Origin: Pelagibacterium flavum
Lineage (GTDB): Bacteria > Pseudomonadota > Alphaproteobacteria > Rhizobiales > Devosiaceae
Assembly (NCBI RefSeq): GCF_025854335.1
Contig: NZ_CP107716.1
Coordinates: 1,171,001 to 1,235,000 of the forward strand
Length of the DNA stretch: 64,000 nt
Direction: 5' to 3'
How positions within the stretch are numbered: the first letter of the stretch is position 1; every line of letters begins with the position of its first letter. The notes under the pieces were generated by a model, which was not told the origin of the DNA, searched no databases, and saw only the letters and a list, made by a program, of their open reading frames with translations. Below, piece after piece: positions 1 through 64,000 of the stretch. A program made the position numbers and the translations under genes.

Positions 1-172
1 AGTGGCCACTGATCTGGACGCCTTGCCAACACCAGCTCCCACCGACGAGGCCGTGACCGAGCCAGAGGGCTCTGACGCACCGGCGATCGATACGCCCATC
101 GAAACCACACCGGTTGATCCGGTGGGACCGGCGACCGAATCGTTGGAAACCGAGCCAGCGCCGGCCGAATAG
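1..172 (+). CDS. C-terminal tail of an unidentified protein (partial)
   Basis: An open frame enters from the left edge (in frame from base 2) and ends at TAG 170-172. The 56 visible residues are almost only Pro, Glu, Thr, Ala, Asp and Val, with repeated acidic proline patches such as ETEPAPAE. This is a low-complexity, disordered, acidic tail, and no domain is visible. The stop lies 3 bases before the convergent end of the LacI-type gene, which supports a real gene end. The upstream part is outside the window, so no function can be named. Confidence 0.55.
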   Translation, partial: VATDLDALPTPAPTDEAVTEPEGSDAPAIDTPIETTPVDPVGPATESLETEPAPAE

Positions 173-175
173 GCT

Positions 176-1243
176 TCAGGCTGGTCGACGCAGAGCGACC
201 GAATTGCGCAGAATAAGTTCGGAGCGCAGAAGGATTTCGCGTCTTGCTGGTCTTTCACCTTCCAGCATTTCAAGCAGCAGGTCCATGCTGGCCTCGCCGA
301 TTCTGAGGCGGGGCTGTTTCATGGTCGTTAGCGAGGGTGTTACGAAACTGGCAAAGGAAATGTCGTCAAAGCCCATAACCGAGAATTCGCGAGGCAGATC
401 GTAGCCGCGCGCGGTGAGCGCGATCAATACGCCCAATGCGGTGGCGTCGTTGACGCAGAAAAAGGCGGTCGGAAGCTTGTCGCGCACGAACATGCGTTCG
501 GCCGCCGCGCGTCCGCTTTCGGTGGTTCCATCGGCTTCGAGCACGAAGCTAGATTGGACAGATATGCCGGCCGCTGCGAGGGCTGTGCGAAAGCCTTGCT
601 CGCGCAATTGGGCGACGGTCCGGCCAGAAGATTGGCCGATGAACGCGATTTCGCGATGGCCCTGGCTGATCAGGTGGTCGGTGGCAACGCGGGCGCCTTC
701 CACGTTGTCGACACCGACAAAGGGAATGTCGGAATTGGGGATCGGCTCGTTGATCGCCACCATGGGCGGAAGCCGCACGCCGGGCTGATTGTCGACGAGG
801 CCGAAGGGCAGATGCCCGGTCAGCAAGATGATGCCATCGGCCTGGTTGGAAGAGATGAAGCGCAGATAATCGGTTTCCCGAACGGGATCGTTCTGTGTGT
901 TGCCGATCAGGACACCATAGCCGCGCTTGGACGCTTCGGTTTCAAGACCCACCAGGATGTTGGAAAAGTTGGGATCGCCAACGTCCGGCGCCAAAATGAG
1001 GATCATATGCGAACGCCGGGTGCGCAGATTGCGTGCCATGGCATTGGTCGTATAGCCGGTTTGCGCAACGGCTTCGATAACCCGGCGGCGCGTGGAATCG
1101 GCGACTTTGCCCGGTTCGTTGAGTGCGCGTGATACCGTGGCGATCGATACGCCAGCGATCAGTGCAACATCCTCGATCGTTGCTGGTTTGACCGCGCTCA
1201 AGGCTCTCCCCCTGCCGATGCTTTCCCTGTAAAGCACGGCCAT
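176..1243 (-). CDS. LacI/GalR-family transcriptional regulator
   Basis: This is a sugar-responsive DNA-binding repressor of 355 residues. The N-terminal lac-type HTH is clear at about residues 21-45 (IEDVALIAGVSIATVSRALN), followed by the hinge helix and a periplasmic-binding-protein-like sensor core of type RSHMILILAPD to the C-terminus. The family usually begins about 3-5 residues before the HTH. A TTG at 1201 preceded by GGGGGAG would give a 342-residue protein and may be the true start; the ATG at 1243 has no clear ribosome site. It is divergent from the sugar ABC transporter at 1409 and very likely controls it. The shared intergenic region carries three TGTGTAAACC-like sites. The effector sugar is unknown. 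Confidence 0.9.
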   Translation of the reverse strand: MAVLYRESIGRGRALSAVKPATIEDVALIAGVSIATVSRALNEPGKVADSTRRRVIEAVAQTGYTTNAMARNLRTRRSHMILILAPDVGDPNFSNILVGLETEASKRGYGVLIGNTQNDPVRETDYLRFISSNQADGIILLTGHLPFGLVDNQPGVRLPPMVAINEPIPNSDIPFVGVDNVEGARVATDHLISQGHREIAFIGQSSGRTVAQLREQGFRTALAAAGISVQSSFVLEADGTTESGRAAAERMFVRDKLPTAFFCVNDATALGVLIALTARGYDLPREFSVMGFDDISFASFVTPSLTTMKQPRLRIGEASMDLLLEMLEGERPARREILLRSELILRNSVALRRPA

Positions 1244-1288
1244 TCAAGGCATGCCGGAAACGCTCCAGCCACCTCAATCCCGACGCTA

Positions 1289-1348
1289 TGGTTTATACAC
1301 ATCTACGTCTGTGTAAACCTTTACATGCCAAATGAAAAGGTTTACACA
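1289..1348. promoter_or_regulatory. Probable LacI-family operators in the divergent intergenic region
   Basis: TGTGTAAACC (1310-1319) and GGTTTACACA (1339-1348) are exact inverted copies, and GGTTTATACACA near 1290 is a third, slightly longer copy. Within the first lies the dyad TGTAAA-CC-TTTACA (1312-1325). The cluster sits between the LacI-type gene and the transporter operon, where an autoregulated repressor would bind. The motif is seen directly; assignment to this regulator is inference. Confidence 0.6.
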
Positions 1349-1408
1349 ACTCGACAATTGGAGATGCTGGCCGCTCGGCCGGTAGGGAGATCGGGGGAGG
1401 ACTGGTGA

Positions 1409-2944
1409 ATGGCCGAAAGCGCCAGTGCGCCACATATTCTAGCAGCCAGCAGAGTTTCCAAGAGTTTTGGAGAAGTGCCGGTTCTGTTCAGTATCGATTT
1501 CGACGTTCGTGAAGGCGAAGTTCACGCGCTGATCGGGGAGAACGGTGCGGGCAAGTCCACGCTCATCAAGATACTTTCGGGCATCGAGCAGCCGACCTCG
1601 GGCACTATCGTGCTCGATGGAGAGCCGATTCGCCTTCCCTCCAATGGCGAAAGCGCGTCCCTGGGCATCGTCGTTATTCATCAGGAGCTCAATCTTGCCG
1701 AGCACCTGACCGTGGCCGAGAGCATTTTTCTGGGCCGGGAATGGGTGCGGTTCGGTTTCTTGCGCCGCAAGGACATGCTGGCCGAGGCGCAACGGATTCT
1801 CGACGGTCTTCATGTCGCCATCGACCCAAATGCCCGTATCAATACCCTTTCGGTCGCCGACAAACAGATGGTTGAAATCGCCAAGGCGATAAGCCGTGAT
1901 GCGCGGGTGCTCATCATGGACGAGCCGACGGCCGTTTTGACATCGGCTGAAACCGACATTTTTTTCGAGCAGGTGCGGCGTCTGAAATCCAAGGGCGTGG
2001 CCATCGTCTTTATCTCCCACAAGCTCGACGAGGTTATGGCGCTGTCGGACCGCATTACCGTACTGCGCGACGGGCAGTTGATCGCGACGGTCGAGACCGG
2101 TGACCTTACACCGGACGCGATTGCCGAGATGATGGTGGGGCGCGAATTGTCCAACCTTTATCCGCCCAAGCACGAGCCCGATGTCGACGCTCCGGTGATT
2201 CTCGACGTCGAGGGTTTGACGGCGCCGGGGGTGCGCGGCGTCAGCTTTGCGCTGCGGCGCGGCGAGATTTTGGGTTTTGCCGGGCTGATCGGGTCGGGCC
2301 GCACTGCGGTCATGGAAGCTATCGTTGGTCTGACGGAAAAAACCGGCGGAACGGTGAGGCTCAGGGGCGAGCCCGTGGCATTTTCCTCGATCGGCCAGGC
2401 CATCGACGCAGGGCTGGTCTATATGACCAAGGACCGCAAGGGAAAGGGATTGCTGCTCAATGTCGGGCTGCAATCGAACCTGACGCTTCTAACGCTCAAG
2501 CGTCACCTCAAGAATGGCTTTCTCGATGAAGCCAGTGAAGTCGAGGCCATGGAGCGGGCGACGCGCCGCTTCGATATCAGGGCGCGTGACGCTTCGGTTC
2601 GCGTTGGCCAGCTTTCGGGCGGCAATCAGCAGAAACTGATGCTGGGCAAGGCCATGGAAAGCGAGCCGGAAATCGTCATTATCGACGAGCCGACGCGGGG
2701 GATCGATGTCGGCACCAAGCAACAAATCTATCACATCATCGCCGCGCTCGCCAAAGAGGGCAAATCGATCATCGTGGTCTCATCCGAGATGCAGGAAGTG
2801 ATCGGGCTTTCGCACCGGGTTGTGGTGATGCGCGAAGGGCGCCGCATGGGCACGCTCGAAGGCGCGGAAATCAAAGAGGGAGAAATCATGCGCTATGCCG
2901 CTGGGCTAAAGGGAGAATCGGACGATGACCGCGCAAGCGCATGA
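1409..2944 (+). CDS. Sugar ABC transporter ATP-binding protein (RbsA/MglA type)
   Basis: Cytoplasmic ATPase with two fused nucleotide-binding domains (511 residues, usual for RbsA/MglA/XylG proteins). The first domain has an intact Walker [10 protein letters not shown], at residues 43-51 and Walker B with MDEPTA near 170. The second has the degenerate P-loop GLIGSGRTA typical of the family, then the signature LSGGNQQK near residue 406 and [10 protein letters not shown]. It energises uptake of a monosaccharide with the permease and binding protein downstream. The coding end overlaps the permease start by 20 bases, so the two are translationally coupled. The substrate cannot be read from the sequence; a pentose or a similar carbohydrate is likely from family membership. 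Confidence 0.93.
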
Positions 2945-3956
2945 AGGGGTGAAGCCGGCCAAAAAGCGGTTCAGGATCGATTATCACACCTTCGGGCCGC
3001 TCGTGGCGCTGATTGCGCTGTGCATATTGGGTTTCGCGCTCAATTCGGCGTTCGCCTCGGAGGGCAATATCTCCAACCTCCTGACCCGGTCGGCCTTTAT
3101 CGGGATTATTGCCGTCGGGGCGACCTTCGTCATCACCGCGGGCGGGATCGATCTTTCGGTCGGGTCCATGGCGGCGGTGATTTCGGGCGTGATGATCATC
3201 GTCATGAACGCAGCGATAGAGACGCTCGGAACTGGCATACCGACTGTTCTGCTCGGTTGTGCTGCCTCGGTGCTGCTCGGGCTGGCTGCTGGCTTTCTCA
3301 ATGGCTTCATGACCACCAAGGGCAAGATCGAGGCCTTCATCGTCACGCTGGGCACGATGGGGATATTTCGCTCACTGGTGACCTACTTTGCTGATGGCGG
3401 AACGTTGTCGCTGGCCTTTGATATCCGCGACGCGTACCGCCCCGTCTATTACGGCAGCCTGCTGGGCATTCCCGTTCCGGTGGTGGTCTTTGCCGTGGTC
3501 GCCGTTCTGGGCTGGGTGCTACTCAACCGCACGGCGTTTGGACGCTATTGCATGGCGATTGGATCCAACGAGACTGTGGCCCGCTATTCGGCGATCAATG
3601 TCGACCGTGTGAAGACACTGACCTATGTCATCCAGGGGCTTTGCGTCTCGATTGCCACGATCATCTATGTTCCGCGCCTGGGCTCGGCGTCGTCATCGAC
3701 GGGCGTATTATGGGAGCTTGAAGCGATTGCTGCGGTCATTATCGGCGGCACCATGCTCAAGGGTGGTTACGGCCGGATCGGGGGCACGGTGATCGGCGCG
3801 ATCATGCTCACGACCATCGGCAATATTTTGAACCTCACCGATATCATCTCGAATTATCTCAACGGTGCAGTGCAGGGCGTCATCATTATCGCCGCTGTCT
3901 GGCTGCAGCGCGGCAATCTCGGTCATCTCAATATTTTCCGGAAGACCAGGGGATAA
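2925..3956 (+). CDS. Sugar ABC transporter permease (RbsC-type, BPD_transp_2 family)
   Basis: Inner-membrane permease of 343 residues with about 8-10 hydrophobic segments. The family-typical GGIDLSVGS motif lies near residue 74 and [20 protein letters not shown] near 205. In the family it forms a dimeric channel that couples to the double-ATPase encoded just upstream. The gene overlaps the end of the ATPase gene and is followed, after 81 bases with a short CCGGC/GCCGG stem (3965-3986), by the binding-protein gene. That spacing and stem are common where the binding protein is made in excess. The substrate is unknown. Confidence 0.92.
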
Positions 3957-4037
3957 AATTCCAACCGGCGCCAAAACAAATGCCGGCGGGGGCAGTGCCT
4001 TGAGGAGAGGCGCGCAACACAACCAAGGAGGACTATC

Positions 4038-4988
4038 ATGCGAACACTCAAACTCATCGCCGGCGCTGCCCTGTGCAGCGTTGCGCTGGGCGTGACCGCC
4101 ATAGCGGCACAGGAAATCAAGATTGGCGTTTCCATTCCGGCGGCTACCCATGGCTGGGCGGGCGGGCTTAACTGGCACGCCGAACAGGCTATGAACCGGA
4201 TCGAGGAAGCCAATCCCGATATCGACATCATCCTGATTGCCGCAGACGGTCCGGCACAGCAGGCCAACGATCTCGAGGATCTGATTTCGATCCACCAGAT
4301 CGACGCGCTGGTCGTGCTGCCGTTCGAATCCGAGCCGCTCACTGATCCGGTGCGCATGGTCAAGGAATCGGGCGTCTTTGTAACGGTCGTCGACCGCGGG
4401 TTGTCCCAGGAAGGCATCGAGGACGTTTACGTCGCGGGCAACAACACCGCGCTGGGAACGGTTTCGGGCGAATACTTCCTTTCGCGGCTCGGCGAGGGCG
4501 ACAACATCGTCATCCTGCGCGGCATTCCGACGGTTATCGATGACGAACGCTTCAACGCTTTCATGGAAACCATCGAAGGCTCGGGCATCAATGTTCTGGA
4601 CAATCAGTACGCAAACTGGAACCGCGATGACGGGTTCGAGGTGATGCAGGACTTCCTGTCGCGCTTCCCGGACATCGATGGGGTCTGGGCCCAGGACGAC
4701 GATATCGCGCTCGGCGTTATCGAGGCTGTGCGCCAGGCGGGCCGCGAGGACGAATTGTTCATCGTCGGCGGTGCCGGCATGAAGGAAATCATCCAGATGG
4801 TGATGGAGGGCTCGGAACTGGTTCCGGTCGACGTTCTCTATCCGCCCGCGATGATCGCGACGGCCATGGATGTGACCGTCAACCACTTCACCTCGAACGG
4901 TCCGGTTTCGGGCGAATATATTCTGGGCGCGCCGCTGATTACGCCTGAGAACGCCGAGGACTACTATTTCCCGGATTCGACGTTCTGA
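4038..4988 (+). CDS. Sugar ABC transporter periplasmic binding protein
   Basis: 316 residues. A cleavable Sec signal peptide is seen (LIAGAALCSVALGVTAIAA, cleavage about residue 24 before QEIKIGVS), followed by a type-1 periplasmic binding fold (peripla_BP_4) with ADGPAQQANDLEDLI, VVLPFES and VWAQDDDIALG segments. It delivers substrate to the permease encoded upstream. The start has an excellent ribosome site, AAGGAGG, eight bases before ATG. It is the last gene of the operon and ends 30 bases before a strong terminator. Aromatic and acidic residues typical of sugar pockets are present, but the sugar cannot be named. Confidence 0.92.
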   Translation: MRTLKLIAGAALCSVALGVTAIAAQEIKIGVSIPAATHGWAGGLNWHAEQAMNRIEEANPDIDIILIAADGPAQQANDLEDLISIHQIDALVVLPFESEPLTDPVRMVKESGVFVTVVDRGLSQEGIEDVYVAGNNTALGTVSGEYFLSRLGEGDNIVILRGIPTVIDDERFNAFMETIEGSGINVLDNQYANWNRDDGFEVMQDFLSRFPDIDGVWAQDDDIALGVIEAVRQAGREDELFIVGGAGMKEIIQMVMEGSELVPVDVLYPPAMIATAMDVTVNHFTSNGPVSGEYILGAPLITPENAEDYYFPDSTF

Positions 4989-5010
4989 TCTGCACTTCCT
5001 CCCGTCGTGC

Positions 5011-5045
5011 AAAAAGAGAGGGCGGCTTTCGAGCCGCCCTTTTTG
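5011..5045. terminator. Bidirectional Rho-independent terminator with UUCG loop
   Basis: A perfect 9-bp stem AGGGCGGCT (5019-5027) pairs with AGCCGCCCT (5032-5040) around a TTCG tetraloop and is followed by five T. On the other strand the A-run at 5011-5015 supplies a U-run. It therefore serves both the transporter operon (+) and otsA (-), which converge here. Confidence 0.9.
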
Positions 5046-5048
5046 TGT

Positions 5049-6578
5049 TTATGTGCCGGAAAAGACCGAGCGCAGCCACGGTAACAGTGACAGGCGTGGT
5101 GCGCGTTGCTCGAGAGACATTGTCGCGGGGCGGCCAAGCGTGCCCGAGCGGGGGAGCAGGTCGGTTTTACCGTTCCGGTCGCCGTCGGGGTCCTGGTCGT
5201 CAACGACGGCCGATTGCGTATCGCCGGTCAAGGCGGCGAGGTAGTTGTTGGCCCAGTTATCGATGTCATAGGTCTGCGCCACCTTCATCAGGCTTTCCCA
5301 GCGCTCCTTGCGCTCTTCGAGCGGCATGGCGATCGCGAGGCGCATGGCCTCTGCGGTTTCGTCGGTATCGAAGGGATTGATGATGAGCGCGTCGTGAAAG
5401 ATTTCCGCCGCTCCCGCAAAGCGGGAAAGGACGAGAACGCCGGGATTTTCCGGGTTCTGGGAGGCCACATATTCGTGTGCCACCAGGTTCATGCCATCGC
5501 GCAGTGGTGTCACCAGCCCCACACGCGCAAGCCGATAGAGCCCGGCCAGCGAAGCCTGGGAGTAGGCGCGCTTGACATAGGTAATGGGCAACCAGTCAGG
5601 TTCGGCAAAGCGCCCGGTCAATCGTCCGACGGCGGAATCCAGCTCGTCAGAGATCACCTGATATTCCTTGATCGTGTCGCGCGAGGGTGGGGCGATCTGG
5701 ATCATGTGCACGGCACGCCGAAGGTTGGCGTTGTTTTCCAGCAGCTTTTCATAGGCCTGGACACGCTGGGGCAGGCCCTTGGAATAATCGAGCCGGTCGA
5801 CACCCAGGATCATGGCGCGGCCATTCATGGAGCGCTCGACGCGTTTGTACATTTTCTGAGCGTTGGGGCTGGCCGCCAGTTTGGCAAAAGCTTCGGGGTC
5901 CGACCCAATGGGGAACGCATCAAGGGTGGTGTTTCCCATCTCGATTTCGAAGGGTGTGCCACCAGCCTGACGGTACATTTCCTCATGGGCAATGAATTCG
6001 TTGAAGGCGGCGACGTCGCGCTGTGCCTGGAACCCGACGAGATCGTAGGCCAAGAGGTCGGTCAACAATTCCTCGTGGTGGGGAATGGCGTTGAGCGCAT
6101 CAGGCGTGGGGAACGGGATGTGGAGATAGAACCCGATCTTGTTGCGGATATTGCGCCGGCGCAGCTCGGTGGCCAGCGGGATCAGATGATAATCGTGCAC
6201 CCAGATGATGTCGTCGGGCTGGATGTGCTTTGCGATGGCCTCGGCAAACTGAACATTGACCCGGCGATAGCCTTCGTACCAGTGCGAGTGGATATCGGTG
6301 AGGTCAAGCCGCAGATGGAAGGCCGGCCAGAGGATCGAATTGGAAAACCCGGCGTAATAGCTCTGGTGATCGGATTTTGTCAGATCGATCGAGCCGATCT
6401 GCAGCCCGTCGATGGTCTCGAACTTGGCGTCCCGGCTGGGGGTTTCGGCGAACGCTCCGGACCATCCAAACCAGAAACCATCTCTCGCCGAGAGTGTTTT
6501 TTTCAGCGCGACGGCAAGACCGCCCGCTGCTGGGGCTTTTCCGGGAATTCGATTTGAAACAACAATGAGGCGGCTCAT
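5049..6578 (-). CDS. otsA: Trehalose-6-phosphate synthase
   Basis: Glycosyltransferase family 20 enzyme making trehalose 6-phosphate from UDP-glucose and glucose 6-phosphate (509 residues). Family motifs are all present: N-terminal VSNRI and GGLAVAL, HDYHLIP near residue 130, DRLDYSKGL near 260, and PLRDGMNLVAHEYVASQ near 360. About 50 residues after the catalytic domain form a charged, probably disordered tail rich in Asp, Gly and Arg, which makes the protein longer than E. coli OtsA. The gene overlaps the stop of otsB by four bases (ATGA), so otsB-otsA is one transcriptional unit. The product serves osmotic and desiccation tolerance. It ends at the bidirectional terminator. Confidence 0.96.
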   Translation of the reverse strand: MSRLIVVSNRIPGKAPAAGGLAVALKKTLSARDGFWFGWSGAFAETPSRDAKFETIDGLQIGSIDLTKSDHQSYYAGFSNSILWPAFHLRLDLTDIHSHWYEGYRRVNVQFAEAIAKHIQPDDIIWVHDYHLIPLATELRRRNIRNKIGFYLHIPFPTPDALNAIPHHEELLTDLLAYDLVGFQAQRDVAAFNEFIAHEEMYRQAGGTPFEIEMGNTTLDAFPIGSDPEAFAKLAASPNAQKMYKRVERSMNGRAMILGVDRLDYSKGLPQRVQAYEKLLENNANLRRAVHMIQIAPPSRDTIKEYQVISDELDSAVGRLTGRFAEPDWLPITYVKRAYSQASLAGLYRLARVGLVTPLRDGMNLVAHEYVASQNPENPGVLVLSRFAGAAEIFHDALIINPFDTDETAEAMRLAIAMPLEERKERWESLMKVAQTYDIDNWANNYLAALTGDTQSAVVDDQDPDGDRNGKTDLLPRSGTLGRPATMSLEQRAPRLSLLPWLRSVFSGT

Positions 6579-7381
6579 CTGATCCTGCTTTCCTGGAGTC
6601 TTTGATCCGCAAAATCGGATGCGGCGGCGTTTGGTTCCCTCTCGATCAGGGCATCGAAATAGCTCAGGAGCGAAGCGATGTCGGGCAGGACGAACCGGGC
6701 GCGGGTCTCGGCCGGCTCGCCGATCCTGACACCGAACCCGCCAAGGCGCTCGGCGGCCGCGAAACCGTCCTCGTCGGTGACGTCGTCACCGATGAAAACC
6801 GGCGTCCGGCCTGCAAAGGGCTTAACCTGCATCAAGTGTTCAAGCGCAGCTCCCTTGTTGGCCGACAGGGGGCGCGCTTCAACGACCATTTTTCCGGCTA
6901 TCGCGTGGAAATCGGGATGGCCTTGAAGGGCGCGGGCGAGCGCCGCGCTGGCCATGGCGCCTTTTTCCGGGGCCGAGCGATAGTGGACGGCAACGCCGGT
7001 GGGCTTGGGTTCAATGAGGATGCCTTCCTGCCCGTCCAATGTATCGGAAACGCGGCTGGTGAGGATATGCGCAGCGGAAACGAGGTTGGGTGGGGGACCG
7101 TGCAGTTTTCCTTCATGGCGGTATTCGGCGCCATGGCTGCCGGAAACCGAGAACTCCTGGGCAGGAAGGAAACCGTCGATCGTTTTGATGGTCCGGCCTG
7201 TAACAACGGCAAGAGCACCGTCGAGCGCGGAATACAGGGAACGGAGCCGGGCAGGCAGGTCATCGGGAACGATGATTGCGTCCGGGTGTGAGGCGATCTC
7301 AACGAGGGTGCCGTCGAAATCGGTGAATATCGCTACCGGGCCCGAATTGGCGGACAGGATAGCGGAAACCGGGTTTTGCAT
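6575..7381 (-). CDS. otsB: Trehalose-6-phosphate phosphatase
   Basis: HAD-superfamily phosphatase that releases trehalose from trehalose 6-phosphate (268 residues). Motif I is FTDFDGTLVEIA near residues 18-29 with the nucleophilic Asp. VVTGR appears near 60 and the metal-binding motif IV GDDVTDEDGF near 218. It is the first gene of the otsB-otsA operon and is translationally coupled to otsA. No other trehalose gene is nearby. Confidence 0.95.
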   Translation of the reverse strand: MQNPVSAILSANSGPVAIFTDFDGTLVEIASHPDAIIVPDDLPARLRSLYSALDGALAVVTGRTIKTIDGFLPAQEFSVSGSHGAEYRHEGKLHGPPPNLVSAAHILTSRVSDTLDGQEGILIEPKPTGVAVHYRSAPEKGAMASAALARALQGHPDFHAIAGKMVVEARPLSANKGAALEHLMQVKPFAGRTPVFIGDDVTDEDGFAAAERLGGFGVRIGEPAETRARFVLPDIASLLSYFDALIEREPNAAASDFADQRLQESRIR

Positions 7382-7623
7382 AATCTCCGGGGCTTGGTTG
7401 TTACGGTTCGCTCCATCAATTCAATGCCTCAGCGGGCATAGGGTTCCGGGTCACTGGGAATTTGTATCGAAGCATCGATCCCGTGATCGGACGGATACAA
7501 GCCTTGCCGAGGTTGTGCGTCGACGCAACAGCCAGCAACGCATACCGGCTAGTCGCGAGCGCAACATGTCACAAGTGAAGCTGGGTGCCTGGCCAGGGAT
7601 GCCCCGGCCAGGGCGTAATCTTG

Positions 7624-7821
7624 TCAGCGATGGACAACGGCCTGAACGAGTGATCCCGATACCGGGCAATCGGACGAAACACCTGTTTCGATGCAGGCAG
7701 CATTTGTAACGTCCATCCCGGGCGTTGCCGTCAATCCATTGGCTTGAGTAATCGTCAAGATGACGATGAACAGGCTGGCCGCAAGCGCGGTCAGACTGAC
7801 GAGGCGTGGCGTGGTCATCAT
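7624..7821 (-). CDS. Small exported hypothetical protein
   Basis: I chose the ATG at 7821 (a second ATG follows at 7818) because GGGGAGG lies four bases upstream. The 65-residue product has a positively charged start, a hydrophobic stretch (LVSLTALAASLFIVILTIT) that is either a signal peptide or membrane anchor, and a short polar part with two Cys (AACIETGVSSDCPV) that could form a disulfide in the periplasm. I do not recognise the family. The longer frame upstream lacks a ribosome site and is not used. Confidence 0.5.
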   Translation of the reverse strand: MMTTPRLVSLTALAASLFIVILTITQANGLTATPGMDVTNAACIETGVSSDCPVSGSLVQAVVHR

Positions 7822-8303
7822 GGTGGCCTCCCCGCACATGTCCGGAAAAGGCGCGGACCAATCCGCAGAACTTTCCGGAAAGTTAACGCCGCATACAAGA
7901 GGGGAGAATGCTTGAGACGAAACCGTCTGGCAAGTCTTTGTTAACAGATTGAAACAAAACAGGCAGAGCTGTGCCGGTTCGAGCGTTGCCAATCCCTTCT
8001 AAAACAACCGGTTAGCCCTGCAAAAAAGGCTATTGGGGGTGCGAGAGGGTGGTGGAAAAGGTGGGGAGAGGTGCGGCAAGTGCCGGCCGGCAGACTTAAG
8101 CATGCCCCTCTCCCCGTGAAGGCCGGCGAAACGAGGACGCAGGTCCGCCGGTCTTCTCAATCGCGGCGAGGGAGGGACAAGCCGCGATGAACGCTTTTGG
8201 CCAGAGGCCGGAAAAGGCGGGAGGAATGAATGCAAACACGTTCCTTGGGGGACGCATTAAGGAGTACATTCCTCCCTATCGAACGTAGCCGGGGACGCGG
8301 TGG
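7822..8303. other. Intergenic region, no firm gene
   Basis: About 480 bases between two minus-strand genes. A 33-codon frame at 8187-8288 (+), starting MNAFGQRPEK, is preceded by GGGAGGG ten bases away and could be a very small protein, but nothing else supports it. The minus-strand frame over 7999-8235 is Pro/Arg-rich and lacks a ribosome site, so it is not called. Confidence 0.4.
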
Positions 8304-8753
8304 CTACGCCCGAATGGGCCAGGTCACGGTTTCCCGCACCCAGAAATCTATTATTTTCACCATCTCCGCCCGATAGGCGGTCAGATCGTGATGGCGGGCG
8401 AACACAGCGTCGGCACCGCTTTTGAGGAGCACCTGGCGACTTTCGTCGGCTCCAGTGCCTGTAATGGCTGCGACCGGAACGTTCGCGGAAGCAGCGAGGT
8501 TCCCGATCCGGGAAATGAACGCCGCCGATGCGCCACTGTGCGACTTGAGGTCCACGATCACCATGTTGGGCCGCTGCGCCGCAGGACCGCGCAGAAGGCG
8601 GGTCAGCGTACGCTCGGCCCGGCCGGCATTGCCAATCCAGACGACGCGCGCAGGTGAAGCATTCATCTGCATTGCCCTGCGCATCAGGCGCGCGGAATGG
8701 ATATGATCATCAACGAGCACGAAAAACGGCTCGAGCGCTGCATTGCTCGTCAT
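8304..8753 (-). CDS. Stand-alone response-regulator receiver-like protein
   Basis: 149 residues from the ATG at 8753 (GAGG just upstream). The fold pattern of a CheY-like receiver is visible: acidic pair in FFVLVDDHIHSARL near residues 10-23, the probable phospho-acceptor Asp in MVIVDLKSHSG near 70, the conserved Thr in AAITGTGA near 104, and a strand-5 region ending SGADAVFAR, where the usual Lys-Pro is replaced. There is no output domain, so it may act by protein contact or be a degenerate receiver. No histidine kinase is adjacent. A phosphorelay role is inference. Confidence 0.7.
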   Translation of the reverse strand: MTSNAALEPFFVLVDDHIHSARLMRRAMQMNASPARVVWIGNAGRAERTLTRLLRGPAAQRPNMVIVDLKSHSGASAAFISRIGNLAASANVPVAAITGTGADESRQVLLKSGADAVFARHHDLTAYRAEMVKIIDFWVRETVTWPIRA

Positions 8754-9032
8754 TGGCCTCAACCAGAAAATCAAAGCGAAACGGCCAGTCGCAAATGCGT
8801 TCTGGCCGGCTTCAAAATAATACGTCGATCGAAAAAACCGGCGTCTCTCCGCCAAGAAACGTCGTCCAATCGCGCTGCCAAGCGTTCAAAAAGCGACACA
8901 TGGTGGCTGCGATGAGGGGCATATGCTCAATTCTTCGCGCGACCGAAAGGTTATCGCCCGTAACAGACGGTAAAAGGATTGCCGATTTACATGTAAAACG
9001 CGCAAGTCTAGTGTTGCCCAAAGGAGGAGCGC

Positions 9033-10790
9033 ATGCCTGAGGGGAGGGTATACGCAGAAGACGAGCAGGCAGCCATTCGCCAAGCGCTCGACGAGCTTCT
9101 GGCATGGCCGCCCATGGCGCGCTCTCCAAGGCTCTCTGCGTTCCTCACCTATATCGTGGACGCCGCCCTCGCGGGGCAATCAGATTCGGTAAAAGCCTAT
9201 TCCATTGCCGTGGATGTCTTCGGGCGAGATGAAAATTTCGATCCACAATCGGACCCAATCGTGCGGGTCCAGGCACGCCGGTTGCGCGGCCTGATCGAAG
9301 AATTCGACAGTTCCGGACTGGGCACGGCACCCACACGGATCGTCCTGCCGGTTGGCCGTTATGTTCCCCAATTCGTTCCGCGCGAGGGCGCCGCGGTCAT
9401 CGGTAGCGACGGGGGGGAGCAATCCGATATCGCCAGGGATGGAGCTGTTTCCCGACCGCCGCAAGCGCCATCGCGATCAATATGGGTGGCGGGCGCCGCC
9501 GCGGCTCTTTTGCTCCTTGCCTCTCTCTATTTCTGGCCCGAGCTCGGTCAGCGCACCTCGTCGCGGCCCGGCGTTGTTCAGCCGACCATGCCACTGGTCT
9601 TCGTCGAGGATTTCGAAAACCTGACCGATGACCAGCGCAGTACGCCGCTCGTTGCCGGGCTGGCGCTTGAACTTGTCACTGACATAAACCAGTTCTCCGA
9701 TCTTTCGGCGCGCTATGGCGGGCCCCAAGCTGACCCCGGCGAGGTGGAGCGGGGAAATGGCGGGGTCTACGTGCTTTCGGGCGTGGCCCGTCGATCGCCA
9801 GGCGGCATTCTCTATTCAATTCTGTTGCAGAACGTCCCGTCGCGCTCGGTTGTTGCCACTTTTGAAGTGGAGGTGCCCCTGGACGATGGGGCTCCCGATA
9901 TGAATTTGCAGGATGTTTCGGAAGAGTTTTCGCTCAGGCTTGGCAGCCCGCGCGGCCCGCTGCACAAATCGGCGCGAAGCTGGATTGCGGCCCGCATGGC
10001 GGAAGACGATCTGGTGCTGGAACCCTATCCGTGCCTTGTCGCCTACTCGATGTTTCGCGAGCAGCGAACCGGTTTCAATGTTTCAGCACTTGAGCGGTGC
10101 GCCCGTCGGGCAATGACCGAAGGCATATCGGAGGGCGCGGCCATTCTGGCGTTGCTGACGGCGGACCGCGGGTGGCGGACGGGTACCGATACTGCCGAGG
10201 GCTCCGCGCTTGTGCAGCGGGCGCGCGAACTTGCTCAACAGGCAATCGACATGGACTCGACAAATGGGTTCATCTGGGCGCTTCGGGCCTATGTCGCCTA
10301 TCTTGCGGGCGACGTAGAGGGAGCGCGTAACGACTACAACACGGCGATGCAGCTCAACCCCGCCATGGTCGATGTGCTGGCGGACTATGCCTATGTTGAA
10401 AGTCTAAACGGCAATTGGCAGGCGGCGCGTGCCCTGTCGCAGCGAGCTCTGTCCGTTGAGGTCAACCCACCCGATTTCTACTCGATCGTCCCCACACTAT
10501 GGGCCATGCGTGGGGGCGACTACGCCTACGCAGCGGCTGTTGGCGAGCGCATGGTTTCGGCGGTTCCCGATTTGGGAACGGCCGTCATGGTTGCGGCGGG
10601 GGGACAGTTGCGGGACGCGGACATCATCAACGCTTACTTGCCCAGGCTTCTGGCCAGTCAGCGCTTCCGGCGGCTGGGCATTATGCCGGCGCTCCGGCAG
10701 CATGTGCTCGACCCGGACCTGTTGCGCACGATTTCGAGCGGGATCATCAGCGCAGGTGTACCACTCGACCGGCTGGCCCATCCCTTCTGA
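9033..10790 (+). CDS. Membrane-anchored TPR protein with N-terminal regulatory-type domain
   Basis: 585 residues. Residues 13-113 form a conserved helical domain with the patterns SPRLSAFLTYIVD, VFGRDENFDPQSDPIVRVQARRLR and LPVGRY. I know this domain from the start of many alphaproteobacterial proteins often mis-annotated as adenylate cyclases. One transmembrane helix follows at about 149-170. Next comes a TolB/FlgO-like region beginning VFVEDFENL near 189, then TPR-like helices at about 350-520. No cyclase catalytic domain is present. The topology suggests a cytoplasmic N-terminus and a periplasmic TPR part, for envelope sensing or assembly. GGAG stands upstream of the start. It is a single gene and its partners are unknown. 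Confidence 0.7.
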   Translation: MPEGRVYAEDEQAAIRQALDELLAWPPMARSPRLSAFLTYIVDAALAGQSDSVKAYSIAVDVFGRDENFDPQSDPIVRVQARRLRGLIEEFDSSGLGTAPTRIVLPVGRYVPQFVPREGAAVIGSDGGEQSDIARDGAVSRPPQAPSRSIWVAGAAAALLLLASLYFWPELGQRTSSRPGVVQPTMPLVFVEDFENLTDDQRSTPLVAGLALELVTDINQFSDLSARYGGPQADPGEVERGNGGVYVLSGVARRSPGGILYSILLQNVPSRSVVATFEVEVPLDDGAPDMNLQDVSEEFSLRLGSPRGPLHKSARSWIAARMAEDDLVLEPYPCLVAYSMFREQRTGFNVSALERCARRAMTEGISEGAAILALLTADRGWRTGTDTAEGSALVQRARELAQQAIDMDSTNGFIWALRAYVAYLAGDVEGARNDYNTAMQLNPAMVDVLADYAYVESLNGNWQAARALSQRALSVEVNPPDFYSIVPTLWAMRGGDYAYAAAVGERMVSAVPDLGTAVMVAAGGQLRDADIINAYLPRLLASQRFRRLGIMPALRQHVLDPDLLRTISSGIISAGVPLDRLAHPF

Positions 10791-10861
10791 TCACGCGCGG
10801 CCCCGATTGCGACTGGACGCGCCCGGCAAATCACTGTGAGATAATGCCGGGAGGTGGCGCC

Positions 10862-11851
10862 ATGAGTTTTAGAGCACTGGTGACCGAGAAGGGAGAGGAC
10901 GGCAAGATCGCATCGCGGATTGCCGAGTTGGACGAGGCAAGGCTGCCTCAGGGCAATGTTCTGGTGGGCATCGACTGGGCGGGATTCAATTACAAGGACG
11001 GCATGGCGCTTTCGGGAATCGGCGGTCTCGTTCGCGAATACCCCCATATCGGGGGCGTCGATTTTGCCGGACGGGTGATCGAGAGCACCGATGAGCGCTA
11101 TCACCCTGGGCAGGCAGTGGTCTTGACCGGATGGCGTGTCGGGGAATGGCACTGGGGTGGATTTGCGACCCGCGCGCGGGTGAATGCCGATTGGCTGGTG
11201 CCCTTGCCCAAGGAAATTTCAACGCGCGATGCAATGGTGCTGGGCACGGCCGGGCTAACGGCGATGCTGGCGGTCAACAGGCTCAAATCAGAAGGAATAA
11301 AGCCCGGCGATGGCGACATTCTGGTGACTGGAGCCGGCGGCGGCGTGGGGTCGATGGCGGTGCTGCTGCTGGCGCGACTTGGCTACAAAGTTCACGCCAT
11401 GACCGGACGGAAAGACCTGACCGACGATCTGCGGGCCCTTGGGGCTACCGAAGTGGTCGGTCGCGACGTTCTTGCGCCGAGTTCCAAAAAGCTGCTCGCG
11501 ACACGCTGGATCGGCGCGGTCGACAGTGTGGGCGGAGCGCCACTGGGCGAGATGCTCAAGCAAATTCACACGGGCGGCTGCGTTGCAGCGGTCGGGCTGG
11601 CGGCAGGCGATGCGTGGGATGGGAGCGTCATTCCGTTCATTCTGCGTGGTGTGACGCTGGCCGGGATCGACAGTGTCATGCAGCGCTTCGAAGCGCGCAT
11701 GGCGGCATGGGACAGGCTTTCGACGCTGTTCGGTTTCGGCGTTTACGAACGGATGGTGCGCGAAGTGGGCCTTGAGGACCTGCCCGCGGCTTCCAAAGAC
11801 ATTCTGGCCGGCAAGGTTAGAGGGCGGGTGATCGTGTCGCCCAAGGGGTAA
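10862..11851 (+). CDS. acuI: Acrylyl-CoA reductase (NADPH)-type MDR oxidoreductase
   Basis: Zinc-independent medium-chain reductase of the YhdH/AcuI family (329 residues). N-terminal GroES-like part has WAGFNYKDGMALSG and GVDFAGRVIES; the NADPH-binding Rossmann part carries TGAGGGVGSMAV near 155. AcuI reduces acrylyl-CoA to propionyl-CoA. The location immediately before pccB-pccA-mutase-epimerase, which consume propionyl-CoA, supports that substrate. The ATG at 10862 gives the family length; a longer frame reading from inside the preceding gene has no support. The stop lies 114 bases before pccB, so it may be cotranscribed or separately initiated. The exact substrate within the YhdH family is inferred from context. 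Confidence 0.8.
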   Translation: MSFRALVTEKGEDGKIASRIAELDEARLPQGNVLVGIDWAGFNYKDGMALSGIGGLVREYPHIGGVDFAGRVIESTDERYHPGQAVVLTGWRVGEWHWGGFATRARVNADWLVPLPKEISTRDAMVLGTAGLTAMLAVNRLKSEGIKPGDGDILVTGAGGGVGSMAVLLLARLGYKVHAMTGRKDLTDDLRALGATEVVGRDVLAPSSKKLLATRWIGAVDSVGGAPLGEMLKQIHTGGCVAAVGLAAGDAWDGSVIPFILRGVTLAGIDSVMQRFEARMAAWDRLSTLFGFGVYERMVREVGLEDLPAASKDILAGKVRGRVIVSPKG

Positions 11852-11965
11852 ATTGCCTTAAGTGTTGGCAAGATAAAACTTTGCGGGTTGCGAAATGGGC
11901 CGCGAAAGTTTCTCGAAATTTTGCCAAATCGCTATAGGGTATCGGGGTATTTGCCGGAGGACTTG

Positions 11966-13498
11966 ATGCAGGATGTTATCGATGCGCTCGAGGAAAAGCG
12001 TGAACATGCGCGGCAGGGCGGGGGTGCCCGGCGCATTGAGGCTCAGCATTCCAAGGGCAAGCTGACGGCCCGCGAGCGGCTCGACGTGCTGCTCGATCCG
12101 GGCAGCTTTGAAGAATACGACATGTTCGTCACCCACCGCACCCGCGATTTCGGGATGGCCGAGCAGATCATCCCCGGTGACGGCGTTGTGACGGGCTGGG
12201 GCACGATCAACGGACGGCTGACCTACGTGTTTTCCCAGGATTTTACGGTGTTTGGCGGTTCGCTATCGGAAACCCATGCCCAGAAGATCTGCAAGATCAT
12301 GGATCTCGCCGTTCAGAATGGTGCGCCGGTGATCGGGCTCAACGATTCCGGCGGCGCGCGCATCCAGGAGGGCGTGGCTTCGCTCGGTGGTTATGCGGAA
12401 GTCTTCTGGCGCAATGTGCAGGCTTCGGGCGCAGTGCCTCAGATATCGGTCATTATGGGGCCGTGCGCAGGCGGGGCGGTCTATTCTCCCGCCATGACCG
12501 ATTTCATCTACATGGTAAAAGACACGAGCTACATGTTCGTGACCGGACCGGACGTGGTCAAGACGGTGACCAATGAAAGCGTGACCCATGAGGAACTGGG
12601 CGGAGCGTCGACCCACACCAAGATTTCTTCGGTGGCCGATGCGGCGTTCGAAAACGATATCGAAACGCTGCTCGAAGTGCGGCGACTGTTCGATTTTCTG
12701 CCGCTCTCGGCGCGCGAAAAAGCGCCACGGGTTGCGACGAACGACCAGATCGACCGGCGCGAGGACAGCCTTGATACCCTGATCCCGGCCAACGCCAATA
12801 TGCCCTATGATATGCGCGAAGTGATCGAGAAGGTGGCGGACGAAGGCGAGTTCCTCGAACTCCAGAAGGATCATGCTGGCAATATCCTGATCGGCTTCAT
12901 TCGGCTCAACGGACAGAGCGTCGGGGTGGTCGCCAATCAGCCCATGGTGCTTGCGGGGTGCCTCGACATCAATGCATCGAAAAAGGCCGCCCGGTTCATC
13001 CGTTTCTGCGACAGCTTCGATATTCCCATCCTGACCTTCGTGGACGTGCCGGGCTTTCTGCCCGGCGTTGCGCAGGAATATGGCGGCATCATCAAGCACG
13101 GTGCCAAGCTGTTGTTCGCCTATGCCGAGGCGACGGTGCCCAAGGTGACTGTCATTACGCGAAAAGCCTATGGCGGGGCCTATGACGTGATGAGCTCAAA
13201 ACACATCCGCGCCGATGTGAATTACGCCTGGCCGAGCGCGGAAATCGCTGTGATGGGCGCCAAGGGCGCAACCGAAATTCTCTATCGCTCGGAACTGGAC
13301 GATGCCGACAAGATCGCGGCGCGGACCAGGGAATATGAGGATCGGTTCGCCAACCCCTTCGTCGCCGCCGAGCGCGGCTTCATCGACGACGTCATCATGC
13401 CCCACAACACGCGCCGCCGCGTGGCGCGGGCGTTCGAGAGCCTAAAACACAAGCAGGCGCATGTGCCGATCAAGAAGCATGGGAATATTCCGCTGTGA
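11966..13498 (+). CDS. pccB: Propionyl-CoA carboxylase beta subunit
   Basis: Carboxyltransferase subunit, 510 residues from the ATG at 11966 with GGAGG six bases upstream, which is the usual PccB length. The crotonase-fold pair is visible: [12 protein letters not shown] with [15 protein letters not shown] near residues 129-180, and the C-terminal [22 protein letters not shown] near 365. It transfers CO2 from carboxybiotin to propionyl-CoA, giving (S)-methylmalonyl-CoA, in a complex with PccA encoded 11 bases downstream. Methyl-crotonyl carboxylase subunits are the alternative, but the neighbouring mutase and epimerase decide for propionyl-CoA. Confidence 0.95.
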
Positions 13499-13509
13499 GG
13501 TCTGTCTAG

Positions 13510-15510
13510 ATGTTCTCCAAAATCCTCATAGCCAATCGCGGGGAGATCGCCTGCCGGGTGATCGATACGGCGAAAAAGATGGGTATCGCGACAGTCGCGG
13601 TTTATTCGGACGCCGATAGGGATGCGTTGCATGTGCGGATGGCCGATGAGGCCGTCCATATCGGTCCGGCTCCCGCATCGCAAAGCTATCTCGCTATCGA
13701 AAAAATCGTCGCCGCATGCCAGCAGACCGGCGCCGTGGCAGTGCATCCGGGGTACGGGTTCCTGTCTGAAAACCCGGCCTTTGCCGAACGCCTGCGGCAG
13801 GAGGGAATCTATTTCATCGGGCCGCCGGTCAAGGCCATCGAGGCGATGGGGGACAAGATCACCTCCAAAAAGATCGCCGCGGAAGCGGGGGTTTCGACGG
13901 TTCCGGGCCATATGGGGCTGATCGCGGATGCCGCCGAAGCGGCGAAAATCGCCAAGTCCATCGGCTATCCGGTGATGATAAAGGCTTCGGCCGGGGGCGG
14001 CGGCAAGGGGATGCGGATTGCACGCTCGGATGCGGATGTGAAGGAAGCCTTCGAGCGCTCGAAATCGGAGGCGGCGGCGTCGTTTGGCGACGATCGGATT
14101 TTCATTGAGAAATATATCGAGGAGCCGCGCCACATCGAGATTCAGGTGCTGGCCGATGGGCTGGGCAATTGCATTCATCTGGGCGAGCGCGAATGTTCCA
14201 TTCAGCGCCGCAACCAGAAGGTGATCGAGGAGGCTCCTTCGCCGTTTCTCGATTCCCGGACGCGCGAAAAAATGGGTGCACAGGCCGTCGCTTTGGCCAG
14301 GGCCGTCAACTACGTGAGCGCCGGGACCGTCGAGTTCATCGTCGATAAGGACCGAAATTTCTATTTTCTCGAAATGAACACGCGCCTGCAGGTCGAACAC
14401 CCGGTGACTGAACTGGTGACCGGCCTCGATCTGGTCGAGGAAATGATACGCATTGCGGACGGTGAAGCGTTGCGCTGGGCTCAGGAAGATGTGCGGCTGG
14501 AAGGCTGGGCCGTGGAGGCGCGAATTTACGCCGAAGATCCCTATCGCAATTTTCTGCCCTCGACGGGGCGTCTCAAGCGCTATCGCCCGCCTGCTGCCGA
14601 GGCGTCGGCCCATCTTGTCGTGCGCAATGATACCGGCGTCGAGGAGGGCGGCGAAATCAGCCCTTACTACGACCCGATGGTGGCAAAGCTTGTGACCTGG
14701 GCACCGGATCGTGTTGCCGCGATAGACGGGCTGGCGGTGGCGCTGGATCAGTTCGAAATCGACGGGATCGGCAACAACATCCCGTTTCTCTCGGCGGTAA
14801 CCCAGCAACAGCGCTTCCGCGAAGGATTGCTTTCAACCAATTACATCGACGATGAATTTCCTGACGGGTTTACCGGCGTCGTGCTCGATGACGATACGTT
14901 GCTGACGCTGGCGGCGCTTGCCTGCCGCGCCAGTTTTCAGCTCGAAACGCGCGGTTTCATCGAACCCGAGCCCATCAGCAGCGGGCATGTGATCGCGGAG
15001 CGCAGCGTCCTGATCGGTGACATGCGTTGGGATTTCTCCATTCCGAAGTCCGATGAATCCTTTGTCCTGATGACCGACGACGGCCAACCCCTTCTGATCG
15101 AGGATGGTTGGCAGCCGGGTGCGAGCCTGACGGCTACGGAAATCGATGGCCGCACGCTGCATGTCAAAATGGACCGGGTGACCTCGGGCTTCCGCATGCG
15201 CTATCGCGGGGCCGATATTGTCGCCAAGGTGGTGATGCCGCATGTGGCCGATCTGATGCGGCACATGGTAAAAAAGACGCCCCCTGACATGAGCCAGTTC
15301 CTCTTGTGTCCGATGCCGGGACAAATCGTGCGTCTGGATGTGGCGGAGGGCGATGTCGTCGAGGAGGGCCAGCCCCTGGCCATCGTCGAAGCTATGAAGA
15401 TGGAAAATGTCCTGCGTGCCGAGCGCAGGGCCCGGGTCGCCAGCCTCAAGGCCGTGGCAGGAGACGTGCTGGCCGTCGATGCGGTCATCATGGAATTTGA
15501 GGCCGTGTGA
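13510..15510 (+). CDS. pccA: Propionyl-CoA carboxylase alpha (biotin) subunit
   Basis: 666 residues. The biotin carboxylase N-terminus begins [17 protein letters not shown]; the ATP-grasp loop [14 protein letters not shown] lies near residue 157, and [14 protein letters not shown] near 290 is the catalytic segment. A PccA-type BT linker follows at about 450-590. The C-terminal biotinyl domain carries EAMKMEN, whose Lys is the biotinylation site. It makes carboxybiotin from bicarbonate and ATP for PccB. The stop TGA is shared with the mutase start (TGATG), giving translational coupling. Confidence 0.96.
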
Positions 15511-17627
15511 TGGGCAAATCTCCGCGCGACATCTGGTTCCATATCGCCAGTGCGGAACTGCGCGATGCCCCGCTCGACAGCCTTCGCCGCGACTATGGCG
15601 GGCTCGCGGTCGAGCCGGTCTATCTGGGCGAGGATGGTTCCATCCCCGGCGTCGAGCCGTTCACGCGCGGTGTGCGGGCGACGATGTATGCCAACCGGCC
15701 CTGGACCATCCGGCAGTATGCGGGGTTTTCGACCGCCGAGGAGAGCAATCGGTTCTATCGACGGGCGCTGGAGCGTGGGCAGAAGGGGCTATCGGTCGCT
15801 TTCGATCTCGCAACGCATCGGGGGTACGATTCCGATCATCCGCGCGTTGTCGGCGACGTGGGCAAGGCAGGCGTGGCTATTGACTCCGTCGAGGACATGA
15901 AGCTGCTGTTCGACGGCATTCCGCTCGACGAGATGAGTGTATCGATGACCATGAACGGGGCGGTGATCCCGGTTCTGGCCATGTTTATCGTTGCGGCTGA
16001 AGAGCAGGGCGTGCCGCCCGAAAAACTGTCAGGGACCATTCAGAACGACATTTTAAAGGAATTCATGGTCCGCAACACCTATATCTACCCACCAGAGCCC
16101 TCCATGCGGATCGTGGGCGATATCATCGCTTATGCGGCCGAGCATATGCCGAAATTCAACTCGATCTCGATTTCGGGCTATCACATGCACGAAGCTGGGG
16201 CGACGGCGATTCAGGAGCTTGCCTATACGCTGGCCGATGGCATGGATTATGTGCGAGCGGCGCAGGCGCGCGGGCTCGATATCGACAAATTTGCCGGGCG
16301 GCTGTCGTTCTTTTTCGGCATCGGAATGAATTTCTTTGTCGAGGTGGCAAAGCTTAGGGCGGCGCGCACGCTCTGGTCCAAGATCATGACCGATCTGGGC
16401 GCCACCGATCCACGCTCGAAGATGCTGCGCACCCATTGCCAGACCTCGGGCGTCTCGCTCACCGAGCAGGATCCCTACAACAATGTCGTGCGCACGGCTT
16501 ATGAGGCGCTGGCGGCGGTGTTGGGAGGGACGCAGAGCCTGCACACCAATTCGTTCGATGAAGCCATTGCGCTGCCGTCGGAAACCTCCTCGCGCATAGC
16601 GCGAAACACCCAGCTTATCCTGCAGCATGAAACAAAGATCACCGATGTGGTCGATCCGCTGGGCGGGTCCTATTATGTCGAGGAACTTACGCGTCAGCTT
16701 GTCGAAAAAGCGCAGGCTCTTATCGACGAGGTCGAAACGCAGGGCGGTATGACCAAGGCGGTGCAATCGGGCGACCCCAAGCTGGCCATCGAAAAGGCAG
16801 CGGCCATCCGCCAGGCAGCGATCGATCGCGGCGAGGAGGTCATCGTTGGTGTCAATCGATACAGGCTTGACACAGAGGACGCCATAGAGACGTTGGAAGT
16901 CGACAACGCCAAAGTGCGAGCCGGGCAGATCGCCCGGCTTGAAGCCATTCGCCGCACGCGCGATGAAGCCCGCTGCCAATCGGCACTGGACGCGTTGCGC
17001 GAATATGCGGCGATGGACGAGGGCAATCTGCTCGACGCCGCCGTGGCCGCGGCGCGGGCCCGCGCCACGCTGGGCGAAATCTCCCAAGCCATGGAGGATG
17101 TGTTCGGCCGCTACGACGCGACCACGCGGGTGCTGTCGGGGGTTTATTCGCAAAGTTATGCCGGTGATCCGCAATATGAGGAGGCTGTGCGGCGCATTAA
17201 AGGGTTCAAGACCTCCCATGGCCGCGCGCCGTCAGTCTTTATCGCCAAGATGGGCCAGGACGGCCATGATCGCGGCGCCAAGGTGATCGCGACCGCCTTC
17301 GCCGATTTGGGCTTCGTCGTGCATATGGGCTCGCTTTTTGAAACGCCGCACGAAGTGGCGGCCCATGCCGAAGAACTCGGGGTTGACGCAGTGGGCGTTT
17401 CGTCACTGGCGGCGGGGCATAAGACGCTGGTTCCTGAACTGATCGCCGCGCTGAGGGAACGGGGTCTGAAGGATGTGGCCGTTGTGGTCGGCGGCGTCAT
17501 TCCCAGCACCGATTATGAATTTTTGCGCGAGGCTGGCGTGCTCGACATTTTCGGGCCGGGCACCAATGTGCTCGATGCGGCCTATTCGGTACTCAATGCG
17601 ATTGAGGGCAGGTTGAGCAACCGATGA
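15510..17627 (+). CDS. scpA: Methylmalonyl-CoA mutase (single-chain, B12-dependent)
   Basis: 705 residues from the ATG at 15510, which overlaps the pccA stop; a GTG one codon earlier is less likely. The TIM-barrel substrate domain has [17 protein letters not shown] and [14 protein letters not shown] near the N-terminus. The cobalamin-binding domain starts near residue 570 with the base-off motif DGHDRG, then GSLFETPHE and VGGVIP. It isomerises (R)-methylmalonyl-CoA to succinyl-CoA for the TCA cycle. The full-length single-chain form matches the Rhizobiales enzyme. The end overlaps the epimerase start by four bases. Confidence 0.96.
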
Positions 17628-18049
17628 TCGGGCGGGTCAACCATATCGCCATCGCGGTGCCCGATCTCGAGGCGGCAGCACGCCGGTATCGCGAGATGCT
17701 GGGCGCCAGCGTTTCGGGCGTTCAGGAACTGCCCGAACATGGCGTGCGGGTGGTGTTCGTGGAGACTGGTAACACCAAGGTTGAACTGCTCGAACCGCTT
17801 GGGGACGCCTCGCCCATCGCCGCTTTCCTAGAGCGCAATCCCGACGGCGGCATGCACCACATCTGCTATGAAGTTGCCGATGTGAGCGCGGCGGTGCGGC
17901 GGCTGATCGAAGGCGGGGCACGGGTGCTCGGCGATGGAGAGCCCAAAATCGGTGCGCATGGATTGCCGGTGGTTTTTCTCCACCCCAAGGATTTCGACGG
18001 AACGCTGATCGAGCTGGAGGAGGTCAAGCCCGAGTTCGGGCCCGCCTAA
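17624..18049 (+). CDS. mce: Methylmalonyl-CoA epimerase
   Basis: VOC/glyoxalase-fold metalloenzyme of 141 residues. The first metal ligand is the His of [12 protein letters not shown] near residue 5; further conserved parts are KVELLEPLG and [12 protein letters not shown], and the final acidic ligand falls in GTLIELEE. It converts (S)- to (R)-methylmalonyl-CoA, bridging PccAB and the mutase. ATGA overlap with the mutase gene puts it in the same operon. Confidence 0.94.
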
Positions 18050-18083
18050 CAGAATCTTAAGCACGTCGGTGCATGATCGGGGC

Positions 18084-18362
18084 ATGAGCACCGTCACCGG
18101 TTTCAAAAAGATGAACTGGCTCCCCAAGCAATCGGCCTGGGATGAGATGGAAGCCGCGCGCCTCAAGCGCCGCGAGATGATGGAGCAGTTCCAAGCGAGC
18201 TCAGCAGCCCTTGTGTCCGGCTTTCAGGCCGCGCAGACCATGCAGATTCAGGGCGTGGGCGAGCTTGCCGCGCAGGGTGTACAGGCCCGCATGGATGCCA
18301 AGGTCAAGGAAATGCAGGCACAGCTCGAAGAACGCTATGCCAGCTTCTCGAAGCTGGCCTGA
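18084..18362 (+). CDS. Conserved hypothetical helical protein
   Basis: 92 residues from the ATG at 18084; a GTG fifteen bases earlier is possible. The product is helical, polar and Gln/Met/Ala-rich with a coiled-coil-like centre (QAAQTMQIQGVGELAAQGVQ) and a charged end (KEMQAQLEERYASF). There is no signal peptide or membrane segment. It lies 34 bases after mce in the same direction and could be the last gene of that operon. I do not recognise its function. Confidence 0.55.
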   Translation: MSTVTGFKKMNWLPKQSAWDEMEAARLKRREMMEQFQASSAALVSGFQAAQTMQIQGVGELAAQGVQARMDAKVKEMQAQLEERYASFSKLA

Positions 18363-18370
18363 CGCCACTT

Positions 18371-18697
18371 TCAGTGTCCCGCCCGTGAGAATGTATTGAT
18401 TACCACGACACCGGCGATAATCAGCGCCATGCCGATTACGGCGGGCAGATCCAGCGCCTGTTTGTAAACGACCCAGCCGACAAGCGAAATCAGCACAATC
18501 CCCAATCCCGACCAGATTGCGTAGGCGATGCCGACCGGCAGGGTGCGCAGCGTGAGCGACAAGAAATAGAACGCTGCAGCGTAGCCCACCGCCACGATGA
18601 CCGACGGTATCAGGTTGGTAAATCCGTTGGCGGCCTTGAGCGCGGACGTGGCGATGACTTCTGCGACGATGGCGCAGAGCAAAAAAACATAGGTCAC
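18371..18697 (-). CDS. Small multidrug resistance (SMR) family transporter
   Basis: 108 residues with four transmembrane helices. The essential membrane Glu of the family is at residue 13 in AIVAEVIATSALK, and the signature AYAIWSGLGIVLI is at about residues 58-70. In EmrE-type proteins dimers exchange protons for cationic drugs. The gene starts only 8 bases after the stop of murD2, so it is cotranscribed with the murL-murD2 pair, though no functional link is obvious. EmrE- and guanidinium-exporter-type SMRs cannot be separated with certainty; the sequence reads closer to EmrE. Confidence 0.9.
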   Translation of the reverse strand: MTYVFLLCAIVAEVIATSALKAANGFTNLIPSVIVAVGYAAAFYFLSLTLRTLPVGIAYAIWSGLGIVLISLVGWVVYKQALDLPAVIGMALIIAGVVVINTFSRAGH

Positions 18698-18705
18698 AGG
18701 TATTC

Positions 18706-19989
18706 CTAGCTGAAATGCTGGCGGGCAAGGGCTTTGAACCGGTCGCCGCGTTCTTCGAAATTCTTGAACTGGTTGTAGCTCGGCGCGCCCGGCGAGAGGA
18801 TGACGGTATCGAAGACGTGGCCGGCATTGGCGAGCGCCTGCATGGCCTCATCGAGCGTCGAGCATTCGGCAATGGGGATCGGAGTGTTCTCGCGAACGGC
18901 CTGGGCAAGCCGCTGGCCGGTGACCGGCAGTGAGCAGAGCATCACGACACTGGTCAGTCCCATCAGGTTGGCCAGATCGGCATAATCCTGCTGGCGCTCG
19001 TGCCCGCCCGCAATCAGGGCGATTTTTCTGCCCTTGTAGGCGGCGAGCGCCACCTTGGTGGCTTCGGGGGTGGTTGAAATGGAGTCATCGACGAAAAGAA
19101 TGTCGCCGACCATTAATTCCTCGAGCCGGTGGGGCAGGGGAATGAAGGCTTCGATGCCCTTGAAAATTCCCTCCCTTGTGGCCCCGGCAGCCAGCGCAAT
19201 GGCCGCGGCCAGACGAGCATTGTCGTGGTTGTGCGCACCCTTGAGGCGCGAATTCATCGCGGCCATCAGAATTTCGTCGCCAAGATCGATGTCGAGCGGC
19301 GGAATGCGTTTGGTCGTGGCGGGAATGGTGCTGATGACGCGCTCCACGGTGGCAGCCTGCGGGCCGATCGCCACAAATTTGGGACCTTTGGCGATCAAAT
19401 TGAGCTTGTCGCGGTAATAGGCATCGAGCCCCCCGTGCCAATCCACATGCTCGGGATAGAGGTTGGAGATCGCGGCGATGTCGGGAGCAAAGTCGATATC
19501 GGCCGTCTGGTAGGACGAGAGTTCGAGCACCACCGTCTGGGCGCTGTCGGCGGCGTCGAGCGGGGGGATGCCCACATTGCCAGCCAGCACCACATCGACC
19601 CCGGATTTCTCCAGCATCAGATGGACCAGCGTTGCCGTGGTAGATTTTCCCTTGGTGCCGGAAATCGCAACGACCGTGCGGCCTTCGCGGAAGTGGGCGC
19701 CCCAGATGTTGAGGTTGGATGTGATCTTGACCCCAGCGGCGCGGGCTGCCTCGAAAATCGGCTTGTAGAGCGACACGCCGGGGCTCTTGACGATGGTTCC
19801 GAAGCGCGAAACCTGATTTGCCTCATCGGGCGGGATGAAGCTTGCGCCATTGAGTTCGGCCACACCGTCATCGGTGGTCACGAACAGTTCGAGGTCAGGA
19901 TAGGTGCGGCGCAGGAATGCGGCAGTGGACCGGGCCTCGCGGCCAGCGCCATATAAAAGAACGGGACCGTCAATGTGCATGGGGTGCAA
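18706..19989 (-). CDS. murD2: UDP-N-acetylmuramoyl-L-alanine--L-glutamate ligase (MurD2)
   Basis: 427-residue Mur ligase. The ATP loop GTKGKST is at residues 111-117 and NLYPEHVDWHGG lies near 188. The C-terminal domain contains GGHERQQDY and the ending LSPGAPSYNQFKNFEERGDRF is the MurD type. The adjoining upstream gene encodes MurL, so this is the MurD2 variant, which adds L-Glu rather than D-Glu to UDP-MurNAc-L-Ala; MurL then epimerises the terminal residue. The start overlaps the murL stop by 20 bases. Ordinary MurD is the alternative, but MurD is normally found in the dcw cluster with mraY and ftsW, not here. The assignment rests strongly on the neighbour. Confidence 0.88.
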   Translation of the reverse strand: MHPMHIDGPVLLYGAGREARSTAAFLRRTYPDLELFVTTDDGVAELNGASFIPPDEANQVSRFGTIVKSPGVSLYKPIFEAARAAGVKITSNLNIWGAHFREGRTVVAISGTKGKSTTATLVHLMLEKSGVDVVLAGNVGIPPLDAADSAQTVVLELSSYQTADIDFAPDIAAISNLYPEHVDWHGGLDAYYRDKLNLIAKGPKFVAIGPQAATVERVISTIPATTKRIPPLDIDLGDEILMAAMNSRLKGAHNHDNARLAAAIALAAGATREGIFKGIEAFIPLPHRLEELMVGDILFVDDSISTTPEATKVALAAYKGRKIALIAGGHERQQDYADLANLMGLTSVVMLCSLPVTGQRLAQAVRENTPIPIAECSTLDEAMQALANAGHVFDTVILSPGAPSYNQFKNFEERGDRFKALARQHFS

Positions 19990-21304
19990 TCGCGTTTTGA
20001 ATGTGTTCGGGGATGAGGTGGTCGGTGCTGTCGGTCATGAACTCCTCATAGGCCGATTGCAGGCGGGCCGGGCCGTAAAACGCTTCGAGGTCCGGCTTGA
20101 GCGCCTTGACCACGGCGCTGTCGCGCCAGTCTCGATGATCGGAGATGCGCCATAGGCAAGCCGCCGCTTCGAGAATTTCCCCAACGCATTCCCAGGGTTT
20201 GTGCCCGGAAAGCCCGGTCAATTCGCGATAGGGAGCAATGTTTTCGGGATTGTCGAGGACATCCTGTCCGAAAATGGCGGTCAGGCGGCTCCTCTCCATT
20301 TGCGGCGCAAAGATCAGGAAGACGAAATGGCATTTGGGGCATTTCCCGCACCAGAGCGGGCCGTCATGTCCAGCGAGGCGGAAATTGCGGTTGCAGCTCG
20401 AAAACACGTCGTCATAGCGGTTCGTCCGCGCAAAAAGCGCCGCGATGCGCGCTTCCGAATAGGGGCGCAGAAGGGAGAAATAACCCAGCATGCCTGATGT
20501 TGCGGTCGACAGGACGTCGCGGATGTCACGTTCAAAATCGATCGATTTCGAATATTGGTGATTGGCCTGTCGCCCATCGAATTCGACATTGCCCTCGCTG
20601 GCCGAGCGCTCGTTGGACAGCACGATATTTCCATATCCGTACAAGAGGCTGGCGAGAGCCGCGATCATCGAATTGATCGCCGTGGAGGGGACGTGCCCGT
20701 TGTAATAGCCCGGCTTTTGGCTCAGCGCGATCATTTCAGGATCGAGGGCGCGCTCAACCGTAAGGAAGGGTAGGCCGGATCGCTCCGTGGAGGACAGGAT
20801 CGGGCCCTTGGGGTTGACCGCAAACAGGCTCATTTCGGTCCCGGCGCTTTCGAGCAATTGCACGCTGACCAGCGAATCCTTGCCGCCACCGATCAGAACG
20901 AGCGAGCGGGCAGGCAGAGTTGGGGGCGTATCGTCCTCGCGCGGCGCATCGGCGGTGATCGTCAGGCGTCCGAACCGCTTGAGGTCGTTGCGGGCGTAGA
21001 ATTCGCCCAGCCCGTTTTCGTAAACGTCGATCACGAATGCCTGCTGCGCCTGGGACAGCGCAAGAGCGGACGCATCGATCTTGAAAGGCGCGAGCAGTTT
21101 GAAATAGCTCACTCCCAGCACGGCAGCAGTCAGATCAAGCATGGTGGCAAAAGCCGCAGTGGTGGCTCTTGCCGTCTCCAGGTTTTCGAGTGGAAAGCGC
21201 AGCGTCTCGACGAAGGCGTGATCGGCAAGCCGATATCCAAACCTCGCCTCGCCGGTTGAAGGGTCGAAAACCGGGGCATCAATGGTGAATGAAATCTGGC
21301 TCAC
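19970..21304 (-). CDS. murL: UDP-MurNAc-L-alanyl-L-glutamate epimerase (MurL)
   Basis: 444 residues. An ATP-pyrophosphatase-like loop GGGKDS is at residues 139-144, and VLSNERSASEGNV near 228 resembles the queuosine/thiamine-type PP-loop fold. A cysteine cluster CGKCPKC at 319-325 and HKPWECVGE in the C-terminal part are further family marks. MurL inverts the terminal L-Glu of UDP-MurNAc-L-Ala-L-Glu to D-Glu using ATP, giving an alternative to glutamate racemase MurI. The gene is the first of murL-murD2-smr. Family recognition is from my knowledge of the Xanthomonas system, and the tight coupling to a MurD homologue strongly supports it. Confidence 0.88.
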   Translation of the reverse strand: MSQISFTIDAPVFDPSTGEARFGYRLADHAFVETLRFPLENLETARATTAAFATMLDLTAAVLGVSYFKLLAPFKIDASALALSQAQQAFVIDVYENGLGEFYARNDLKRFGRLTITADAPREDDTPPTLPARSLVLIGGGKDSLVSVQLLESAGTEMSLFAVNPKGPILSSTERSGLPFLTVERALDPEMIALSQKPGYYNGHVPSTAINSMIAALASLLYGYGNIVLSNERSASEGNVEFDGRQANHQYSKSIDFERDIRDVLSTATSGMLGYFSLLRPYSEARIAALFARTNRYDDVFSSCNRNFRLAGHDGPLWCGKCPKCHFVFLIFAPQMERSRLTAIFGQDVLDNPENIAPYRELTGLSGHKPWECVGEILEAAACLWRISDHRDWRDSAVVKALKPDLEAFYGPARLQSAYEEFMTDSTDHLIPEHIQNAIAPHAH

Positions 21305-21351
21305 GCTCTCGCCTTGCGCTGTTCGATACGGCGCGTTGAATCACTTGGTGT

Positions 21352-22242
21352 CTAATATATGCGCATTTGCAGCCGCAATGCGATCTCATCGCCGATCCGC
21401 TGATAGCCATATTCGCGCATGGCGCATGTCCATTCGGTTCCGACCTTTTCGATGCGGAAAAGATTGTAGCGGCCGGGTGCGTCGTGGCCCTCGGGCGATG
21501 CCGAGGCAGCGGCCACTCCGACCACGGGAATTTCCTGGCACGGACCGGGGATTGCGTTTATGGAGGAAAGGTGGGTGTGGCCGTGCAGGATCAGTTCTGC
21601 TCCGGTCTGCTTGAGCACGGCGCGGAAATCGCTGCCGTCCCAGAGGCCGAGCCGCCGGGAGTCGGCGAATTCGGGGTGGGGCGGATGGTGGATCATGACG
21701 ATGCGGAAATAGCCCGCCTCGCCAAGCAGCGCCAACAGCTTGCGCAGCCGTTCAATCTGTTCTGCCCCAACCTTGCCGGCGGCAAAGAACGGTGGGGTGG
21801 CAACGGCGCTCGATACCCCGATCAACGCCACCATGCCCAGCCGGCGGACATAGGGAAAAGGCTGATCGTCCAGCGTTTCCCCGCGCATGTAATTGCCATA
21901 GGCACCAAGCGCCTTTTCAAGCGCGCCGGGCACATAGGCGTCATGATTTCCAGGTATCGCACAAACTTTTTCAGGGCCGCCCAGCCCGGTGAACCATGTT
22001 GCAGCCCGTCTGATTTCCTCATAGAGCGCTAGGTTGACCATGTCTCCGGTCACTGCGGTCATATCAGGATTGTGGGCCTTGAGATGGTCAAGCAGTGCCA
22101 TCAGCGTTTCGGGACGCATGTCTCCCCGGCGCTTGAGCTGCCAGTTGAGCCAGCCGGTGAGGCGCTTTGATGCGAGCTCCCGTGGGGTCACGGCGGGAAG
22201 CGGTGCGAGATGGACGTCGGAAATATGGGCGAGGGTAATCAT
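21352..22242 (-). CDS. Calcineurin-like metallophosphoesterase
   Basis: 296 residues from ATG 22242, chosen because the family starts at once with the first motif, [13 protein letters not shown]; the frame extends 20 residues further without support. The metal-binding motifs are complete: D-x-H (SDVH), GDMVN near residue 73, GNHDA near 104, HHPPH near 171, and GHTH near 221. This is the class III cyclic nucleotide phosphodiesterase / CpdA-like group. The substrate is not predictable. It is divergent from a Nudix gene. Confidence 0.88.
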
Positions 22243-22334
22243 CGGTCGCACTATTGGCATGGGGGCTAAGGCAAGAAAATGGCCGATTGCAGCGTTTGCC
22301 ACAATTTGTCATGGGTAGGCTAACAGGAGTGCCC

Positions 22335-22799
22335 ATGACCGGCGGTTGGCAAAAGTTCAAATTCGGCGCGATGTTGCGCGCCCGCGGCATTTATACCCAT
22401 CTCACGCTCGGGGCGCGTACAGCGGTGATAGTGAATGGTCGGGTGCTTCTGGTGCGCCACGGCTATGTGGCGGGTTGGCAGATGCCGGGCGGCGGCGTCG
22501 ATCCGGGTGAGACGGCCGAGCACGCGGCGCGGCGCGAGGTGCTCGAGGAAACCGGATATGCAATAGAGGGGCCGATGCGGCTTTTCGGGCTCTACCATTC
22601 GACTGGTTACACCAATCGCGACCATGTAGCCCTTTACGTTGCCGACGACGCGCGCGAGGTTCATCGGTTCGTACCCAACCGCGAAATCGTCGAGATGGGC
22701 TGGTTTGCCTTGGGCGACTTGCCCGAACCCATGGCCCCGGGCGCCAGGCGGCGGCTGGAAGAAATCGGCGAGAACAGGGCGCCCTCGCCGAACTGGTAG
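22335..22799 (+). CDS. Nudix hydrolase
   Basis: 154 residues from ATG 22335, which has AGGAG five bases upstream; earlier ATGs in frame lack a site. A Nudix box is present at about residues 55-77 ([25 protein letters not shown]5EX7REXXEEXG pattern). The N-terminus has an unusual basic-hydrophobic start, [16 protein letters not shown]. Nudix enzymes cleave nucleoside diphosphates linked to other groups; the substrate is unknown. It is convergent with the glutathionyl-hydroquinone reductase gene, whose end is 2 bases away. Confidence 0.88.
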
Positions 22800-22801
22800 G
22801 C

Positions 22802-23761
22802 TTAGCCGAGAAAATCGAGCGCCGGGCCTTCCGGCACGATACGGGTCGGATTAATGGTCGTGTGGCTCCAGTAATAGTGCGTCTTGATGTGATCGAGATG
22901 CACGGTTGCGGCCACACCGGGCCAGTCGCACAGGGTCTTGAGATATTTCGAGAGGTTGGGGTAGTCGGCGATGCGACGGATGTTGCATTTGAAATGCCCC
23001 ACATACACGGCGTCGAACCGCATCAGGGTTGTGACCAGCCGCCAATCGGCCTCGGTCGGTGTGGAGCCGGTGAGGAATGGCTGCTGGCTCAGGATGCCTT
23101 CGACCCAGTCCAGTGCGTCAAATAGCGCAGTGACCGCTTCGGTATAGGCAGCCTGGGTGGTCGCGAAACCGGCCTTGTAAACACCATTGTTAATGTCGCT
23201 ATAGACCCGCGCGTTGATGCGGTCGATCTCGTCGCGCTTCTCGTGGGGGTAAAAATCGAGCGTGTTGCCGGTGATCCCGTCAAACGCCGAGTTGAACATA
23301 CGGATGATGTCGGCGCTTTCGTTGGAAACGATGGTCTGGCGCTGCTTGTCCCAGAGGACGGGCACGGTGACGCGACCCGTATAGTCAGGCACCGCCTTGG
23401 CATAGACCTGCCAGAGGTAATCGGCGCCGTTGAGCATGTCGGTGTCGGATTCAAGATCGCCGGTGAAGGCCCATCCGGTTTCGTCGGGCATCTTGGGAGA
23501 TACCACGGAGACGGAAATGTGGTCCTCGAGCCCTTTGAGGGCGCGGAAGATCAATGTCCGATGGGCCCAGGGGCATGCATAAGAAACATAGAGATGGTAG
23601 CGGCCGCTTTCGGCCTTGAACCCGTCTTCGCCAGTCGGTCCGGCGGCGCCATCTGCGGTGACCCAATTGCGGAAGGCCGATTCAGAGCGCTTGAACTTTC
23701 CGCCTGTCGATTTGGTATCGTACCATTGGGTCGACCATTTGCCGTCGATCAACTGGCCCAT
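22802..23761 (-). CDS. Glutathionyl-hydroquinone reductase (Xi-class GST, YqjG type)
   Basis: 319 residues. The catalytic Cys is in CPWAHR near residue 64, the mark of xi-class glutathione transferases, followed by the thioredoxin-like segment VSVVSPKMPDETGW and the C-terminal helical domain with NNGVYKAGFATTQ. It removes glutathione from glutathionyl-hydroquinones. The N-terminal FKRSESAFRNW is also typical. The length matches the family. It is a single gene, with the ATG preceded by AAGGAGAAA. Confidence 0.93.
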   Translation of the reverse strand: MGQLIDGKWSTQWYDTKSTGGKFKRSESAFRNWVTADGAAGPTGEDGFKAESGRYHLYVSYACPWAHRTLIFRALKGLEDHISVSVVSPKMPDETGWAFTGDLESDTDMLNGADYLWQVYAKAVPDYTGRVTVPVLWDKQRQTIVSNESADIIRMFNSAFDGITGNTLDFYPHEKRDEIDRINARVYSDINNGVYKAGFATTQAAYTEAVTALFDALDWVEGILSQQPFLTGSTPTEADWRLVTTLMRFDAVYVGHFKCNIRRIADYPNLSKYLKTLCDWPGVAATVHLDHIKTHYYWSHTTINPTRIVPEGPALDFLG

Positions 23762-24128
23762 TGCTTTTTCTCCTTATCCAATTTCTTCTCGATAACGACA
23801 TATCTAGCCGGATTGTTCTCAGTTATTAGACGGAGAAAGCCGAACACCGTGTTCGGCTTCGATTTCGATGGACCGAAGGTATTGGGGGTGCTAAATCCGC
23901 ACTCAGCTAGAGTATCTCCGCGTTTCTTCGAATCGCAGAAATCCTCCAAGTCCTTGTTTGGTCACGCGTCCGATGCGATAAAATGGTTTCCACTTTATCT
24001 GGACGCGCTCTGGTAATCGGGTCCGGTTCATGATGTTCGGTATCGAGCGAGACATTCGACGACTTTAGGACGCGCCTTGCCGCGCGACCGTCGTCGTATT
24101 GCCTTGATCGATCTGGATATTGCTGACA
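23762..24128. other. Non-coding stretch with a perfect palindrome
   Basis: No credible gene. The only notable element is an 11-bp perfect inverted repeat at 23837-23859 (AAGCCGAACAC, one central base, GTGTTCGGCTT). No T-run follows on either strand, so it is not a standard terminator. It lies 75 bases upstream of the reductase start and about 270 bases before the acetyltransferase. Confidence 0.5.
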
Positions 24129-24668
24129 ATGACCGCACTCTCGCCGCTCCCGGCTGCCACTGTTCCTACGCCTGCCGCGCTGTCCATTCGGCCCGAAACG
24201 CCGGACGATGATTCATGGATCGAGGCGTTGCACGAGGTTTCCTTCGGTCCTGGCCGTTTTGCCCGTGCCGCCTTCCGGGTGCGTGAGCGGATCGCGGTTG
24301 ATCCCGACTTTTCCTACATCGCCGAAATCAAGGGACAGCGTGCGGCGAGTGTGCGGATGACCCCGATCAGCCTGGGCGGTATCAACGGATACCTGCTCGG
24401 GCCGTTGATGACCGATCCCGAATTCAGAAAGCAGGGTGCCGGGCGGGCGCTGGTTGCTCATGTCTGCGATCTCGCGCTCGAGCGGGAGGGCATTGCTTTC
24501 GTGCTGCTTGTCGGCGATTTCGCCTATTATGGCCCTTTGGGTTTTGTGCGCACCGTGCCCGGCGCCATCACTTTTCCTGGCCCCGTTGATCCGACGCGCG
24601 TGCTGGTCCACTCTCGCGACCCGCATGCGGCGGATACGCTTGCCGGGGAAGTGTTGCCCTGGGTTTAG
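24129..24668 (+). CDS. GNAT-family N-acetyltransferase (YhbS-like)
   Basis: 179 residues from ATG 24129. The GNAT core is readable: SIRPETPDDDSWIEALH at the start, a central strand GYLLGPLMTDPEFRKQG whose R-x-x-G (RKQGAG) binds acetyl-CoA near residue 106, and the strand/helix FVLLVGDFAYYGPLGF typical of YhbS-like members. The acceptor is unknown. It is first in a probable three-gene unit with the CoA pyrophosphatase (20-base gap) and the CCA-adding enzyme. Confidence 0.88.
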   Translation: MTALSPLPAATVPTPAALSIRPETPDDDSWIEALHEVSFGPGRFARAAFRVRERIAVDPDFSYIAEIKGQRAASVRMTPISLGGINGYLLGPLMTDPEFRKQGAGRALVAHVCDLALEREGIAFVLLVGDFAYYGPLGFVRTVPGAITFPGPVDPTRVLVHSRDPHAADTLAGEVLPWV

Positions 24669-24688
24669 GGGCAGGACCCAAAATCGAA

Positions 24689-25318
24689 ATGTCGAGCGAG
24701 AGTGACATCAGGGACATTGTGACCCGGCTCCTGCCGGCCGCCCAACCCATGCCCGATGCTTCCGATCTGGTTGCCGATTTCGTCATCAGCGATGTGGGCA
24801 ATGCCGTGCCCGTCCCGGCGGCGGTCCTGATCGCGCTGGTCAAGCGCGGCATGGGATACAACGTCCTCTACACCGAGCGGGCGACAGCCCTGCGCAAGCA
24901 TTCGGGGCAGGTGGCTTTTCCCGGCGGGCGGATCGACCCGGAGGATCAGGACGCTGCCTATGCGGCGTTGCGGGAGGCTAACGAGGAAGTCGCCCTGCAT
25001 CGCGACGACGCGGAAATTCTTGGCTACATGCCCTACTATTACACCGGCACGAACTACTTCATCACGCCGGTGGTCGCCATCGTCGACCCCCGCGCTCCCT
25101 TCGTGCCCAATCCGGGCGAAGTGGACGATGTTTTCGAAGTGCCGCTGGAAACGCTGATCGATGAAAGAAGCTACAGCACCTTTCGCGCCGTCTATCGCGG
25201 GCTGGAACGAAAAAGCTGGCAGATCGATCATGATGGCCATCGTATCTGGGGGATAACCGCCAATCTCACTCGCCGCTTTCGCGACAGTGTCCTGACGGAG
25301 CCGCGCAATGAATCGTGA
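24689..25318 (+). CDS. CoA pyrophosphatase (Nudix, NudL/UPF0035 type)
   Basis: 209 residues. It carries the extended UPF0035 signature LRKHSGQVAFPGG running into the Nudix box ALREANEEV, near residues 68-115. Members hydrolyse CoA and its derivatives to phosphopantetheine and 3',5'-ADP. The end overlaps the start of the next gene by 11 bases, so the two are coupled, a pairing often seen in Rhizobiales. Confidence 0.92.
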   Translation: MSSESDIRDIVTRLLPAAQPMPDASDLVADFVISDVGNAVPVPAAVLIALVKRGMGYNVLYTERATALRKHSGQVAFPGGRIDPEDQDAAYAALREANEEVALHRDDAEILGYMPYYYTGTNYFITPVVAIVDPRAPFVPNPGEVDDVFEVPLETLIDERSYSTFRAVYRGLERKSWQIDHDGHRIWGITANLTRRFRDSVLTEPRNES

Positions 25319-26510
25319 GGCCGCCCTGGCGCGGCTCAGGCGCGCGCCCTGGCTCGAGGCGGCGCAGCCGTTTTTCGCGTGCCTTGATGGTGCGGAGGGC
25401 AGAACGCGCATGGTCGGCGGGATTGTCCGCGATACACTGCTCGGGTTCGAGGGCGGGCGACCTGATATCGATATGGCAAGCGAATTGCTGCCCGATCAGG
25501 TGGCTGAACGCGGCCGGGCAGCGGGGATGAATGTCCATCCCACCGGCGTCGATCACGGCACCATAACCTTGGCCCACAATGGCCGCACCGCCGAGGTCAC
25601 GACGCTGCGACGGGACGTGGAAACCTTCGGGCGAAAGGCAAGGGTCGTGTTCGGGACCGACTGGACCGAGGACGCCAGCCGGCGCGATTTCACGATGAAC
25701 GCACTCTATTGCGGACCGGAAGGCGAGTTGTTCGATCCGTTAGGTGGTCTGGATGACTGCCTTTCCGGCCGTGTCCGGTTCATTGGCGATCCCGATGTCC
25801 GCATCGCCGAGGATCGGCTTCGTGTCTATCGCTATTTCCGGTTTGTGGTCAGCCACGGCAACCAGGGCTTCGATGAGAACGCGCTCGCAGCCTGCCAGCG
25901 TTCGGCGGACGATCTCGGCGCTCTTTCGGCCGAGCGCGTGGGGCATGAAATGATGCGGCTGATGTCCCATCGCCGGTGCGCGCTGACGCTTGAAAAAATG
26001 GCGTCCATGGGAGTGCTGTCGGGGGAACTCTTTTCCGTCCCGGCTTTGGCCGCTTTGGAGGCAATGGAGGTGTTCGCCGTCCCCGTCGATGCGGAGATGC
26101 GCCTGGCTTTGATGGGCGTGTTGGGCGCGCCAACGTCATCGCTGCGCGACAAATGGCGCCTTTCCAACGCGACAACGGCCCGCATCGGCCGCCTTGCCGG
26201 GGCTGCCGAACTGGCACGTCAGGACAAATTGGGCGAACTGGCTTATCGATATCCCGATGACCGGGAAGCCGGCCTCGCCATAGTCGCTGCTCTCGATCGC
26301 AAGCCGGAAAACTGGCTGGCGGAGCGGTCGGAAACCGTCAGGGCAATCGCCCCTGGCAAATTCCCCTTGTCCGGCTCCGATCTTGTTTCAGCCGGATATC
26401 GGTCCGGCCCCGCGCTGGGGGCCGAACTTCAAAGGCTTGAAAAACTCTGGATCGAATCGGGCTTTTCGCTGGACCGGACAGCGCTTCTCGCCCTTGTCCG
26501 GCGCACTTAA
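25308..26510 (+). CDS. cca: CCA tRNA nucleotidyltransferase / poly(A) polymerase family
   Basis: 400 residues, class II nucleotidyltransferase. Early motif VGGIVRDTLLG and the catalytic DIDMA at about residues 36-58 carry the two metal-binding Asp. Then come GTDWTEDASRRDFTMNAL, with the RRDFTMNA motif of the family, and EDRLRVYRYFRF. It adds or repairs the 3' CCA of tRNA. The C-terminal part is helical and divergent as in the alphaproteobacterial form. Start overlaps the upstream Nudix gene. Confidence 0.94.
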   Translation: MNREAALARLRRAPWLEAAQPFFACLDGAEGRTRMVGGIVRDTLLGFEGGRPDIDMASELLPDQVAERGRAAGMNVHPTGVDHGTITLAHNGRTAEVTTLRRDVETFGRKARVVFGTDWTEDASRRDFTMNALYCGPEGELFDPLGGLDDCLSGRVRFIGDPDVRIAEDRLRVYRYFRFVVSHGNQGFDENALAACQRSADDLGALSAERVGHEMMRLMSHRRCALTLEKMASMGVLSGELFSVPALAALEAMEVFAVPVDAEMRLALMGVLGAPTSSLRDKWRLSNATTARIGRLAGAAELARQDKLGELAYRYPDDREAGLAIVAALDRKPENWLAERSETVRAIAPGKFPLSGSDLVSAGYRSGPALGAELQRLEKLWIESGFSLDRTALLALVRRT

Positions 26511-26515
26511 CGGCG

Positions 26516-26701
26516 TTAGTGACGCGTTCCGACGTCGAAAATGCGTTCCTTGATGCGTTCGACCATGTCGGGACGCACATCAGTTTCGCCGTGCTCGATC
26601 TTGAGTTTTTCCACAGCCTTGCGGACCACTTCGGCCTCACTTTCGGCCGTGGCATGCCATGTCGCGCCTGGGATCAGCGATCCGCCGTCAAATCGTTTCA
26701 T
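26516..26701 (-). CDS. DUF1059-family small protein
   Basis: 61 residues. The pattern LIPGATWHATAESEAEVV followed by two short helices and PDMVERIKERI matches the DUF1059 family of small soluble proteins. The Cys pair seen in many relatives is absent here. ATG 26701 has GGAGG eight bases upstream. It converges on the CCA-adding gene with 5 bases between stops. The function of the family is unknown. Confidence 0.75.
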   Translation of the reverse strand: MKRFDGGSLIPGATWHATAESEAEVVRKAVEKLKIEHGETDVRPDMVERIKERIFDVGTRH

Positions 26702-26775
26702 GGTTGTTCCTCCGTATCCTTCCGGGTTGCACGAAGTCTAGCTTAGGGAAACGAATGAAAGCGCCTCGGGTTCCT

Positions 26776-27672
26776 TTACGGCCAGCGTACGGCAGGAGGC
26801 ATTGATGACAGAATGGATCTCACATTGCCCCCGGTCTTGAGGCCGAAGGTCGTTCCCCGGTCATAGAGCAGGTTGAATTCCACGTATCTGCCGCGCCGTA
26901 CCAACTGTTCCTCCCGCTGTTCATCGGTCCAGGCGGTATTGAAATTCCGGCGCACCAATTGGGGATAGACCTCGACGAAGCGCCGGCCCACATCCTGGGT
27001 AAAGGCAAAATCGGCATCCCAGTCACCACTGTTGTGGCGGTCGTAAAAGATCCCGCCGATGCCGCGCGGCTCGTTGCGGTGGGCGAGGAAAAAATACTCG
27101 TCGCACCAATCCTTGTAGCGCTGGTAGTCGACCTGAGCGTGTGGTTCGCAGGCCGCTTTCATTGCCGCATGGAAATCGATGCTGTCGGGATCGGTCTGCG
27201 TCCGGCGGGCGTCGAGCACCGGGGTCAGATCGCCGCCGCCGCCGAACCACCAGTTCGAAGTCACCACCATACGGGTGTTCATGTGAACGGCGGGAACGTT
27301 GGGGTTCCATGGATGGCCGATCACTGAAATTCCCGACGCCCAGAACTGAGGGCTCTCCTCTGTTCCGGGAATCTGCTTGGCGAACTCGGGCGAAAATTCT
27401 CCGAACACCGTCGAGATGTGAACGCCCATCTTTTCAAAGACACGGCCCTTGATGATCGACATTTCGCCGCCTCCGCCGGCCGGGCGATCCCAGGCTTCGC
27501 GTTCGAAACGGCCGGGCGGGAGATCGGCGTGCGGGCCGGTCACCTCATCCTCAAGGGTCTCGATTGCGGCGCACAGATCGTCGCGGACGGTTTTGAACCA
27601 GGCGCTGGCGCGGGCCTTCTTGTCTTCAATGTCGTGGGGTAGGGCCATTGTCTCAAATATCTGCATATTCAT
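26776..27672 (-). CDS. hemF: Oxygen-dependent coproporphyrinogen III oxidase
   Basis: 298 residues. The catalytic core is well conserved: [54 protein letters not shown] and the C-terminal [20 protein letters not shown]. It converts coproporphyrinogen III to protoporphyrinogen IX with O2 in haem synthesis. The start at 27672 lacks a strong ribosome site; an internal Met eight codons later is also possible. It lies near the cytochrome bc1 operon, which needs haem, but is not in the same operon. Confidence 0.95.
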
Positions 27673-27757
27673 GGTCTGTGCGGCGTCCGTATCACGTTGG
27701 AGGTGGCTCGACCATGCGTGACATCCGGTCAGAGACGTTTGACCGGGATCAAATGCG

Positions 27758-28246
27758 TCAGCCTGCCGCGGACGCGCCAGTCAGCCGCTCAAAGCCTCCG
27801 GTCTGGCGCATGGCCTCGCCCACAACGATTGCGGCCGATACCGCGACATTGAGCGATCGCGCCGCCGGCTGCATCGGAATGCGGACCCGCTGTTCGGCGT
27901 CGTTGGCGATCTCGGGCGGCACGCCCGCGCTTTCACGCCCGACCATCAGGATGTCGTCGCCCGTGTACTCGGCCTTGTGGGCTGGGATGCTGGCCCTTGT
28001 GGTCAGCAGCACCAGCCGCTTTCCCGCTTCGTGCCGCCAGGTGTCAAATCTGGCGTAGCTGTCGTGTTCGATCATTTCGACCGTATCGAGATAGTCCATG
28101 CCGGAACGCTTGAGCGCGGCGCGGGAAAAGGGAAATCCCGTGGGGTGGATGATGTGGACCGGCACGCCCAGACACGCGCCGAGTCGGAGCAGTGTTCCGG
28201 TGTTCAGGGCGATGTCGGGCTGATAGAGCGCAAGAGCGATAGGCAA
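27758..28246 (-). CDS. trmL: tRNA (cytidine(34)-2'-O)-methyltransferase
   Basis: 162-residue SPOUT methyltransferase. The typical start [26 protein letters not shown], the strand LVLLTTRA, and the knot region [12 protein letters not shown] and [20 protein letters not shown] are all present. It 2'-O-methylates the wobble nucleotide of tRNA-Leu isoacceptors. The start codon is TTG (28244-28246); no in-frame ATG gives the family start. Divergent from petA. Confidence 0.92.
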
Positions 28247-28474
28247 TGGCAGGACCGTGGCAATAGGTTGGTTAAAGCAAGGTGGGTATAGTGTCGCAGA
28301 TCGATCAAGTCACCTTTGCCAAGGCTGGACAAGTCCATGAGACAGTGCAAAAAGAGGCCAAAAATCCGCACCGCCTGGCGGCGGCGGACCCGACTCGCGT
28401 ACCCATGCGTGTAAATCACGGCGTCCGGCGGATATCAGAACAAGTTTGTGCAGGCCTTTTGGGGATCTAGAGCT

Positions 28475-28999
28475 TTGGCGACAGCGAGCGAAACAAAAGC
28501 AACACGACGCGATTTTCTATTCATCGCGACCGGTGCGGTCGGTGCAGTCGGGGTGGCGGGAGCCGCCTGGCCGCTCATCAATCAATTGAACCCCGATGCG
28601 TCGGTCCTGGCCCTGGCCTCGATCCGGTTTGACGTTGCTCCGGTAGCCGAGGGATCGTCGGTGACTATCATGTGGCGCGGGCTTCCGGTCTTTGTCCGGC
28701 ACCGCACACCGGCCGAGATCGAAGAGGCGCGTGCTGTGCCGCTTTCCGAGCTCAAGGATCCCCAGACCGACGAAGAGCGCGTGCTCGAGGGCCATGAGGA
28801 ATGGCTGATCATGGTGGCCAACTGTACCCATCTGGGCTGCGTGCCGGTTGGCGAATCGGGCGATTACGACGGGTGGTTCTGCCCCTGCCATGGGTCGCAC
28901 TACGATACTGCGGGCCGAATCCGTCGCGGGCCGGCACCGAAGAACCTCGTCGTGCCGCCCTACGAGTTTGTGTCCGACACTGTCGTGCAGATCGGTTAA
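28475..28999 (+). CDS. petA: Ubiquinol-cytochrome c reductase Rieske iron-sulfur subunit
   Basis: 174 residues if started at TTG 28475 (GGGGA nine bases upstream), giving an N-terminus [13 protein letters not shown]; a GTG at 28448 would add nine residues. The twin-arginine RRDF and a single membrane anchor ([17 protein letters not shown]) precede the soluble domain. The 2Fe-2S ligands are in CTHLGC near residue 118 and CPCHGSH near 138. This is the electron-accepting subunit of complex III at the quinol oxidation site. First gene of petABC, 14 bases before petB. Confidence 0.95.
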
Positions 29000-29013
29000 G
29001 GGGAGTAGAGGGC

Positions 29014-30267
29014 ATGGCCAATCACGCTGGCAATTATACGCCGGGCACCGGAATCGAGCGCTGGCTCGACGACCGTCTTCCCATCATCAGGTTCTCCAAA
29101 GAACACCTGATGGATTACCCGACGCCGAAAAACCTCAACTACTGGTGGACCTTCGGCGCGATCCTGACCTTCATGCTTGTCGTCCAGATCGTCACCGGCG
29201 TTATTCTGGTGATGCATTATACGCCGCATGTGGATCTGGCTTTCGCGTCGGTGGAGCATATCCGCCGTGACGTCAATTTCGGCCGCATCATCCAGGGCAC
29301 TCACGCCGTGGGCGCCTCGATGTTTTTTGCCGCGCTTTATGTCCACATCTTCCGTGGCCTTTATTATGGTTCCTACAAGGCGCCGCGCGAGGTCATCTGG
29401 ATGCTGGGCGTGATCCTGTTCATCCTTTTGATGGCGACTGCCTTTATGGGCTACGTGCTGCCATGGGGACAGATGAGCCTTTGGGGCGCGACGGTTATCA
29501 CCGGCATCTTCTCGGCGATTCCGCTGGTTGGTGAAGCGATCCAAACCCTGCTGCTCGGCGGCTTCTCGGTGGCCAATCCCACGCTGAACCGCTTCTTCTC
29601 GCTGCACTATCTCATTCCCTTCATCATCGCCGCGGTCGTTGTGCTGCACATCTGGGCCCTGCACGTTCCGGGCAACAACAATCCGACCGGCGTGGACGTG
29701 AAGGAAAGCCGTGACACGCTGCCCTTCCATCCCTACATCACGATGAAGGATTTGTTCGCGCTGGTCGTGTTCCTCATCCCGTTTGCATGGTTCGTGTTCT
29801 TCGCACCCGACATTCTCGGCCATGCGGACAATTACATTCCGGGCAATCCGCAGGTAACGCCGACCCATATCGTTCCCGAATGGTACCTGCTGCCGTTCTA
29901 CACGATGCTCCGCGCCATCGACTTCAACGTGCTGTTCATCGACTCCAAGCTTGGCGGTGTCATCGCGATGGCGGGTTCTTTGCTGATCCTGTTTGTGATT
30001 CCCTGGCTCGATACCTCCAAGGTTCGCTCGGGTGCTTTCCGTCCGCTGTTCCGCCCGTTCTACTGGTTGTTCGTGATCAACTTCATTGCGCTCGCCTATC
30101 TGGGCGCGCAGCCGGCCGAAGGCATCTACGTGCTGCTGGCCAAGATCTGCACGGCCTATTATTTCGGCTACTTCCTCATCATTCTTCCGATCCTGGGACG
30201 CATCGAAAAGCCAGCGCCACTTCCGGCCAGCATTTCGCAAAGCGTGCTTGGCAAGGCTAATGGCTGA
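29014..30267 (+). CDS. petB: Cytochrome b subunit of the bc1 complex
   Basis: 417 residues starting at ATG 29014 (GGGGAG upstream), eight transmembrane helices. Diagnostic parts are [11 protein letters not shown], the haem-ligand region with [10 protein letters not shown] and [16 protein letters not shown], the Qo-site [15 protein letters not shown], and PEWYLLPFY (the PEWY motif). It carries haems bL and bH and both quinone sites. Short intergenic spacing on both sides shows one operon. It is a separate gene, not the fused petBC seen in Bradyrhizobium. Confidence 0.97.
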
Positions 30268-30289
30268 TAAGGCGCGAAGGACAACGACA

Positions 30290-31114
30290 ATGTTTAAAAA
30301 GACGATCCTTGGCGTACTCGCCGTTGCGGCATTTGCGCTTGGTAGCGCCAGCGTGCAGGCCGCTGAAGAATATGCGCACACCGACCAGCAGGACTGGAGT
30401 TTTGCCGGTGTGTTCGGCACTTATGACCAGAACCAGCTTCGCCGCGGTTTCCAGGTTTACCGCGAAGTCTGTTCGAGCTGTCACGCCCTGGAATATATCG
30501 CCTTCCGCAACCTCGCCGAAGAGGGTGGGCCCCATTACAGCGAAGATCAGGTTCGGGCGCTGGCCGCTGAATATACAATCGCCGACGAAATGGCGGAAGG
30601 CGGAGAGCGCGAGGGTGTGCCGGCAGACCGTTGGCCCGATCCGTTCCCGTCCGAGCAGATTGCTGCCGAGGCCAATGGTGGCAAGGCGCCGCCCGACCTT
30701 TCGCTGATGGCGAAAGCACGCGGCATCCACATGGACTTCCCCTGGTGGGTGTTCAACTACTTCACCGCCTATCAGGAGGCTGGTGCGGACTATATCTACA
30801 ATCTGCTCACCAGCTATGAGGAAGCGCCCGAGGGCGTCGAGGTCGCCCCGGGCCTGAGCTATAACGAGTATTTCCCGGGCCATTTCATCGCAATGGCGCC
30901 GCCGCTTTCGGACGGCATCGTCTCCTATTCCGATGAGGCGACACCGGAAACGGTTGAGCAGTATTCCAGGGACGTTGCGGCATTTCTCCAGTGGACCGCC
31001 GATCCGCACATGGTCTCGCGCAAGTCGACAGGGTTTGTGGTGATCCTGTTCCTTATCGGTCTGTCGATCCTGATGTATCTGGTCAAGCGCCGTATCTGGC
31101 GCGACGTCCACTAA
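30290..31114 (+). CDS. petC: Cytochrome c1
   Basis: 274 residues with a Sec signal peptide (AVAAFALGSASVQA, cleavage near residue 24), the haem c attachment site CSSCH near residue 60, and the C-terminal anchor FVVILFLIGLSILMYLVKRRIW. The distal Met ligand probably lies in HFIAMAPPLSD. It passes electrons from the Rieske protein to cytochrome c. The start at 30290 is 22 bases after petB; an ATG thirty bases earlier is possible. It ends just before a strong terminator. Confidence 0.96.
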   Translation: MFKKTILGVLAVAAFALGSASVQAAEEYAHTDQQDWSFAGVFGTYDQNQLRRGFQVYREVCSSCHALEYIAFRNLAEEGGPHYSEDQVRALAAEYTIADEMAEGGEREGVPADRWPDPFPSEQIAAEANGGKAPPDLSLMAKARGIHMDFPWWVFNYFTAYQEAGADYIYNLLTSYEEAPEGVEVAPGLSYNEYFPGHFIAMAPPLSDGIVSYSDEATPETVEQYSRDVAAFLQWTADPHMVSRKSTGFVVILFLIGLSILMYLVKRRIWRDVH

Positions 31115-31122
31115 GCGATTTG

Positions 31123-31147
31123 AAAAGGGCCCCGCGGGGCCCTTTTT
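31123..31147 (+). terminator. Rho-independent terminator of petABC
   Basis: AAAAGGGCCC (31123-31132) pairs with GGGCCCTTTT (31137-31146) around CGCG, running into the T-run 31143-31147. It lies 9 bases after the petC stop. Confidence 0.9.
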
Positions 31148-31243
31148 GTTGCGGCAATTTTCGCCCTTGTTCGCAAACGCCAAATTCTCCATTGTGGCGA
31201 TGGTGAAGCTGCAATCTCAATCGGAACCGATGGGAGGAAAACG

Positions 31244-31447
31244 ATGTCGGCTTTTCGAATAGCCAAGACGGTGGCCTTCCTGGCGCTGGCGGCAAGCCGC
31301 AGTCCCGTTGTCCGCTCAGCCGTAAAGGCGGCGCCGAAGCTCGTTTCCAAAGAGCGCAAGCAAGCGGCCTATGAAGCGACCAAGCGCGCGGCGCGCAAGG
31401 CAGGAGAGGTGACGGCAAGGGTCGTTCCTCCCAATCGCTATTTCTAG
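31244..31447 (+). CDS. Small basic hypothetical protein
   Basis: 67 residues, preceded by GGGAGG at good spacing. The sequence has a hydrophobic-basic N-terminal part (RIAKTVAFLALAASRSPVVRS) and a Lys/Arg/Ala-rich helix (KERKQAAYEATKRAARKAGEV). It is probably membrane-associated or nucleic-acid-binding. I do not recognise the family. It stands alone between petABC and apt. Confidence 0.6.
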   Translation: MSAFRIAKTVAFLALAASRSPVVRSAVKAAPKLVSKERKQAAYEATKRAARKAGEVTARVVPPNRYF

Positions 31448-31523
31448 GATCGTCGGCACCGACGACGTTTGGCGTTGCACGTTAATCTCAGCCCATTGAC
31501 CTTTTCCTGCGGAGCTCTGCTTC

Positions 31524-32057
31524 ATGGCCATCGACCTCAAGGCGCTCGTGCGCTCGATTCCCGACTATCCCAAGCCGGGCATCATTTTCCGCGACATCAC
31601 TTCGTTGATCGAAGATTCGGCCGGGTTCAGCGAAAGCTGCGAGCGGTTGGCGGCGGCTCATCGCGGCGTCGGCATCACGAAGGTTGCGGGCATTGAAGCG
31701 CGGGGCTTTATTTTCGGAGCCGGCGTGGCGATAGCGCTCGGTGTCGGGTTCGTTCCCGTGCGCAAAGCCGGCAAGCTGCCCGGTGAGACGATCGGGCAGA
31801 ACTACGCGCTCGAATATGGGGTGGACACCATTGAGGTCCATGCCGATGCGGTCGGCGGCAACGACCACGTATTGTTGATCGATGATCTGATCGCCACTGG
31901 CGGAACGGCGATCGCTGCGGTCTCGTTGCTGCGGCGTACCGGCGCCAAGGTCGAGCATGCCGGGTTCGTCATCGATCTGCCCGATATCGGTGGCGCCGGC
32001 AAGTTGCGGGCGCACGGGGTGGCGGTCGAAGCCCTTATGACATTCAAGGGGCACTGA
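31524..32057 (+). CDS. apt: Adenine phosphoribosyltransferase
   Basis: 177 residues, type I PRTase. It begins with the family pattern IPDYPKPGIIFRDIT, has GIEARGFIFGAGVA near residue 58 and the PRPP loop VLLIDDLIATGGTA near 115. It salvages adenine to AMP. The length and all motifs are standard. Its stop codon lies inside a hairpin at 32055-32080 facing the convergent reductase gene. Confidence 0.96.
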   Translation: MAIDLKALVRSIPDYPKPGIIFRDITSLIEDSAGFSESCERLAAAHRGVGITKVAGIEARGFIFGAGVAIALGVGFVPVRKAGKLPGETIGQNYALEYGVDTIEVHADAVGGNDHVLLIDDLIATGGTAIAAVSLLRRTGAKVEHAGFVIDLPDIGGAGKLRAHGVAVEALMTFKGH

Positions 32058-32080
32058 GAGCGGCCTTTCAACCGCTCTCA
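32055..32080. terminator. Hairpin between convergent genes
   Basis: TGAGAGCGG (32055-32063) pairs perfectly with CCGCTCTCA (32072-32080) around eight bases. It contains the apt stop codon and lies just after the stop of the convergent reductase gene. There is no T-run, so intrinsic termination is uncertain; it may protect 3' ends. Confidence 0.5.
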
Positions 32081-32087
32081 TGCGCCG

Positions 32088-32930
32088 TTACTGGAGCGCT
32101 TCGGCGACGGCCTGTTGCAAGGTCTGGGTCGGGCGGCCAAGCAGCTTGCCCAACGATCCGCTGTTTTCCGCAAAAGCACCAGCGGCGGCTTTCTCGTCAC
32201 TGTCGGCAATCATATCTGCAACAGGCGCCGGCAGGCCGACCCCTTCGAGGATCTTTGCGTATTCAGCCTTGGGCAGGTTGGTATAGACAATCGGCTTTCC
32301 GGACTGGCGCGAAACCTCTGCGGCAAGGTCTGAAAGCGTATAGGGCTCATCGTTGCCCAGTTCGTAGATCTTGCCCACATGTCCATCCGAGGCGAGGACA
32401 TTGGCGGCTGCCTGTGTCAGATCGGCTCGGCTGGCGGTATTGAGCTTGCCCTCGGCGGCTGAGCCTATGATGGCGCCGTGTGCCAGCGCAGCGCCCAGAT
32501 TGCCGGTATAATTTTCGGTGTACCAGGAATTGCGCAGGATCGTGTAATCGAGGCCCGATGCCTTGAGAGCTGCCTCAGTTTCCCTGTGGTCTGGGGCCAG
32601 AAGAATTTCGGATGTGTCGGCGTGCAAAAGACTCGCATAGATGATGTGCTTGACCCCCGCGCGAACGGCAGCCGCTATGACGGCCTTGTGCTGGGGCACG
32701 CGCTTGCCGACTTCGCTGCCCGAGATCAACAAGAGCTTTTCGACGTTTTCGAGCGCAGGTTCGAGGGATTGGGGTTTGTCATAGTCGAACAGGCGCACGG
32801 AAACACCCAGGTCGGCGCCCTTGGACGGGTCACGCACCAGCGCGACTGTCTGGTCGCTCAGTCCCTTGTCCTTGAGCGCTGCAATGACGATGCGGCCAAG
32901 CTGGCCGGTGGCTCCGGTTAGTGCGTACAT
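32088..32930 (-). CDS. NmrA-like NAD(P)H:quinone oxidoreductase (QorB type)
   Basis: 280-residue atypical short-chain dehydrogenase. The N-terminal Rossmann loop is ALTGATGQLGRIV, near residues 3-15, and the family segments HIIYASLLHADTS, ILRNSWYTENY and the C-terminal YTNLPKAEYAKIL match QorB/YtfG. These enzymes reduce quinones with NADPH. The gene is divergent from an HxlR regulator, the same pairing as in known qor systems, so it is probably induced by quinone or diamide stress. Confidence 0.88.
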   Translation of the reverse strand: MYALTGATGQLGRIVIAALKDKGLSDQTVALVRDPSKGADLGVSVRLFDYDKPQSLEPALENVEKLLLISGSEVGKRVPQHKAVIAAAVRAGVKHIIYASLLHADTSEILLAPDHRETEAALKASGLDYTILRNSWYTENYTGNLGAALAHGAIIGSAAEGKLNTASRADLTQAAANVLASDGHVGKIYELGNDEPYTLSDLAAEVSRQSGKPIVYTNLPKAEYAKILEGVGLPAPVADMIADSDEKAAAGAFAENSGSLGKLLGRPTQTLQQAVAEALQ

Positions 32931-32983
32931 ATTGATATCGACTCCATTGTTGTCGTGTGATGTCGATCGATATAAAGTTGGCG

Positions 32984-33018
32984 CTTACAAAAAGTAAGTA
33001 CGTACGCAAAGGTAAGTA
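32984..33018. promoter_or_regulatory. Putative operator of the HxlR regulator
   Basis: CTTAC (32984-32988), five A, then GTAAG (32994-32998) form an inverted repeat, and a third half-site GTAAG lies at 33012-33016 just before the regulator start codon. The palindrome GTACGTAC (32998-33005) overlaps. The cluster lies between the two divergent genes. Binding by the adjacent HxlR protein is inference. Confidence 0.5.
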
Positions 33019-33428
33019 TGAAGATGGTCGTCAAGGACAATTCGCTCACCAAGGGCCCGTTGGCGAATGCGATGGAGCGGGGGCATCTGTTTGCCGAAGC
33101 CTGTCCCTCACGCGAAGTGCTCAAACATCTCACCAGCCGGTGGGGCGTTCTGGTGCTGATCGCGCTTCTGGACGGAACCCACAGATTCTCCGAACTGCGC
33201 CGGAAGGTCGGCGGGGTGAGCGAGCGCATGCTGGCTCAGACCCTGCAATGGCTTGAAGATGACGGCATGGTCGATCGCCGCGCCTATCCGGTCGTTCCGC
33301 CACATGTCGAATACAGCCTGACGCCCTTGGGACGAGAGGCCGCCGAAAAGGTGGGCGGCCTGGCCGACTGGATCGAGACCAACATGCCGAGGATTGGCGC
33401 CGTCTGGGAGGAAAGGCGGGCCGGCTGA
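33018..33428 (+). CDS. HxlR-family (DUF24) redox-type transcriptional regulator
   Basis: 136 residues with a winged helix. HLTSRWGVLVLIALLDGTHRFSELRR near residues 36-62 and SERMLAQTLQWLEDDGMVDR are the family signatures. The single Cys in the N-terminal CPSREVL is the position used as a redox sensor in QorR/HypR/YodB proteins. The adjacent divergent quinone reductase gene supports a quinone-sensing repressor. The sensing mechanism is inferred. Confidence 0.88.
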   Translation: MKMVVKDNSLTKGPLANAMERGHLFAEACPSREVLKHLTSRWGVLVLIALLDGTHRFSELRRKVGGVSERMLAQTLQWLEDDGMVDRRAYPVVPPHVEYSLTPLGREAAEKVGGLADWIETNMPRIGAVWEERRAG

Positions 33429-33449
33429 CCGGCCGGCCCAAAGTTGGCC

Positions 33450-33614
33450 CTATCTGCCCCGCAGCTTGTCGGGCAGGGGCAGCGGCAAATTGTCTGCTTT
33501 GGGGAGGTGACTCTCTATGCTCTCCTTGCGTCTGGTTGGCAGGGGCGGGCCGCTGCGCGGGCCCTTGAGGGCAGGGGACTTTCCAAAACGTCCAGTGCCG
33601 GTGAGTTTGTACAT
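33450..33614 (-). CDS. Possible small basic protein
   Basis: 54 codons from ATG 33614 with AAAGG six bases upstream. The sequence MYKLTGTGRFGKSP followed by Pro/Lys/Arg-rich residues is low in complexity and basic. No family is recognised and no partner is visible. It is short and could be chance. Confidence 0.3.
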   Translation of the reverse strand: MYKLTGTGRFGKSPALKGPRSGPPLPTRRKESIESHLPKADNLPLPLPDKLRGR

Positions 33615-34134
33615 CTTACCTTTCACGGCATCTCCAGTATAGGATGATAATCCTATTTTCAATATCGTTCCTGTCCACGCGAACGAGGTTCGGTGAAGAA
33701 ACAATTTTCTGCGGATGGCCACGGTTGGACGGCCTGAATTGGGCTGTCACATGTGCCGGTTGCGGGCTGGAAAATTCGCGCAGCGTCAGATGTCCTGACG
33801 AGAGGCTCTGTGAGGATGGCGATGGCCCTGATACCAGAGCCGTCGGTGTAGAACGGAATTTGGCACGCGTTTTAGCGTGCTATAACAGCCTCTTGAAGCC
33901 GATCTGGCTTGGGCCATCGGTCCATCTAGGGCTGTCTTTCGAGGGAGAAGGCCGGAAGCATTTGGCTGCCGATTGCCGACTCTCGCAATCCGATATACTC
34001 ATCACCGTCGCCATCATGCCACTGCATTGCCTTTAAAAATCCAGGCAAGGTCTTGGGCATCTGCGCTGACGCGTTACGATATCAGATCATCGGCTTTGGT
34101 TACGATGGGAAGAAAACACAGGAAAATGATCCTG
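33615..34134. other. Long intergenic stretch, no gene recognised
   Basis: About 520 bases. A plus-strand frame at 33644-34036 has no ribosome site, no recognisable domain and mixed composition, so I do not call it. A short GCACGC/GCGTGC hairpin is present at 33863-33880 without a T-run. Nothing else was seen. Confidence 0.4.
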
Positions 34135-34488
34135 TCAACCGCGTCGCCCGAACAGCCCGCCGACGAGAACCAGGAGCCATCCCGCGATCAGTGTCATGCC
34201 GCCGATAGGGGCGAGCAGAGGCAGTGGCGATGCACCGGCGAAATGGCGCACCGCCAGATCGGCGCAAAACAGTACCGCGCCCACCGCGAGGACAATCAGG
34301 GCCCAGTTGAATATCCTGGGCAGCGGGGCCAGCGCCAAAGCGAGAATGGCCGGGGCGTGGCTCAGCGCAATCAGCGAATAGGGGCCGAGCAGCGCCGCGC
34401 CGGCGTGGGAGGACGCTGCAGCAGCCATAATTCCGGTCGCGCCGAGCAGGCCCGCAAGGGCGATGGCCGTGCGCTCGAGCGGGCTCAT
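34135..34488 (-). CDS. DUF423-family membrane protein
   Basis: 117 residues, four hydrophobic helices. AGLLGATGIMAAAASSHAG at the start and the end PLLAPIGGMTLIAGWLLVLVGG are the DUF423 (YgdD/YwdK) pattern. The function is unknown. Its start overlaps the stop of the MaoC gene by four bases, so it closes a three-gene operon. Confidence 0.88.
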   Translation of the reverse strand: MSPLERTAIALAGLLGATGIMAAAASSHAGAALLGPYSLIALSHAPAILALALAPLPRIFNWALIVLAVGAVLFCADLAVRHFAGASPLPLLAPIGGMTLIAGWLLVLVGGLFGRRG

Positions 34489-35036
34489 CGGCGCACCAGC
34501 GTCTTGAGGCCCGGCACCTTTGCCAGAGCCATCACCGCCCGTACTTTCAGCGGCATCCGGTAGTCGCGCCGTTTGGAAAAACCCACAAGATCGGCCGAAT
34601 ATACAAGTTCGCCATGCTGATTGTACGCCTCGAGCAGGTTGAACAGCAGGCCCCAGCCGGGAATGGAGTTCGAGGGGCGTTTTCCGGTGACCGTGAGGGT
34701 AAAACGGACCGTATCCCCCGGTCGTACGGGTGCCTTGAAATCCATGCGGTTGACGCCGGGCGATGGGCCGGACACGCCCGGCTCGCCTCCTTCGGCGCGC
34801 ACCACGTCCTCTTCGGCCACAAGGCGATCGACCATCAGGCGGTGCCCGACGCTGACCGTGTACCAGCCCGACGCAACCAGTCCGCCGAAATGGGAACGAG
34901 CTGCGGCATCGGCATCGACGTGGAAATATTGCGGATCGTAGAGTTTGCCGAAGCGGATAATTTCCTCGGCCGTGAAATCATGACTGCCCAGATCGAACGG
35001 CAGATCGACCTGAACGTCCTCAAACCAGCGGGTCAT
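34485..35036 (-). CDS. MaoC-family (hot-dog fold) dehydratase
   Basis: 183 residues. MaoC-like hot-dog pattern: FDLGSHDFTAEEIIRFGKLYDPQYFHVD with the catalytic Asp and His near residues 30-42, then GLVASGWYTVSVGHRLMVDRL and VRPGDTVRFTLTV. These proteins hydrate enoyl-CoA or enoyl-ACP. Two MaoC genes in tandem (ATGA overlap) suggest a heterodimeric hydratase. The substrate is unknown. Confidence 0.87.
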   Translation of the reverse strand: MTRWFEDVQVDLPFDLGSHDFTAEEIIRFGKLYDPQYFHVDADAAARSHFGGLVASGWYTVSVGHRLMVDRLVAEEDVVRAEGGEPGVSGPSPGVNRMDFKAPVRPGDTVRFTLTVTGKRPSNSIPGWGLLFNLLEAYNQHGELVYSADLVGFSKRRDYRMPLKVRAVMALAKVPGLKTLVRR

Positions 35037-35527
35037 TGAGCGGCCTCGTGCGTGGGGGCGGATGGATCTCGCACCTCGACGAGATTGGTGAGGTTGAGGG
35101 TCATCACCTGCTGGTTCTTCTGGTTACGCATGTCGAAGCCGATCGTGATGATGCCCATATTGGCGTGGCTGGCCGAGCGGCGGAGGGAGGTGACCGTCGC
35201 AGTGCCCGACAGCGTGTCGCCCTTCATCAGCGGCCGTTTCCATTTGAGGTCGGTAAAGCCGAGCCCGCCCATCGAGGCGATCTTGGAGAGGAACGCGTCA
35301 ACCAGCATGCGCAGCGACAGCGCGCCTGTTTGCCAGCCGCTCGCGGCCAGCCCGCCCAGCAGGCTTTCCTTGGCCGCCTTTTCATCGAGGTGGAAGGGGA
35401 AGGGATCGAACTCGGTGGCAAATTCGATGATGTCGGCCTTACTCACGGTGCGCGGCCCAAGGGAAATGGTCTCGCCGACCGTCAGATCCTCGAAATGGCG
35501 CCGATCTTTGGTTATCGTATTGGTCAC
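35033..35527 (-). CDS. MaoC-family (hot-dog fold) dehydratase, partner subunit
   Basis: 164 residues from GTG 35527, chosen because AAGGA lies six bases upstream; the frame continues 18 residues further without a good start. The motif SKADIIEFATEFDPFPFHLDEKAAKES holds the hydratase Asp/His, and LAASGWQTGALSLRMLVDAFL follows, closely resembling the downstream paralogue. The stop overlaps the next start by four bases. First gene of the MaoC-MaoC-DUF423 unit. Confidence 0.87.
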   Translation of the reverse strand: MTNTITKDRRHFEDLTVGETISLGPRTVSKADIIEFATEFDPFPFHLDEKAAKESLLGGLAASGWQTGALSLRMLVDAFLSKIASMGGLGFTDLKWKRPLMKGDTLSGTATVTSLRRSASHANMGIITIGFDMRNQKNQQVMTLNLTNLVEVRDPSAPTHEAAQ

Positions 35528-35590
35528 TGTGTTGTCCTTAACGTCAACATTAATTGTGCCCCATGGGCGTTGGCGAAGCAAGGGGCTGTT

Positions 35591-37255
35591 CTATGGTTCG
35601 ACGGCACCGATCGCGACAACACTATCCTGGGACGCGATAACGCTGAGCCTGTGGGTGATGGCGATGATCGTCACCTGATCACAGATCAGGCGCAACTGGT
35701 CCATGATCTCTCTTTCGGTATCTGCATCGAGAGCGGAACTGGCCTCATCGAGCAGCACGATGGCGGGGTCTGCATAGAGCGCGCGGGCAATGGCGATGCG
35801 CTGGCGCTCGCCACCGGAGAGCTTGAGGCCGCGCTCGCCGACCACCGTTTCAAAGCCATCCTCCAGACCCTCGATGAACCCGAGAACTGCAGCGCGTTCG
35901 GCCGCGCGGCGCAGACGGGCCGCGTCACGGGTACGGCCCAGAACGATATTGGTGGCCAGCGTATCGTTCAGCAACACAACGTCTTGGGGCACTGCGGCGA
36001 CATGGGCGAACCAGTCGGCCCGCGAGACGGCGTCGATGGGCACTCCATCGACGGTTATGGTGCCCAATTGTGCGCTCATCGATTTGAGCAGCAGCTTGAA
36101 CAGTGTCGATTTGCCCGAGCCTGTATCGCCCGTGATGTAGGTGATCGTGCCGCGACGGGCGACAAAGCTTGCGCCCTGAACCCCGCGGCCGTTGGGGTAG
36201 AGATAGCCGACATCGGCAAAGGTTACTGTACCATCGGTGAGGGTGAAGTCTCCGGCGCGCTCGAAGTCGTCATGGGCCTGGGCCTGCCACATGCGGGCGA
36301 AGGGCAGGAATTTTGAATACGATTGCGCCATTTGCTGGATGGCCTGCCCCATCATCTGAAAAGGCATATTGAGTTGCAGTAGCAGAGAATTGAACAGCAC
36401 AAGATCGCCGACCGTAAGGCTGCCTTGGGCGACCCGGGGTACGAGCAACCATAGCGTCAGCGCGAACTGGCCCGCCAGCGCCAACCCGAACAGCAGGGCA
36501 TAGCGCACATGGGTCATCGCATAACGTCGCCATGCCTCGTGGGCCGAGTGTTGGCGGGTGGTGAACTGGCCGATCATCCAGCGGGCGGAACTGAACTGGC
36601 GCAGGGTGTCCATGCTGGAAATGGCATTGCCGATAAAGCGCGAGCTCGCCTGTGAGTGTTCGATCGCCTCGTCGAGATGGGCGCGGGTTCTCCGTGTCGC
36701 GCGTGCCACGAGCGCGATATAGGCGATGCCATAAACCACCACGATCAGTGCAATGTCGGGGCTCAGCACCGTGCCGAGCATCACAAGGCTCAAGATGACC
36801 TGCAGCCCGCCCGGCAAAAGCGCCGCGAGGCTGAACTGAACCACGATATTGAGCGCTTCGAGCCCGCGGTGCTGGGCGGTTTCGATTTCGACCGGGTTGT
36901 GATCGAGAAAGAACGCGGACGCTTTGCCGGCGAGGCGCTCGAAAAATGCTGTCGAGGTGACGAAGTTCAGGCTCTCGGACGTCATGAAAGTCAGAAAGCT
37001 CGACATGCGCTGGATGGTGAACGCGGCCCCCATCAAGATCGCATAGGCCATGAACCCCCAGATCAGGCCCTGTGCAAAATTGGCGGGATCGAGCTGATCG
37101 ATCAGGCGGGAGAAGACGAAGGGCGCAGCAATGGTGGTCAGCGTGCCCAGGACCGTGAGGACCACCACGACCGCCAGGATCAGCTTGGCCGTGCGCAGAT
37201 ATTGCCCGAGGATGGCCTTGAGTGGAGGAGCGACCAGAGCCAGATCGATTTTCAT
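35591..37255 (-). CDS. ABC exporter-type ATPase/permease
   Basis: 554 residues from ATG 37255 (AAGAGG eight bases upstream; the frame is open 23 codons further). An N-terminal six-helix membrane domain is at about residues 25-300, with the ATPase domain from about 325. The Walker A is TGDTGSGKST, the signature is LSGGERQR, and Walker B is IVLLDEASSALD. It is a half-transporter that works as a dimer, as MsbA-type or Atm-type lipid or peptide exporters do. The substrate is unknown. It is 63 bases downstream of the MaoC operon stop region, in the same direction upstream of it. Confidence 0.9.
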   Translation of the reverse strand: MKIDLALVAPPLKAILGQYLRTAKLILAVVVVLTVLGTLTTIAAPFVFSRLIDQLDPANFAQGLIWGFMAYAILMGAAFTIQRMSSFLTFMTSESLNFVTSTAFFERLAGKASAFFLDHNPVEIETAQHRGLEALNIVVQFSLAALLPGGLQVILSLVMLGTVLSPDIALIVVVYGIAYIALVARATRRTRAHLDEAIEHSQASSRFIGNAISSMDTLRQFSSARWMIGQFTTRQHSAHEAWRRYAMTHVRYALLFGLALAGQFALTLWLLVPRVAQGSLTVGDLVLFNSLLLQLNMPFQMMGQAIQQMAQSYSKFLPFARMWQAQAHDDFERAGDFTLTDGTVTFADVGYLYPNGRGVQGASFVARRGTITYITGDTGSGKSTLFKLLLKSMSAQLGTITVDGVPIDAVSRADWFAHVAAVPQDVVLLNDTLATNIVLGRTRDAARLRRAAERAAVLGFIEGLEDGFETVVGERGLKLSGGERQRIAIARALYADPAIVLLDEASSALDADTEREIMDQLRLICDQVTIIAITHRLSVIASQDSVVAIGAVEP

Positions 37256-37324
37256 TGGTCGCCTCTTACCGCATCGGGCAGGGCACGATAATCGATTCGT
37301 CCCGTTGTGGAACAACGACGGCAA

Positions 37325-37972
37325 TCAGCCGGCCCGTCTGATCTCCTTGATGGATTTGTCGAGGCTGGCGCGGACCAATGAGGTTACAAGTCGCGGGTAG
37401 TCAGGCTTGCCGATGTGTTTTGCCAGGCCATGTGCCGTATGCGGCAATCCAAGTTCCCGGGCGGCATCGAGACTCTTTTTGTCGGCAAAGGGATAGAGTT
37501 CGTCCCAGGCGGTCTGCACTTCGCGGAAGAAGATATCGACCCCAACGTCGCCAAGCCCCTTGAATGTTTTGAGCGCCGTTCGCATCCGGGCCGGATCCTG
37601 CCCGGCCTCCTCGCGCAAATTGCGCAGATCGCCATCATAGGTTTCGATAAGGTGTTCGGCGGTTTCACCGAGCATGCGCGACGTGCTCTCGTCATATCTG
37701 GCGTAACCGTTCTTGTTGAGCACGTCGACCCGCTCTTCCCACGTGGCATCCCTGAGCTTTTCCGGCGTCGTCCAGCCCGCATTGGACAGAGCGGCGGCAG
37801 CTTCGACGGCCTGGGCCGCGCCGATACGGGCGCTGAACAGGATCGAGGCGCAAAGCCAGCGGAACAGGGGCGAGGGCGTATTGTCGGCTATGGGGATGTG
37901 CAACTCGTCGCAATAGGTCTGCCCGTATTTGTCGAGCAGCGCATTGATTACGTCCTTGTGCGCAGATGCCAT
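37325..37972 (-). CDS. HhH-GPD-like endonuclease/glycosylase-family protein
   Basis: 215 residues from ATG 37972 with GGAG upstream; a GTG at 37981 is an alternative. The helix-hairpin-helix pattern TFKGLGDVGVDIFFREVQ near residue 142 and the helical layout (FRWLCASILFSARIGAAQA at about 40-58) are those of Nth/MutY-like base-excision repair proteins. The catalytic Lys expected in the hairpin and the Cys cluster of Nth are not visible, so activity is doubtful. The gene overlaps closely with the DUF305 gene upstream (stop at 37978). Confidence 0.7.
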   Translation of the reverse strand: MASAHKDVINALLDKYGQTYCDELHIPIADNTPSPLFRWLCASILFSARIGAAQAVEAAAALSNAGWTTPEKLRDATWEERVDVLNKNGYARYDESTSRMLGETAEHLIETYDGDLRNLREEAGQDPARMRTALKTFKGLGDVGVDIFFREVQTAWDELYPFADKKSLDAARELGLPHTAHGLAKHIGKPDYPRLVTSLVRASLDKSIKEIRRAG

Positions 37973-37977
37973 TTCAC

Positions 37978-38421
37978 TCACTCCAGATCGGCGATCAGGG
38001 CCTTCATCTCATCAATCTCGCTGCGCTGGGCTTCGATGATGCGGTTGGCAAGATCGAGCACGCGGGGATCGGAAAGATTGGCGTTTTCGCTGGTGAGGAT
38101 GGCGATCGAATGATGCGGGATCATCGCACGCATCCAGGAGACTTCATCGACGGTGGCTTGCGAACGCACCAGATAGAGCGAACCTGCAAAGACCAATATG
38201 GCAACGGCGTAAATGGAAATGTTGAGCGACGTGTTCTTGTACATGCCCAGCATGAAGCTGAGCATGACGATAGCCATGGTGGCGCCCATCAGCAGGGCCA
38301 TGTAGGCGCGGGTTTCACTGAAAAAGATATGATCGAGGGCGTAGGTATTGAGATACATCAGCCCAAACATCACCAGCGTCGAGGTGACGATCATGGCAAA
38401 GAAGCGACCGTAGCCTTTCAT
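37978..38421 (-). CDS. DUF305-domain membrane protein
   Basis: 147 residues from ATG 38421, which has AGGAGG upstream; the open frame extends further but begins in non-coding sequence. Three transmembrane segments (FFAMIVTSTLVMFGLMYL; YMALLMGATMAIVMLSFML; ISIYAVAILVFAGSLYLV) precede the DUF305 part, WMRAMIPHHSIAILTSENA near residue 103. The His pair of this motif is conserved and may bind metal. Copper or metal stress is a frequent context in the family, but nothing here shows it. Confidence 0.82.
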   Translation of the reverse strand: MKGYGRFFAMIVTSTLVMFGLMYLNTYALDHIFFSETRAYMALLMGATMAIVMLSFMLGMYKNTSLNISIYAVAILVFAGSLYLVRSQATVDEVSWMRAMIPHHSIAILTSENANLSDPRVLDLANRIIEAQRSEIDEMKALIADLE

Positions 38422-38587
38422 GTCCGATCCTCCTGGGGTTGATTGGGTGCAACGGCAGCGACCTGCTATCGTTCCAACCGCCCTTGTTGCCGTGAGATTT
38501 TTTTGGCGCGCACTGTCGATCGTGCGGTTTACCGGACGACATCTGGGTGCACGATGATGTGCCTTCAAAGTCGAAAGGACCAATTTT

Positions 38588-38944
38588 ATGCGTTACATGC
38601 TCATACTTCACGCTGACGAGGTTGCCGGCGCGGCCATTCCGCCCGAGCAGATGAAGGCCGCCATGGACCAGATGGGGGCCTATGCCCAGGCGCTTGAAAA
38701 AGCCGGGGCGTTCATCGCCACCGAAGCCCTCGATTTTGCCTCCAAGGGGTCGCTTGTTTCGGTTCGCGATGGAGACACGCAGGTCCAGGATGGCCCGTTT
38801 GTGGAATCCCGTGAACAGTTCGGCGGCTATTTCATCATCGAAGCGGCCAATGAGGATGAGGCGCGCCAATGGGCGGCGCGTTGTCCGGCGGCAGTCTGGG
38901 GCACCATAGAGGTCCGGCGCATCCGCGACCGGAGCGAATATTGA
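38588..38944 (+). CDS. YCII-related (DGPF) domain protein
   Basis: 118 residues with the dimeric alpha-beta barrel YCII fold. It begins YMLILHADEV and contains the name-giving DGPF in VQDGPFVESREQFGGYFIIE near residue 66. DGPF proteins are the usual partners of ECF42-type sigma factors, and the very next gene (overlapping by four bases) encodes one. The biochemical role is not known; it may modulate the sigma factor or be its target. Confidence 0.9.
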   Translation: MRYMLILHADEVAGAAIPPEQMKAAMDQMGAYAQALEKAGAFIATEALDFASKGSLVSVRDGDTQVQDGPFVESREQFGGYFIIEAANEDEARQWAARCPAAVWGTIEVRRIRDRSEY

Positions 38945-40176
38945 GGCCGACGAACCCGGCACTGCAGGCGGCAGAGCGCGTGGCTCGCGAAAGCTACGGG
39001 CGGCTGCTTGCCCTGCTCGCCGCGCGCACTAGGGACATCCCCGGTGCCGAGGATGCGCTGGGTGAAGCGCTGGCGGCGGCATTGCAGCAATGGCCGGAAC
39101 GGGGTGTTCCGGCCAATCCCGAGGCCTGGCTGGTGGCGGTGGCTCGCCGCAGGCAGGTCGATGCGGTGCGCCGCCGGGTCGTCGCCGAGGCTGGAGAGGA
39201 ACATCTGGCAATGATTGCGAGTGAACTCGAGAATGGCTCGGGTGGCGCGGGGACGGCCTTTCCGGATCGGCGGCTGGCCCTGATGCTGGCCTGCACCGAT
39301 GGAGGGATCGAGCCGGCGATGCGCACGCCCTTGATGCTTCAGGTTCTGTTGGGGCTTACGGCCGGAGAGATCGGGGCGGCGTATCTGATGCCCCCGGCGA
39401 CCATGGCGCAGCGCCTAGTGAGAGCCAAGGCGCGGATCAGGGAGCTGGGCCTTAAGTTCGAAGAGCCCGAGCCCGACAGCCTTGCCGACCGCCTGCCGGC
39501 GCTGCTCGATGCAATCTATGCGGCGTTTACCAGCGATTGGGTCGGGCGCGACAGCCGAAAGCGGGCGGAGGAGGCGATCTGGCTGGCGCAATGCGTCGTG
39601 GCTCGGGTCCCGTCCGATCCCGAGGCCAGGGGGCTCTTGGCATTGCTTTTGTATCTGAGCGCGCGAATGAATGCGCAGCGCGACCCCGAGGGCCGATATG
39701 TTCCGCTCGCCGAACAGGATGTCTCGCGTTGGGACCATCGTGCGATCGATCCGGCGGAGGCTCTGCTGCATGCAGCCAATCAGGACGGGCCGAGTGGGCG
39801 CTACCAGATCGAAGCCGCTATCCAGTCGGTCCATTGCGCACGGCGCAGCAGCGGAAAAACCGACTGGGCGACGATCGGCTCGCTCTATGATCTGCTGTTT
39901 GCCTTGCTTCCCTCTCCCGTCGTCCAACTCAACAGGGCGCTGGCCCGCAGTCAGACCGAAGGAGCGGCGGAGGTGCTCGCCGAGATCGTCCAACTGGGGC
40001 AGGACCGGCGCATGGTGCCTTATCAGCCCTATTGGGCCGGACTCGCACGGCTGGCTGCCGATGCGGGTGACCGGGAAACGGCGCTTGAAGCCTATGGCAT
40101 TGCCATGGGGCTTACGGCAGATCCGGCGGTGCGCGCTTACCTCGCGGCGCGCCGCCAGCTTCTGTTCGATGGGTAA
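38941..40176 (+). CDS. ECF42-type RNA polymerase sigma factor with C-terminal extension
   Basis: 411 residues from TTG 38941, which overlaps the stop of the DGPF gene. Region 2 covers about residues 10-75 (GRLLALLAARTRDIPGAEDALGEAL; WLVAVARRRQVDAVRRR) and region 4 about 115-170 (LGLTAGEIGAAYLMPPATMAQRLVRAKARIRE). A long helical extension, about 230 residues with TPR-like character, follows, as in ECF42. No anti-sigma gene is adjacent. In this class the C-terminal extension is thought to replace an anti-sigma factor. The TTG start and overlap show translational coupling. Confidence 0.9.
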   Translation: MRPTNPALQAAERVARESYGRLLALLAARTRDIPGAEDALGEALAAALQQWPERGVPANPEAWLVAVARRRQVDAVRRRVVAEAGEEHLAMIASELENGSGGAGTAFPDRRLALMLACTDGGIEPAMRTPLMLQVLLGLTAGEIGAAYLMPPATMAQRLVRAKARIRELGLKFEEPEPDSLADRLPALLDAIYAAFTSDWVGRDSRKRAEEAIWLAQCVVARVPSDPEARGLLALLLYLSARMNAQRDPEGRYVPLAEQDVSRWDHRAIDPAEALLHAANQDGPSGRYQIEAAIQSVHCARRSSGKTDWATIGSLYDLLFALLPSPVVQLNRALARSQTEGAAEVLAEIVQLGQDRRMVPYQPYWAGLARLAADAGDRETALEAYGIAMGLTADPAVRAYLAARRQLLFDG

Positions 40177-40200
40177 GGCAAATGTGCCGCGGGCCGGTTT

Positions 40201-41298
40201 TCAGGTGTTGAACTTGAAGAGCATCACGTCGCCATCCTTGACGACATATTCCTTGCCTTCGTCACGTGCCTTGCCCGCTTCCTTGGCGGCCACTTCGCCA
40301 CCCAGCGCGACGAAATCGTCATAGGCGATGGTCTGGGCGCGGATGAAGCCGCGTTCGAAATCGGTGTGGATGACGCCTGCGGCCTGCGGTGCCTTGGTGC
40401 CGACGGGAATGGTCCAGGCGCGGGCTTCCTTGGGGCCGACGGTGAAATAGGTCTGAAGGTGCAGGAGCTTGTAGCCCTCGCGGATCAGCTTGTTAAGGCC
40501 GGGTTCTTCCAGTCCGAGCGAGGAGAGGTAATCGGCGCGGTCGGCTGCATCGAGCCCGGCCAGTTCGGCTTCGATCTCGGCGCAGATGATCACCGTGCGA
40601 GCCTCGTGCCCCCTGGCGTAGTCCTCGACCTTTTTGGTGTGCTCATTGCCGGTCGCGGCGGCGGATTCGTCGACATTGCAGACATAGAGCACCGGCTTTG
40701 CGGTGAGGAGCTGGAGTTCCCTGAACGCCTTTTCCTCGTCAGGGGCGCGCTCGGTATGGCGGGCGGGCTTGCCCTCTTCGAGCAGCGCCTTGGCGCGGTT
40801 GACCAGTTCAAGGGTGAGCTTTGCGTCCTTGTCGTTGGCGCGGATTTTCTTTTCGAGCCCACCGATGCGCTTTTCGAGGCTTTCGAGATCGGCCAGCATC
40901 AGTTCGGTTTCGACCACTTCGGCGTCGGCGATAGGGTCGACCTTGCCCGCCACATGCACGATGTCGTCATTTTCAAAGCAGCGCAGCACATAGGCGATGG
41001 CGTCGCATTCGCGGATGTTGGCGAGAAACTGGTTGCCCAGTCCTTCGCCCTTGGACGCGCCCTTGACCAGGCCGGCAATGTCGACGAACGAGAGCCGGGT
41101 GGGGATGACTTCCTTGGACTTTCCAATCTCGGCCAGTTTGTCGAGCCGCTCATCAGGCACAGACACCTCGCCGACATTGGGCTCGATGGTGCAAAATGGA
41201 AAATTCGCGGCCTGCGCCGCAGCAGTCTGGGTGAGGGCGTTGAAAAGCGTCGATTTGCCGACATTGGGCAGACCGACGATGCCGCATTTGAAACCCAT
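40201..41298 (-). CDS. ychF: Redox-regulated ATPase/GTPase YchF (Obg family)
   Basis: 365 residues. G1 motif is [14 protein letters not shown] near residues 8-21, followed by the modified G4 NVDE that gives YchF its ATP preference, and the C-terminal TGS-like domain ending [11 protein letters not shown]. Obg-type [22 protein letters not shown] is present. The protein binds ribosomes and is linked to stress response. ATG 41298 has GAGG upstream. It converges with the sigma gene. Confidence 0.95.
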
Positions 41299-41516
41299 GA
41301 TGGAACCTCGGAGATGGCGCGAAACGCGCTCGAAAAATCGTTGGGCCTTAACTCGTGCAGGAGCGGGGAGAAGTCAAGAGAAGCTGGTCGTGCCTAAGCG
41401 TCCGACGGCGATATCGCCTCGGGCTATGATCGCCATTCGAGCCTAGCTCTCATGGCCTTCTCACCTCCAATCGTGCCACCGGCACGATTGGCCGAAGGAC
41501 GGATCGAAGAACGGCA

Positions 41517-41849
41517 TGGGGCGATGAACGCTCCGCATGTTTAGTTAGTATATGAAGCGATCATCGCCCCACGCGCCCGGGGTTTTTGGCTTAGTCGCCC
41601 TTCAGAAGGCTAGGGTCAATCCCTTCCGGGTTTCCCCGGTACGACGGCGTTAGCAAAATCGCGCCAGCCTCGAAACCGAGATCAGGCGGCCGGTTCACGC
41701 CGTCCGGCGCTTGTGACGTTTGGGCCTTCCCTGCGGCGACCCGCAAGGAACCCGGACCAAACCCGCCCAAACGTTCGTTGCGCTTGCGTCCATATGCGCG
41801 GGTTCGTGAGAGGGAGTATGGGGGAGGTTGAATGGGCGGGGATAAGTTT
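41517..41849. repeat. Structured repeat element, copy 1 (with compensatory changes versus copy 2)
   Basis: About 333 bases shared with 62002-62333. Order: a 16-bp stem (41517-41532 / 41556-41571, one mismatch); a core (41577-41759) nearly identical between copies; a closing stem AACCCGC (41760-41766) / GCGGGTT (41798-41804); and an end GCGGGGATAAGTTT (41836-41849). Hairpins inside the core are CCGGG-TTTC-CCCGG (41626-41639), CTCG-AAAC-CGAG (41669-41680) and a 10-bp TTCC..GGAA stem (41727-41750). In copy 2 the paired bases change together. No convincing protein is encoded. A further perfect hairpin AATCGTGCC/GGCACGATT sits just before (41469-41489). The strand and function are unknown. Confidence 0.75.
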
Positions 41850-41954
41850 CTTTGCGGCTGGGGCGTGTGGCGACGCATCATGATGGATTCCGGGAATAAA
41901 TCCCGGAATGACAATGGGGAGTGGGATGTTCTCCATCATCTCACACTCCCCCGC

Positions 41955-42094
41955 GTCATCCTCGGGCTTGACCCGGGGATCTACAGCGCTGCCATTGAGC
42001 ACCGCAGAAGTGATACGTGTGGCCTCTCCCCGTTCCCAAACCTCTTCACCGGCTGCCCAATGCAGCGGATCCCCGGGTCAAGCCCGAGGATGAC
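41955..42094. repeat. Mosaic intergenic palindromic repeat, copy 1
   Basis: A 27-base arm GTCATCCTCGGGCTTGACCC.. (41955-41981) recurs as an exact inverted copy at 42068-42094, with 86 bases between. The same arms bound 61782-61917. This motif is common in intergenic DNA of rhizobia as a mosaic repeat. A degenerate third arm lies near 42125-42150, and a separate ATTCCGGG/CCCGGAAT dyad lies at 41887-41909. The remaining intergenic sequence up to 42396 carries no gene I can support. Confidence 0.8.
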
Positions 42095-42396
42095 GACGGG
42101 GGGGCGGGCGATGGTGATTGGATCGAGAGCGGGTCGAGCCTGAGGATGATGATGGGGTGGGGTGAGTGGTGAGGATGGAGCCGGAGAGGGGTAAGACCGA
42201 GGGCGACGATGGCAAGGCCGGGGCTACCCGTCCCTGACTGTCCCGGACCCGATCCGGACACGCAAGCCTTGCCGATACTCTTGGCGGCTGCAATTGGCTC
42301 AATAAGGCCGCTCACCGGCCCGACGGACTCCATCGCCCCTCTGGCGGGAGGGTTAAGGGAAGTCGCATGAGCGCCAGTGAAACTCCAGCCGCGGCC

Positions 42397-43113
42397 TTAG
42401 TCCTTTTTCCCGAACAGCTTTTTGAGCATATCGGCCATGGGGCCGGATTCGGGGACTTTGCTCTGAAGGGCGGATTGGCGCGCTTGCCGGACGTGGCTTT
42501 GGGCCCTTGGTGCCGGCTTTTCGGTCGCCGGTGCGGCCTTGGGCGCCGAAGGGAGGGCAAGCGCAAGCTTGTTCATCAGCCCTGCCGCGTCACCCTTGGC
42601 GATCAACCCCGCGTTTTTGGCGAGCGAGTCGAGCAGGGGTTCGAGCCACTCGTTATCGGCCTTGTGGAAGTTGGAGAGCACATGGGAATGCACACGGTCC
42701 TTGTGACCCGGATGGCCGATGCCCAGACGGACCCGGACAAAGTCCTTGCCCAGATGGCTTTCGATGGACCGCAATCCGTTGTGGCCGCCATTGCCGCCGC
42801 CGGTTTTGACGCGGACCTTGCCGGGGGCAAGATCGAGTTCGTCATGGATAACCGAGATGTCGGAGGGCGCGAGCTTATAGAACTGGGCAGTCTGGGCGAC
42901 GGAGTCGCCCGAGCGGTTCATGAAGGTCTGGGGCTTGATCAGCATGATTTTTTCGCCATCGATCACGCCTTCGGAGATGAGGGCGGAGAATTTCTGGCGG
43001 AAAGGCGGGAAATTGTGCTGGCGGGCGATCTCGTCGACGGCCAGAAATCCGATATTGTGCCGGTGAGCGGCATATTCGGCGCCGGGATTGCCGAGCCCTA
43101 CAATCAGGTGCAT
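42397..43113 (-). CDS. pth: Peptidyl-tRNA hydrolase
   Basis: 238 residues. The start MHLIVGLGNPGAEYAAHRHNIGF, the catalytic His in this segment, LIKPQTFMNRSGDSV and VIHDELDLAPGKVRVKTGGGNGGHNGLRS are all standard. It frees tRNA from dropped peptidyl-tRNA. The last 50 residues form a Pro/Ala/Lys-rich tail typical of alphaproteobacterial Pth. The gene follows rplY by 51 bases on the same strand, the usual rplY-pth pairing. Confidence 0.95.
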   Translation of the reverse strand: MHLIVGLGNPGAEYAAHRHNIGFLAVDEIARQHNFPPFRQKFSALISEGVIDGEKIMLIKPQTFMNRSGDSVAQTAQFYKLAPSDISVIHDELDLAPGKVRVKTGGGNGGHNGLRSIESHLGKDFVRVRLGIGHPGHKDRVHSHVLSNFHKADNEWLEPLLDSLAKNAGLIAKGDAAGLMNKLALALPSAPKAAPATEKPAPRAQSHVRQARQSALQSKVPESGPMADMLKKLFGKKD

Positions 43114-43164
43114 CGCATCTCTCCGGGAACAGTAGGGCCGGCGAGGAGCGCCGGCCCGAAAGAC

Positions 43165-43794
43165 TTACTCTTCGTCTTTTTCTTCTTCGCCTTCATCGGC
43201 GCCCGCGTCTTCAGCGCCTTCAGACGAGCGCAGGGCAGACGGTGCCGCGATGGTGGCGATGGTGAAGTCGCGATCGGTAATGGTCGGGACAACGCCCTTG
43301 GGCAGATCCACGGCCGAGATGTGCAGCGAGTCGCCGACTTCGGACTTGGACAGGTCGACCACGAGATATTCGGGGATCGAATCGGCCGGGACGGTCACTT
43401 CCACGGTGTGACGCACGACGTTGAGCACGCCGCCCTTCTTGAGGCCGGGGGACTTTTCCTGGTTCTCGAAATGGACCGGAACTTCGACCGTGAGGGTCGA
43501 ATTCTTGCCCACGCGCAGGAAGTCCACATGCACGAGGAAGTCGCGCACGGGCTCAAGCTGGTAATCCTTGGGGATCACGCGGTGCTTGTCGCCGTCCACA
43601 TCGATCTCGATGACGTGCGAAAGGAATCCGCCGTCATGAATCTTGCGGAACGTGTCCTTGTAGGAAATCGCGATGGAAAGAGGGGCTTTCTTATCGCCGT
43701 AAATAACGGCAGGAACCAGACCTTGACGACGCAGTTCACGAGCGGCCCCCTTGCCCACCCGGTCCCGCACCGAAGCCTTCAGCTCGACGCTCAT
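43165..43794 (-). CDS. rplY: 50S ribosomal protein L25 (long Ctc form)
   Basis: 209 residues from ATG 43794. The L25 5S-rRNA-binding domain is residues 1-90 ([35 protein letters not shown]), then the Ctc C-terminal beta domain to about 190, and an acidic Glu/Asp tail. It binds 5S rRNA in the large subunit. First gene of the rplY-pth unit. Confidence 0.95.
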
Positions 43795-43927
43795 GGAAAT
43801 CATCCATTGGTTGGGTGCGTTTCTCAACCAGAAAAAGAAACGCGCGCCCGTCCTCCAGGGGTGACGAGCGCTTCATGGAGCGGGTCTATACAGGAGGCGG
43901 AAAAATTGGGCAAGAGGCTGGTTGGCG

Positions 43928-44323
43928 CTAGTCTTCGTCTTCAGCCAGAGCCTCGAGCCCGCGCCGGCTCATTTCCTCGAACGCAGCGGCGCGCAGGGTC
44001 AGGGCGCGTTCAGTCAGCGGCCCATCAGGATCGTGATGGACGCGGAAAAGGCGGCTGGTCCCGAACCGCTTGTGCATGTGCACGAGCATGGCGTCGGGCC
44101 ATCCCGGAATTTCATCGAGGAGGGCCAGCAGCTCTGTCTCGGCGCTTGAGCGCGGGGCCACCAGAGGGTGGCGGGGAGGGGTCTTTTTCACTGATACTTC
44201 CACATACGCAGCGTACGCGGTCATGGCTGGCTCGCCCCACCGGATCTTCCGCAAAAAGGGAAAATGCCGGAGCCAGTCCAAAGTTCCGCGCGCTGGTAGC
44301 GCTTGTGGCTGAGTCGTCGCCAT
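43928..44323 (-). CDS. Conserved hypothetical protein
   Basis: 131 residues. Visible parts are LRHFPFLRKIRWGEPAMTAYAAYVEV, KTPPRHPLVAPRS, a helical middle ETELLALLDEIPGWPDAMLVHMHKRFG and an acidic C-terminus. No transmembrane segment is evident. The start could be ATG 44323 (GAGGGAG rather far upstream) or an internal ATG 33 codons later. A perfect CtrA-type site at 44414-44428 lies about 90 bases upstream, hinting at cell-cycle control. I do not recognise the family. Confidence 0.6.
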   Translation of the reverse strand: MATTQPQALPARGTLDWLRHFPFLRKIRWGEPAMTAYAAYVEVSVKKTPPRHPLVAPRSSAETELLALLDEIPGWPDAMLVHMHKRFGTSRLFRVHHDPDGPLTERALTLRAAAFEEMSRRGLEALAEDED

Positions 44324-44413
44324 CGGTCAAAACTCCCTCGCTTCCATTTGAGCAATGGCAGCGTGAGAGATTCGCCGACCGGGCGACAGCCGGGGCGAGT
44401 CCGGGTATGAGCG

Positions 44414-44428
44414 TTAAGCGCTTATTAA
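44414..44428. promoter_or_regulatory. CtrA-type binding site TTAA-N7-TTAA
   Basis: TTAA (44414-44417), seven bases, TTAA (44425-44428) followed by C matches the full consensus of the cell-cycle regulator CtrA. It lies between prs (stop 44448) and the minus-strand gene starting at 44323. CtrA itself is not in the window. Confidence 0.6.
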
Positions 44429-44447
44429 CCTTCGCCAGGAGCGGCGA

Positions 44448-45380
44448 TCAGTCGAAAAGGCTCGAAACCGACTGCTCGGACGCGGTGCGCGCTATGGCTT
44501 CGCCGATCAGTGTGGCGATGGAGATGTGGCGGATCTTGTCGACCTTGGCGACAGCCTCGGTCATCTCGATGGAATCGGTGGTAACCAGTTCCTTGAGCCG
44601 CGACTTGGCGATGCGGGCCGGCGCGTCGCCCGAGAGGACGCCATGGGTGATATAGGCCGAGACTTCCCTGGCCCCGGCATTGAGCAGGGCCTCGGCCGCG
44701 TTGACCAGCGTGCCGCCGGAATCGACGATATCGTCGATCAGGATGCAGGACTGGTCTTCGACGTCGCCGATGATGTTCATCACTTCGGACACGCCGGCGC
44801 GGGGGCGGCGTTTATCGACGATGGCCAGTTGCGCGCCGATGCGGTTGGCCACGTTGCGGGCCCGCAGAACGCCGCCGACGTCCGGGGAAACGATCATCAC
44901 CTTTGATGTGTCGTAATTTTCGGCGATATCGCGGGTGAGGACCGGGGCGGCATAAAGATTATCGGTTGGGATATCGAAAAAACCCTGGATTTGCGGTGCA
45001 TGCAGATCCAGGGTCAGAATGCGGTTCGCACCGGCATGGGTTATGAGATTGGCCACGAGTTTGGCCGAGATCGGCGTGCGCGGAGCCGATTTGCGATCCT
45101 GACGCGCATAGCCGTAATAGGGCAGGACGGCCGTGATGCGGCGGGCGGACGACCGGCGCATGGCGTCGATCAGGATCAGCAGTTCCATGAGGTTGTCATT
45201 GGCCGGAAAGGACGTGGACTGGAGGATGAACACATCCTCGCCGCGCACGTTCTCGTGGATCTCCACGAAAATTTCCTTGTCGGCGAACTTCTTGACCGAC
45301 GCGTCGGTCAGCGGAATTTCGAGATAGTCGGAAACGGCCTTGGCCACGGTGAGGTTTGAGTTGCCCGTCACCAGCTTCAT
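44448..45380 (-). CDS. prs: Ribose-phosphate pyrophosphokinase
   Basis: 310 residues. It begins [19 protein letters not shown], has [20 protein letters not shown] near residue 96 with the ATP flexible loop, [15 protein letters not shown], and the PRPP motif [21 protein letters not shown] near 212. It makes PRPP from ribose 5-phosphate and ATP. The start has GAGG upstream. It is a single transcription unit. Confidence 0.96.
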
Positions 45381-45530
45381 GGTCAGCCTCTATGTGTGCC
45401 CTGATCGCCAGAGGCCGCCAATGCCCCGAGCTTGTGGGGCGGACGTTTAGACCCCGGACGGCGCAAACTCAATATGACTTTTGAATGAAGGTGAAGCGCG
45501 GTTAACGGTGTTGCCCGTCTGCACAGGCGA

Positions 45531-46301
45531 TTATCCCCTGGCGATGAGCGCGATCTGGCGACCGGCACGGGTGTTGTTGTGGGTTGAATGACGATGGGAG
45601 AAATAGAGATCGGGATTGGCGTAAGTGCAGCCTCCGACCGATTCGACCGTGCCGATGCCCAGCGATTTTGCCTGCGCCAGCACAAGGCCGGGCACGTCGA
45701 AATGAGGCTTGGGCCAGCCGTCGGTGATGATGAAATCGGCTGCGTCGGGAAATCGGGTGCGAATCTCTTTGGCCATCTCCTCGCCGATCTCGTAATTTTC
45801 AACCGAGATGGCCGGGCCGATGGCCGCGATGATGTTGGCACGGGAAGCGCCCAGTTGTTCCATGGCGGCGACGGTATCGGCCAGAATGCCGCCGACGGCA
45901 CCCTTCCAGCCCGCATGGGCCGCGCCGATTATCCCCGCCTTGGGATCTGCAAGTAGAATGGGTGCGCAATCGGCGGTCAGAATGCCCAGCGCGATGCCGG
46001 ATCTGTTGGTGACCATGGCGTCCGCTTCGGGGCGGTGCTGAAGATCGAAGGCCTTGTCGACGATATGTACATGCGTGCCGTGAACCTGCGTCGCGAGTGC
46101 GACTTCGATGGGGCCGCCCTTGAGGGCCATGACAGCGCGGTGGACGTTATCGACCACATTTGCCGCGTCGTCACCAACCGAACGCGAGGCGTTGAGGGAG
46201 GCGAATTCGCCCTCCGATACCCCGCCGCGTCGCCCGAAAAACCCGTGGCGGATAGCGGCGGCGGCGGTGATTGCGGGGCTCTTTTCGACTGGAGGATGCA
46301 T
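45531..46301 (-). CDS. pgeF: Peptidoglycan editing factor PgeF / laccase-domain protein
   Basis: 256 residues from ATG 46301; the open frame is longer but overlaps the upstream stop. RHGFFGRRGGVSEG near residue 18, LTADCAPILLADP, AAHAGWKGAVGGI and CTYANPDLYFSHR carry the His and Cys metal ligands of this family. PgeF removes mis-incorporated L-Ser from UDP-MurNAc-L-Ser in E. coli; older annotations call it polyphenol oxidase or purine phosphorylase. It is 17 bases after the MidA-like gene on the same strand. Confidence 0.9.
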   Translation of the reverse strand: MHPPVEKSPAITAAAAIRHGFFGRRGGVSEGEFASLNASRSVGDDAANVVDNVHRAVMALKGGPIEVALATQVHGTHVHIVDKAFDLQHRPEADAMVTNRSGIALGILTADCAPILLADPKAGIIGAAHAGWKGAVGGILADTVAAMEQLGASRANIIAAIGPAISVENYEIGEEMAKEIRTRFPDAADFIITDGWPKPHFDVPGLVLAQAKSLGIGTVESVGGCTYANPDLYFSHRHSTHNNTRAGRQIALIARG

Positions 46302-46318
46302 TGTGAGGTTGGCTTTCT

Positions 46319-47401
46319 TTATGCGGGAAATCCCGCCGGACGCAGCCCTGGGCTTGCTGCGCACAGGACCTTGAACAACTCACCCATCTGATCGGCCCCT
46401 GTGAGCCGGTCGAAGGCCGATGCGAGAGAAGCGGCCTTTTCCGGGTTTGCTGCGGCGAGCGCCGAATGGCGTTCGGCCAGTCCCAATGATGTAAGAAAAC
46501 GCCCCTGGGTCACAATGGGGTGGACCGTCAACCCAGCCATGCGTCCAGCGCGGCCCAGCGCTTCGAAATCCACATGTGTCGTGAGGTCTGCGGCACCGGG
46601 TTGAGCCAAGGGATCGACCGGGGCGTGACGGGACAGTGCCTGTAGCGTTTCGCCGGGCTGAGTGTGTTCATAGCCATAATCGATGGCGAGCAACGCCCCG
46701 CCTCGGGGGGCGAGGAGACGGCACAGCTGGCCCATGAACTGTTGGGCAGCCAAGCCGATTTCGGCGACTTCGCCATCTCTGGCCGAGGCGAATGCCTCGC
46801 CGATCAGTGCTTCCTCATAAGGCGTCGGCGAAAGGCCGAGAACGCGCTGGCCATCAGCAAGCCCGACGCTGCGTTCGTACCATTTGCCTTCCCGCCGGAC
46901 GAATTGCCGAACCGGCAGGGCGTCGAAAAATTCGTTGGCAATTATGACGAGCGGAGAACTGCCGAGGGCTTCGACGTCCTCGATCCAGTCGGGCGAATAG
47001 GCCGCCAGCTTTTCGCGCTGCATGGCGGCGAGAACAGGGTTGGTCTCATAGAGCTTGAGGTCGAGCGCCCGGGCAAGGCCAGTCGCGCGGGTGGCGACAC
47101 GCAGGGCATCGGAGAGCAGGGTGCCGCGGCCGGGGCCCAGTTCAAGGAGGGTGAACTTGTCCGGCAGGCCCATCTGCAGGAAGAGATCGGCGATCCAGGC
47201 GCCGATCATTTCACCGAACGTCTGGCTGATTTCCGGAGCGGTGATGAAATCGCCACCGGCGCCGAGTGGGTCGGCTTTGCGGTAGTAGCCGCGCGTGGGG
47301 TGGGTCAGGCACAGGCCCATATAGGTCGCCAGCGACATCGGCCCCTGCTGGCGAATCTGCATGTCGATCAGATCACCAAGAGAAAGGCCCGGCTTAGGCA
47401 T
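46319..47401 (-). CDS. MidA/NDUFAF7-like SAM-dependent methyltransferase
   Basis: 360 residues. LTHPTRGYYRKADPLGAGGDFITAPEISQTFGEMIGAW near residues 32-70 and LLELGPGRGTL near 90 are the family marks, with IIANEFFDALPVRQFV further on. NDUFAF7 methylates an Arg of complex I subunit NDUFS2, so the bacterial protein may do the same on NuoD, though the bacterial substrate is unproven. It overlaps the end of lgt by eight bases and precedes pgeF. Confidence 0.92.
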   Translation of the reverse strand: MPKPGLSLGDLIDMQIRQQGPMSLATYMGLCLTHPTRGYYRKADPLGAGGDFITAPEISQTFGEMIGAWIADLFLQMGLPDKFTLLELGPGRGTLLSDALRVATRATGLARALDLKLYETNPVLAAMQREKLAAYSPDWIEDVEALGSSPLVIIANEFFDALPVRQFVRREGKWYERSVGLADGQRVLGLSPTPYEEALIGEAFASARDGEVAEIGLAAQQFMGQLCRLLAPRGGALLAIDYGYEHTQPGETLQALSRHAPVDPLAQPGAADLTTHVDFEALGRAGRMAGLTVHPIVTQGRFLTSLGLAERHSALAAANPEKAASLASAFDRLTGADQMGELFKVLCAASPGLRPAGFPA

Positions 47402-48203
47402 GACGACGCGTCCGGGCCCAAACGATCAGGGCGATGCCGGCAACAAGGATGGGCAGCGAGAGAACCATGCCCATGGTCAGCCAGCCGAAGGCGAGATAGC
47501 CGATGTGGCTGTCGGGCAGGCGGAAGAATTCGACGAAAATGCGTGAAAGCGCATAGCCAATGCCGAAGATCCCGGCGGCGATGCCGGGGCGGCGCAGCAC
47601 CAGTTTGACGTGCGTGAAATAGCGGATGACGAGGAACAGAAGGACACCTTCAAGCAAGCCCTCATAGAGCTGGCTGGGGTGGCGCGGGAGATCGCCGGCG
47701 CCGGGAAAGATCACGCCCCATGGCATTGTGGTGACCGAGCCGTAGAGTTCGGCGTTGATAAAATTGGCGACGCGCCCGAGAAACAGACCGATGGTGGCGC
47801 AGCAGGCGAGCAGGTCCAGGCCGGACAGGATGTTGGCCTTCTTGCGGCTAAGATACACGATTATGGCAACCATCAGGCCCAGCATCCCGCCGTGGAAACT
47901 CATGCCGCCGTCCCAAAGGGCGATGATCTGGCCCGGATTTGCTGCAAAGACCAGTGGATCGTAAAACACGACATAGCCCAACCGGCCACCGATGATGATG
48001 CCGATGACGATCCAGAAGGTGAAATCGAAGAGCTCGTCCGGGGTCATTGGCGGTGTGCCGTTGACCCAGAGCGATTTGCGCTTGAGGAGCAGCATGCCGT
48101 AACCTACCCCGAGAAATATGCCCGCCAGATAGGCCAGGGCGTACCAGCGGATGACGATGGGGCCGATGGCAAAGGCGACCGGATCGATCATGGGGAAGGG
48201 CAC
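47394..48203 (-). CDS. lgt: Prolipoprotein diacylglyceryl transferase
   Basis: 269 residues from GTG 48203 (AGG six bases before), giving PFPMIDPVAFAIGPIVIRWYALAY, the normal family start; ATG 48191 is second choice. Seven membrane helices; catalytic-site segments GGMSFHGGMLG and GRVANFINAELYG near residue 150 carry the conserved His and Arg. It transfers diacylglyceryl to the lipobox Cys. Head of the lgt-midA-pgeF set. Confidence 0.95.
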   Translation of the reverse strand: MPFPMIDPVAFAIGPIVIRWYALAYLAGIFLGVGYGMLLLKRKSLWVNGTPPMTPDELFDFTFWIVIGIIIGGRLGYVVFYDPLVFAANPGQIIALWDGGMSFHGGMLGLMVAIIVYLSRKKANILSGLDLLACCATIGLFLGRVANFINAELYGSVTTMPWGVIFPGAGDLPRHPSQLYEGLLEGVLLFLVIRYFTHVKLVLRRPGIAAGIFGIGYALSRIFVEFFRLPDSHIGYLAFGWLTMGMVLSLPILVAGIALIVWARTRRHA

Positions 48204-48328
48204 GTTGGGCCTCGAAGCTGATTGCAATTTTGCGGGACCATGCCGCCCGGACTGGCTCTGGTCAAGCGGGCCTGGAGCCCCTACATAGTTGGCAGTGGGC
48301 CGGACGGCCAAACAAGAGGAAGTGAGCG

Positions 48329-48580
48329 ATGTCGCAAGGACAAAAGTTTTTCGACGATCTGGGACGGCTGATGAACGATGCCGCATCGGTTGCCGATGGC
48401 GCGCGCCGTGAGGCGGAGACTGCGATCAGGGGGCAGATGGAGCGGGTCGTCAATGATCTCAACCTCGTAAAGCGTGAAGATTATGACGCGCTGCGCGAAT
48501 TGGTGAGCATCCAGGGCGAGGAAATCGAAGCCCTGCGCCGCGAACTCGAAGCATTCAAGCGTCGCAAGAAGACCACCTGA
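48329..48580 (+). CDS. ubiK: Ubiquinone biosynthesis accessory factor (UbiK/BMFP family)
   Basis: 83 residues with a helix and C-terminal coiled coil. FFDDLGRLMNDAASVADGARREAE followed by NLVKREDYDALRELVSIQGEEIEAL is the DUF526/YqiC pattern. UbiK helps the UbiJ/UbiI complex in aerobic ubiquinone synthesis; in alphaproteobacteria the role is inferred from family. Ribosome site AGAGGAAG. It is followed by a phosphoesterase gene after 5 bases. Confidence 0.85.
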   Translation: MSQGQKFFDDLGRLMNDAASVADGARREAETAIRGQMERVVNDLNLVKREDYDALRELVSIQGEEIEALRRELEAFKRRKKTT

Positions 48581-48585
48581 GCGCG

Positions 48586-49323
48586 ATGATGCGGGTCGCG
48601 GTCATTTCGGATGTCCATGCCAATGTGCTGGCCCTCGAAGCGGTGCTTGCCGATATTGCCCGGCATGATGTGGAAAAGATCCTCAATCTCGGCGATCATT
48701 TCGCCGGACCGCTGTGGCCCAACAAGACTGCTTCGGTGATGGCCGGACTCGATATGGTGGCGATCCGGGGCAACACCGATCGCTATCTGGCAGAGGGTGA
48801 CGCCGACCTGCTCGACGCCGAAGATCTGAAGATCATCGACGCTATCGAGGGCGAGCCGATGGATTGGCTCAGGCAGCTCCCCGAGACGGCCGTTTATGCC
48901 GATGCAATCTTTATGAGCCATGGGACACCGCGTTCGGATGAGACCTACTGGCTGGACCGCAAGGTCAAAAAGCAGGGCTTTCGCCGGTCCACGGTCGAAG
49001 AAATCGAGGCCGAGCTACCCCATGCCGACTACCCGCTCTATTGTTGTGGCCATACCCACATCGCGCGTGTGGTTACGCTGTCCGACGGGCGGATCGTGTT
49101 TAATCCCGGCAGCGTGGGGCGGCCGTCGTTCAATATGAACGATCCTGAATCCGCGGCGCGGCTTTCGCCAGCGGCTGCTTATGCCATTGTCGAGATGTCG
49201 GCGGGGAAATGGCACGTCAACCTGCGGCAGGTGGCTTATGACAACATGGCGGCGTCAGCCATGGCGCGAGCCTGGGGTAATGAAACCTGGGCCCGCGATC
49301 TCGCCGAAGGCCGCACACGCTGA
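48586..49323 (+). CDS. YfcE/MJ0936-like metallophosphoesterase
   Basis: 245 residues (two adjacent ATG at 48586 and 48589). RVAVISDVHANVLALEAVLADI at the start, NLGDHFAGP near residue 33, AIRGNTDRY near 65 and CCGHTHIARVV near 150 carry all metal ligands. It is distinct from the CpdA-like gene at 21352. The substrate is unknown; relatives hydrolyse phosphodiesters or diadenosine tetraphosphate. It is probably cotranscribed with ubiK. Confidence 0.88.
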   Translation: MMRVAVISDVHANVLALEAVLADIARHDVEKILNLGDHFAGPLWPNKTASVMAGLDMVAIRGNTDRYLAEGDADLLDAEDLKIIDAIEGEPMDWLRQLPETAVYADAIFMSHGTPRSDETYWLDRKVKKQGFRRSTVEEIEAELPHADYPLYCCGHTHIARVVTLSDGRIVFNPGSVGRPSFNMNDPESAARLSPAAAYAIVEMSAGKWHVNLRQVAYDNMAASAMARAWGNETWARDLAEGRTR

Positions 49324-49369
49324 TGCGGTTTGTGACAGTGGTGTAAAACCCTGTGGTTTGAAGGGTTTG

Positions 49370-49384
49370 TTAAGAACCCGTTAA
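49370..49384. promoter_or_regulatory. CtrA-type binding site TTAA-N7-TTAA
   Basis: TTAA (49370-49373), seven bases, TTAA (49381-49384) followed by CC. This perfect CtrA consensus is in the 268-base gap before the ybjN-proC-csaA unit, about 210 bases from the first start codon. No other feature is evident in that gap. Confidence 0.65.
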
Positions 49385-49591
49385 CCATATCGCTCCGATC
49401 ATCCACAAGAGAATTTCGGTTTTGGGCTCGCGTTTCTGGGTCCGTGCCGGGAGTGCGGTGTACAGTCGAGATCAATGACGATTCGTACATCCTGTCCCCG
49501 GCCAAGCCGGTTCGGTTGTGCCGCGTAAGGCGTCCGGCATCCTGTCGGCCGCTGCATCTTCGAACCAACGCATAAGCGTGCGGAGCCAGCC

Positions 49592-50092
49592 ATGTCACTC
49601 CTCGAATTGGAACTGGATCGGACCATTCACCCGGTTGATATTATCGAGCACATCGCCGCAATTAGCGACTGGTCGTTCGAGCGCCAGGACGCTGACGAAA
49701 TCTCCATTTCGGTCAAAGGCGGCTGGAGCGACTATCATGTGTCGTTCAACTGGATGGAGGAGATGGAATCGCTCCACCTGGCCTGCGCGTTCGATTTGAA
49801 GGTGCCCGAGGCGCGCCGCGGCGAAATCAAGCAATTGATCTCACTCATCAACGAGCAGCTCTGGATCGGTCATTTCGATATCTGGAGCAAGGAAGGCGTG
49901 GTTCTGTTCCGCAACTCGCACCTGCTTTCGGGCGGCGCGGAAGTCTCGCCGCAACAGTGCGAGGCGCTGCTGCGCTCGGCAACCGAGAGTTGCGATCTTT
50001 ACTACCAGGCGTTCCAGTTCGTTGTTTGGGCAGGCAAATCGGCCGCCGATGCTCTGGCAGAAGTGATGTTTGAAACCGTGGGGCAGGCATGA
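49592..50092 (+). CDS. YbjN-domain protein
   Basis: 166 residues. The pattern IEHIAAISDWSFERQDADEISISVKGGWSDYHVSFNW and the helical VLFRNSHLLSGGAEVSPQQCEALL are those of alphaproteobacterial YbjN (type III secretion chaperone-like fold) proteins. GGAG stands six bases before the ATG. The stop overlaps proC by four bases, so it is the head of an operon with proC and the tRNA-binding protein. Function unclear; family members affect motility and envelope traits. Confidence 0.85.
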   Translation: MSLLELELDRTIHPVDIIEHIAAISDWSFERQDADEISISVKGGWSDYHVSFNWMEEMESLHLACAFDLKVPEARRGEIKQLISLINEQLWIGHFDIWSKEGVVLFRNSHLLSGGAEVSPQQCEALLRSATESCDLYYQAFQFVVWAGKSAADALAEVMFETVGQA

Positions 50093-50904
50093 GTCTTTCG
50101 GACGCCGGCTCCGTGGTGCTGATCGGGGCCGGCAAGATGGGTATGGCCATGGCGTCGGGCTGGGTGCGGGGCGGACTGCCCGGTCCAGCCCTCACGCTCG
50201 TCGATCCACAGCCTCATGAAAGCGTTTCTGCGTTTGCCAGCCAGCACGGCGCTGTTGTGCGAACCGACCTGCCCAGCGAAACGCCGCGTGTCGTGGTTCT
50301 CGCGGTCAAGCCGCAGATCATGGATGGCGTACTGGGCATGACCAAACAATTGATCGGTGCCAAGACGCTTGTGGTCTCGATCGCTGCTGGGATTTCGTCG
50401 GACAAGATTGTCGCCGGTCTTGGTACCGACCGCGTCGTACGCACGATGCCCAATACACCAGCGCAGATCGGCAAGGGTATCTCGGGAGCTTATGCCGGAG
50501 ACGCGGTCACGGCAGAAGACCGAGAATTGACCGAAGCGTTGCTGGCTGCAGCAGGTGGTGTGGTCTGGGTCGAAAAGGAAAGTCTGATCGACGCAGTTAC
50601 TGCGGTTTCCGGTTCGGGGCCAGCCTATGTATTCCATCTCGTCGAAGCAATGGCAGCGGCTGGTGAAGCGGAAGGATTGAGCCCTGAGCAGGCCATGGTC
50701 CTGGCGCGCCAGACGGTGGTTGGTGCGGCGGCCCTAATGGAAGCGGATGACAGCGAAGCTGCGCAATTGCGCAAGAACGTGACTTCGCCCAATGGCACGA
50801 CGCAGGCTGCGCTCGATGTGCTGATGGCGCCTGACGGGCTTGGTGCGCTGATGAAACGGGCAATCAGCGCAGCCCGCAAGCGAAGTGAAGAATTGGGGCA
50901 ATGA
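50089..50904 (+). CDS. proC: Pyrroline-5-carboxylate reductase
   Basis: 271 residues. The Rossmann motif VLIGAGKMGMAMASGW near residue 9 binds NADPH, and ALIGAKTLVVSIAAGIS and the C-terminal signature SGPAYVFHLVEAMAAAGEAEGL with LRKNVTSPNGTTQAAL complete it. It makes proline from P5C. ATGA overlaps on both sides couple it with ybjN and the csaA-like gene. Confidence 0.95.
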   Translation: MSLSDAGSVVLIGAGKMGMAMASGWVRGGLPGPALTLVDPQPHESVSAFASQHGAVVRTDLPSETPRVVVLAVKPQIMDGVLGMTKQLIGAKTLVVSIAAGISSDKIVAGLGTDRVVRTMPNTPAQIGKGISGAYAGDAVTAEDRELTEALLAAAGGVVWVEKESLIDAVTAVSGSGPAYVFHLVEAMAAAGEAEGLSPEQAMVLARQTVVGAAALMEADDSEAAQLRKNVTSPNGTTQAALDVLMAPDGLGALMKRAISAARKRSEELGQ

Positions 50905-51242
50905 GCGACACCATCACTTTTGACGATTTTCTCAAGGTTGACATCCGCACCGGGACGGTGGTCGAGACGCGGCCTTTTCCCGAGGCGCGCAAGCCTGCGA
51001 TCATTCTGCTTATCGATTTCGGCCCGGAATTGGGGATCAAGAAATCCTCGGCCCAGATTACTGTTCACTACACGCCCGAGGAATTGGTGGGGCGGCAGGT
51101 GATGGCGGTGGTCAATTTCCCTCCGCGTCAGATCGGGCCACTGAAATCGGAAGTGCTCACGCTTGGATTTGAGGATGATGACGGCGCGATTGTCCTTGCC
51201 GCTATCGACAAGCCAGTCCCCAATGGCCGCAAGCTGATGTGA
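50901..51242 (+). CDS. CsaA-like tRNA-binding protein
   Basis: 113 residues, OB-fold. DDFLKVDIRTGTVVETRPFPEARKPA at the start, KKSSAQITVHYTPEELVG and FPPRQIGPLKSEVLTLG match the CsaA / EMAP-II-like tRNA-binding domain. CsaA is reported as a chaperone-like, tRNA-binding protein in Bacillus. Third gene in the ybjN-proC unit. Confidence 0.9.
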   Translation: MSDTITFDDFLKVDIRTGTVVETRPFPEARKPAIILLIDFGPELGIKKSSAQITVHYTPEELVGRQVMAVVNFPPRQIGPLKSEVLTLGFEDDDGAIVLAAIDKPVPNGRKLM

Positions 51243-51308
51243 AGGGTTCGCTTGTCTTGGCGCGCAGCTTTACCATATAGGTGTTGCTCCTCAGACCGGA
51301 AGTAGCAC

Positions 51309-52508
51309 GTGACCAAACCGGACCTTATCCCCGAACGCGAACCCCGTCTGCTTGGATCGAAGCGCTCGGCGCTCGTGCCGCCCATGGCGGTGGCCCGCTG
51401 GCTGATCATCCTGATCTTGCTGGCGTGTGTTTATTTCTTTCACGGCTTTCTCGTTCCCGTTCTTGCAGCATTGATTATCGGCTTTGCGAGTTGGCCGGTG
51501 TATCGGCGCGTGCTGGGTACGGTGGGTGGCAACCGCACGCTGGCGGCGAGCCTGATGATCGCCGTGATCGTGCTGTTTATCCTGATCCCCATTCTGATGG
51601 CGTTGACCTATGCCACCAATGAGGCGCGGCAGCTGATCGGTTGGGTTCTGGCCACAAATGCCAATGGCGCGGCTGCGCCGACCTGGTTTGCGACGCTGCC
51701 CATGGTGGGAGAATGGGCGACCGAGCAGTGGGATCTCTATGTGGGGCGGCCAGGCGCGCTGGGCCAGTATGTCGCCTATATCGGGGGCGCCAATGTCTAT
51801 AATATCTACCAGACGATCCTGGCGGCGGGTGGAAGTTTTCTCGACCTGGCACTGAACCTTTTGTTCATGCTGATCGCTCTGCTGTTCGTTTATCGCGACG
51901 GGGCCAATCTGGCGGGGCAACTCGACCGTTTTGGCGAGCGCATCCTGCCAACCCGCTGGCAAAGACTGTCGCGGGTGGTGCCGGCTACGATCAGCTCGAC
52001 AGTGACCGGCATGACCATCATCGCCATTGGCGAGGGCATTGTTCTGGGCATTGCCTATGCGCTTGCCGGAGCACCGTCTCCTGTGCTGCTTGGGGTCATC
52101 ACCGGCGTGGCGGCCATGATCCCGGGCGGGGCGCCGCTTTCGTTCACGATGGTTTCGATTTATCTGGTGGCCAGCGGGTCGATCATTCCTGGTATCGCGC
52201 TGTTTGTGTGGGGTTCGGTGGAGCTGTTCATCGTCGACAAGACGCTGCGGCCCAAGCTGGTCGGCGGGCCGATCAAGCTGCCGTTCCTGCCGACGTTTTT
52301 TGGATTGATCGGCGGGGTCAAGACGATGGGGTTTGTGGGGCTGTTCATCGGCCCCGTCCTGATGGCGCTGTTCGTCTCGATGTGGCGCGAATGGGTCCAC
52401 GATCTCGACCAGTCCGATGATGAAGGCGGCGCGGGTCTTGCAGTGCCCCCCGAGGTCGAGGACTTACGCGATGCCCGCATAGATGAGCCCCAGAAGGAGC
52501 AGGCCTAG
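51309..52508 (+). CDS. AI-2E family transporter (PF01594)
   Basis: 399 residues from GTG 51309 with GGAAG upstream. Eight hydrophobic segments: two at the start (WLIILILLACVYFFHGFLVPVLAALIIGF), a large soluble loop, and the tail cluster with LPFLPTFFGLIGGVKTMGFVGLFIGPVLMALF, the PF01594 signature. Members include the AI-2 exporter TqsA and Na+/H+ antiporters, so the substrate is open. Its last 45 bases overlap the end of the opposing uppP gene. Confidence 0.9.
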   Translation: MTKPDLIPEREPRLLGSKRSALVPPMAVARWLIILILLACVYFFHGFLVPVLAALIIGFASWPVYRRVLGTVGGNRTLAASLMIAVIVLFILIPILMALTYATNEARQLIGWVLATNANGAAAPTWFATLPMVGEWATEQWDLYVGRPGALGQYVAYIGGANVYNIYQTILAAGGSFLDLALNLLFMLIALLFVYRDGANLAGQLDRFGERILPTRWQRLSRVVPATISSTVTGMTIIAIGEGIVLGIAYALAGAPSPVLLGVITGVAAMIPGGAPLSFTMVSIYLVASGSIIPGIALFVWGSVELFIVDKTLRPKLVGGPIKLPFLPTFFGLIGGVKTMGFVGLFIGPVLMALFVSMWREWVHDLDQSDDEGGAGLAVPPEVEDLRDARIDEPQKEQA

Positions 52509-53297
52509 CACCAGCCGATAGATCACGAAGGGCGTGTAAGACTGGCGCTGCAGCCAGTTCATCAACAATGCGATGCTGGCCAGTGCAGCAAAAAAGGCAA
52601 GGACGCCACCAAACAGCGCGTCCGAGGTCACCTGGGCATTGCCGGCCTCATAGAGATCGTAACCAGCAAGCAAGCCGGCCCCCAGGATCGTGGAGATCGA
52701 AAGAAGCATGGCGAGGCGCGCCGAAAGAGGCCGATCCATGCCCACGAAACGTCCGGCCGTCATGCAGATGCCAGAGCGCGAGACGCCGGGAATTATGGCG
52801 ATGCACTGAGCCAATCCCACAATCATGGCGTCACGCAGCGAAAGGGTCTCGAGCGTGCCGCTTTGTTCGGGGCGACGATCGGCCAACCAGAGCAGTACGC
52901 CGAAGATGATGGTGGTCCAGGCGATGATCGTTATGTTGCGGCCCGCATCTGTCACCAGATCCTTGGCGAGGAAGGCGACGAGCACGATGGGGAGTGAGGC
53001 GGCTATCACGACAAGAAGGGTGCGAAAGCGCGGGCCCATTCTGCCGGTAAGACCATCGATGAGCCCCATGAACAGCATGCCGACGTCACGCCGGAAATAG
53101 ACGATTACGGCACCGAGTGAGCCGACGTGGAGCGCTATATCGAGTGCCAGTTCCTCGGCGGGAGTCATGGTCGAAGAGGCGATGCCCAGAAGGCCGAGCA
53201 GCCAGCGACCCAGAATAAGATGGGCCGAGGAACTGATGGGCAAAAATTCGGTAATGCCCTGAATCAGGGCAAGAAAGACCGTGCTGACGATATCCAA
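52464..53297 (-). CDS. uppP: Undecaprenyl-diphosphatase
   Basis: 277 residues, TTG start at 53295-53297 (AGGAC upstream). Signature segments are ALIQGITEFLPISSSAHLIL (residues 9-28, with the E and S catalytic motif) and IPGVSRSGICMTAGRFVGMDR near residue 168 (PGxSRSG). It regenerates undecaprenyl phosphate for peptidoglycan and gives bacitracin tolerance. The 3' end overlaps the AI-2E gene by 45 bases in convergent orientation. Confidence 0.95.
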   Translation of the reverse strand: MDIVSTVFLALIQGITEFLPISSSAHLILGRWLLGLLGIASSTMTPAEELALDIALHVGSLGAVIVYFRRDVGMLFMGLIDGLTGRMGPRFRTLLVVIAASLPIVLVAFLAKDLVTDAGRNITIIAWTTIIFGVLLWLADRRPEQSGTLETLSLRDAMIVGLAQCIAIIPGVSRSGICMTAGRFVGMDRPLSARLAMLLSISTILGAGLLAGYDLYEAGNAQVTSDALFGGVLAFFAALASIALLMNWLQRQSYTPFVIYRLVLGLLLLGLIYAGIA

Positions 53298-53308
53298 TTG
53301 ATGGCGTC

Positions 53309-53830
53309 CTATGACATCGGTTCGATAAGGCGCAGGGTGCGCAGCAATTGCTGGTCGCCCCGCTCGGTCATTTCAGCAAAGAAGTGGCGAACGCATTCTC
53401 GCGTGTCCTCGGGCAGCGCTGCAAAGGCCGCCTCGATACGGCGGGCCTGGGTGGCGCTCAAAACCTCGAAAAAGTCGCGGCCCTTCTCGGTGGGAAACAG
53501 CAGGCGCTGGCGGCGGTCGGTCTCGCCGTGCCGTTGGGCGACGTATCCGCTGTCAATCAGCTGGCGCAGGACGCGCGCCAGGCTTTGCTTGGTGATGCGC
53601 AGGATATCGAGCAGATCGGCCACCGTCATGCCCGGACGCAGGTTTACAAAGTAGATAACGCGGTGATGCGCGCGGCCAAATCCCTGCATCTCAAGGAGCG
53701 CATCGGCATCGCGAACGAAGTCCCGATAGGCAAAGAAGAACAGTCCCATGATATCGATCGGCATCTCGGGAAAATCGTAGATGGCTGAATTTATGTCAGC
53801 CTTATTGACATTTATCGAATGCGCTGGCAT
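53309..53830 (-). CDS. MarR-family transcriptional regulator
   Basis: 173 residues. The winged helix is clear from RITKQSLARVLRQLIDSGYVAQRHGETDRRQRLLFPT near residue 78, with MTVADLLDIL before it and a C-terminal dimer helix. Relatives in Rhizobiales sit next to ilvE, as here: it is divergent from ilvE with 141 bases between. It may regulate itself and ilvE; the effector is unknown. The start has TAGGA close to the ATG and could be internal. Confidence 0.85.
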   Translation of the reverse strand: MPAHSINVNKADINSAIYDFPEMPIDIMGLFFFAYRDFVRDADALLEMQGFGRAHHRVIYFVNLRPGMTVADLLDILRITKQSLARVLRQLIDSGYVAQRHGETDRRQRLLFPTEKGRDFFEVLSATQARRIEAAFAALPEDTRECVRHFFAEMTERGDQQLLRTLRLIEPMS

Positions 53831-53971
53831 CGTCCTACCAATATCTTTGCCGTCTAGTGACTTATCACAGAGCCGCTTTGGTTTGCCAAGTGGTGAGAGA
53901 ATACTGCATTATAGGGCACAGATCGTGGCCGAATGGCCCAAAGGAAACAAACGCATAATCGGGAGATTAAA

Positions 53972-54862
53972 ATGGCCACCGTGCCAATGGATCAGCGAGA
54001 CGGTTGGATCTGGTACAATGGAGAGATGGTGCCCTGGAAGGATGCCAAGCTCCATGTGCTGACTCACGGTCTGCACTATGCCAGCAGCGTCTTTGAGGGG
54101 CAGCGCGCTTACGGCGGAGAGGTGTTCAAGCTGCGCGAGCATACCGAGCGGCTGATCTTTTCGGGCAAGACGCTCGATTTCACAATTCCATATTCGGCCG
54201 AGGAGATCGACGAGGCCTGCCGTCAGGTGCTGGCCAAGAACGACCTTGTCGATGCCTATATGCGCCCCGTCGCCTGGCGCGGATCGGAAACGCTTTCGGT
54301 TCCGGCCCGCGACAACAAGGTGCATCTGGCAATCGCCGCCTGGGTGTGGCCGAGCTATTTTTCCACCGAAGAACGACTCAAGGGTATCCGTCTTTGCTGG
54401 GCCGACTGGAAACGGCCCTCTCCGGAGACGATTCCGTGCAAGGCAAAGGCTGCGGGTCTTTACATGATCTGCACGCTGTCTAAACACGCAGCGATGGACA
54501 AGGGCTATGCCGACGCGCTGATGCTCGACTATCGCGGCTATGTGGCCGAAGCGACCGGGGCGAACGTATTCTTCGTCAAAGGCAAGGAAATCACCACCCC
54601 GCTGCCGGACTGTTTCCTCGATGGCATCACGCGCCGCACGCTGATCGGGCTGGCCAAGGCCAATGGCTATACCGTGACCGAGCGCCACATCAAGCCGGAA
54701 GAACTGGCAGAATTCGACGAGTGCTTCCTGACGGGGACCGCCGCCGAAGTGACCCCGGTTTCAGAAGTGGGCGAATACAAGTTCACGCCTGCCGATGCAT
54801 GCCGGACGCTGGTGGAGGCCTATATGAGCGAAGTGCAGCCCAAGCAGGCGGCTGCGGAATAA
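53972..54862 (+). CDS. ilvE: Branched-chain amino acid aminotransferase
   Basis: 296 residues from ATG 53972 with GGGAG upstream; an earlier in-frame ATG is not supported. Class IV PLP enzyme: HYASSVFEGQRAYGG near residue 36, KAKAAGLYMICTLSKHAAMDKGYADALMLDYRGYVAEATGANVFFVK holds the PLP Lys region, and TAAEVTPV near the end. It transaminates Leu, Ile and Val. Ends at a strong terminator. Confidence 0.95.
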   Translation: MATVPMDQRDGWIWYNGEMVPWKDAKLHVLTHGLHYASSVFEGQRAYGGEVFKLREHTERLIFSGKTLDFTIPYSAEEIDEACRQVLAKNDLVDAYMRPVAWRGSETLSVPARDNKVHLAIAAWVWPSYFSTEERLKGIRLCWADWKRPSPETIPCKAKAAGLYMICTLSKHAAMDKGYADALMLDYRGYVAEATGANVFFVKGKEITTPLPDCFLDGITRRTLIGLAKANGYTVTERHIKPEELAEFDECFLTGTAAEVTPVSEVGEYKFTPADACRTLVEAYMSEVQPKQAAAE

Positions 54863-54890
54863 AAAAGCTGCACTATCGCAGAGATTTGAG

Positions 54891-54917
54891 AGCCGGGGAG
54901 AAATCTCCGGCTTTTTT
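54891..54917 (+). terminator. Rho-independent terminator of ilvE
   Basis: AGCCGG (54891-54896) pairs with CCGGCT (54907-54912), followed by T at 54912-54917. It lies about 29 bases after the ilvE stop and also abuts the end of moaE on the other strand. Confidence 0.85.
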
Positions 54918-55363
54918 CATGACCAGCGCGCGGTGGCTTTGTCGTCGCTGTCCTTTGCCTCTACCCATCGCGTTCCAGCCGGCCCCTCTTCCTTTTTCCA
55001 GAAGGGCGCCGTGGTCTTGAGGGTATCCATGATGAAATTGGCACCGTCAAAGGCCGCCTGCCGGTGAGGGGCGAGAGCCATCACCTGCACGATGGGTTCG
55101 CCGGGATGGAGCTTGCCGAAGCGGTGAATGATTTGGGCATCAAGGAGTGCGAAGCGTTCGATCGCTTCTGCGCGCAGGGCTTCGAGCTGGCGTTGCGCGA
55201 GTTCAGGGTAGTGTTCGAGCGTCATCGACACGATAGGATCGTCAGGCGTGGAGCGCACCAGTCCCGTAAAGGTGACAGCAGCTCCGGCGCTCTTATTTGC
55301 CCCAAGGAAGGCATTGAAGAGTGCGCCAGGATCGAAGGGCTCGGACTGGAGGGTGACGCTCAT
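54917..55363 (-). CDS. moaE: Molybdopterin synthase catalytic subunit
   Basis: 148 residues. FTGLVRSTPDDPIVSMTLEHYPELAQRQLEALRAEA and HRFGKLHPGEPIVQVMALAPHRQAAFDGANFIMDTLKTTAPFWKKE are the MoaE core, including the Lys and His residues at the active site. With MoaD it converts cPMP to molybdopterin. One base separates it from moaD on the same strand. Confidence 0.94.
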   Translation of the reverse strand: MSVTLQSEPFDPGALFNAFLGANKSAGAAVTFTGLVRSTPDDPIVSMTLEHYPELAQRQLEALRAEAIERFALLDAQIIHRFGKLHPGEPIVQVMALAPHRQAAFDGANFIMDTLKTTAPFWKKEEGPAGTRWVEAKDSDDKATARWS

Positions 55364-55364
55364 C

Positions 55365-55616
55365 TCATCCGCCTGTCATCGGTGGGAAGAGCGCGACGGT
55401 TTTCGCGTCCTGGAGCGGCGTTTCGTGTTCGACGAGTTCGTCGTCGATGGCGGCCCGGATAAGCTTGCGGTTTGCGGTTGCCAAGGCAAAGCCTTCGTCG
55501 CGGCTTGCCAGCCACTCTATGAGATCGGCTATGGTGGCGACGGAATTGGGTGGGACCACTTCATCGCTATCTCGGCCAAGCCGCTCGCGCAGCCAGGCGA
55601 AATAGAGAATCTTCAT
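55365..55616 (-). CDS. moaD: Molybdopterin synthase sulfur-carrier subunit
   Basis: 83 residues from ATG 55616. Ubiquitin-like fold beginning MKILYFAWLRERLG and ending FPPMTGG, the C-terminal Gly-Gly that becomes a thiocarboxylate. Starts by overlapping the pgsA stop (4 bases) and is followed directly by moaE, so pgsA-moaD-moaE are coupled. Confidence 0.93.
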   Translation of the reverse strand: MKILYFAWLRERLGRDSDEVVPPNSVATIADLIEWLASRDEGFALATANRKLIRAAIDDELVEHETPLQDAKTVALFPPMTGG

Positions 55617-56194
55617 ATCGGATCGTCCTCGCTGTGCGCCATGTGTGCCGAAACGCCGGACCAATACTGCCAACCGGTGATGGCTGTAAGGATTGCCGCG
55701 AGCCAGAGCAGAATATCGCTCAATTCGCGCATGCCGGGGATAAGTGGCTCGGCGACAATGATACCCAACGCAACGAGTTGAACCGTCGTTTTGTATTTGG
55801 CGAGTTTGGAGACTGGCACCGTAATTTTTTCGGTGCCCATGAATTCGCGCAGGCCGGAAACGAAGATTTCGCGCAGCAGAATGATCGTGGCCGGGATGAG
55901 ATCCCAGACGCCGAAACTGCCGTCAAAGCAGAAGACCAGCAGCAGGGCGCCAACGAGCAGTTTGTCGGCGATGGGGTCGAGCATGCGACCGATTGGGGAG
56001 ACCGATCCGTATTTGCGCGCGAAATAGCCATCGAAGAAGTCGGTGACCGCGGCCGCGATATAGAGCAGCAAGGCGAGCCAGCGCAGCGGACCGTTATCGG
56101 CCAGCAGAAACAGCATGATAACCGGGATTGCGACGATGCGACCGTAGGTCAAGAGGTTCGGCAATCGGGCCATGTCGAATTTGGTGTCGCTCAT
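55613..56194 (-). CDS. pgsA: CDP-diacylglycerol--glycerol-3-phosphate 3-phosphatidyltransferase
   Basis: 193 residues. CDP-alcohol phosphatidyltransferase motif (D-G-x2-A-R-x8-G-x3-D-x3-D) is present as DFFDGYFARKYGSVSPIGRMLDPIADK near residue 52. Four to five membrane helices. It makes phosphatidylglycerophosphate. The gene is 20 bases after uvrC and overlaps moaD, an arrangement usual in Rhizobiales. Confidence 0.95.
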   Translation of the reverse strand: MSDTKFDMARLPNLLTYGRIVAIPVIMLFLLADNGPLRWLALLLYIAAAVTDFFDGYFARKYGSVSPIGRMLDPIADKLLVGALLLVFCFDGSFGVWDLIPATIILLREIFVSGLREFMGTEKITVPVSKLAKYKTTVQLVALGIIVAEPLIPGMRELSDILLWLAAILTAITGWQYWSGVSAHMAHSEDDPI

Positions 56195-56214
56195 TTGGTA
56201 TCCTCAGGCCTTGG

Positions 56215-58089
56215 TCATCTCTGGTTGAAGTGATCGTAGATCAATTGCGCCATGGCGGTCGAGATGCCAGGCAGGGCGGCGATATCGGCAACCGAGGCTC
56301 GGGAAACCGCTTTGGCGGAGCCGAAATGCTGGAGCAATGCCCGTTTGCGGGTGGGGCCGATGCCGCCGATCTCGTCGAGCGGGTTCTTGACCATTTCCTT
56401 TTTGCGTCGGGCGCGATGGGTGCCGATGGCGAAACGATGCGCCTCATCGCGCAGACGCTGGACATAGTAGAGAACCGGATCGCGAGCCGGCAGCATGAAG
56501 GGCTCCTTGCCCTCCATATAGAAGGTTTCGCGGCCGGCATTGCGTTCCTCGCCCTTGGCGATGCCAATAACGGTAACGTCGCGCGGCAGATTCATTTCGG
56601 CCAGCACGGCCTTGACGGCATTGGTCTGGCCGGCGCCGCCATCGATCAGGAGCACGTCGGGCCAGTCGGGCATGCCGGTGGCGTCGTCTTCTGCTTCGGG
56701 CTCGCTTTCATTGGCCAGCCGGGTGAACCGGCGCGTAAGCACCTCGCGCATCATGCCGAAATCGTCCCCGGGCGTGAGGTCTTTCGATTTTATGTTGAAG
56801 GTGCGGTAGTGCTTTTTCGACAGCCCTTCCATACCTGCTACGACCATTCCGCCCACTGCGTTGGTGCCCTGGATGTGGGAGTTGTCGTAAACCTCGATGC
56901 GGCGCGGGGTTTCGTCGAGACCGAAAGTATCGGCCATGGCTTCGAGCAGCTTGCGCTGACTGGCCGAATCCGAAAGGTGGCGGCCCAGCGCTTCGCGGGC
57001 GTTGGTCAGGGCGTTTTCGACCAGAGTGCGCTTCTCGCCACGGCGCGGTGTTTCGATCCGGACGGCACGGTCGGCGCGGGTGGACAGCGCCTCGCGCAAC
57101 AGTTCGGGTTCGACGAGATCTTCCGAGAGCAGGACGAGCCTTGGCGGAGTGCGGTTCTCATAAAACTGCGCGATGAAGGCTTCGAGCACTTCGGCGTTCG
57201 TGCTGTCATCGTCGGCGCGCGGATAGAAGGCGTAATTGCCCCAGTTCTGGTGCGCGCGGTAAAAGAACACCTGCACACAGAAATTGCCCGCCTCGTTGTG
57301 GATGGCGAAGACGTCGGCCTCGGGGATCGATTGGGCGCCGGTCCCGGTGGAGCCCTGAATGAGGGCCAGGGCGCCAAGGCGGTCGCGCAGCATAGCGGCA
57401 CGCTCGAAATCGAGCGCCTCGGCCGCCGCGTTCATCTCTTTTTGCAAATGATCCTGCACGGCCTTGGTCTTGCCAGAGAGAAAGGCGCGAGCTTCGGCGA
57501 CAAGTTCGTTGTAGTCCGGGATTGAAATGACACCGGTGCAGGGGGCGGCGCAACGCTTGATCTGGTGCTGGAGGCAGGGGCGGGTGCGCCCAGCATAAAA
57601 GCTGTCCGAGCAATTGCGCAACAGGAACGCCTTTTGCAGCGCGGTGATGGTGCGGCTGACAGCGACCGCAGAGGCGAAGGGCCCGAAATAGTCGCCCTTG
57701 CGGCGGCGGGAGCCGCGGTGCTTGGTGAGTTCGGGCGCCTCGTGCTCGGTGGCGATCAGGATATAGGGAAACGTCTTGTCATCGCGCAGCAGCACGTTAA
57801 AGCGCGGGCGCAGGCGCTTTATCATGTTGGCTTCGAGCAGGAGCGCTGCCGCTTCGGTCTCGGTGCGCACGAACTCCATCGACCGGGTCGCGGCGATCAT
57901 GCGGTTGATGCGGACCGAATTGCCCTCATAGCTCGTGTAGTTGGTGACGCGTGATTTGAGATTGCGCGCCTTGCCCACATAGATGACGTCGCCCTTCTCA
58001 TCGATCATGCGGTAAACGCCTGCGCCTGTGGGCAGGGTTTTGACGAAGCGCTTGATGATGTCGGGGCCGGTGAGGGTTTCGTCTGTCAT
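56215..58089 (-). CDS. uvrC: Excinuclease ABC subunit C
   Basis: 624 residues from ATG 58089, overlapping the SDR stop by four bases; the frame is open 12 codons further. GIY-YIG nuclease at the N-terminus ([26 protein letters not shown]), a UVR segment, the second nuclease domain with [15 protein letters not shown] near 470, and C-terminal helix-hairpin-helix motifs ([17 protein letters not shown]). It makes both incisions in nucleotide excision repair. Confidence 0.96.
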
Positions 58090-58844
58090 TGCTGGCGAGG
58101 GGTCGGCGCGTTGCGCGCGCTCCATTCGAGATGTTCGCCGCCGTCGAGCGCGATCATCTGGCCGGTCATCGATGGCAGGCTGAGGATAGAAACCACTCCC
58201 TCGGCAATCTCCTCGGGATCGGCGCCGGTCTGGAGAGGCAGGCGCTGGCGGGACGCTTCAAACTCGCTCTCCGACTGGCGGGAATTGGCCAATGTGGGGC
58301 CGGGGCCGATGGCGTTGACGCGGATGCGGGGGGCGAGTGATTGGGCGAGGGTGCGGGTGGCGGTCCAGAGTACCGATTTTGAGAGGGTGTAAGAGAAATA
58401 GTCCGGAGAGAGCGACAGCACGCGCTCGTCGATGATGTTGACGATATTGCCCTTTTCACCCGCGGGGAGTTGGGCTGCGAAATCGCGGGCTAGGAAGACG
58501 GGCGCTTCGGCATGGACGGCCATGTGCAGATCCCATAGATCCTCATAGACGGTATCTGCACTGTCGGGTTCGAACACCGACGCGTTGTTGACCAGCACCG
58601 TCAAAGGACCGAACAACTCGGCCGCCTTGGCGATCAGGCCCATGCGGTCTTCGCGCCTGGCCAGATCTCCCTGCAGCACGCCGGCCAGTCCGCCATCGGC
58701 GCCAATTGCATCGGCGAGGTCCTCGGCCTTCGCGCCGGAAGAGCGATAATGGATGACGACCGCATAGCCTTCAGCCGCCAGGCGGGCCGCGATGGCTGCC
58801 CCGATCCTGTCGGCGGCTCCGGTTATCAGCGCTGCTTGCGGCAT
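58086..58844 (-). CDS. Short-chain dehydrogenase (SDR family)
   Basis: 252 residues. The N-terminal nucleotide loop [15 protein letters not shown] is near residue 8, VLVNNASVF near 82, and the catalytic segment [10 protein letters not shown] near 152 has the Tyr-x3-Lys. The pattern [10 protein letters not shown] in the second strand, where NADPH-binding pteridine reductases have an Arg-Ser, suggests a pteridine/FolM-like SDR, but this is not certain. Coupled to uvrC. Confidence 0.85.
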
Positions 58845-59040
58845 AAAGTCGATTTCCGTTTCGAGTGCGAATTGTCGTGCCGATCAGCAGGATCGTGCTG
58901 ATCCGAGATAGGCAGAACGGAGTGGCAACGCAATGGTTCTTGCTCCGGTTTTCCCGCAGCTTACCCCGAATCGGGAAAGAGCGTAGGCTGGGCGGTGTGG
59001 GGAGGTGCATTTTAGCACCTCGTTTGCAAGTGGGGACACT

Positions 59041-59340
59041 ATGGAAGCAATCATTTCTATCGTTATCCAACTCGTGGCCGGTGCCGTTGGTGGCAACGGT
59101 CTGGGCGCGGCGGCCAAGAATCTCAGCCTTGGCACGACGGGCAACACCATCGCCGGAGCTATCGGCGGTGTGGGCGGTACGTGGCTGGCCGGCCTCGTGC
59201 CCGGCCTGGCTGGACTTCTGGGCGGCGCGGGCACCGGCATGGACGCCGGTGCGCTTGTCAGCCAGGGGGTTACCGGCCTTGTTGGCGGAGGCATACTGAC
59301 CGCCGTCGCTGCTGCTGTGAAGAAAGCAACAGCCAAATAG
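59041..59340 (+). CDS. Glycine-rich small membrane protein
   Basis: 99 residues with three hydrophobic Gly/Ala-rich stretches (VIQLVAGAVGGNGLGAAAKNL; AIGGVGGTWLAGLVPGLAGLLGG; VTGLVGGGILTAVAAAV) and a basic end. The composition resembles common alphaproteobacterial small hypothetical membrane proteins, and also pore-forming Gly-rich peptides, but there is no immunity or processing gene nearby. GGGG is upstream of ATG 59041. The function is unknown. Confidence 0.6.
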   Translation: MEAIISIVIQLVAGAVGGNGLGAAAKNLSLGTTGNTIAGAIGGVGGTWLAGLVPGLAGLLGGAGTGMDAGALVSQGVTGLVGGGILTAVAAAVKKATAK

Positions 59341-59363
59341 AGCCGGGCGCGCCCTGTCTCTCC

Positions 59364-59390
59364 GGCCCGGGCGGCATCGTCCGGGCCTTT
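59364..59390 (+). terminator. Weak hairpin terminator
   Basis: GGCCCGG (59364-59370) pairs with CCGGGCC (59381-59387), then TTT. It is 24 bases after the Gly-rich gene stop. The short T-run makes intrinsic termination uncertain. Confidence 0.45.
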
Positions 59391-59403
59391 GTCTTGCGCT
59401 TCG

Positions 59404-59613
59404 CTATCGCCTCAGTGTGCCGATCCCCCACATCACCAGACCGGCGAGCAGGCACAGGCCGCCGAGCGGGGCGACCGAGAGGCTGAGCAGGACCGGAACG
59501 AGGGCGGATGCGCCGGGGAACAGCGTTGCCATGACGCCCAGAGGCAAAAGGCCGATGGCGAGGAGCAAGGCTCCGAGCTGAATGAAGGCGATGCCCCAGC
59601 GGGATAGTTTCAT
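59404..59613 (-). CDS. Small membrane protein, unknown
   Basis: 69 residues from ATG 59613 with AGGAG upstream. Two long hydrophobic segments (IAFIQLGALLLAIGLLPLGVMA; LSLSVAPLGGLCLLAGLVMWGI) and few polar residues. Family not recognised; some DUF423-like character, but it lacks the four-helix plan of that family. Confidence 0.55.
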   Translation of the reverse strand: MKLSRWGIAFIQLGALLLAIGLLPLGVMATLFPGASALVPVLLSLSVAPLGGLCLLAGLVMWGIGTLRR

Positions 59614-59766
59614 GGACTGGCTCCTAGGATGACCTACCATGATACGGGATCGTTCCTGACCCCAGAGTGAACAAGCCTAGCATAAGATGATCTGACGAGG
59701 AGAACTTGCGGGAACCTTGTGCAATGGCCATGTTGAGACTGCAACACCAATGCGGAGGCAAGCGGT

Positions 59767-60210
59767 TTGGCTATCGTGCTCTATGCGGCGCTGGGACTGG
59801 CGGCGATTACCATTATCGGCAACCTGATGCTGGCGAAGTGGAATGCGCAGCGGGTCGAAACGCGGATCAGCGAGCGGGCCGAGGCGTATCTGGCCAGTCT
59901 CGAGCGCGAGGGGCTGCCCGAGCCACTTTCGGCGATGAGTGACATCGAGCGGCGGGAGGCTGTGCTGAGCGCGGGGCGCGAGGTGCGGGCCGAGAGCGAC
60001 AGGCGGTTTTATCTGGCGACCATTGGCGGGATGGCGGTGTTTTTCGTGGCGCTGGGGTTCGGCATCGAAGCGGGCGGGATGCGGGCGTTCGTTCTGGCGC
60101 TGGCAGTGGGCGGGGCGGCGCTCTACGGCGTTACCGTTTTCATGCGCCGCAGCCTTAGATCGCGGCTGGCCGCGCGCGGATTGGATGCCGAACGGCTGCG
60201 GACCACTTAG
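59767..60210 (+). CDS. Small integral membrane protein, unknown
   Basis: 147 residues. A TTG start at 59767 is chosen because GGAGG lies eight bases upstream. One N-terminal helix (LYAALGLAAITIIGNLML) precedes a charged Glu/Arg-rich helical domain and two more C-terminal helices (GMAVFFVALGFGIEAG; LALAVGGAALYGVTVF). No recognisable domain. The next gene converges 2 bases away. Confidence 0.55.
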   Translation: MAIVLYAALGLAAITIIGNLMLAKWNAQRVETRISERAEAYLASLEREGLPEPLSAMSDIERREAVLSAGREVRAESDRRFYLATIGGMAVFFVALGFGIEAGGMRAFVLALAVGGAALYGVTVFMRRSLRSRLAARGLDAERLRTT

Positions 60211-60212
60211 GT

Positions 60213-60428
60213 TTACTTCAACCCCAGCACCGCGCCTCCGATATAGACCAGAACGCCGGCGGCGATGAGGGCCAGGGGCGTCAGCGCCAGGACGGATACC
60301 AGACCGCCGGTTCCGGCGGGGAGGTGGATATTGCCGCTGGCCATTCCGCCGGCGATGGCCCGTTCAAGGGCGACGGCACCGATACCGGACAGCATGAGAC
60401 CGGAAGCGAGCTTGACGTAGGATTTCAT
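60213..60428 (-). CDS. Small hydrophobic membrane protein
   Basis: 71 residues: a short basic start, two predicted membrane helices (LMLSGIGAVALERAIAGG and VSVLALTPLALIAAGVLVYIGGAVLG) and no other visible feature. The stop lies 2 bases from the opposing stop. The family is not recognised. Confidence 0.55.
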   Translation of the reverse strand: MKSYVKLASGLMLSGIGAVALERAIAGGMASGNIHLPAGTGGLVSVLALTPLALIAAGVLVYIGGAVLGLK

Positions 60429-60483
60429 CGGATAGGTCCGCGATACGACGACTAGAAGCCTAGCATATCGGATTTGAGCGGGG

Positions 60484-60520
60484 AAAAATCAACAAGGCCG
60501 GAGCAGAACGCTCCGGCCTT
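60484..60520 (-). terminator. Rho-independent terminator of the SH3 gene
   Basis: AAGGCCGGAGC (60494-60504) pairs with GCTCCGGCCTT (60510-60520) around five bases. Read on the minus strand it is followed by a T5 run (complement of A 60484-60488). It stands 10 bases downstream of the SH3 gene. Confidence 0.8.
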
Positions 60521-60530
60521 GTCTGTTCGG

Positions 60531-60995
60531 TCAGTTGCCGATGCAGAAGTAGCCGTTGGGGCCGTTAAAGCACACCTGGCTGTGGGGACGCGGGGGAGGG
60601 CCCGGGTTCCAGTGCGGGGGCCGCGGATAGCCCCAATGCGGCGGGCGCGGCGGGTAGGGGTTCCAGCTGGGCGGATGCGGGCGCGGGGGCTGCCAGGAGG
60701 GCGGGTTTGGCCGCGGCGGCTGCCAGTTTCCGACTTCGCGCAGATAGTTCTGGCTTGCCCAGCCGGTGCGGCCATAGCGGCCCGTATCGAGAAAGCACCA
60801 GCCCGAGCGGCAGTATTGCACGTCGACGACCTGGTGGCGCTGGAGGGTGGTGACCACGTTGAACTGCGTGCCCGGACCCGAGCGCACGTTGAGCGGGCTT
60901 GTCGCGTAGGCTTCCCAGGCAAACGCGCCTGCGGTCATCATCGCGACCATAAGAGCGGCGATGCCGCCCTTTATTGCTGTTTTTCCGAGAGCCAT
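60531..60995 (-). CDS. Exported SH3b protein with Pro/Trp/His-rich tail
   Basis: 154 residues from ATG 60995. Signal peptide GGIAALMVAMMTAGAFAW, then a bacterial SH3 domain (YATSPLNVRSGPGTQFNVVTTLQRHQVVDV, GWCFLDTGRYGRTGWASQNYL) at about residues 28-85. From about 90 the protein is built of imperfect repeats of the type PPRPHPPSW, ending with a Cys-containing segment QVCFNGPNGYFCIG. The tail may be periplasmic and could bind metals or peptidoglycan; this is inference. It ends before a terminator. Confidence 0.75.
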   Translation of the reverse strand: MALGKTAIKGGIAALMVAMMTAGAFAWEAYATSPLNVRSGPGTQFNVVTTLQRHQVVDVQYCRSGWCFLDTGRYGRTGWASQNYLREVGNWQPPRPNPPSWQPPRPHPPSWNPYPPRPPHWGYPRPPHWNPGPPPRPHSQVCFNGPNGYFCIGN

Positions 60996-61190
60996 GACGC
61001 TTCTCCCATCGTGTGTTGCTGGCAGAGTTCTCGTCTGCCTTGATGACACTAAAGCGCAGTCTGGCTGAACCGTTGCTGAATGGGGTGTTTAGCTTGAGTT
61101 TCATATGTCTCACGGCGCGCACCGCTCCGACGGGGCGGCCAAAATGTTGGCCCCAGCCCGCGAGCGTAGCTCGCTTGGGCGACTCGTCCA

Positions 61191-61700
61191 TTACATACTG
61201 GTTTTCCCGGTTTCGCCCATGTCGATATCGCCGCCGGTGGCAGCGGCAAGAGCCAGTTTGGCCTTGGCGACGGCGCTGCCGGGGCCGTCCCAGAGCTCGC
61301 CGCGCGAGGGGGAGACCGTGAGGAGCCGGATGGCGGGGTCGTTTTCGTCGTCCCACCAGGCCTTTGCGAAACTGGAGAAGATTTCGGCGATCCTGGCGCG
61401 GTCATTGGTGATTTTCGCTTCGCCCGCGATCACCACGTAATTGTTGGAGCCCTTGTCCACGAAGGCGCAGGACACTTCGGGGTATTTCTCGATCTCCTCG
61501 TTCTTGTGGCCAGCCTCGTCGACGAGGAAATAGAGCGCGTGCGCGTCACGATCCACATGCGCGGTGAGCGGGCGGGAATGCTGCTCGGACCCGCTCCAGG
61601 TGGTGAGCATGCAGATCTTTATGTCGTCGGCGAGCTTCCAGATCTTGTCTTCGGTCTCGGCGGGGGAAAGCTGATCGGCCTGTTCGGTGTGGTGGGACAT
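61191..61700 (-). CDS. Pyridoxamine 5'-phosphate oxidase-fold protein (general stress protein 26 type)
   Basis: 169 residues from ATG 61700 with AAGGAG seven bases upstream. DIKICMLTTWSGSEQHSRPLTAH near residue 28, LYFLVDEAGHKNEEIEKYPEVSCAF and VVIAGEAKI are the FMN-split-barrel pattern of the YdaG/GSP26 group. Flavin or F420-like cofactor use is uncertain. Role likely in stress response. Single gene. Confidence 0.85.
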   Translation of the reverse strand: MSHHTEQADQLSPAETEDKIWKLADDIKICMLTTWSGSEQHSRPLTAHVDRDAHALYFLVDEAGHKNEEIEKYPEVSCAFVDKGSNNYVVIAGEAKITNDRARIAEIFSSFAKAWWDDENDPAIRLLTVSPSRGELWDGPGSAVAKAKLALAAATGGDIDMGETGKTSM

Positions 61701-61781
61701 GAGCAAACTCCTTTTCGTGTTCGGGGGAGAACGATGGAGAGTGCTTGAAAGTTGCCTGACGGTGTCCTCTTGCTCCCGCGC

Positions 61782-61917
61782 GTCATCCTCGGGCTTGACC
61801 CGAGGATCTGCAACGCCGCCACGCTGACGGAAGCAGTGAAACCCGCAATGCCATCCTCGATAACTCCTTCAGCGGCTCCCCCGCCCCGCGGATCCCCGGG
61901 TCAAGCCCGAGGATGAC
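61782..61917. repeat. Mosaic intergenic palindromic repeat, copy 2
   Basis: The arm at 61782-61808 (GTCATCCTCGGGCTTGACCC..) is inverted at 61891-61917 with one mismatch. The 82 bases between the arms resemble, imperfectly, the middle of copy 1 (41982-42067), with matching CAGAAGTGA/GCAGTGAAA and CTTCA-CGGCTGCC stretches. Here it precedes the structured repeat, while in copy 1 it follows it. Confidence 0.78.
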
Positions 61918-62001
61918 GGTTGGGGGAGGGAGAGGCGGGGGTCGTCTTCAGCACGCGCGGCAGCGGCCGACGGCCATGGGCCTCGGGGGATGGTGTGGGC
62001 G

Positions 62002-62333
62002 ATGAACGGCGAAGCAAGCTTCTTCCGATTGTGATAGTAAGCGAAGCCAGCTTCGCCGTTCATGACCGGGGTTTTTGGCTTAGTCGCCCTTCAGAAGGCT
62101 AGGGTCAATCCCCTCTCCCTTTCGGGAGTACGACGGCGTTAGCAAAATCGCGCCAGCCTCAAAAGAGATCAGGCGGCCGGTTCACGCCGTCCGGCGCTTG
62201 TGACGTTTGGGCCTTCCCCGCAGCGACCCGCGAGGAACCCGGACCAGGCTTGCCGAAAGCTCGTATGCATCCGCGCCCGATGCAAGCCCATGACGAGGAG
62301 CCTAATGCGGGCGGGATGCGCGGGGATAAGTTT
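62002..62333. repeat. Structured repeat element, copy 2 (with compensatory changes versus copy 1)
   Basis: About 332 bases. A perfect 14-bp stem (62002-62015 / 62050-62063), then the core 62066-62246. In it are CTCCC-TTTC-GGGAG (62115-62128), CTC-AAAA-GAG (62158-62167) and the TTCC..GGAA stem (62214-62237). A closing stem GGCTTGC (62247-62253) / GCAAGCC (62282-62288) is followed by the end GCGGGGATAAGTTT (62320-62333). The total length is within one base of copy 1. The 3' end stops two bases before the stop codon of the minus-strand gene at 62336. No coding function is preserved: a minus-strand frame that stays open in copy 1 is broken here by a two-base difference. Confidence 0.75.
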
Positions 62334-62335
62334 TA

Positions 62336-62815
62336 TCACCGGGCCGACGTGATCCATGGCTTTGTCCAGGCGGCCGGTTGCTGCGGCGGTTCGGTGGGCG
62401 ATCGCCCGGCGCGCCGCCGGCTCATATTGGCCACGGTGGCGACGAGCATGGCGGCCATATCGCCGTTGGCGGCATCGAGCCGGCCCTTGAGGCTGCGGGG
62501 ATCGGACTGGGGGAAGTCGTGTTCGAGCCCGAGGGTTTCAAAGCGGGCAGCGGCTTCGCCCAGAACCAGCAGAATGGTTGAAAACCTGACCGTCCCGTTC
62601 GGCAGGGAAGGGACGGCGCGCTTGTGGCCGAGGCCGGTCGCAAAGCGCCGCAGATCGGTCAACAGGGCCCGGACCAGACGGGCGGTCTCGTCAGGCGCTT
62701 CAAGGGTGGGGCGCGACCTGCCCTGCGCGGCCATGGCGCCCTGAACCGCCGTCAGCCGCGCCATCAACGCGGCAAAGGCTTCGGGGGCGGGTGTGGATGT
62801 CTTGCGGCGGGGCAT
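62336..62815 (-). CDS. Hypothetical protein
   Basis: 159 residues, ATG 62815 with GGAGA upstream. The sequence is Ala/Arg/Leu-rich and helical, with LVRALLTDLRRFATGLGHKR, VRFSTILLVLGEAAARFE and a low-complexity C-terminus. No signal peptide, membrane segment or known domain. The stop is flanked by the structured repeat on one side and by the retron island on the other. Composition (high GC) matches the chromosome, not the island. Confidence 0.5.
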   Translation of the reverse strand: MPRRKTSTPAPEAFAALMARLTAVQGAMAAQGRSRPTLEAPDETARLVRALLTDLRRFATGLGHKRAVPSLPNGTVRFSTILLVLGEAAARFETLGLEHDFPQSDPRSLKGRLDAANGDMAAMLVATVANMSRRRAGRSPTEPPQQPAAWTKPWITSAR

Positions 62816-62909
62816 GGGCTGGTCTCCGTGTCAGGTCTGGCTCCGGCGGGGCGGAGGGTGACAGGAGAGGATAGGGGAGGTGCGGGCGGCGGGGATAAAG
62901 GACCAGGAA

Positions 62910-62966
62910 TTAAAATCGCTAAGAGCGAACTTTAATCTTGAAAAAACAAATTTTGCTCGCTATATG
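62910..62966 (+). promoter_or_regulatory. Promoter of the retron island with upstream dyad
   Basis: A -35 box TTGAAA (62938-62943), a 17-base spacer and a -10-like TATATG (62961-62966) make a good sigma-70 type promoter. Directly upstream lies the dyad TTAAA-a-TCGCT-AAG-AGCGA-ac-TTTAA (62910-62935). The XRE protein encoded downstream could bind this dyad; that is inference. A transcript would start near 62973. Confidence 0.55.
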
Positions 62967-62971
62967 TATTC

Positions 62972-63196
62972 TCCGTCTAACGGAAGAACGTCGTTATCTG
63001 AAGGTCGGGCTCTATTATCCCGACCGTGGAGGGGTGACCCTCTATCACTTCCCCCAAGAGGCCCCGGTGGGACGGGGACCGACACGGGCGAAGCAGCCGC
63101 GATCAACGACTGATCGCGGCTAGAATGAAGGTGAAGTTGCTGTTTCCGACCTCTGTTTGAGACGACCCTAGAGGACTTCCCCTCTAGGCAAACAGA
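62972..63196 (+). ncRNA. Candidate retron ncRNA (msr-msd) region
   Basis: About 225 bases between the promoter and the first start codon hold stacked hairpins: TCCGT/ACGGA (62972-62984); GGTCGGG/CCCGACC (63003-63025); GAGGG/CCCTC (63029-63042); CCCCG/CGGGG (63062-63077); a perfect 11-bp AGCCGCGATCA/TGATCGCGGCT (63095-63121); and a nested pair TCTGTTTG/CAAACAGA (63152-63159 / 63189-63196) enclosing CCTAGAGG/CCTCTAGG (63167-63188). AGGTCGG (63002-63008) could also pair with CCGACCT (63146-63152), as an outer a1/a2 helix would. Its position, ahead of an HTH gene and a retron reverse transcriptase, fits msr-msd. The exact boundaries and the branching G are not determined. Confidence 0.5.
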
Positions 63197-63207
63197 AGGA
63201 GAACACC

Positions 63208-63369
63208 ATGAGTGTTTCTGAAGACCAACAGCAACGGCGGCGGTGGACGCGATGGTGCATCTGGCAACGGATGCGCAACCCCAAGGTCCTGACGACGATT
63301 ATCAGGGCAGCATACGCGCTCTATCGGCTTATTCGCTTTATCTTTGAGTGCTTCTGCACTGGGGGATAA
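63208..63369 (+). CDS. 53-residue cationic/hydrophobic peptide of the retron island
   Basis: ATG 63208 is preceded by AGAAGGAG at ideal distance. The N-terminal half is Gln/Arg/Trp-rich (QQQRRRWTRWCIWQRMR); the C-terminal half is an amphipathic or membrane helix with three Cys (VLTTIIRAAYALYRLIRFIF, then ECFCTGG). This is the make-up of small membrane-active toxins. It lies 35 bases before the XRE gene. The adjacent hairpin at 63152-63196 reaches into its ribosome site, so translation may be structurally controlled. The family is not recognised and toxicity is inference. Confidence 0.6.
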   Translation: MSVSEDQQQRRRWTRWCIWQRMRNPKVLTTIIRAAYALYRLIRFIFECFCTGG

Positions 63370-63404
63370 ACCGCCAACCCAAATTCTATGAAAGGAAAGA
63401 GAAC

Positions 63405-63707
63405 ATGCTGCAGGAAGCATTACGGCTTATTCGAGTTTTTCACGATCTCAAACAGTTTGAGGTTGCCGAAAAGATCGGAGTATCTAAGTCTTATATTTCT
63501 GAACTCGAAAATGGATCGAAGGCGCCTAGCTTGGAGGTGCTCCAAAGGTATTCATCCGAGTTTGGCATTCCAGTGTCATCGCTAATGTTTTTCTCAGAGC
63601 AAATAGACGCTGCCAAGAGTGGTGAAAAGGTGCGAACAACTATTGCTTCTAAGGTGATAGACATCCTAAAATTCATCGAAAACAAGTCTAAGGCGGATGC
63701 TGCCTGA
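63405..63707 (+). CDS. XRE-family HTH protein, retron-associated
   Basis: 100 residues from ATG 63405 with AAGGAAAGAG upstream. The HTH is at about residues 15-42 (FEVAEKIGVSKSYISELENG), with PSLEVLQRYSSEFGIPVSSLMFF next, a compact XRE fold with a C-terminal helical tail. The start EALRLIRVFHDLKQ is what I recall from HTH proteins next to retron reverse transcriptases. The stop overlaps the reverse transcriptase start (TGATG). It may act as the retron accessory or effector-control protein and as autoregulator through the dyad at 62910-62935. Confidence 0.82.
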   Translation: MLQEALRLIRVFHDLKQFEVAEKIGVSKSYISELENGSKAPSLEVLQRYSSEFGIPVSSLMFFSEQIDAAKSGEKVRTTIASKVIDILKFIENKSKADAA

Positions 63708-63852
63708 TGAGGCCTGGCCATCGGATTGTCGATAGCGCCCTGTACAAGGTGCGAACCCGCCGGCGGCTTGCTGAGTTACTTTTCACCGAAGTTGGATTTC
63801 TTGAAAGCCTTGAGAAAAACCAGCCTAAGTATGTGGTGAAGTACAAACCTAG
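63707..63852 (+). pseudogene. Retron-type reverse transcriptase, truncated by insertion
   Basis: The frame starts ATG 63707 and reads SALYKVRTRRRLAELL near residues 10-25, then FLESLEKNQPKYVVKYKP. This is the N-terminal segment of retron reverse transcriptases, which begin with SPLYxIxSxxxLAxLL and a Y..F/K region. It ends at 63877 as a 56-residue frame, whose last eight residues derive from the inserted sequence. None of the catalytic blocks (including YADD) is present in the window. The break falls at CTAG (63849-63852). The rest of the gene should lie beyond the insertion sequence. Confidence 0.75.
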
Positions 63853-64000
63853 GGTCCATACCCAATCAGTTTGTTGAATAGACGCTGCAAATCAGATTCT
63901 CTGGCTTTAGATGAGTTCGGAGGTATCGATGAGCAGACTATTTTGGTTGAGTGATGCAGCTTGGGCGGCCATTGAGCCACATCTCCCCAAGAACCAGCCT
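63850..64000 (+). mobile_element. Left end of an IS5-family insertion sequence
   Basis: After the CTAG at 63849-63852 comes GGGTCCATACCC, a terminal-repeat-like start with internal dyad, then 60 bases and a transposase start codon. IS5 family elements of the IS427 type prefer CTAG-like targets. The right end is outside the window. Confidence 0.65.
63929..64000 (+). CDS. IS5-family transposase, N-terminus (partial)
   Basis: ATG 63929 has GGAGG five bases upstream. The 24 visible residues, SRLFWLSDAAWAAIEPHLPK, match the start of IS5-family (IS427-group) transposases, which carry DDE catalytic residues further on. The gene runs off the right edge. Confidence 0.85.
   Translation, partial: MSRLFWLSDAAWAAIEPHLPKNQP

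Follow-up and report, generated by a model that had tools for sequence, protein, structure and literature searches.

Type I toxin-antitoxin systems such as Hok and TisB make a short membrane-type peptide from an mRNA whose structured leader hides the ribosome-binding site. In the available part of a short review, the retrons described keep their effectors in check by means of msDNA (PMC13158370), and in retron-Kva2, a type IX system, a winged-helix protein contacts the msdDNA according to the accessible excerpts of its description (PMC13405049). Type VI retrons are presented, in the portion of PMC8541194 at hand and citing Mestre 2020, as a reverse transcriptase (RT) accompanied by a DNA-binding protein and small auxiliary proteins. 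A literature search that placed bioRxiv preprints outside its scope turned up no type VI retron mechanism, Shine-Dalgarno (SD) lock, operator or effector in the portions of the papers it reached, and the corresponding portions of PMC12548924, PMC8934634, PMC12948488 and PMC12262390 contain nothing on type VI retrons. Small auxiliary proteins are thus on record for this type in that part of PMC8541194, and the existence of a small peptide in the locus described here is not new. What is new is a predicted translation lock, a conserved palindrome and two RT genes broken by insertion sequences (IS) beside intact peptide and HTH genes. The reading that we lean toward, with slightly better than even confidence, is an RT-less retron in the analyzed genome and, in its intact relatives, a locked peptide effector under autoregulation by the HTH protein.

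The locus, its insertion element and its neighborhood

The window, by which we mean the whole 64,000-nucleotide stretch of Pelagibacterium flavum DNA that was analyzed, ends inside an insertion element. Immediately to the left of that element, at 62916-63851, lies a locus that is, judged from its sequence, a type VI retron whose RT was lost. All of its parts are on the plus strand, in the order operator-like palindrome, structured leader, 53-residue basic peptide, HTH_VI protein and RT start. Two relatives referred to below carry the intact retron: L003, the Rhizobiales MAG UBA3584, and L155, from the congener G393.

62916 to 62928, plus strand: palindrome TCGCTAAGAGCGA, candidate HTH_VI operator from the inverted-repeat listing, of the class TCGC-N4-6-GCGA
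62938 to 62966, plus strand: candidate sigma-70 promoter TTGAAA-N17-TATATG, read by eye
62974, plus strand: the sole base differing from L003 between the palindrome and the RT remnant, C here and G in L003 and L155
62974 to 63207, plus strand: structured leader, putative msr-msd noncoding RNA and peptide leader, with a putative 5′ end
63095 to 63121, plus strand: 11-bp hairpin of the minimum-energy structure, candidate msd stem
63152 to 63196, plus strand: bulged hairpin abutting the peptide SD, made of an 8-bp stem, a 7-nt 5′ bulge (AGACGAC) and an 8-bp stem
63196 to 63201, plus strand: Shine-Dalgarno AAGGAG ahead of the peptide gene, for the most part paired in the predicted fold (free about 0.25)
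63208 to 63369, plus strand: 53-residue cationic amphipathic peptide, net charge +7, SD AAGGAG, candidate effector
63405 to 63707, plus strand: HTH_VI Cro/C1-type protein of 100 residues (PADLOC HTH_VI, 1.9e-35; Pfam HTH_3, 1.8e-13)
63707 to 63851, plus strand: type VI retron RT remnant comprising codons 1-48 according to tblastn of the L003 RT; the reading frame runs on to 63877 inside the IS
63852 to 64000, plus strand: left part of an IS5-family element of 846 bp in total, which continues outside the window to L002:5697

An earlier note, made from the letters of the sequence, had proposed an HTH-accessory retron cut by an IS5 element, with tightly coupled genes in this order on one strand and a GC content below that of the surroundings. 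All of this was borne out. The class is type VI (HTH_VI E 1.9e-35, with positions 1-91 of the 92 in the PADLOC profile covered), the RT ATG overlaps the XRE stop, and GC is 0.47-0.53 at the retron locus against 0.61-0.68 leftward and about 0.62-0.66 past the IS. The XRE gene is counted here from its ATG; the mechanical reading frame begins at a GTG (63348). When the host genome was searched with the HTH protein, the next-best match after the HTH_VI protein itself reached just E 8.4e-7 at 30% identity.

The 56-residue frame at the RT start aligns to RT_VI from position 1 and matches the start of the L003 RT, but the profile match covers positions 1-34 of 279 and is weak (E 0.029). No RT sequence lies to the right of the insertion, where it had been expected. 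Relative to L003, RT codons 1-48 are kept, about 848 bp reaching beyond the RT stop are deleted, and the IS occupies the place of codons 49-308. The retron reading stands all the same, with an RT of 308 residues and a YADD motif in both L003 (RT_VI E 2.7e-85) and L155. To take the absence of RT sequence to the right as a refutation would have misled, because the rest of the RT is deleted here yet intact in these two relatives. Since the YxDD core is deleted in the Pelagibacterium flavum genome, the locus is a remnant and no working retron. Both relatives are close, with 3 differences from L003 in 4447 aligned bases and, in L155, a retron at the same place whose HTH, peptide and RT are 100%, 98% and 99% identical.

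The remainder of the insertion element was read in the host-genome stretch L002. Its family name is taken from Pfam (DUF4096, 8.6e-25; DDE_Tnp_1, 3.8e-18). Seven genome copies, this one included, stand at 100% rounded identity, which suggests recent activity, and all seven have TA at both ends, in keeping with a DDE transposase of the IS4/5 kind and a target duplication. The unlike left and right targets (CTAA within the RT, CTAG downstream) would fit recombination between two separately inserted copies, or else a deletion adjacent to the element. A second cut type VI RT (L012:4775-4873) was found in Novosphingobium, where RT homology ends at about residue 167. From the break up to the end of the contig, the sequence matches stretches of 43 plasmid records, most of them rhizobial, and in one of these records the matching stretch lies beside an annotated IS630-family transposase; the cutting element has an IS630-like end. 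The peptide and HTH genes are open in both IS-broken loci.

The retron locus is flanked by the gene at 62336-62815 and by uvrB (L002:6480), and nine of the 11 congeners searched have a homologue of that gene near uvrB. These nine stretches carry differing cargo, and their cargo regions share no DNA except one 60-base match. In L155 the cargo is the intact type VI retron; elsewhere it includes AriA (L159, 1.7e-31, an AriA-like AAA ATPase followed by a 281-residue protein without family match), NsnA (L160, 9.3e-23, NsnA/PD-T4-2), PDC-S60 (L161, 1.6e-67, metallophosphatase-NTPase), DzbA (L162, 4.9e-53) and a dGTPase (L157, 5.8e-10). L154 and L156 have weaker matches to PADLOC defence models, and L158 is matched by Pfam rather than PADLOC (Beta_protein and Peptidase_M78). 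The site beside uvrB looks like a chromosomal defence hotspot, and the word island in the earlier note is apt insofar as the cargo next to uvrB varies. Short repeats common to several places in the genome occur at L002:5700-5960, L002:6320-6440 and window positions 41546-42105. The sole RVT_1 match of the genome, L001:1501-2196, is sited away from the retron locus; it has no RT_VI match at E<=1e-5, its best PADLOC matches being the generic RT and RT_UG4 models at about 1e-9.

Peptide, leader and translation start across the family

Homologues of the HTH protein were collected from GTDB genomes (30 loci, 27 used), from plasmids and phages (86 and 16 records, with 12 stretches analyzed), from IMG/VR (45 loci, 43 used) and from genomes of the same class (5 besides its own). 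In this last set HTH_VI matched 238 of 385 genomes, mostly through generic XRE cross-matching, and six hits (own included) were used, at E<=2.4e-22. Partial matches (L030-L032) and weak ones (L129-L130) were left out. Homologues of the XRE protein mostly stand beside RTs: a full RT motif is present in 80 of the 88 loci analyzed (79 by pattern, plus L049 with YQDD), two loci are IS-broken and six viral loci are without the motif. Among the loci retained for comparison are representatives of Alpha- and Gammaproteobacteria, a Burkholderia phage, a cyanobacterial plasmid, a Verrucomicrobia MAG and an Ignavibacteriaceae MAG. The six viral contigs (L092, L093, L094, L096, L098 and L099) encode HTH_VI-like proteins at 45-49% identity, with no RT within 1500 bases and no reading frame that passes the peptide rule given below; by sequence they appear to be a retron-less branch of the regulator. 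Removal of these six and of L014, whose contig starts too close, left 81 loci, 44 of them non-redundant.

A peptide reading frame precedes the HTH gene in all 44 loci (33-67 residues, median 54, net charge +2 to +16; the L076 peptide was set by hand after the automatic picker had taken another frame). In every one of the 44 peptides hydrophobicity is higher in the C-terminal half than in the N-terminal half, and the helical moment exceeds that of composition shuffles (0.594 vs 0.419, p=1.1e-13). When the peptides were judged by one rule that took in length, SD, charge, hydrophobicity and helical moment, 43 of 44 retron loci passed and none of the 33 control XRE loci did. These figures are to be read with a picker that favors positive charge and a pass rule set after the retron set had been seen. 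Sequence identity among the peptides is low. The window peptide matched nothing in PADLOC at E<=1 and nothing in Pfam above cut-off, and a search with it alone in a database of 5.8 billion proteins returned one cluster only, identical to the query. The peptide profile retrieved 82 proteins from the same database, none with a Pfam domain and, among those named, no known toxin; the names are "hypothetical" or "uncharacterized" save for one labelled a lantibiotic modifying enzyme. From these properties, a small, possibly membrane-active peptide is the likely candidate for the effector of type VI retrons. The peptide is a conserved part of these loci; the tripartite abortive-infection module of the earlier note, which would include peptide and HTH protein, is a hypothesis.

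The spacing of the two genes brings in another role for the peptide. Between its stop and the HTH start there are 16-76 bases (median 41; 30-60 in 38 of 44 loci), a distance that would allow translational coupling, and the peptide could be a leader peptide that merely couples translation to the HTH gene, or else an antitoxin-like or anti-defence accessory. We regard this as distinctly improbable, for all 44 loci share the cationic-hydrophobic pattern and the amphipathic moment despite low identity, unlike what a mere leader would retain. We continue with the peptide as candidate effector and turn to the RNA ahead of it.

The leader (62960-63215) folds more strongly than dinucleotide shuffles (-107.4 vs -82.8 kcal/mol, z -4.98) and differs from that of L155 at 1 in 234 bases. 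An Rfam search of it returned no family at its gathering score. Pairing of a1 with a2 is equal within loci and between mismatched loci (8.86 vs 8.89, p=0.62), so the limits of the msr-msd region are not established, and the motif listing yielded nothing useful for a1/a2 repeats. A covariance model from the sequence-based alignment recovered 7 of 42 sources at E<=1, four with E below 0.001, with close kin of the seed loci as its two best matches, and a column-pair scan of its alignment was uninformative. Because both performed poorly, each locus was folded individually against shuffles. The single derived base at 62974 was considered as a suppressor that closes the SD and was rejected, as the free fraction is 0.251-0.261 with the relatives' base and 0.253-0.256 with the window's own.

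In the SD pairing test, the 105 bases upstream were folded in each of the 44 non-redundant loci and compared with versions in which the upstream part had been shuffled. The peptide SD pairs upstream with a mean probability of 0.551 vs 0.308 in shuffles (39 of 44 loci higher, p=1.4e-8), and the HTH-gene SD of the same loci, taken as a control, gives 0.456 vs 0.456 (p=0.74). This is a family average: taken singly, just 13 of 44 loci have p<=0.05, five are not above shuffles, and the window locus by itself is not distinguished (0.49 vs 0.40, p=0.45). Where upstream pairing falls below 0.30, in 10 loci, the SD is without exception paired downstream, at 0.51-0.82. Shuffling the early codons of the peptide gene weakens folding of its start region from -6.56 to -5.33 kcal/mol (p=6.4e-4), an effect that reaches p<=0.05 in 6 of the 44 loci taken one by one, and the HTH gene start has no such excess (-4.95 vs -5.30, p=0.073). 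An automatic rule for the bulged hairpin (stem, 5-9-nt 5′ bulge, stem, with the 3′ arm ending <=16 nt from the start region) found it in 26 of 44 loci vs 1.7% of 4400 shuffles, and found none in the other 18. By raw count, 16 of the 26 bulges contain G-N-G-A, which is absent from the window's own bulge. These elements are short: less than 100 bp for hairpin and palindrome, less than 210 bp for the peptide gene. From these folding models we infer a family-wide lock on peptide translation by RNA structure.

The two broken RT genes bear on what such a lock would do. An intact peptide and HTH gene next to each of them argues that neither RT nor msDNA is needed to keep the peptide harmless, at least in these two cases, and the simple version of a model in which msDNA is an indispensable antitoxin was set aside as unlikely. 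If the peptide is toxic, something other than RT or msDNA would restrain it in growing cells; lock and HTH protein may be enough for that, with the RT perhaps acting as sensor or trigger. The same observation can be turned around: reverse transcription could be the activator, with the RT opening the lock or driving peptide synthesis, so that loss of the RT silences the system. Both IS-broken loci keep peptide and HTH open, as if no RT meant no toxin, and the lock is predicted to hold without protein, with the SD free at about 0.25. There are just two cases, however, one of them at a contig end, and the reviewed retrons hold effectors back via msDNA in the part of PMC13158370 available; we consider this reading unlikely.

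Candidate operator palindrome and HTH protein

Autoregulation by the HTH protein would act on the DNA ahead of the leader. TCGC-N4-6-GCGA occurs in the promoter region of 34 of the 44 non-redundant loci, where shuffles would give 0.84, and a stricter form, CGCT-N2-5-AGCG, is present in 25 of 44 loci and in 2.2% of shuffles. TTGAC or TTGAA follows the palindrome within 30 nt in 18 of the 34 palindrome loci, with 2.0 expected; a consensus promoter scan found no sigma-70 match at 62938-62966. A palindrome adjoining the promoter suggests a regulatory role for the HTH protein, which would bind TCGC-N4-6-GCGA directly.

A different role is conceivable, in which the HTH protein is the effector or an msDNA-bound switch, in the way that the winged-helix protein of type IX binds msDNA, and the peptide is an adaptor or leader peptide. 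The HTH protein is, after all, the named type VI accessory (HTH_VI), a winged-helix protein contacts msdDNA in the described excerpts of retron-Kva2 (PMC13405049), and half-site words occur in the putative msd region of 20 of 44 loci against 13.1 expected. That excess is weak, however, with two other half-site words at 16 vs 12.3 and 15 vs 13.3, and the msd hairpin as a decoy for the HTH protein was not established on these counts. No domain besides the Cro/C1 HTH was found by sequence in what is an ordinary one-domain protein, the position of the palindrome at the promoter suggests regulation, and the six RT-less HTH_VI-like viral loci fail the peptide rule too. This arrangement also seems to us unlikely.

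Proposed working and comparison with known systems

For intact relatives, we therefore return to the locked peptide effector under HTH autoregulation. The HTH protein would bind the TCGC-N4-6-GCGA palindrome beside the promoter and limit transcription of the operon. The transcript would serve both as RT template and as leader of the small cationic amphipathic peptide, and the conserved bulged hairpin at its 3′ end would hold the peptide SD within or next to itself. Should phage infection disturb the HTH protein or the assembly of RT, msDNA and RNA, the lock would open; the peptide would then be made and damage the membrane, and growth would stop. Binding of the operator by the HTH protein, membrane toxicity, the part played by msDNA and the phage trigger are the inferred steps in this sequence. 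As a generalization about the class, which we hold tentatively and at somewhat less than even odds, type VI retrons would be translation-locked systems linked to reverse transcription, in which the 3′ end of the RNA locks a membrane-acting peptide and the HTH protein resets the operon through a conserved operator.

Should the peptide prove to be the effector, with control exerted at its translation, the retron would regulate the synthesis of a toxin and would not hold back a finished one, and retrons would be joined with the logic of type I toxin-antitoxin systems. Two natural losses of the RT with peptide and HTH kept constrain models of msDNA as antitoxin. The window locus itself is a decayed type VI retron, and the useful lead is the family-wide architecture.

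Set against the described type VI retrons (PADLOC HTH_VI with RT_VI), the family has its HTH_VI and RT_VI proteins in the same order, and the Pelagibacterium flavum copy is without the RT. In its available portion, the type VI account (PMC8541194) mentions neither a bulged hairpin beside the SD nor a conserved palindrome, and no peptide effector controlled by a lock. With the type IX retron-Kva2 the operon shares a protein of DNA-binding fold; there, in the excerpts at hand, the effector is a HEPN RNase and an SD-locked peptide is not described (PMC13405049). The likeness to type I toxin-antitoxin systems lies in a short peptide behind a structured leader with a predicted hidden ribosome-binding site. 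Sequestration of that site is a prediction that holds as a family average (p=0.45 for the window alone), and the amphipathic peptide, a candidate toxin by its physicochemical profile in 44 of 44 loci, is without a Pfam family above cut-off or a named-toxin match. Unlike the leader of a type I toxin, the leader here probably doubles as a template for reverse transcription.
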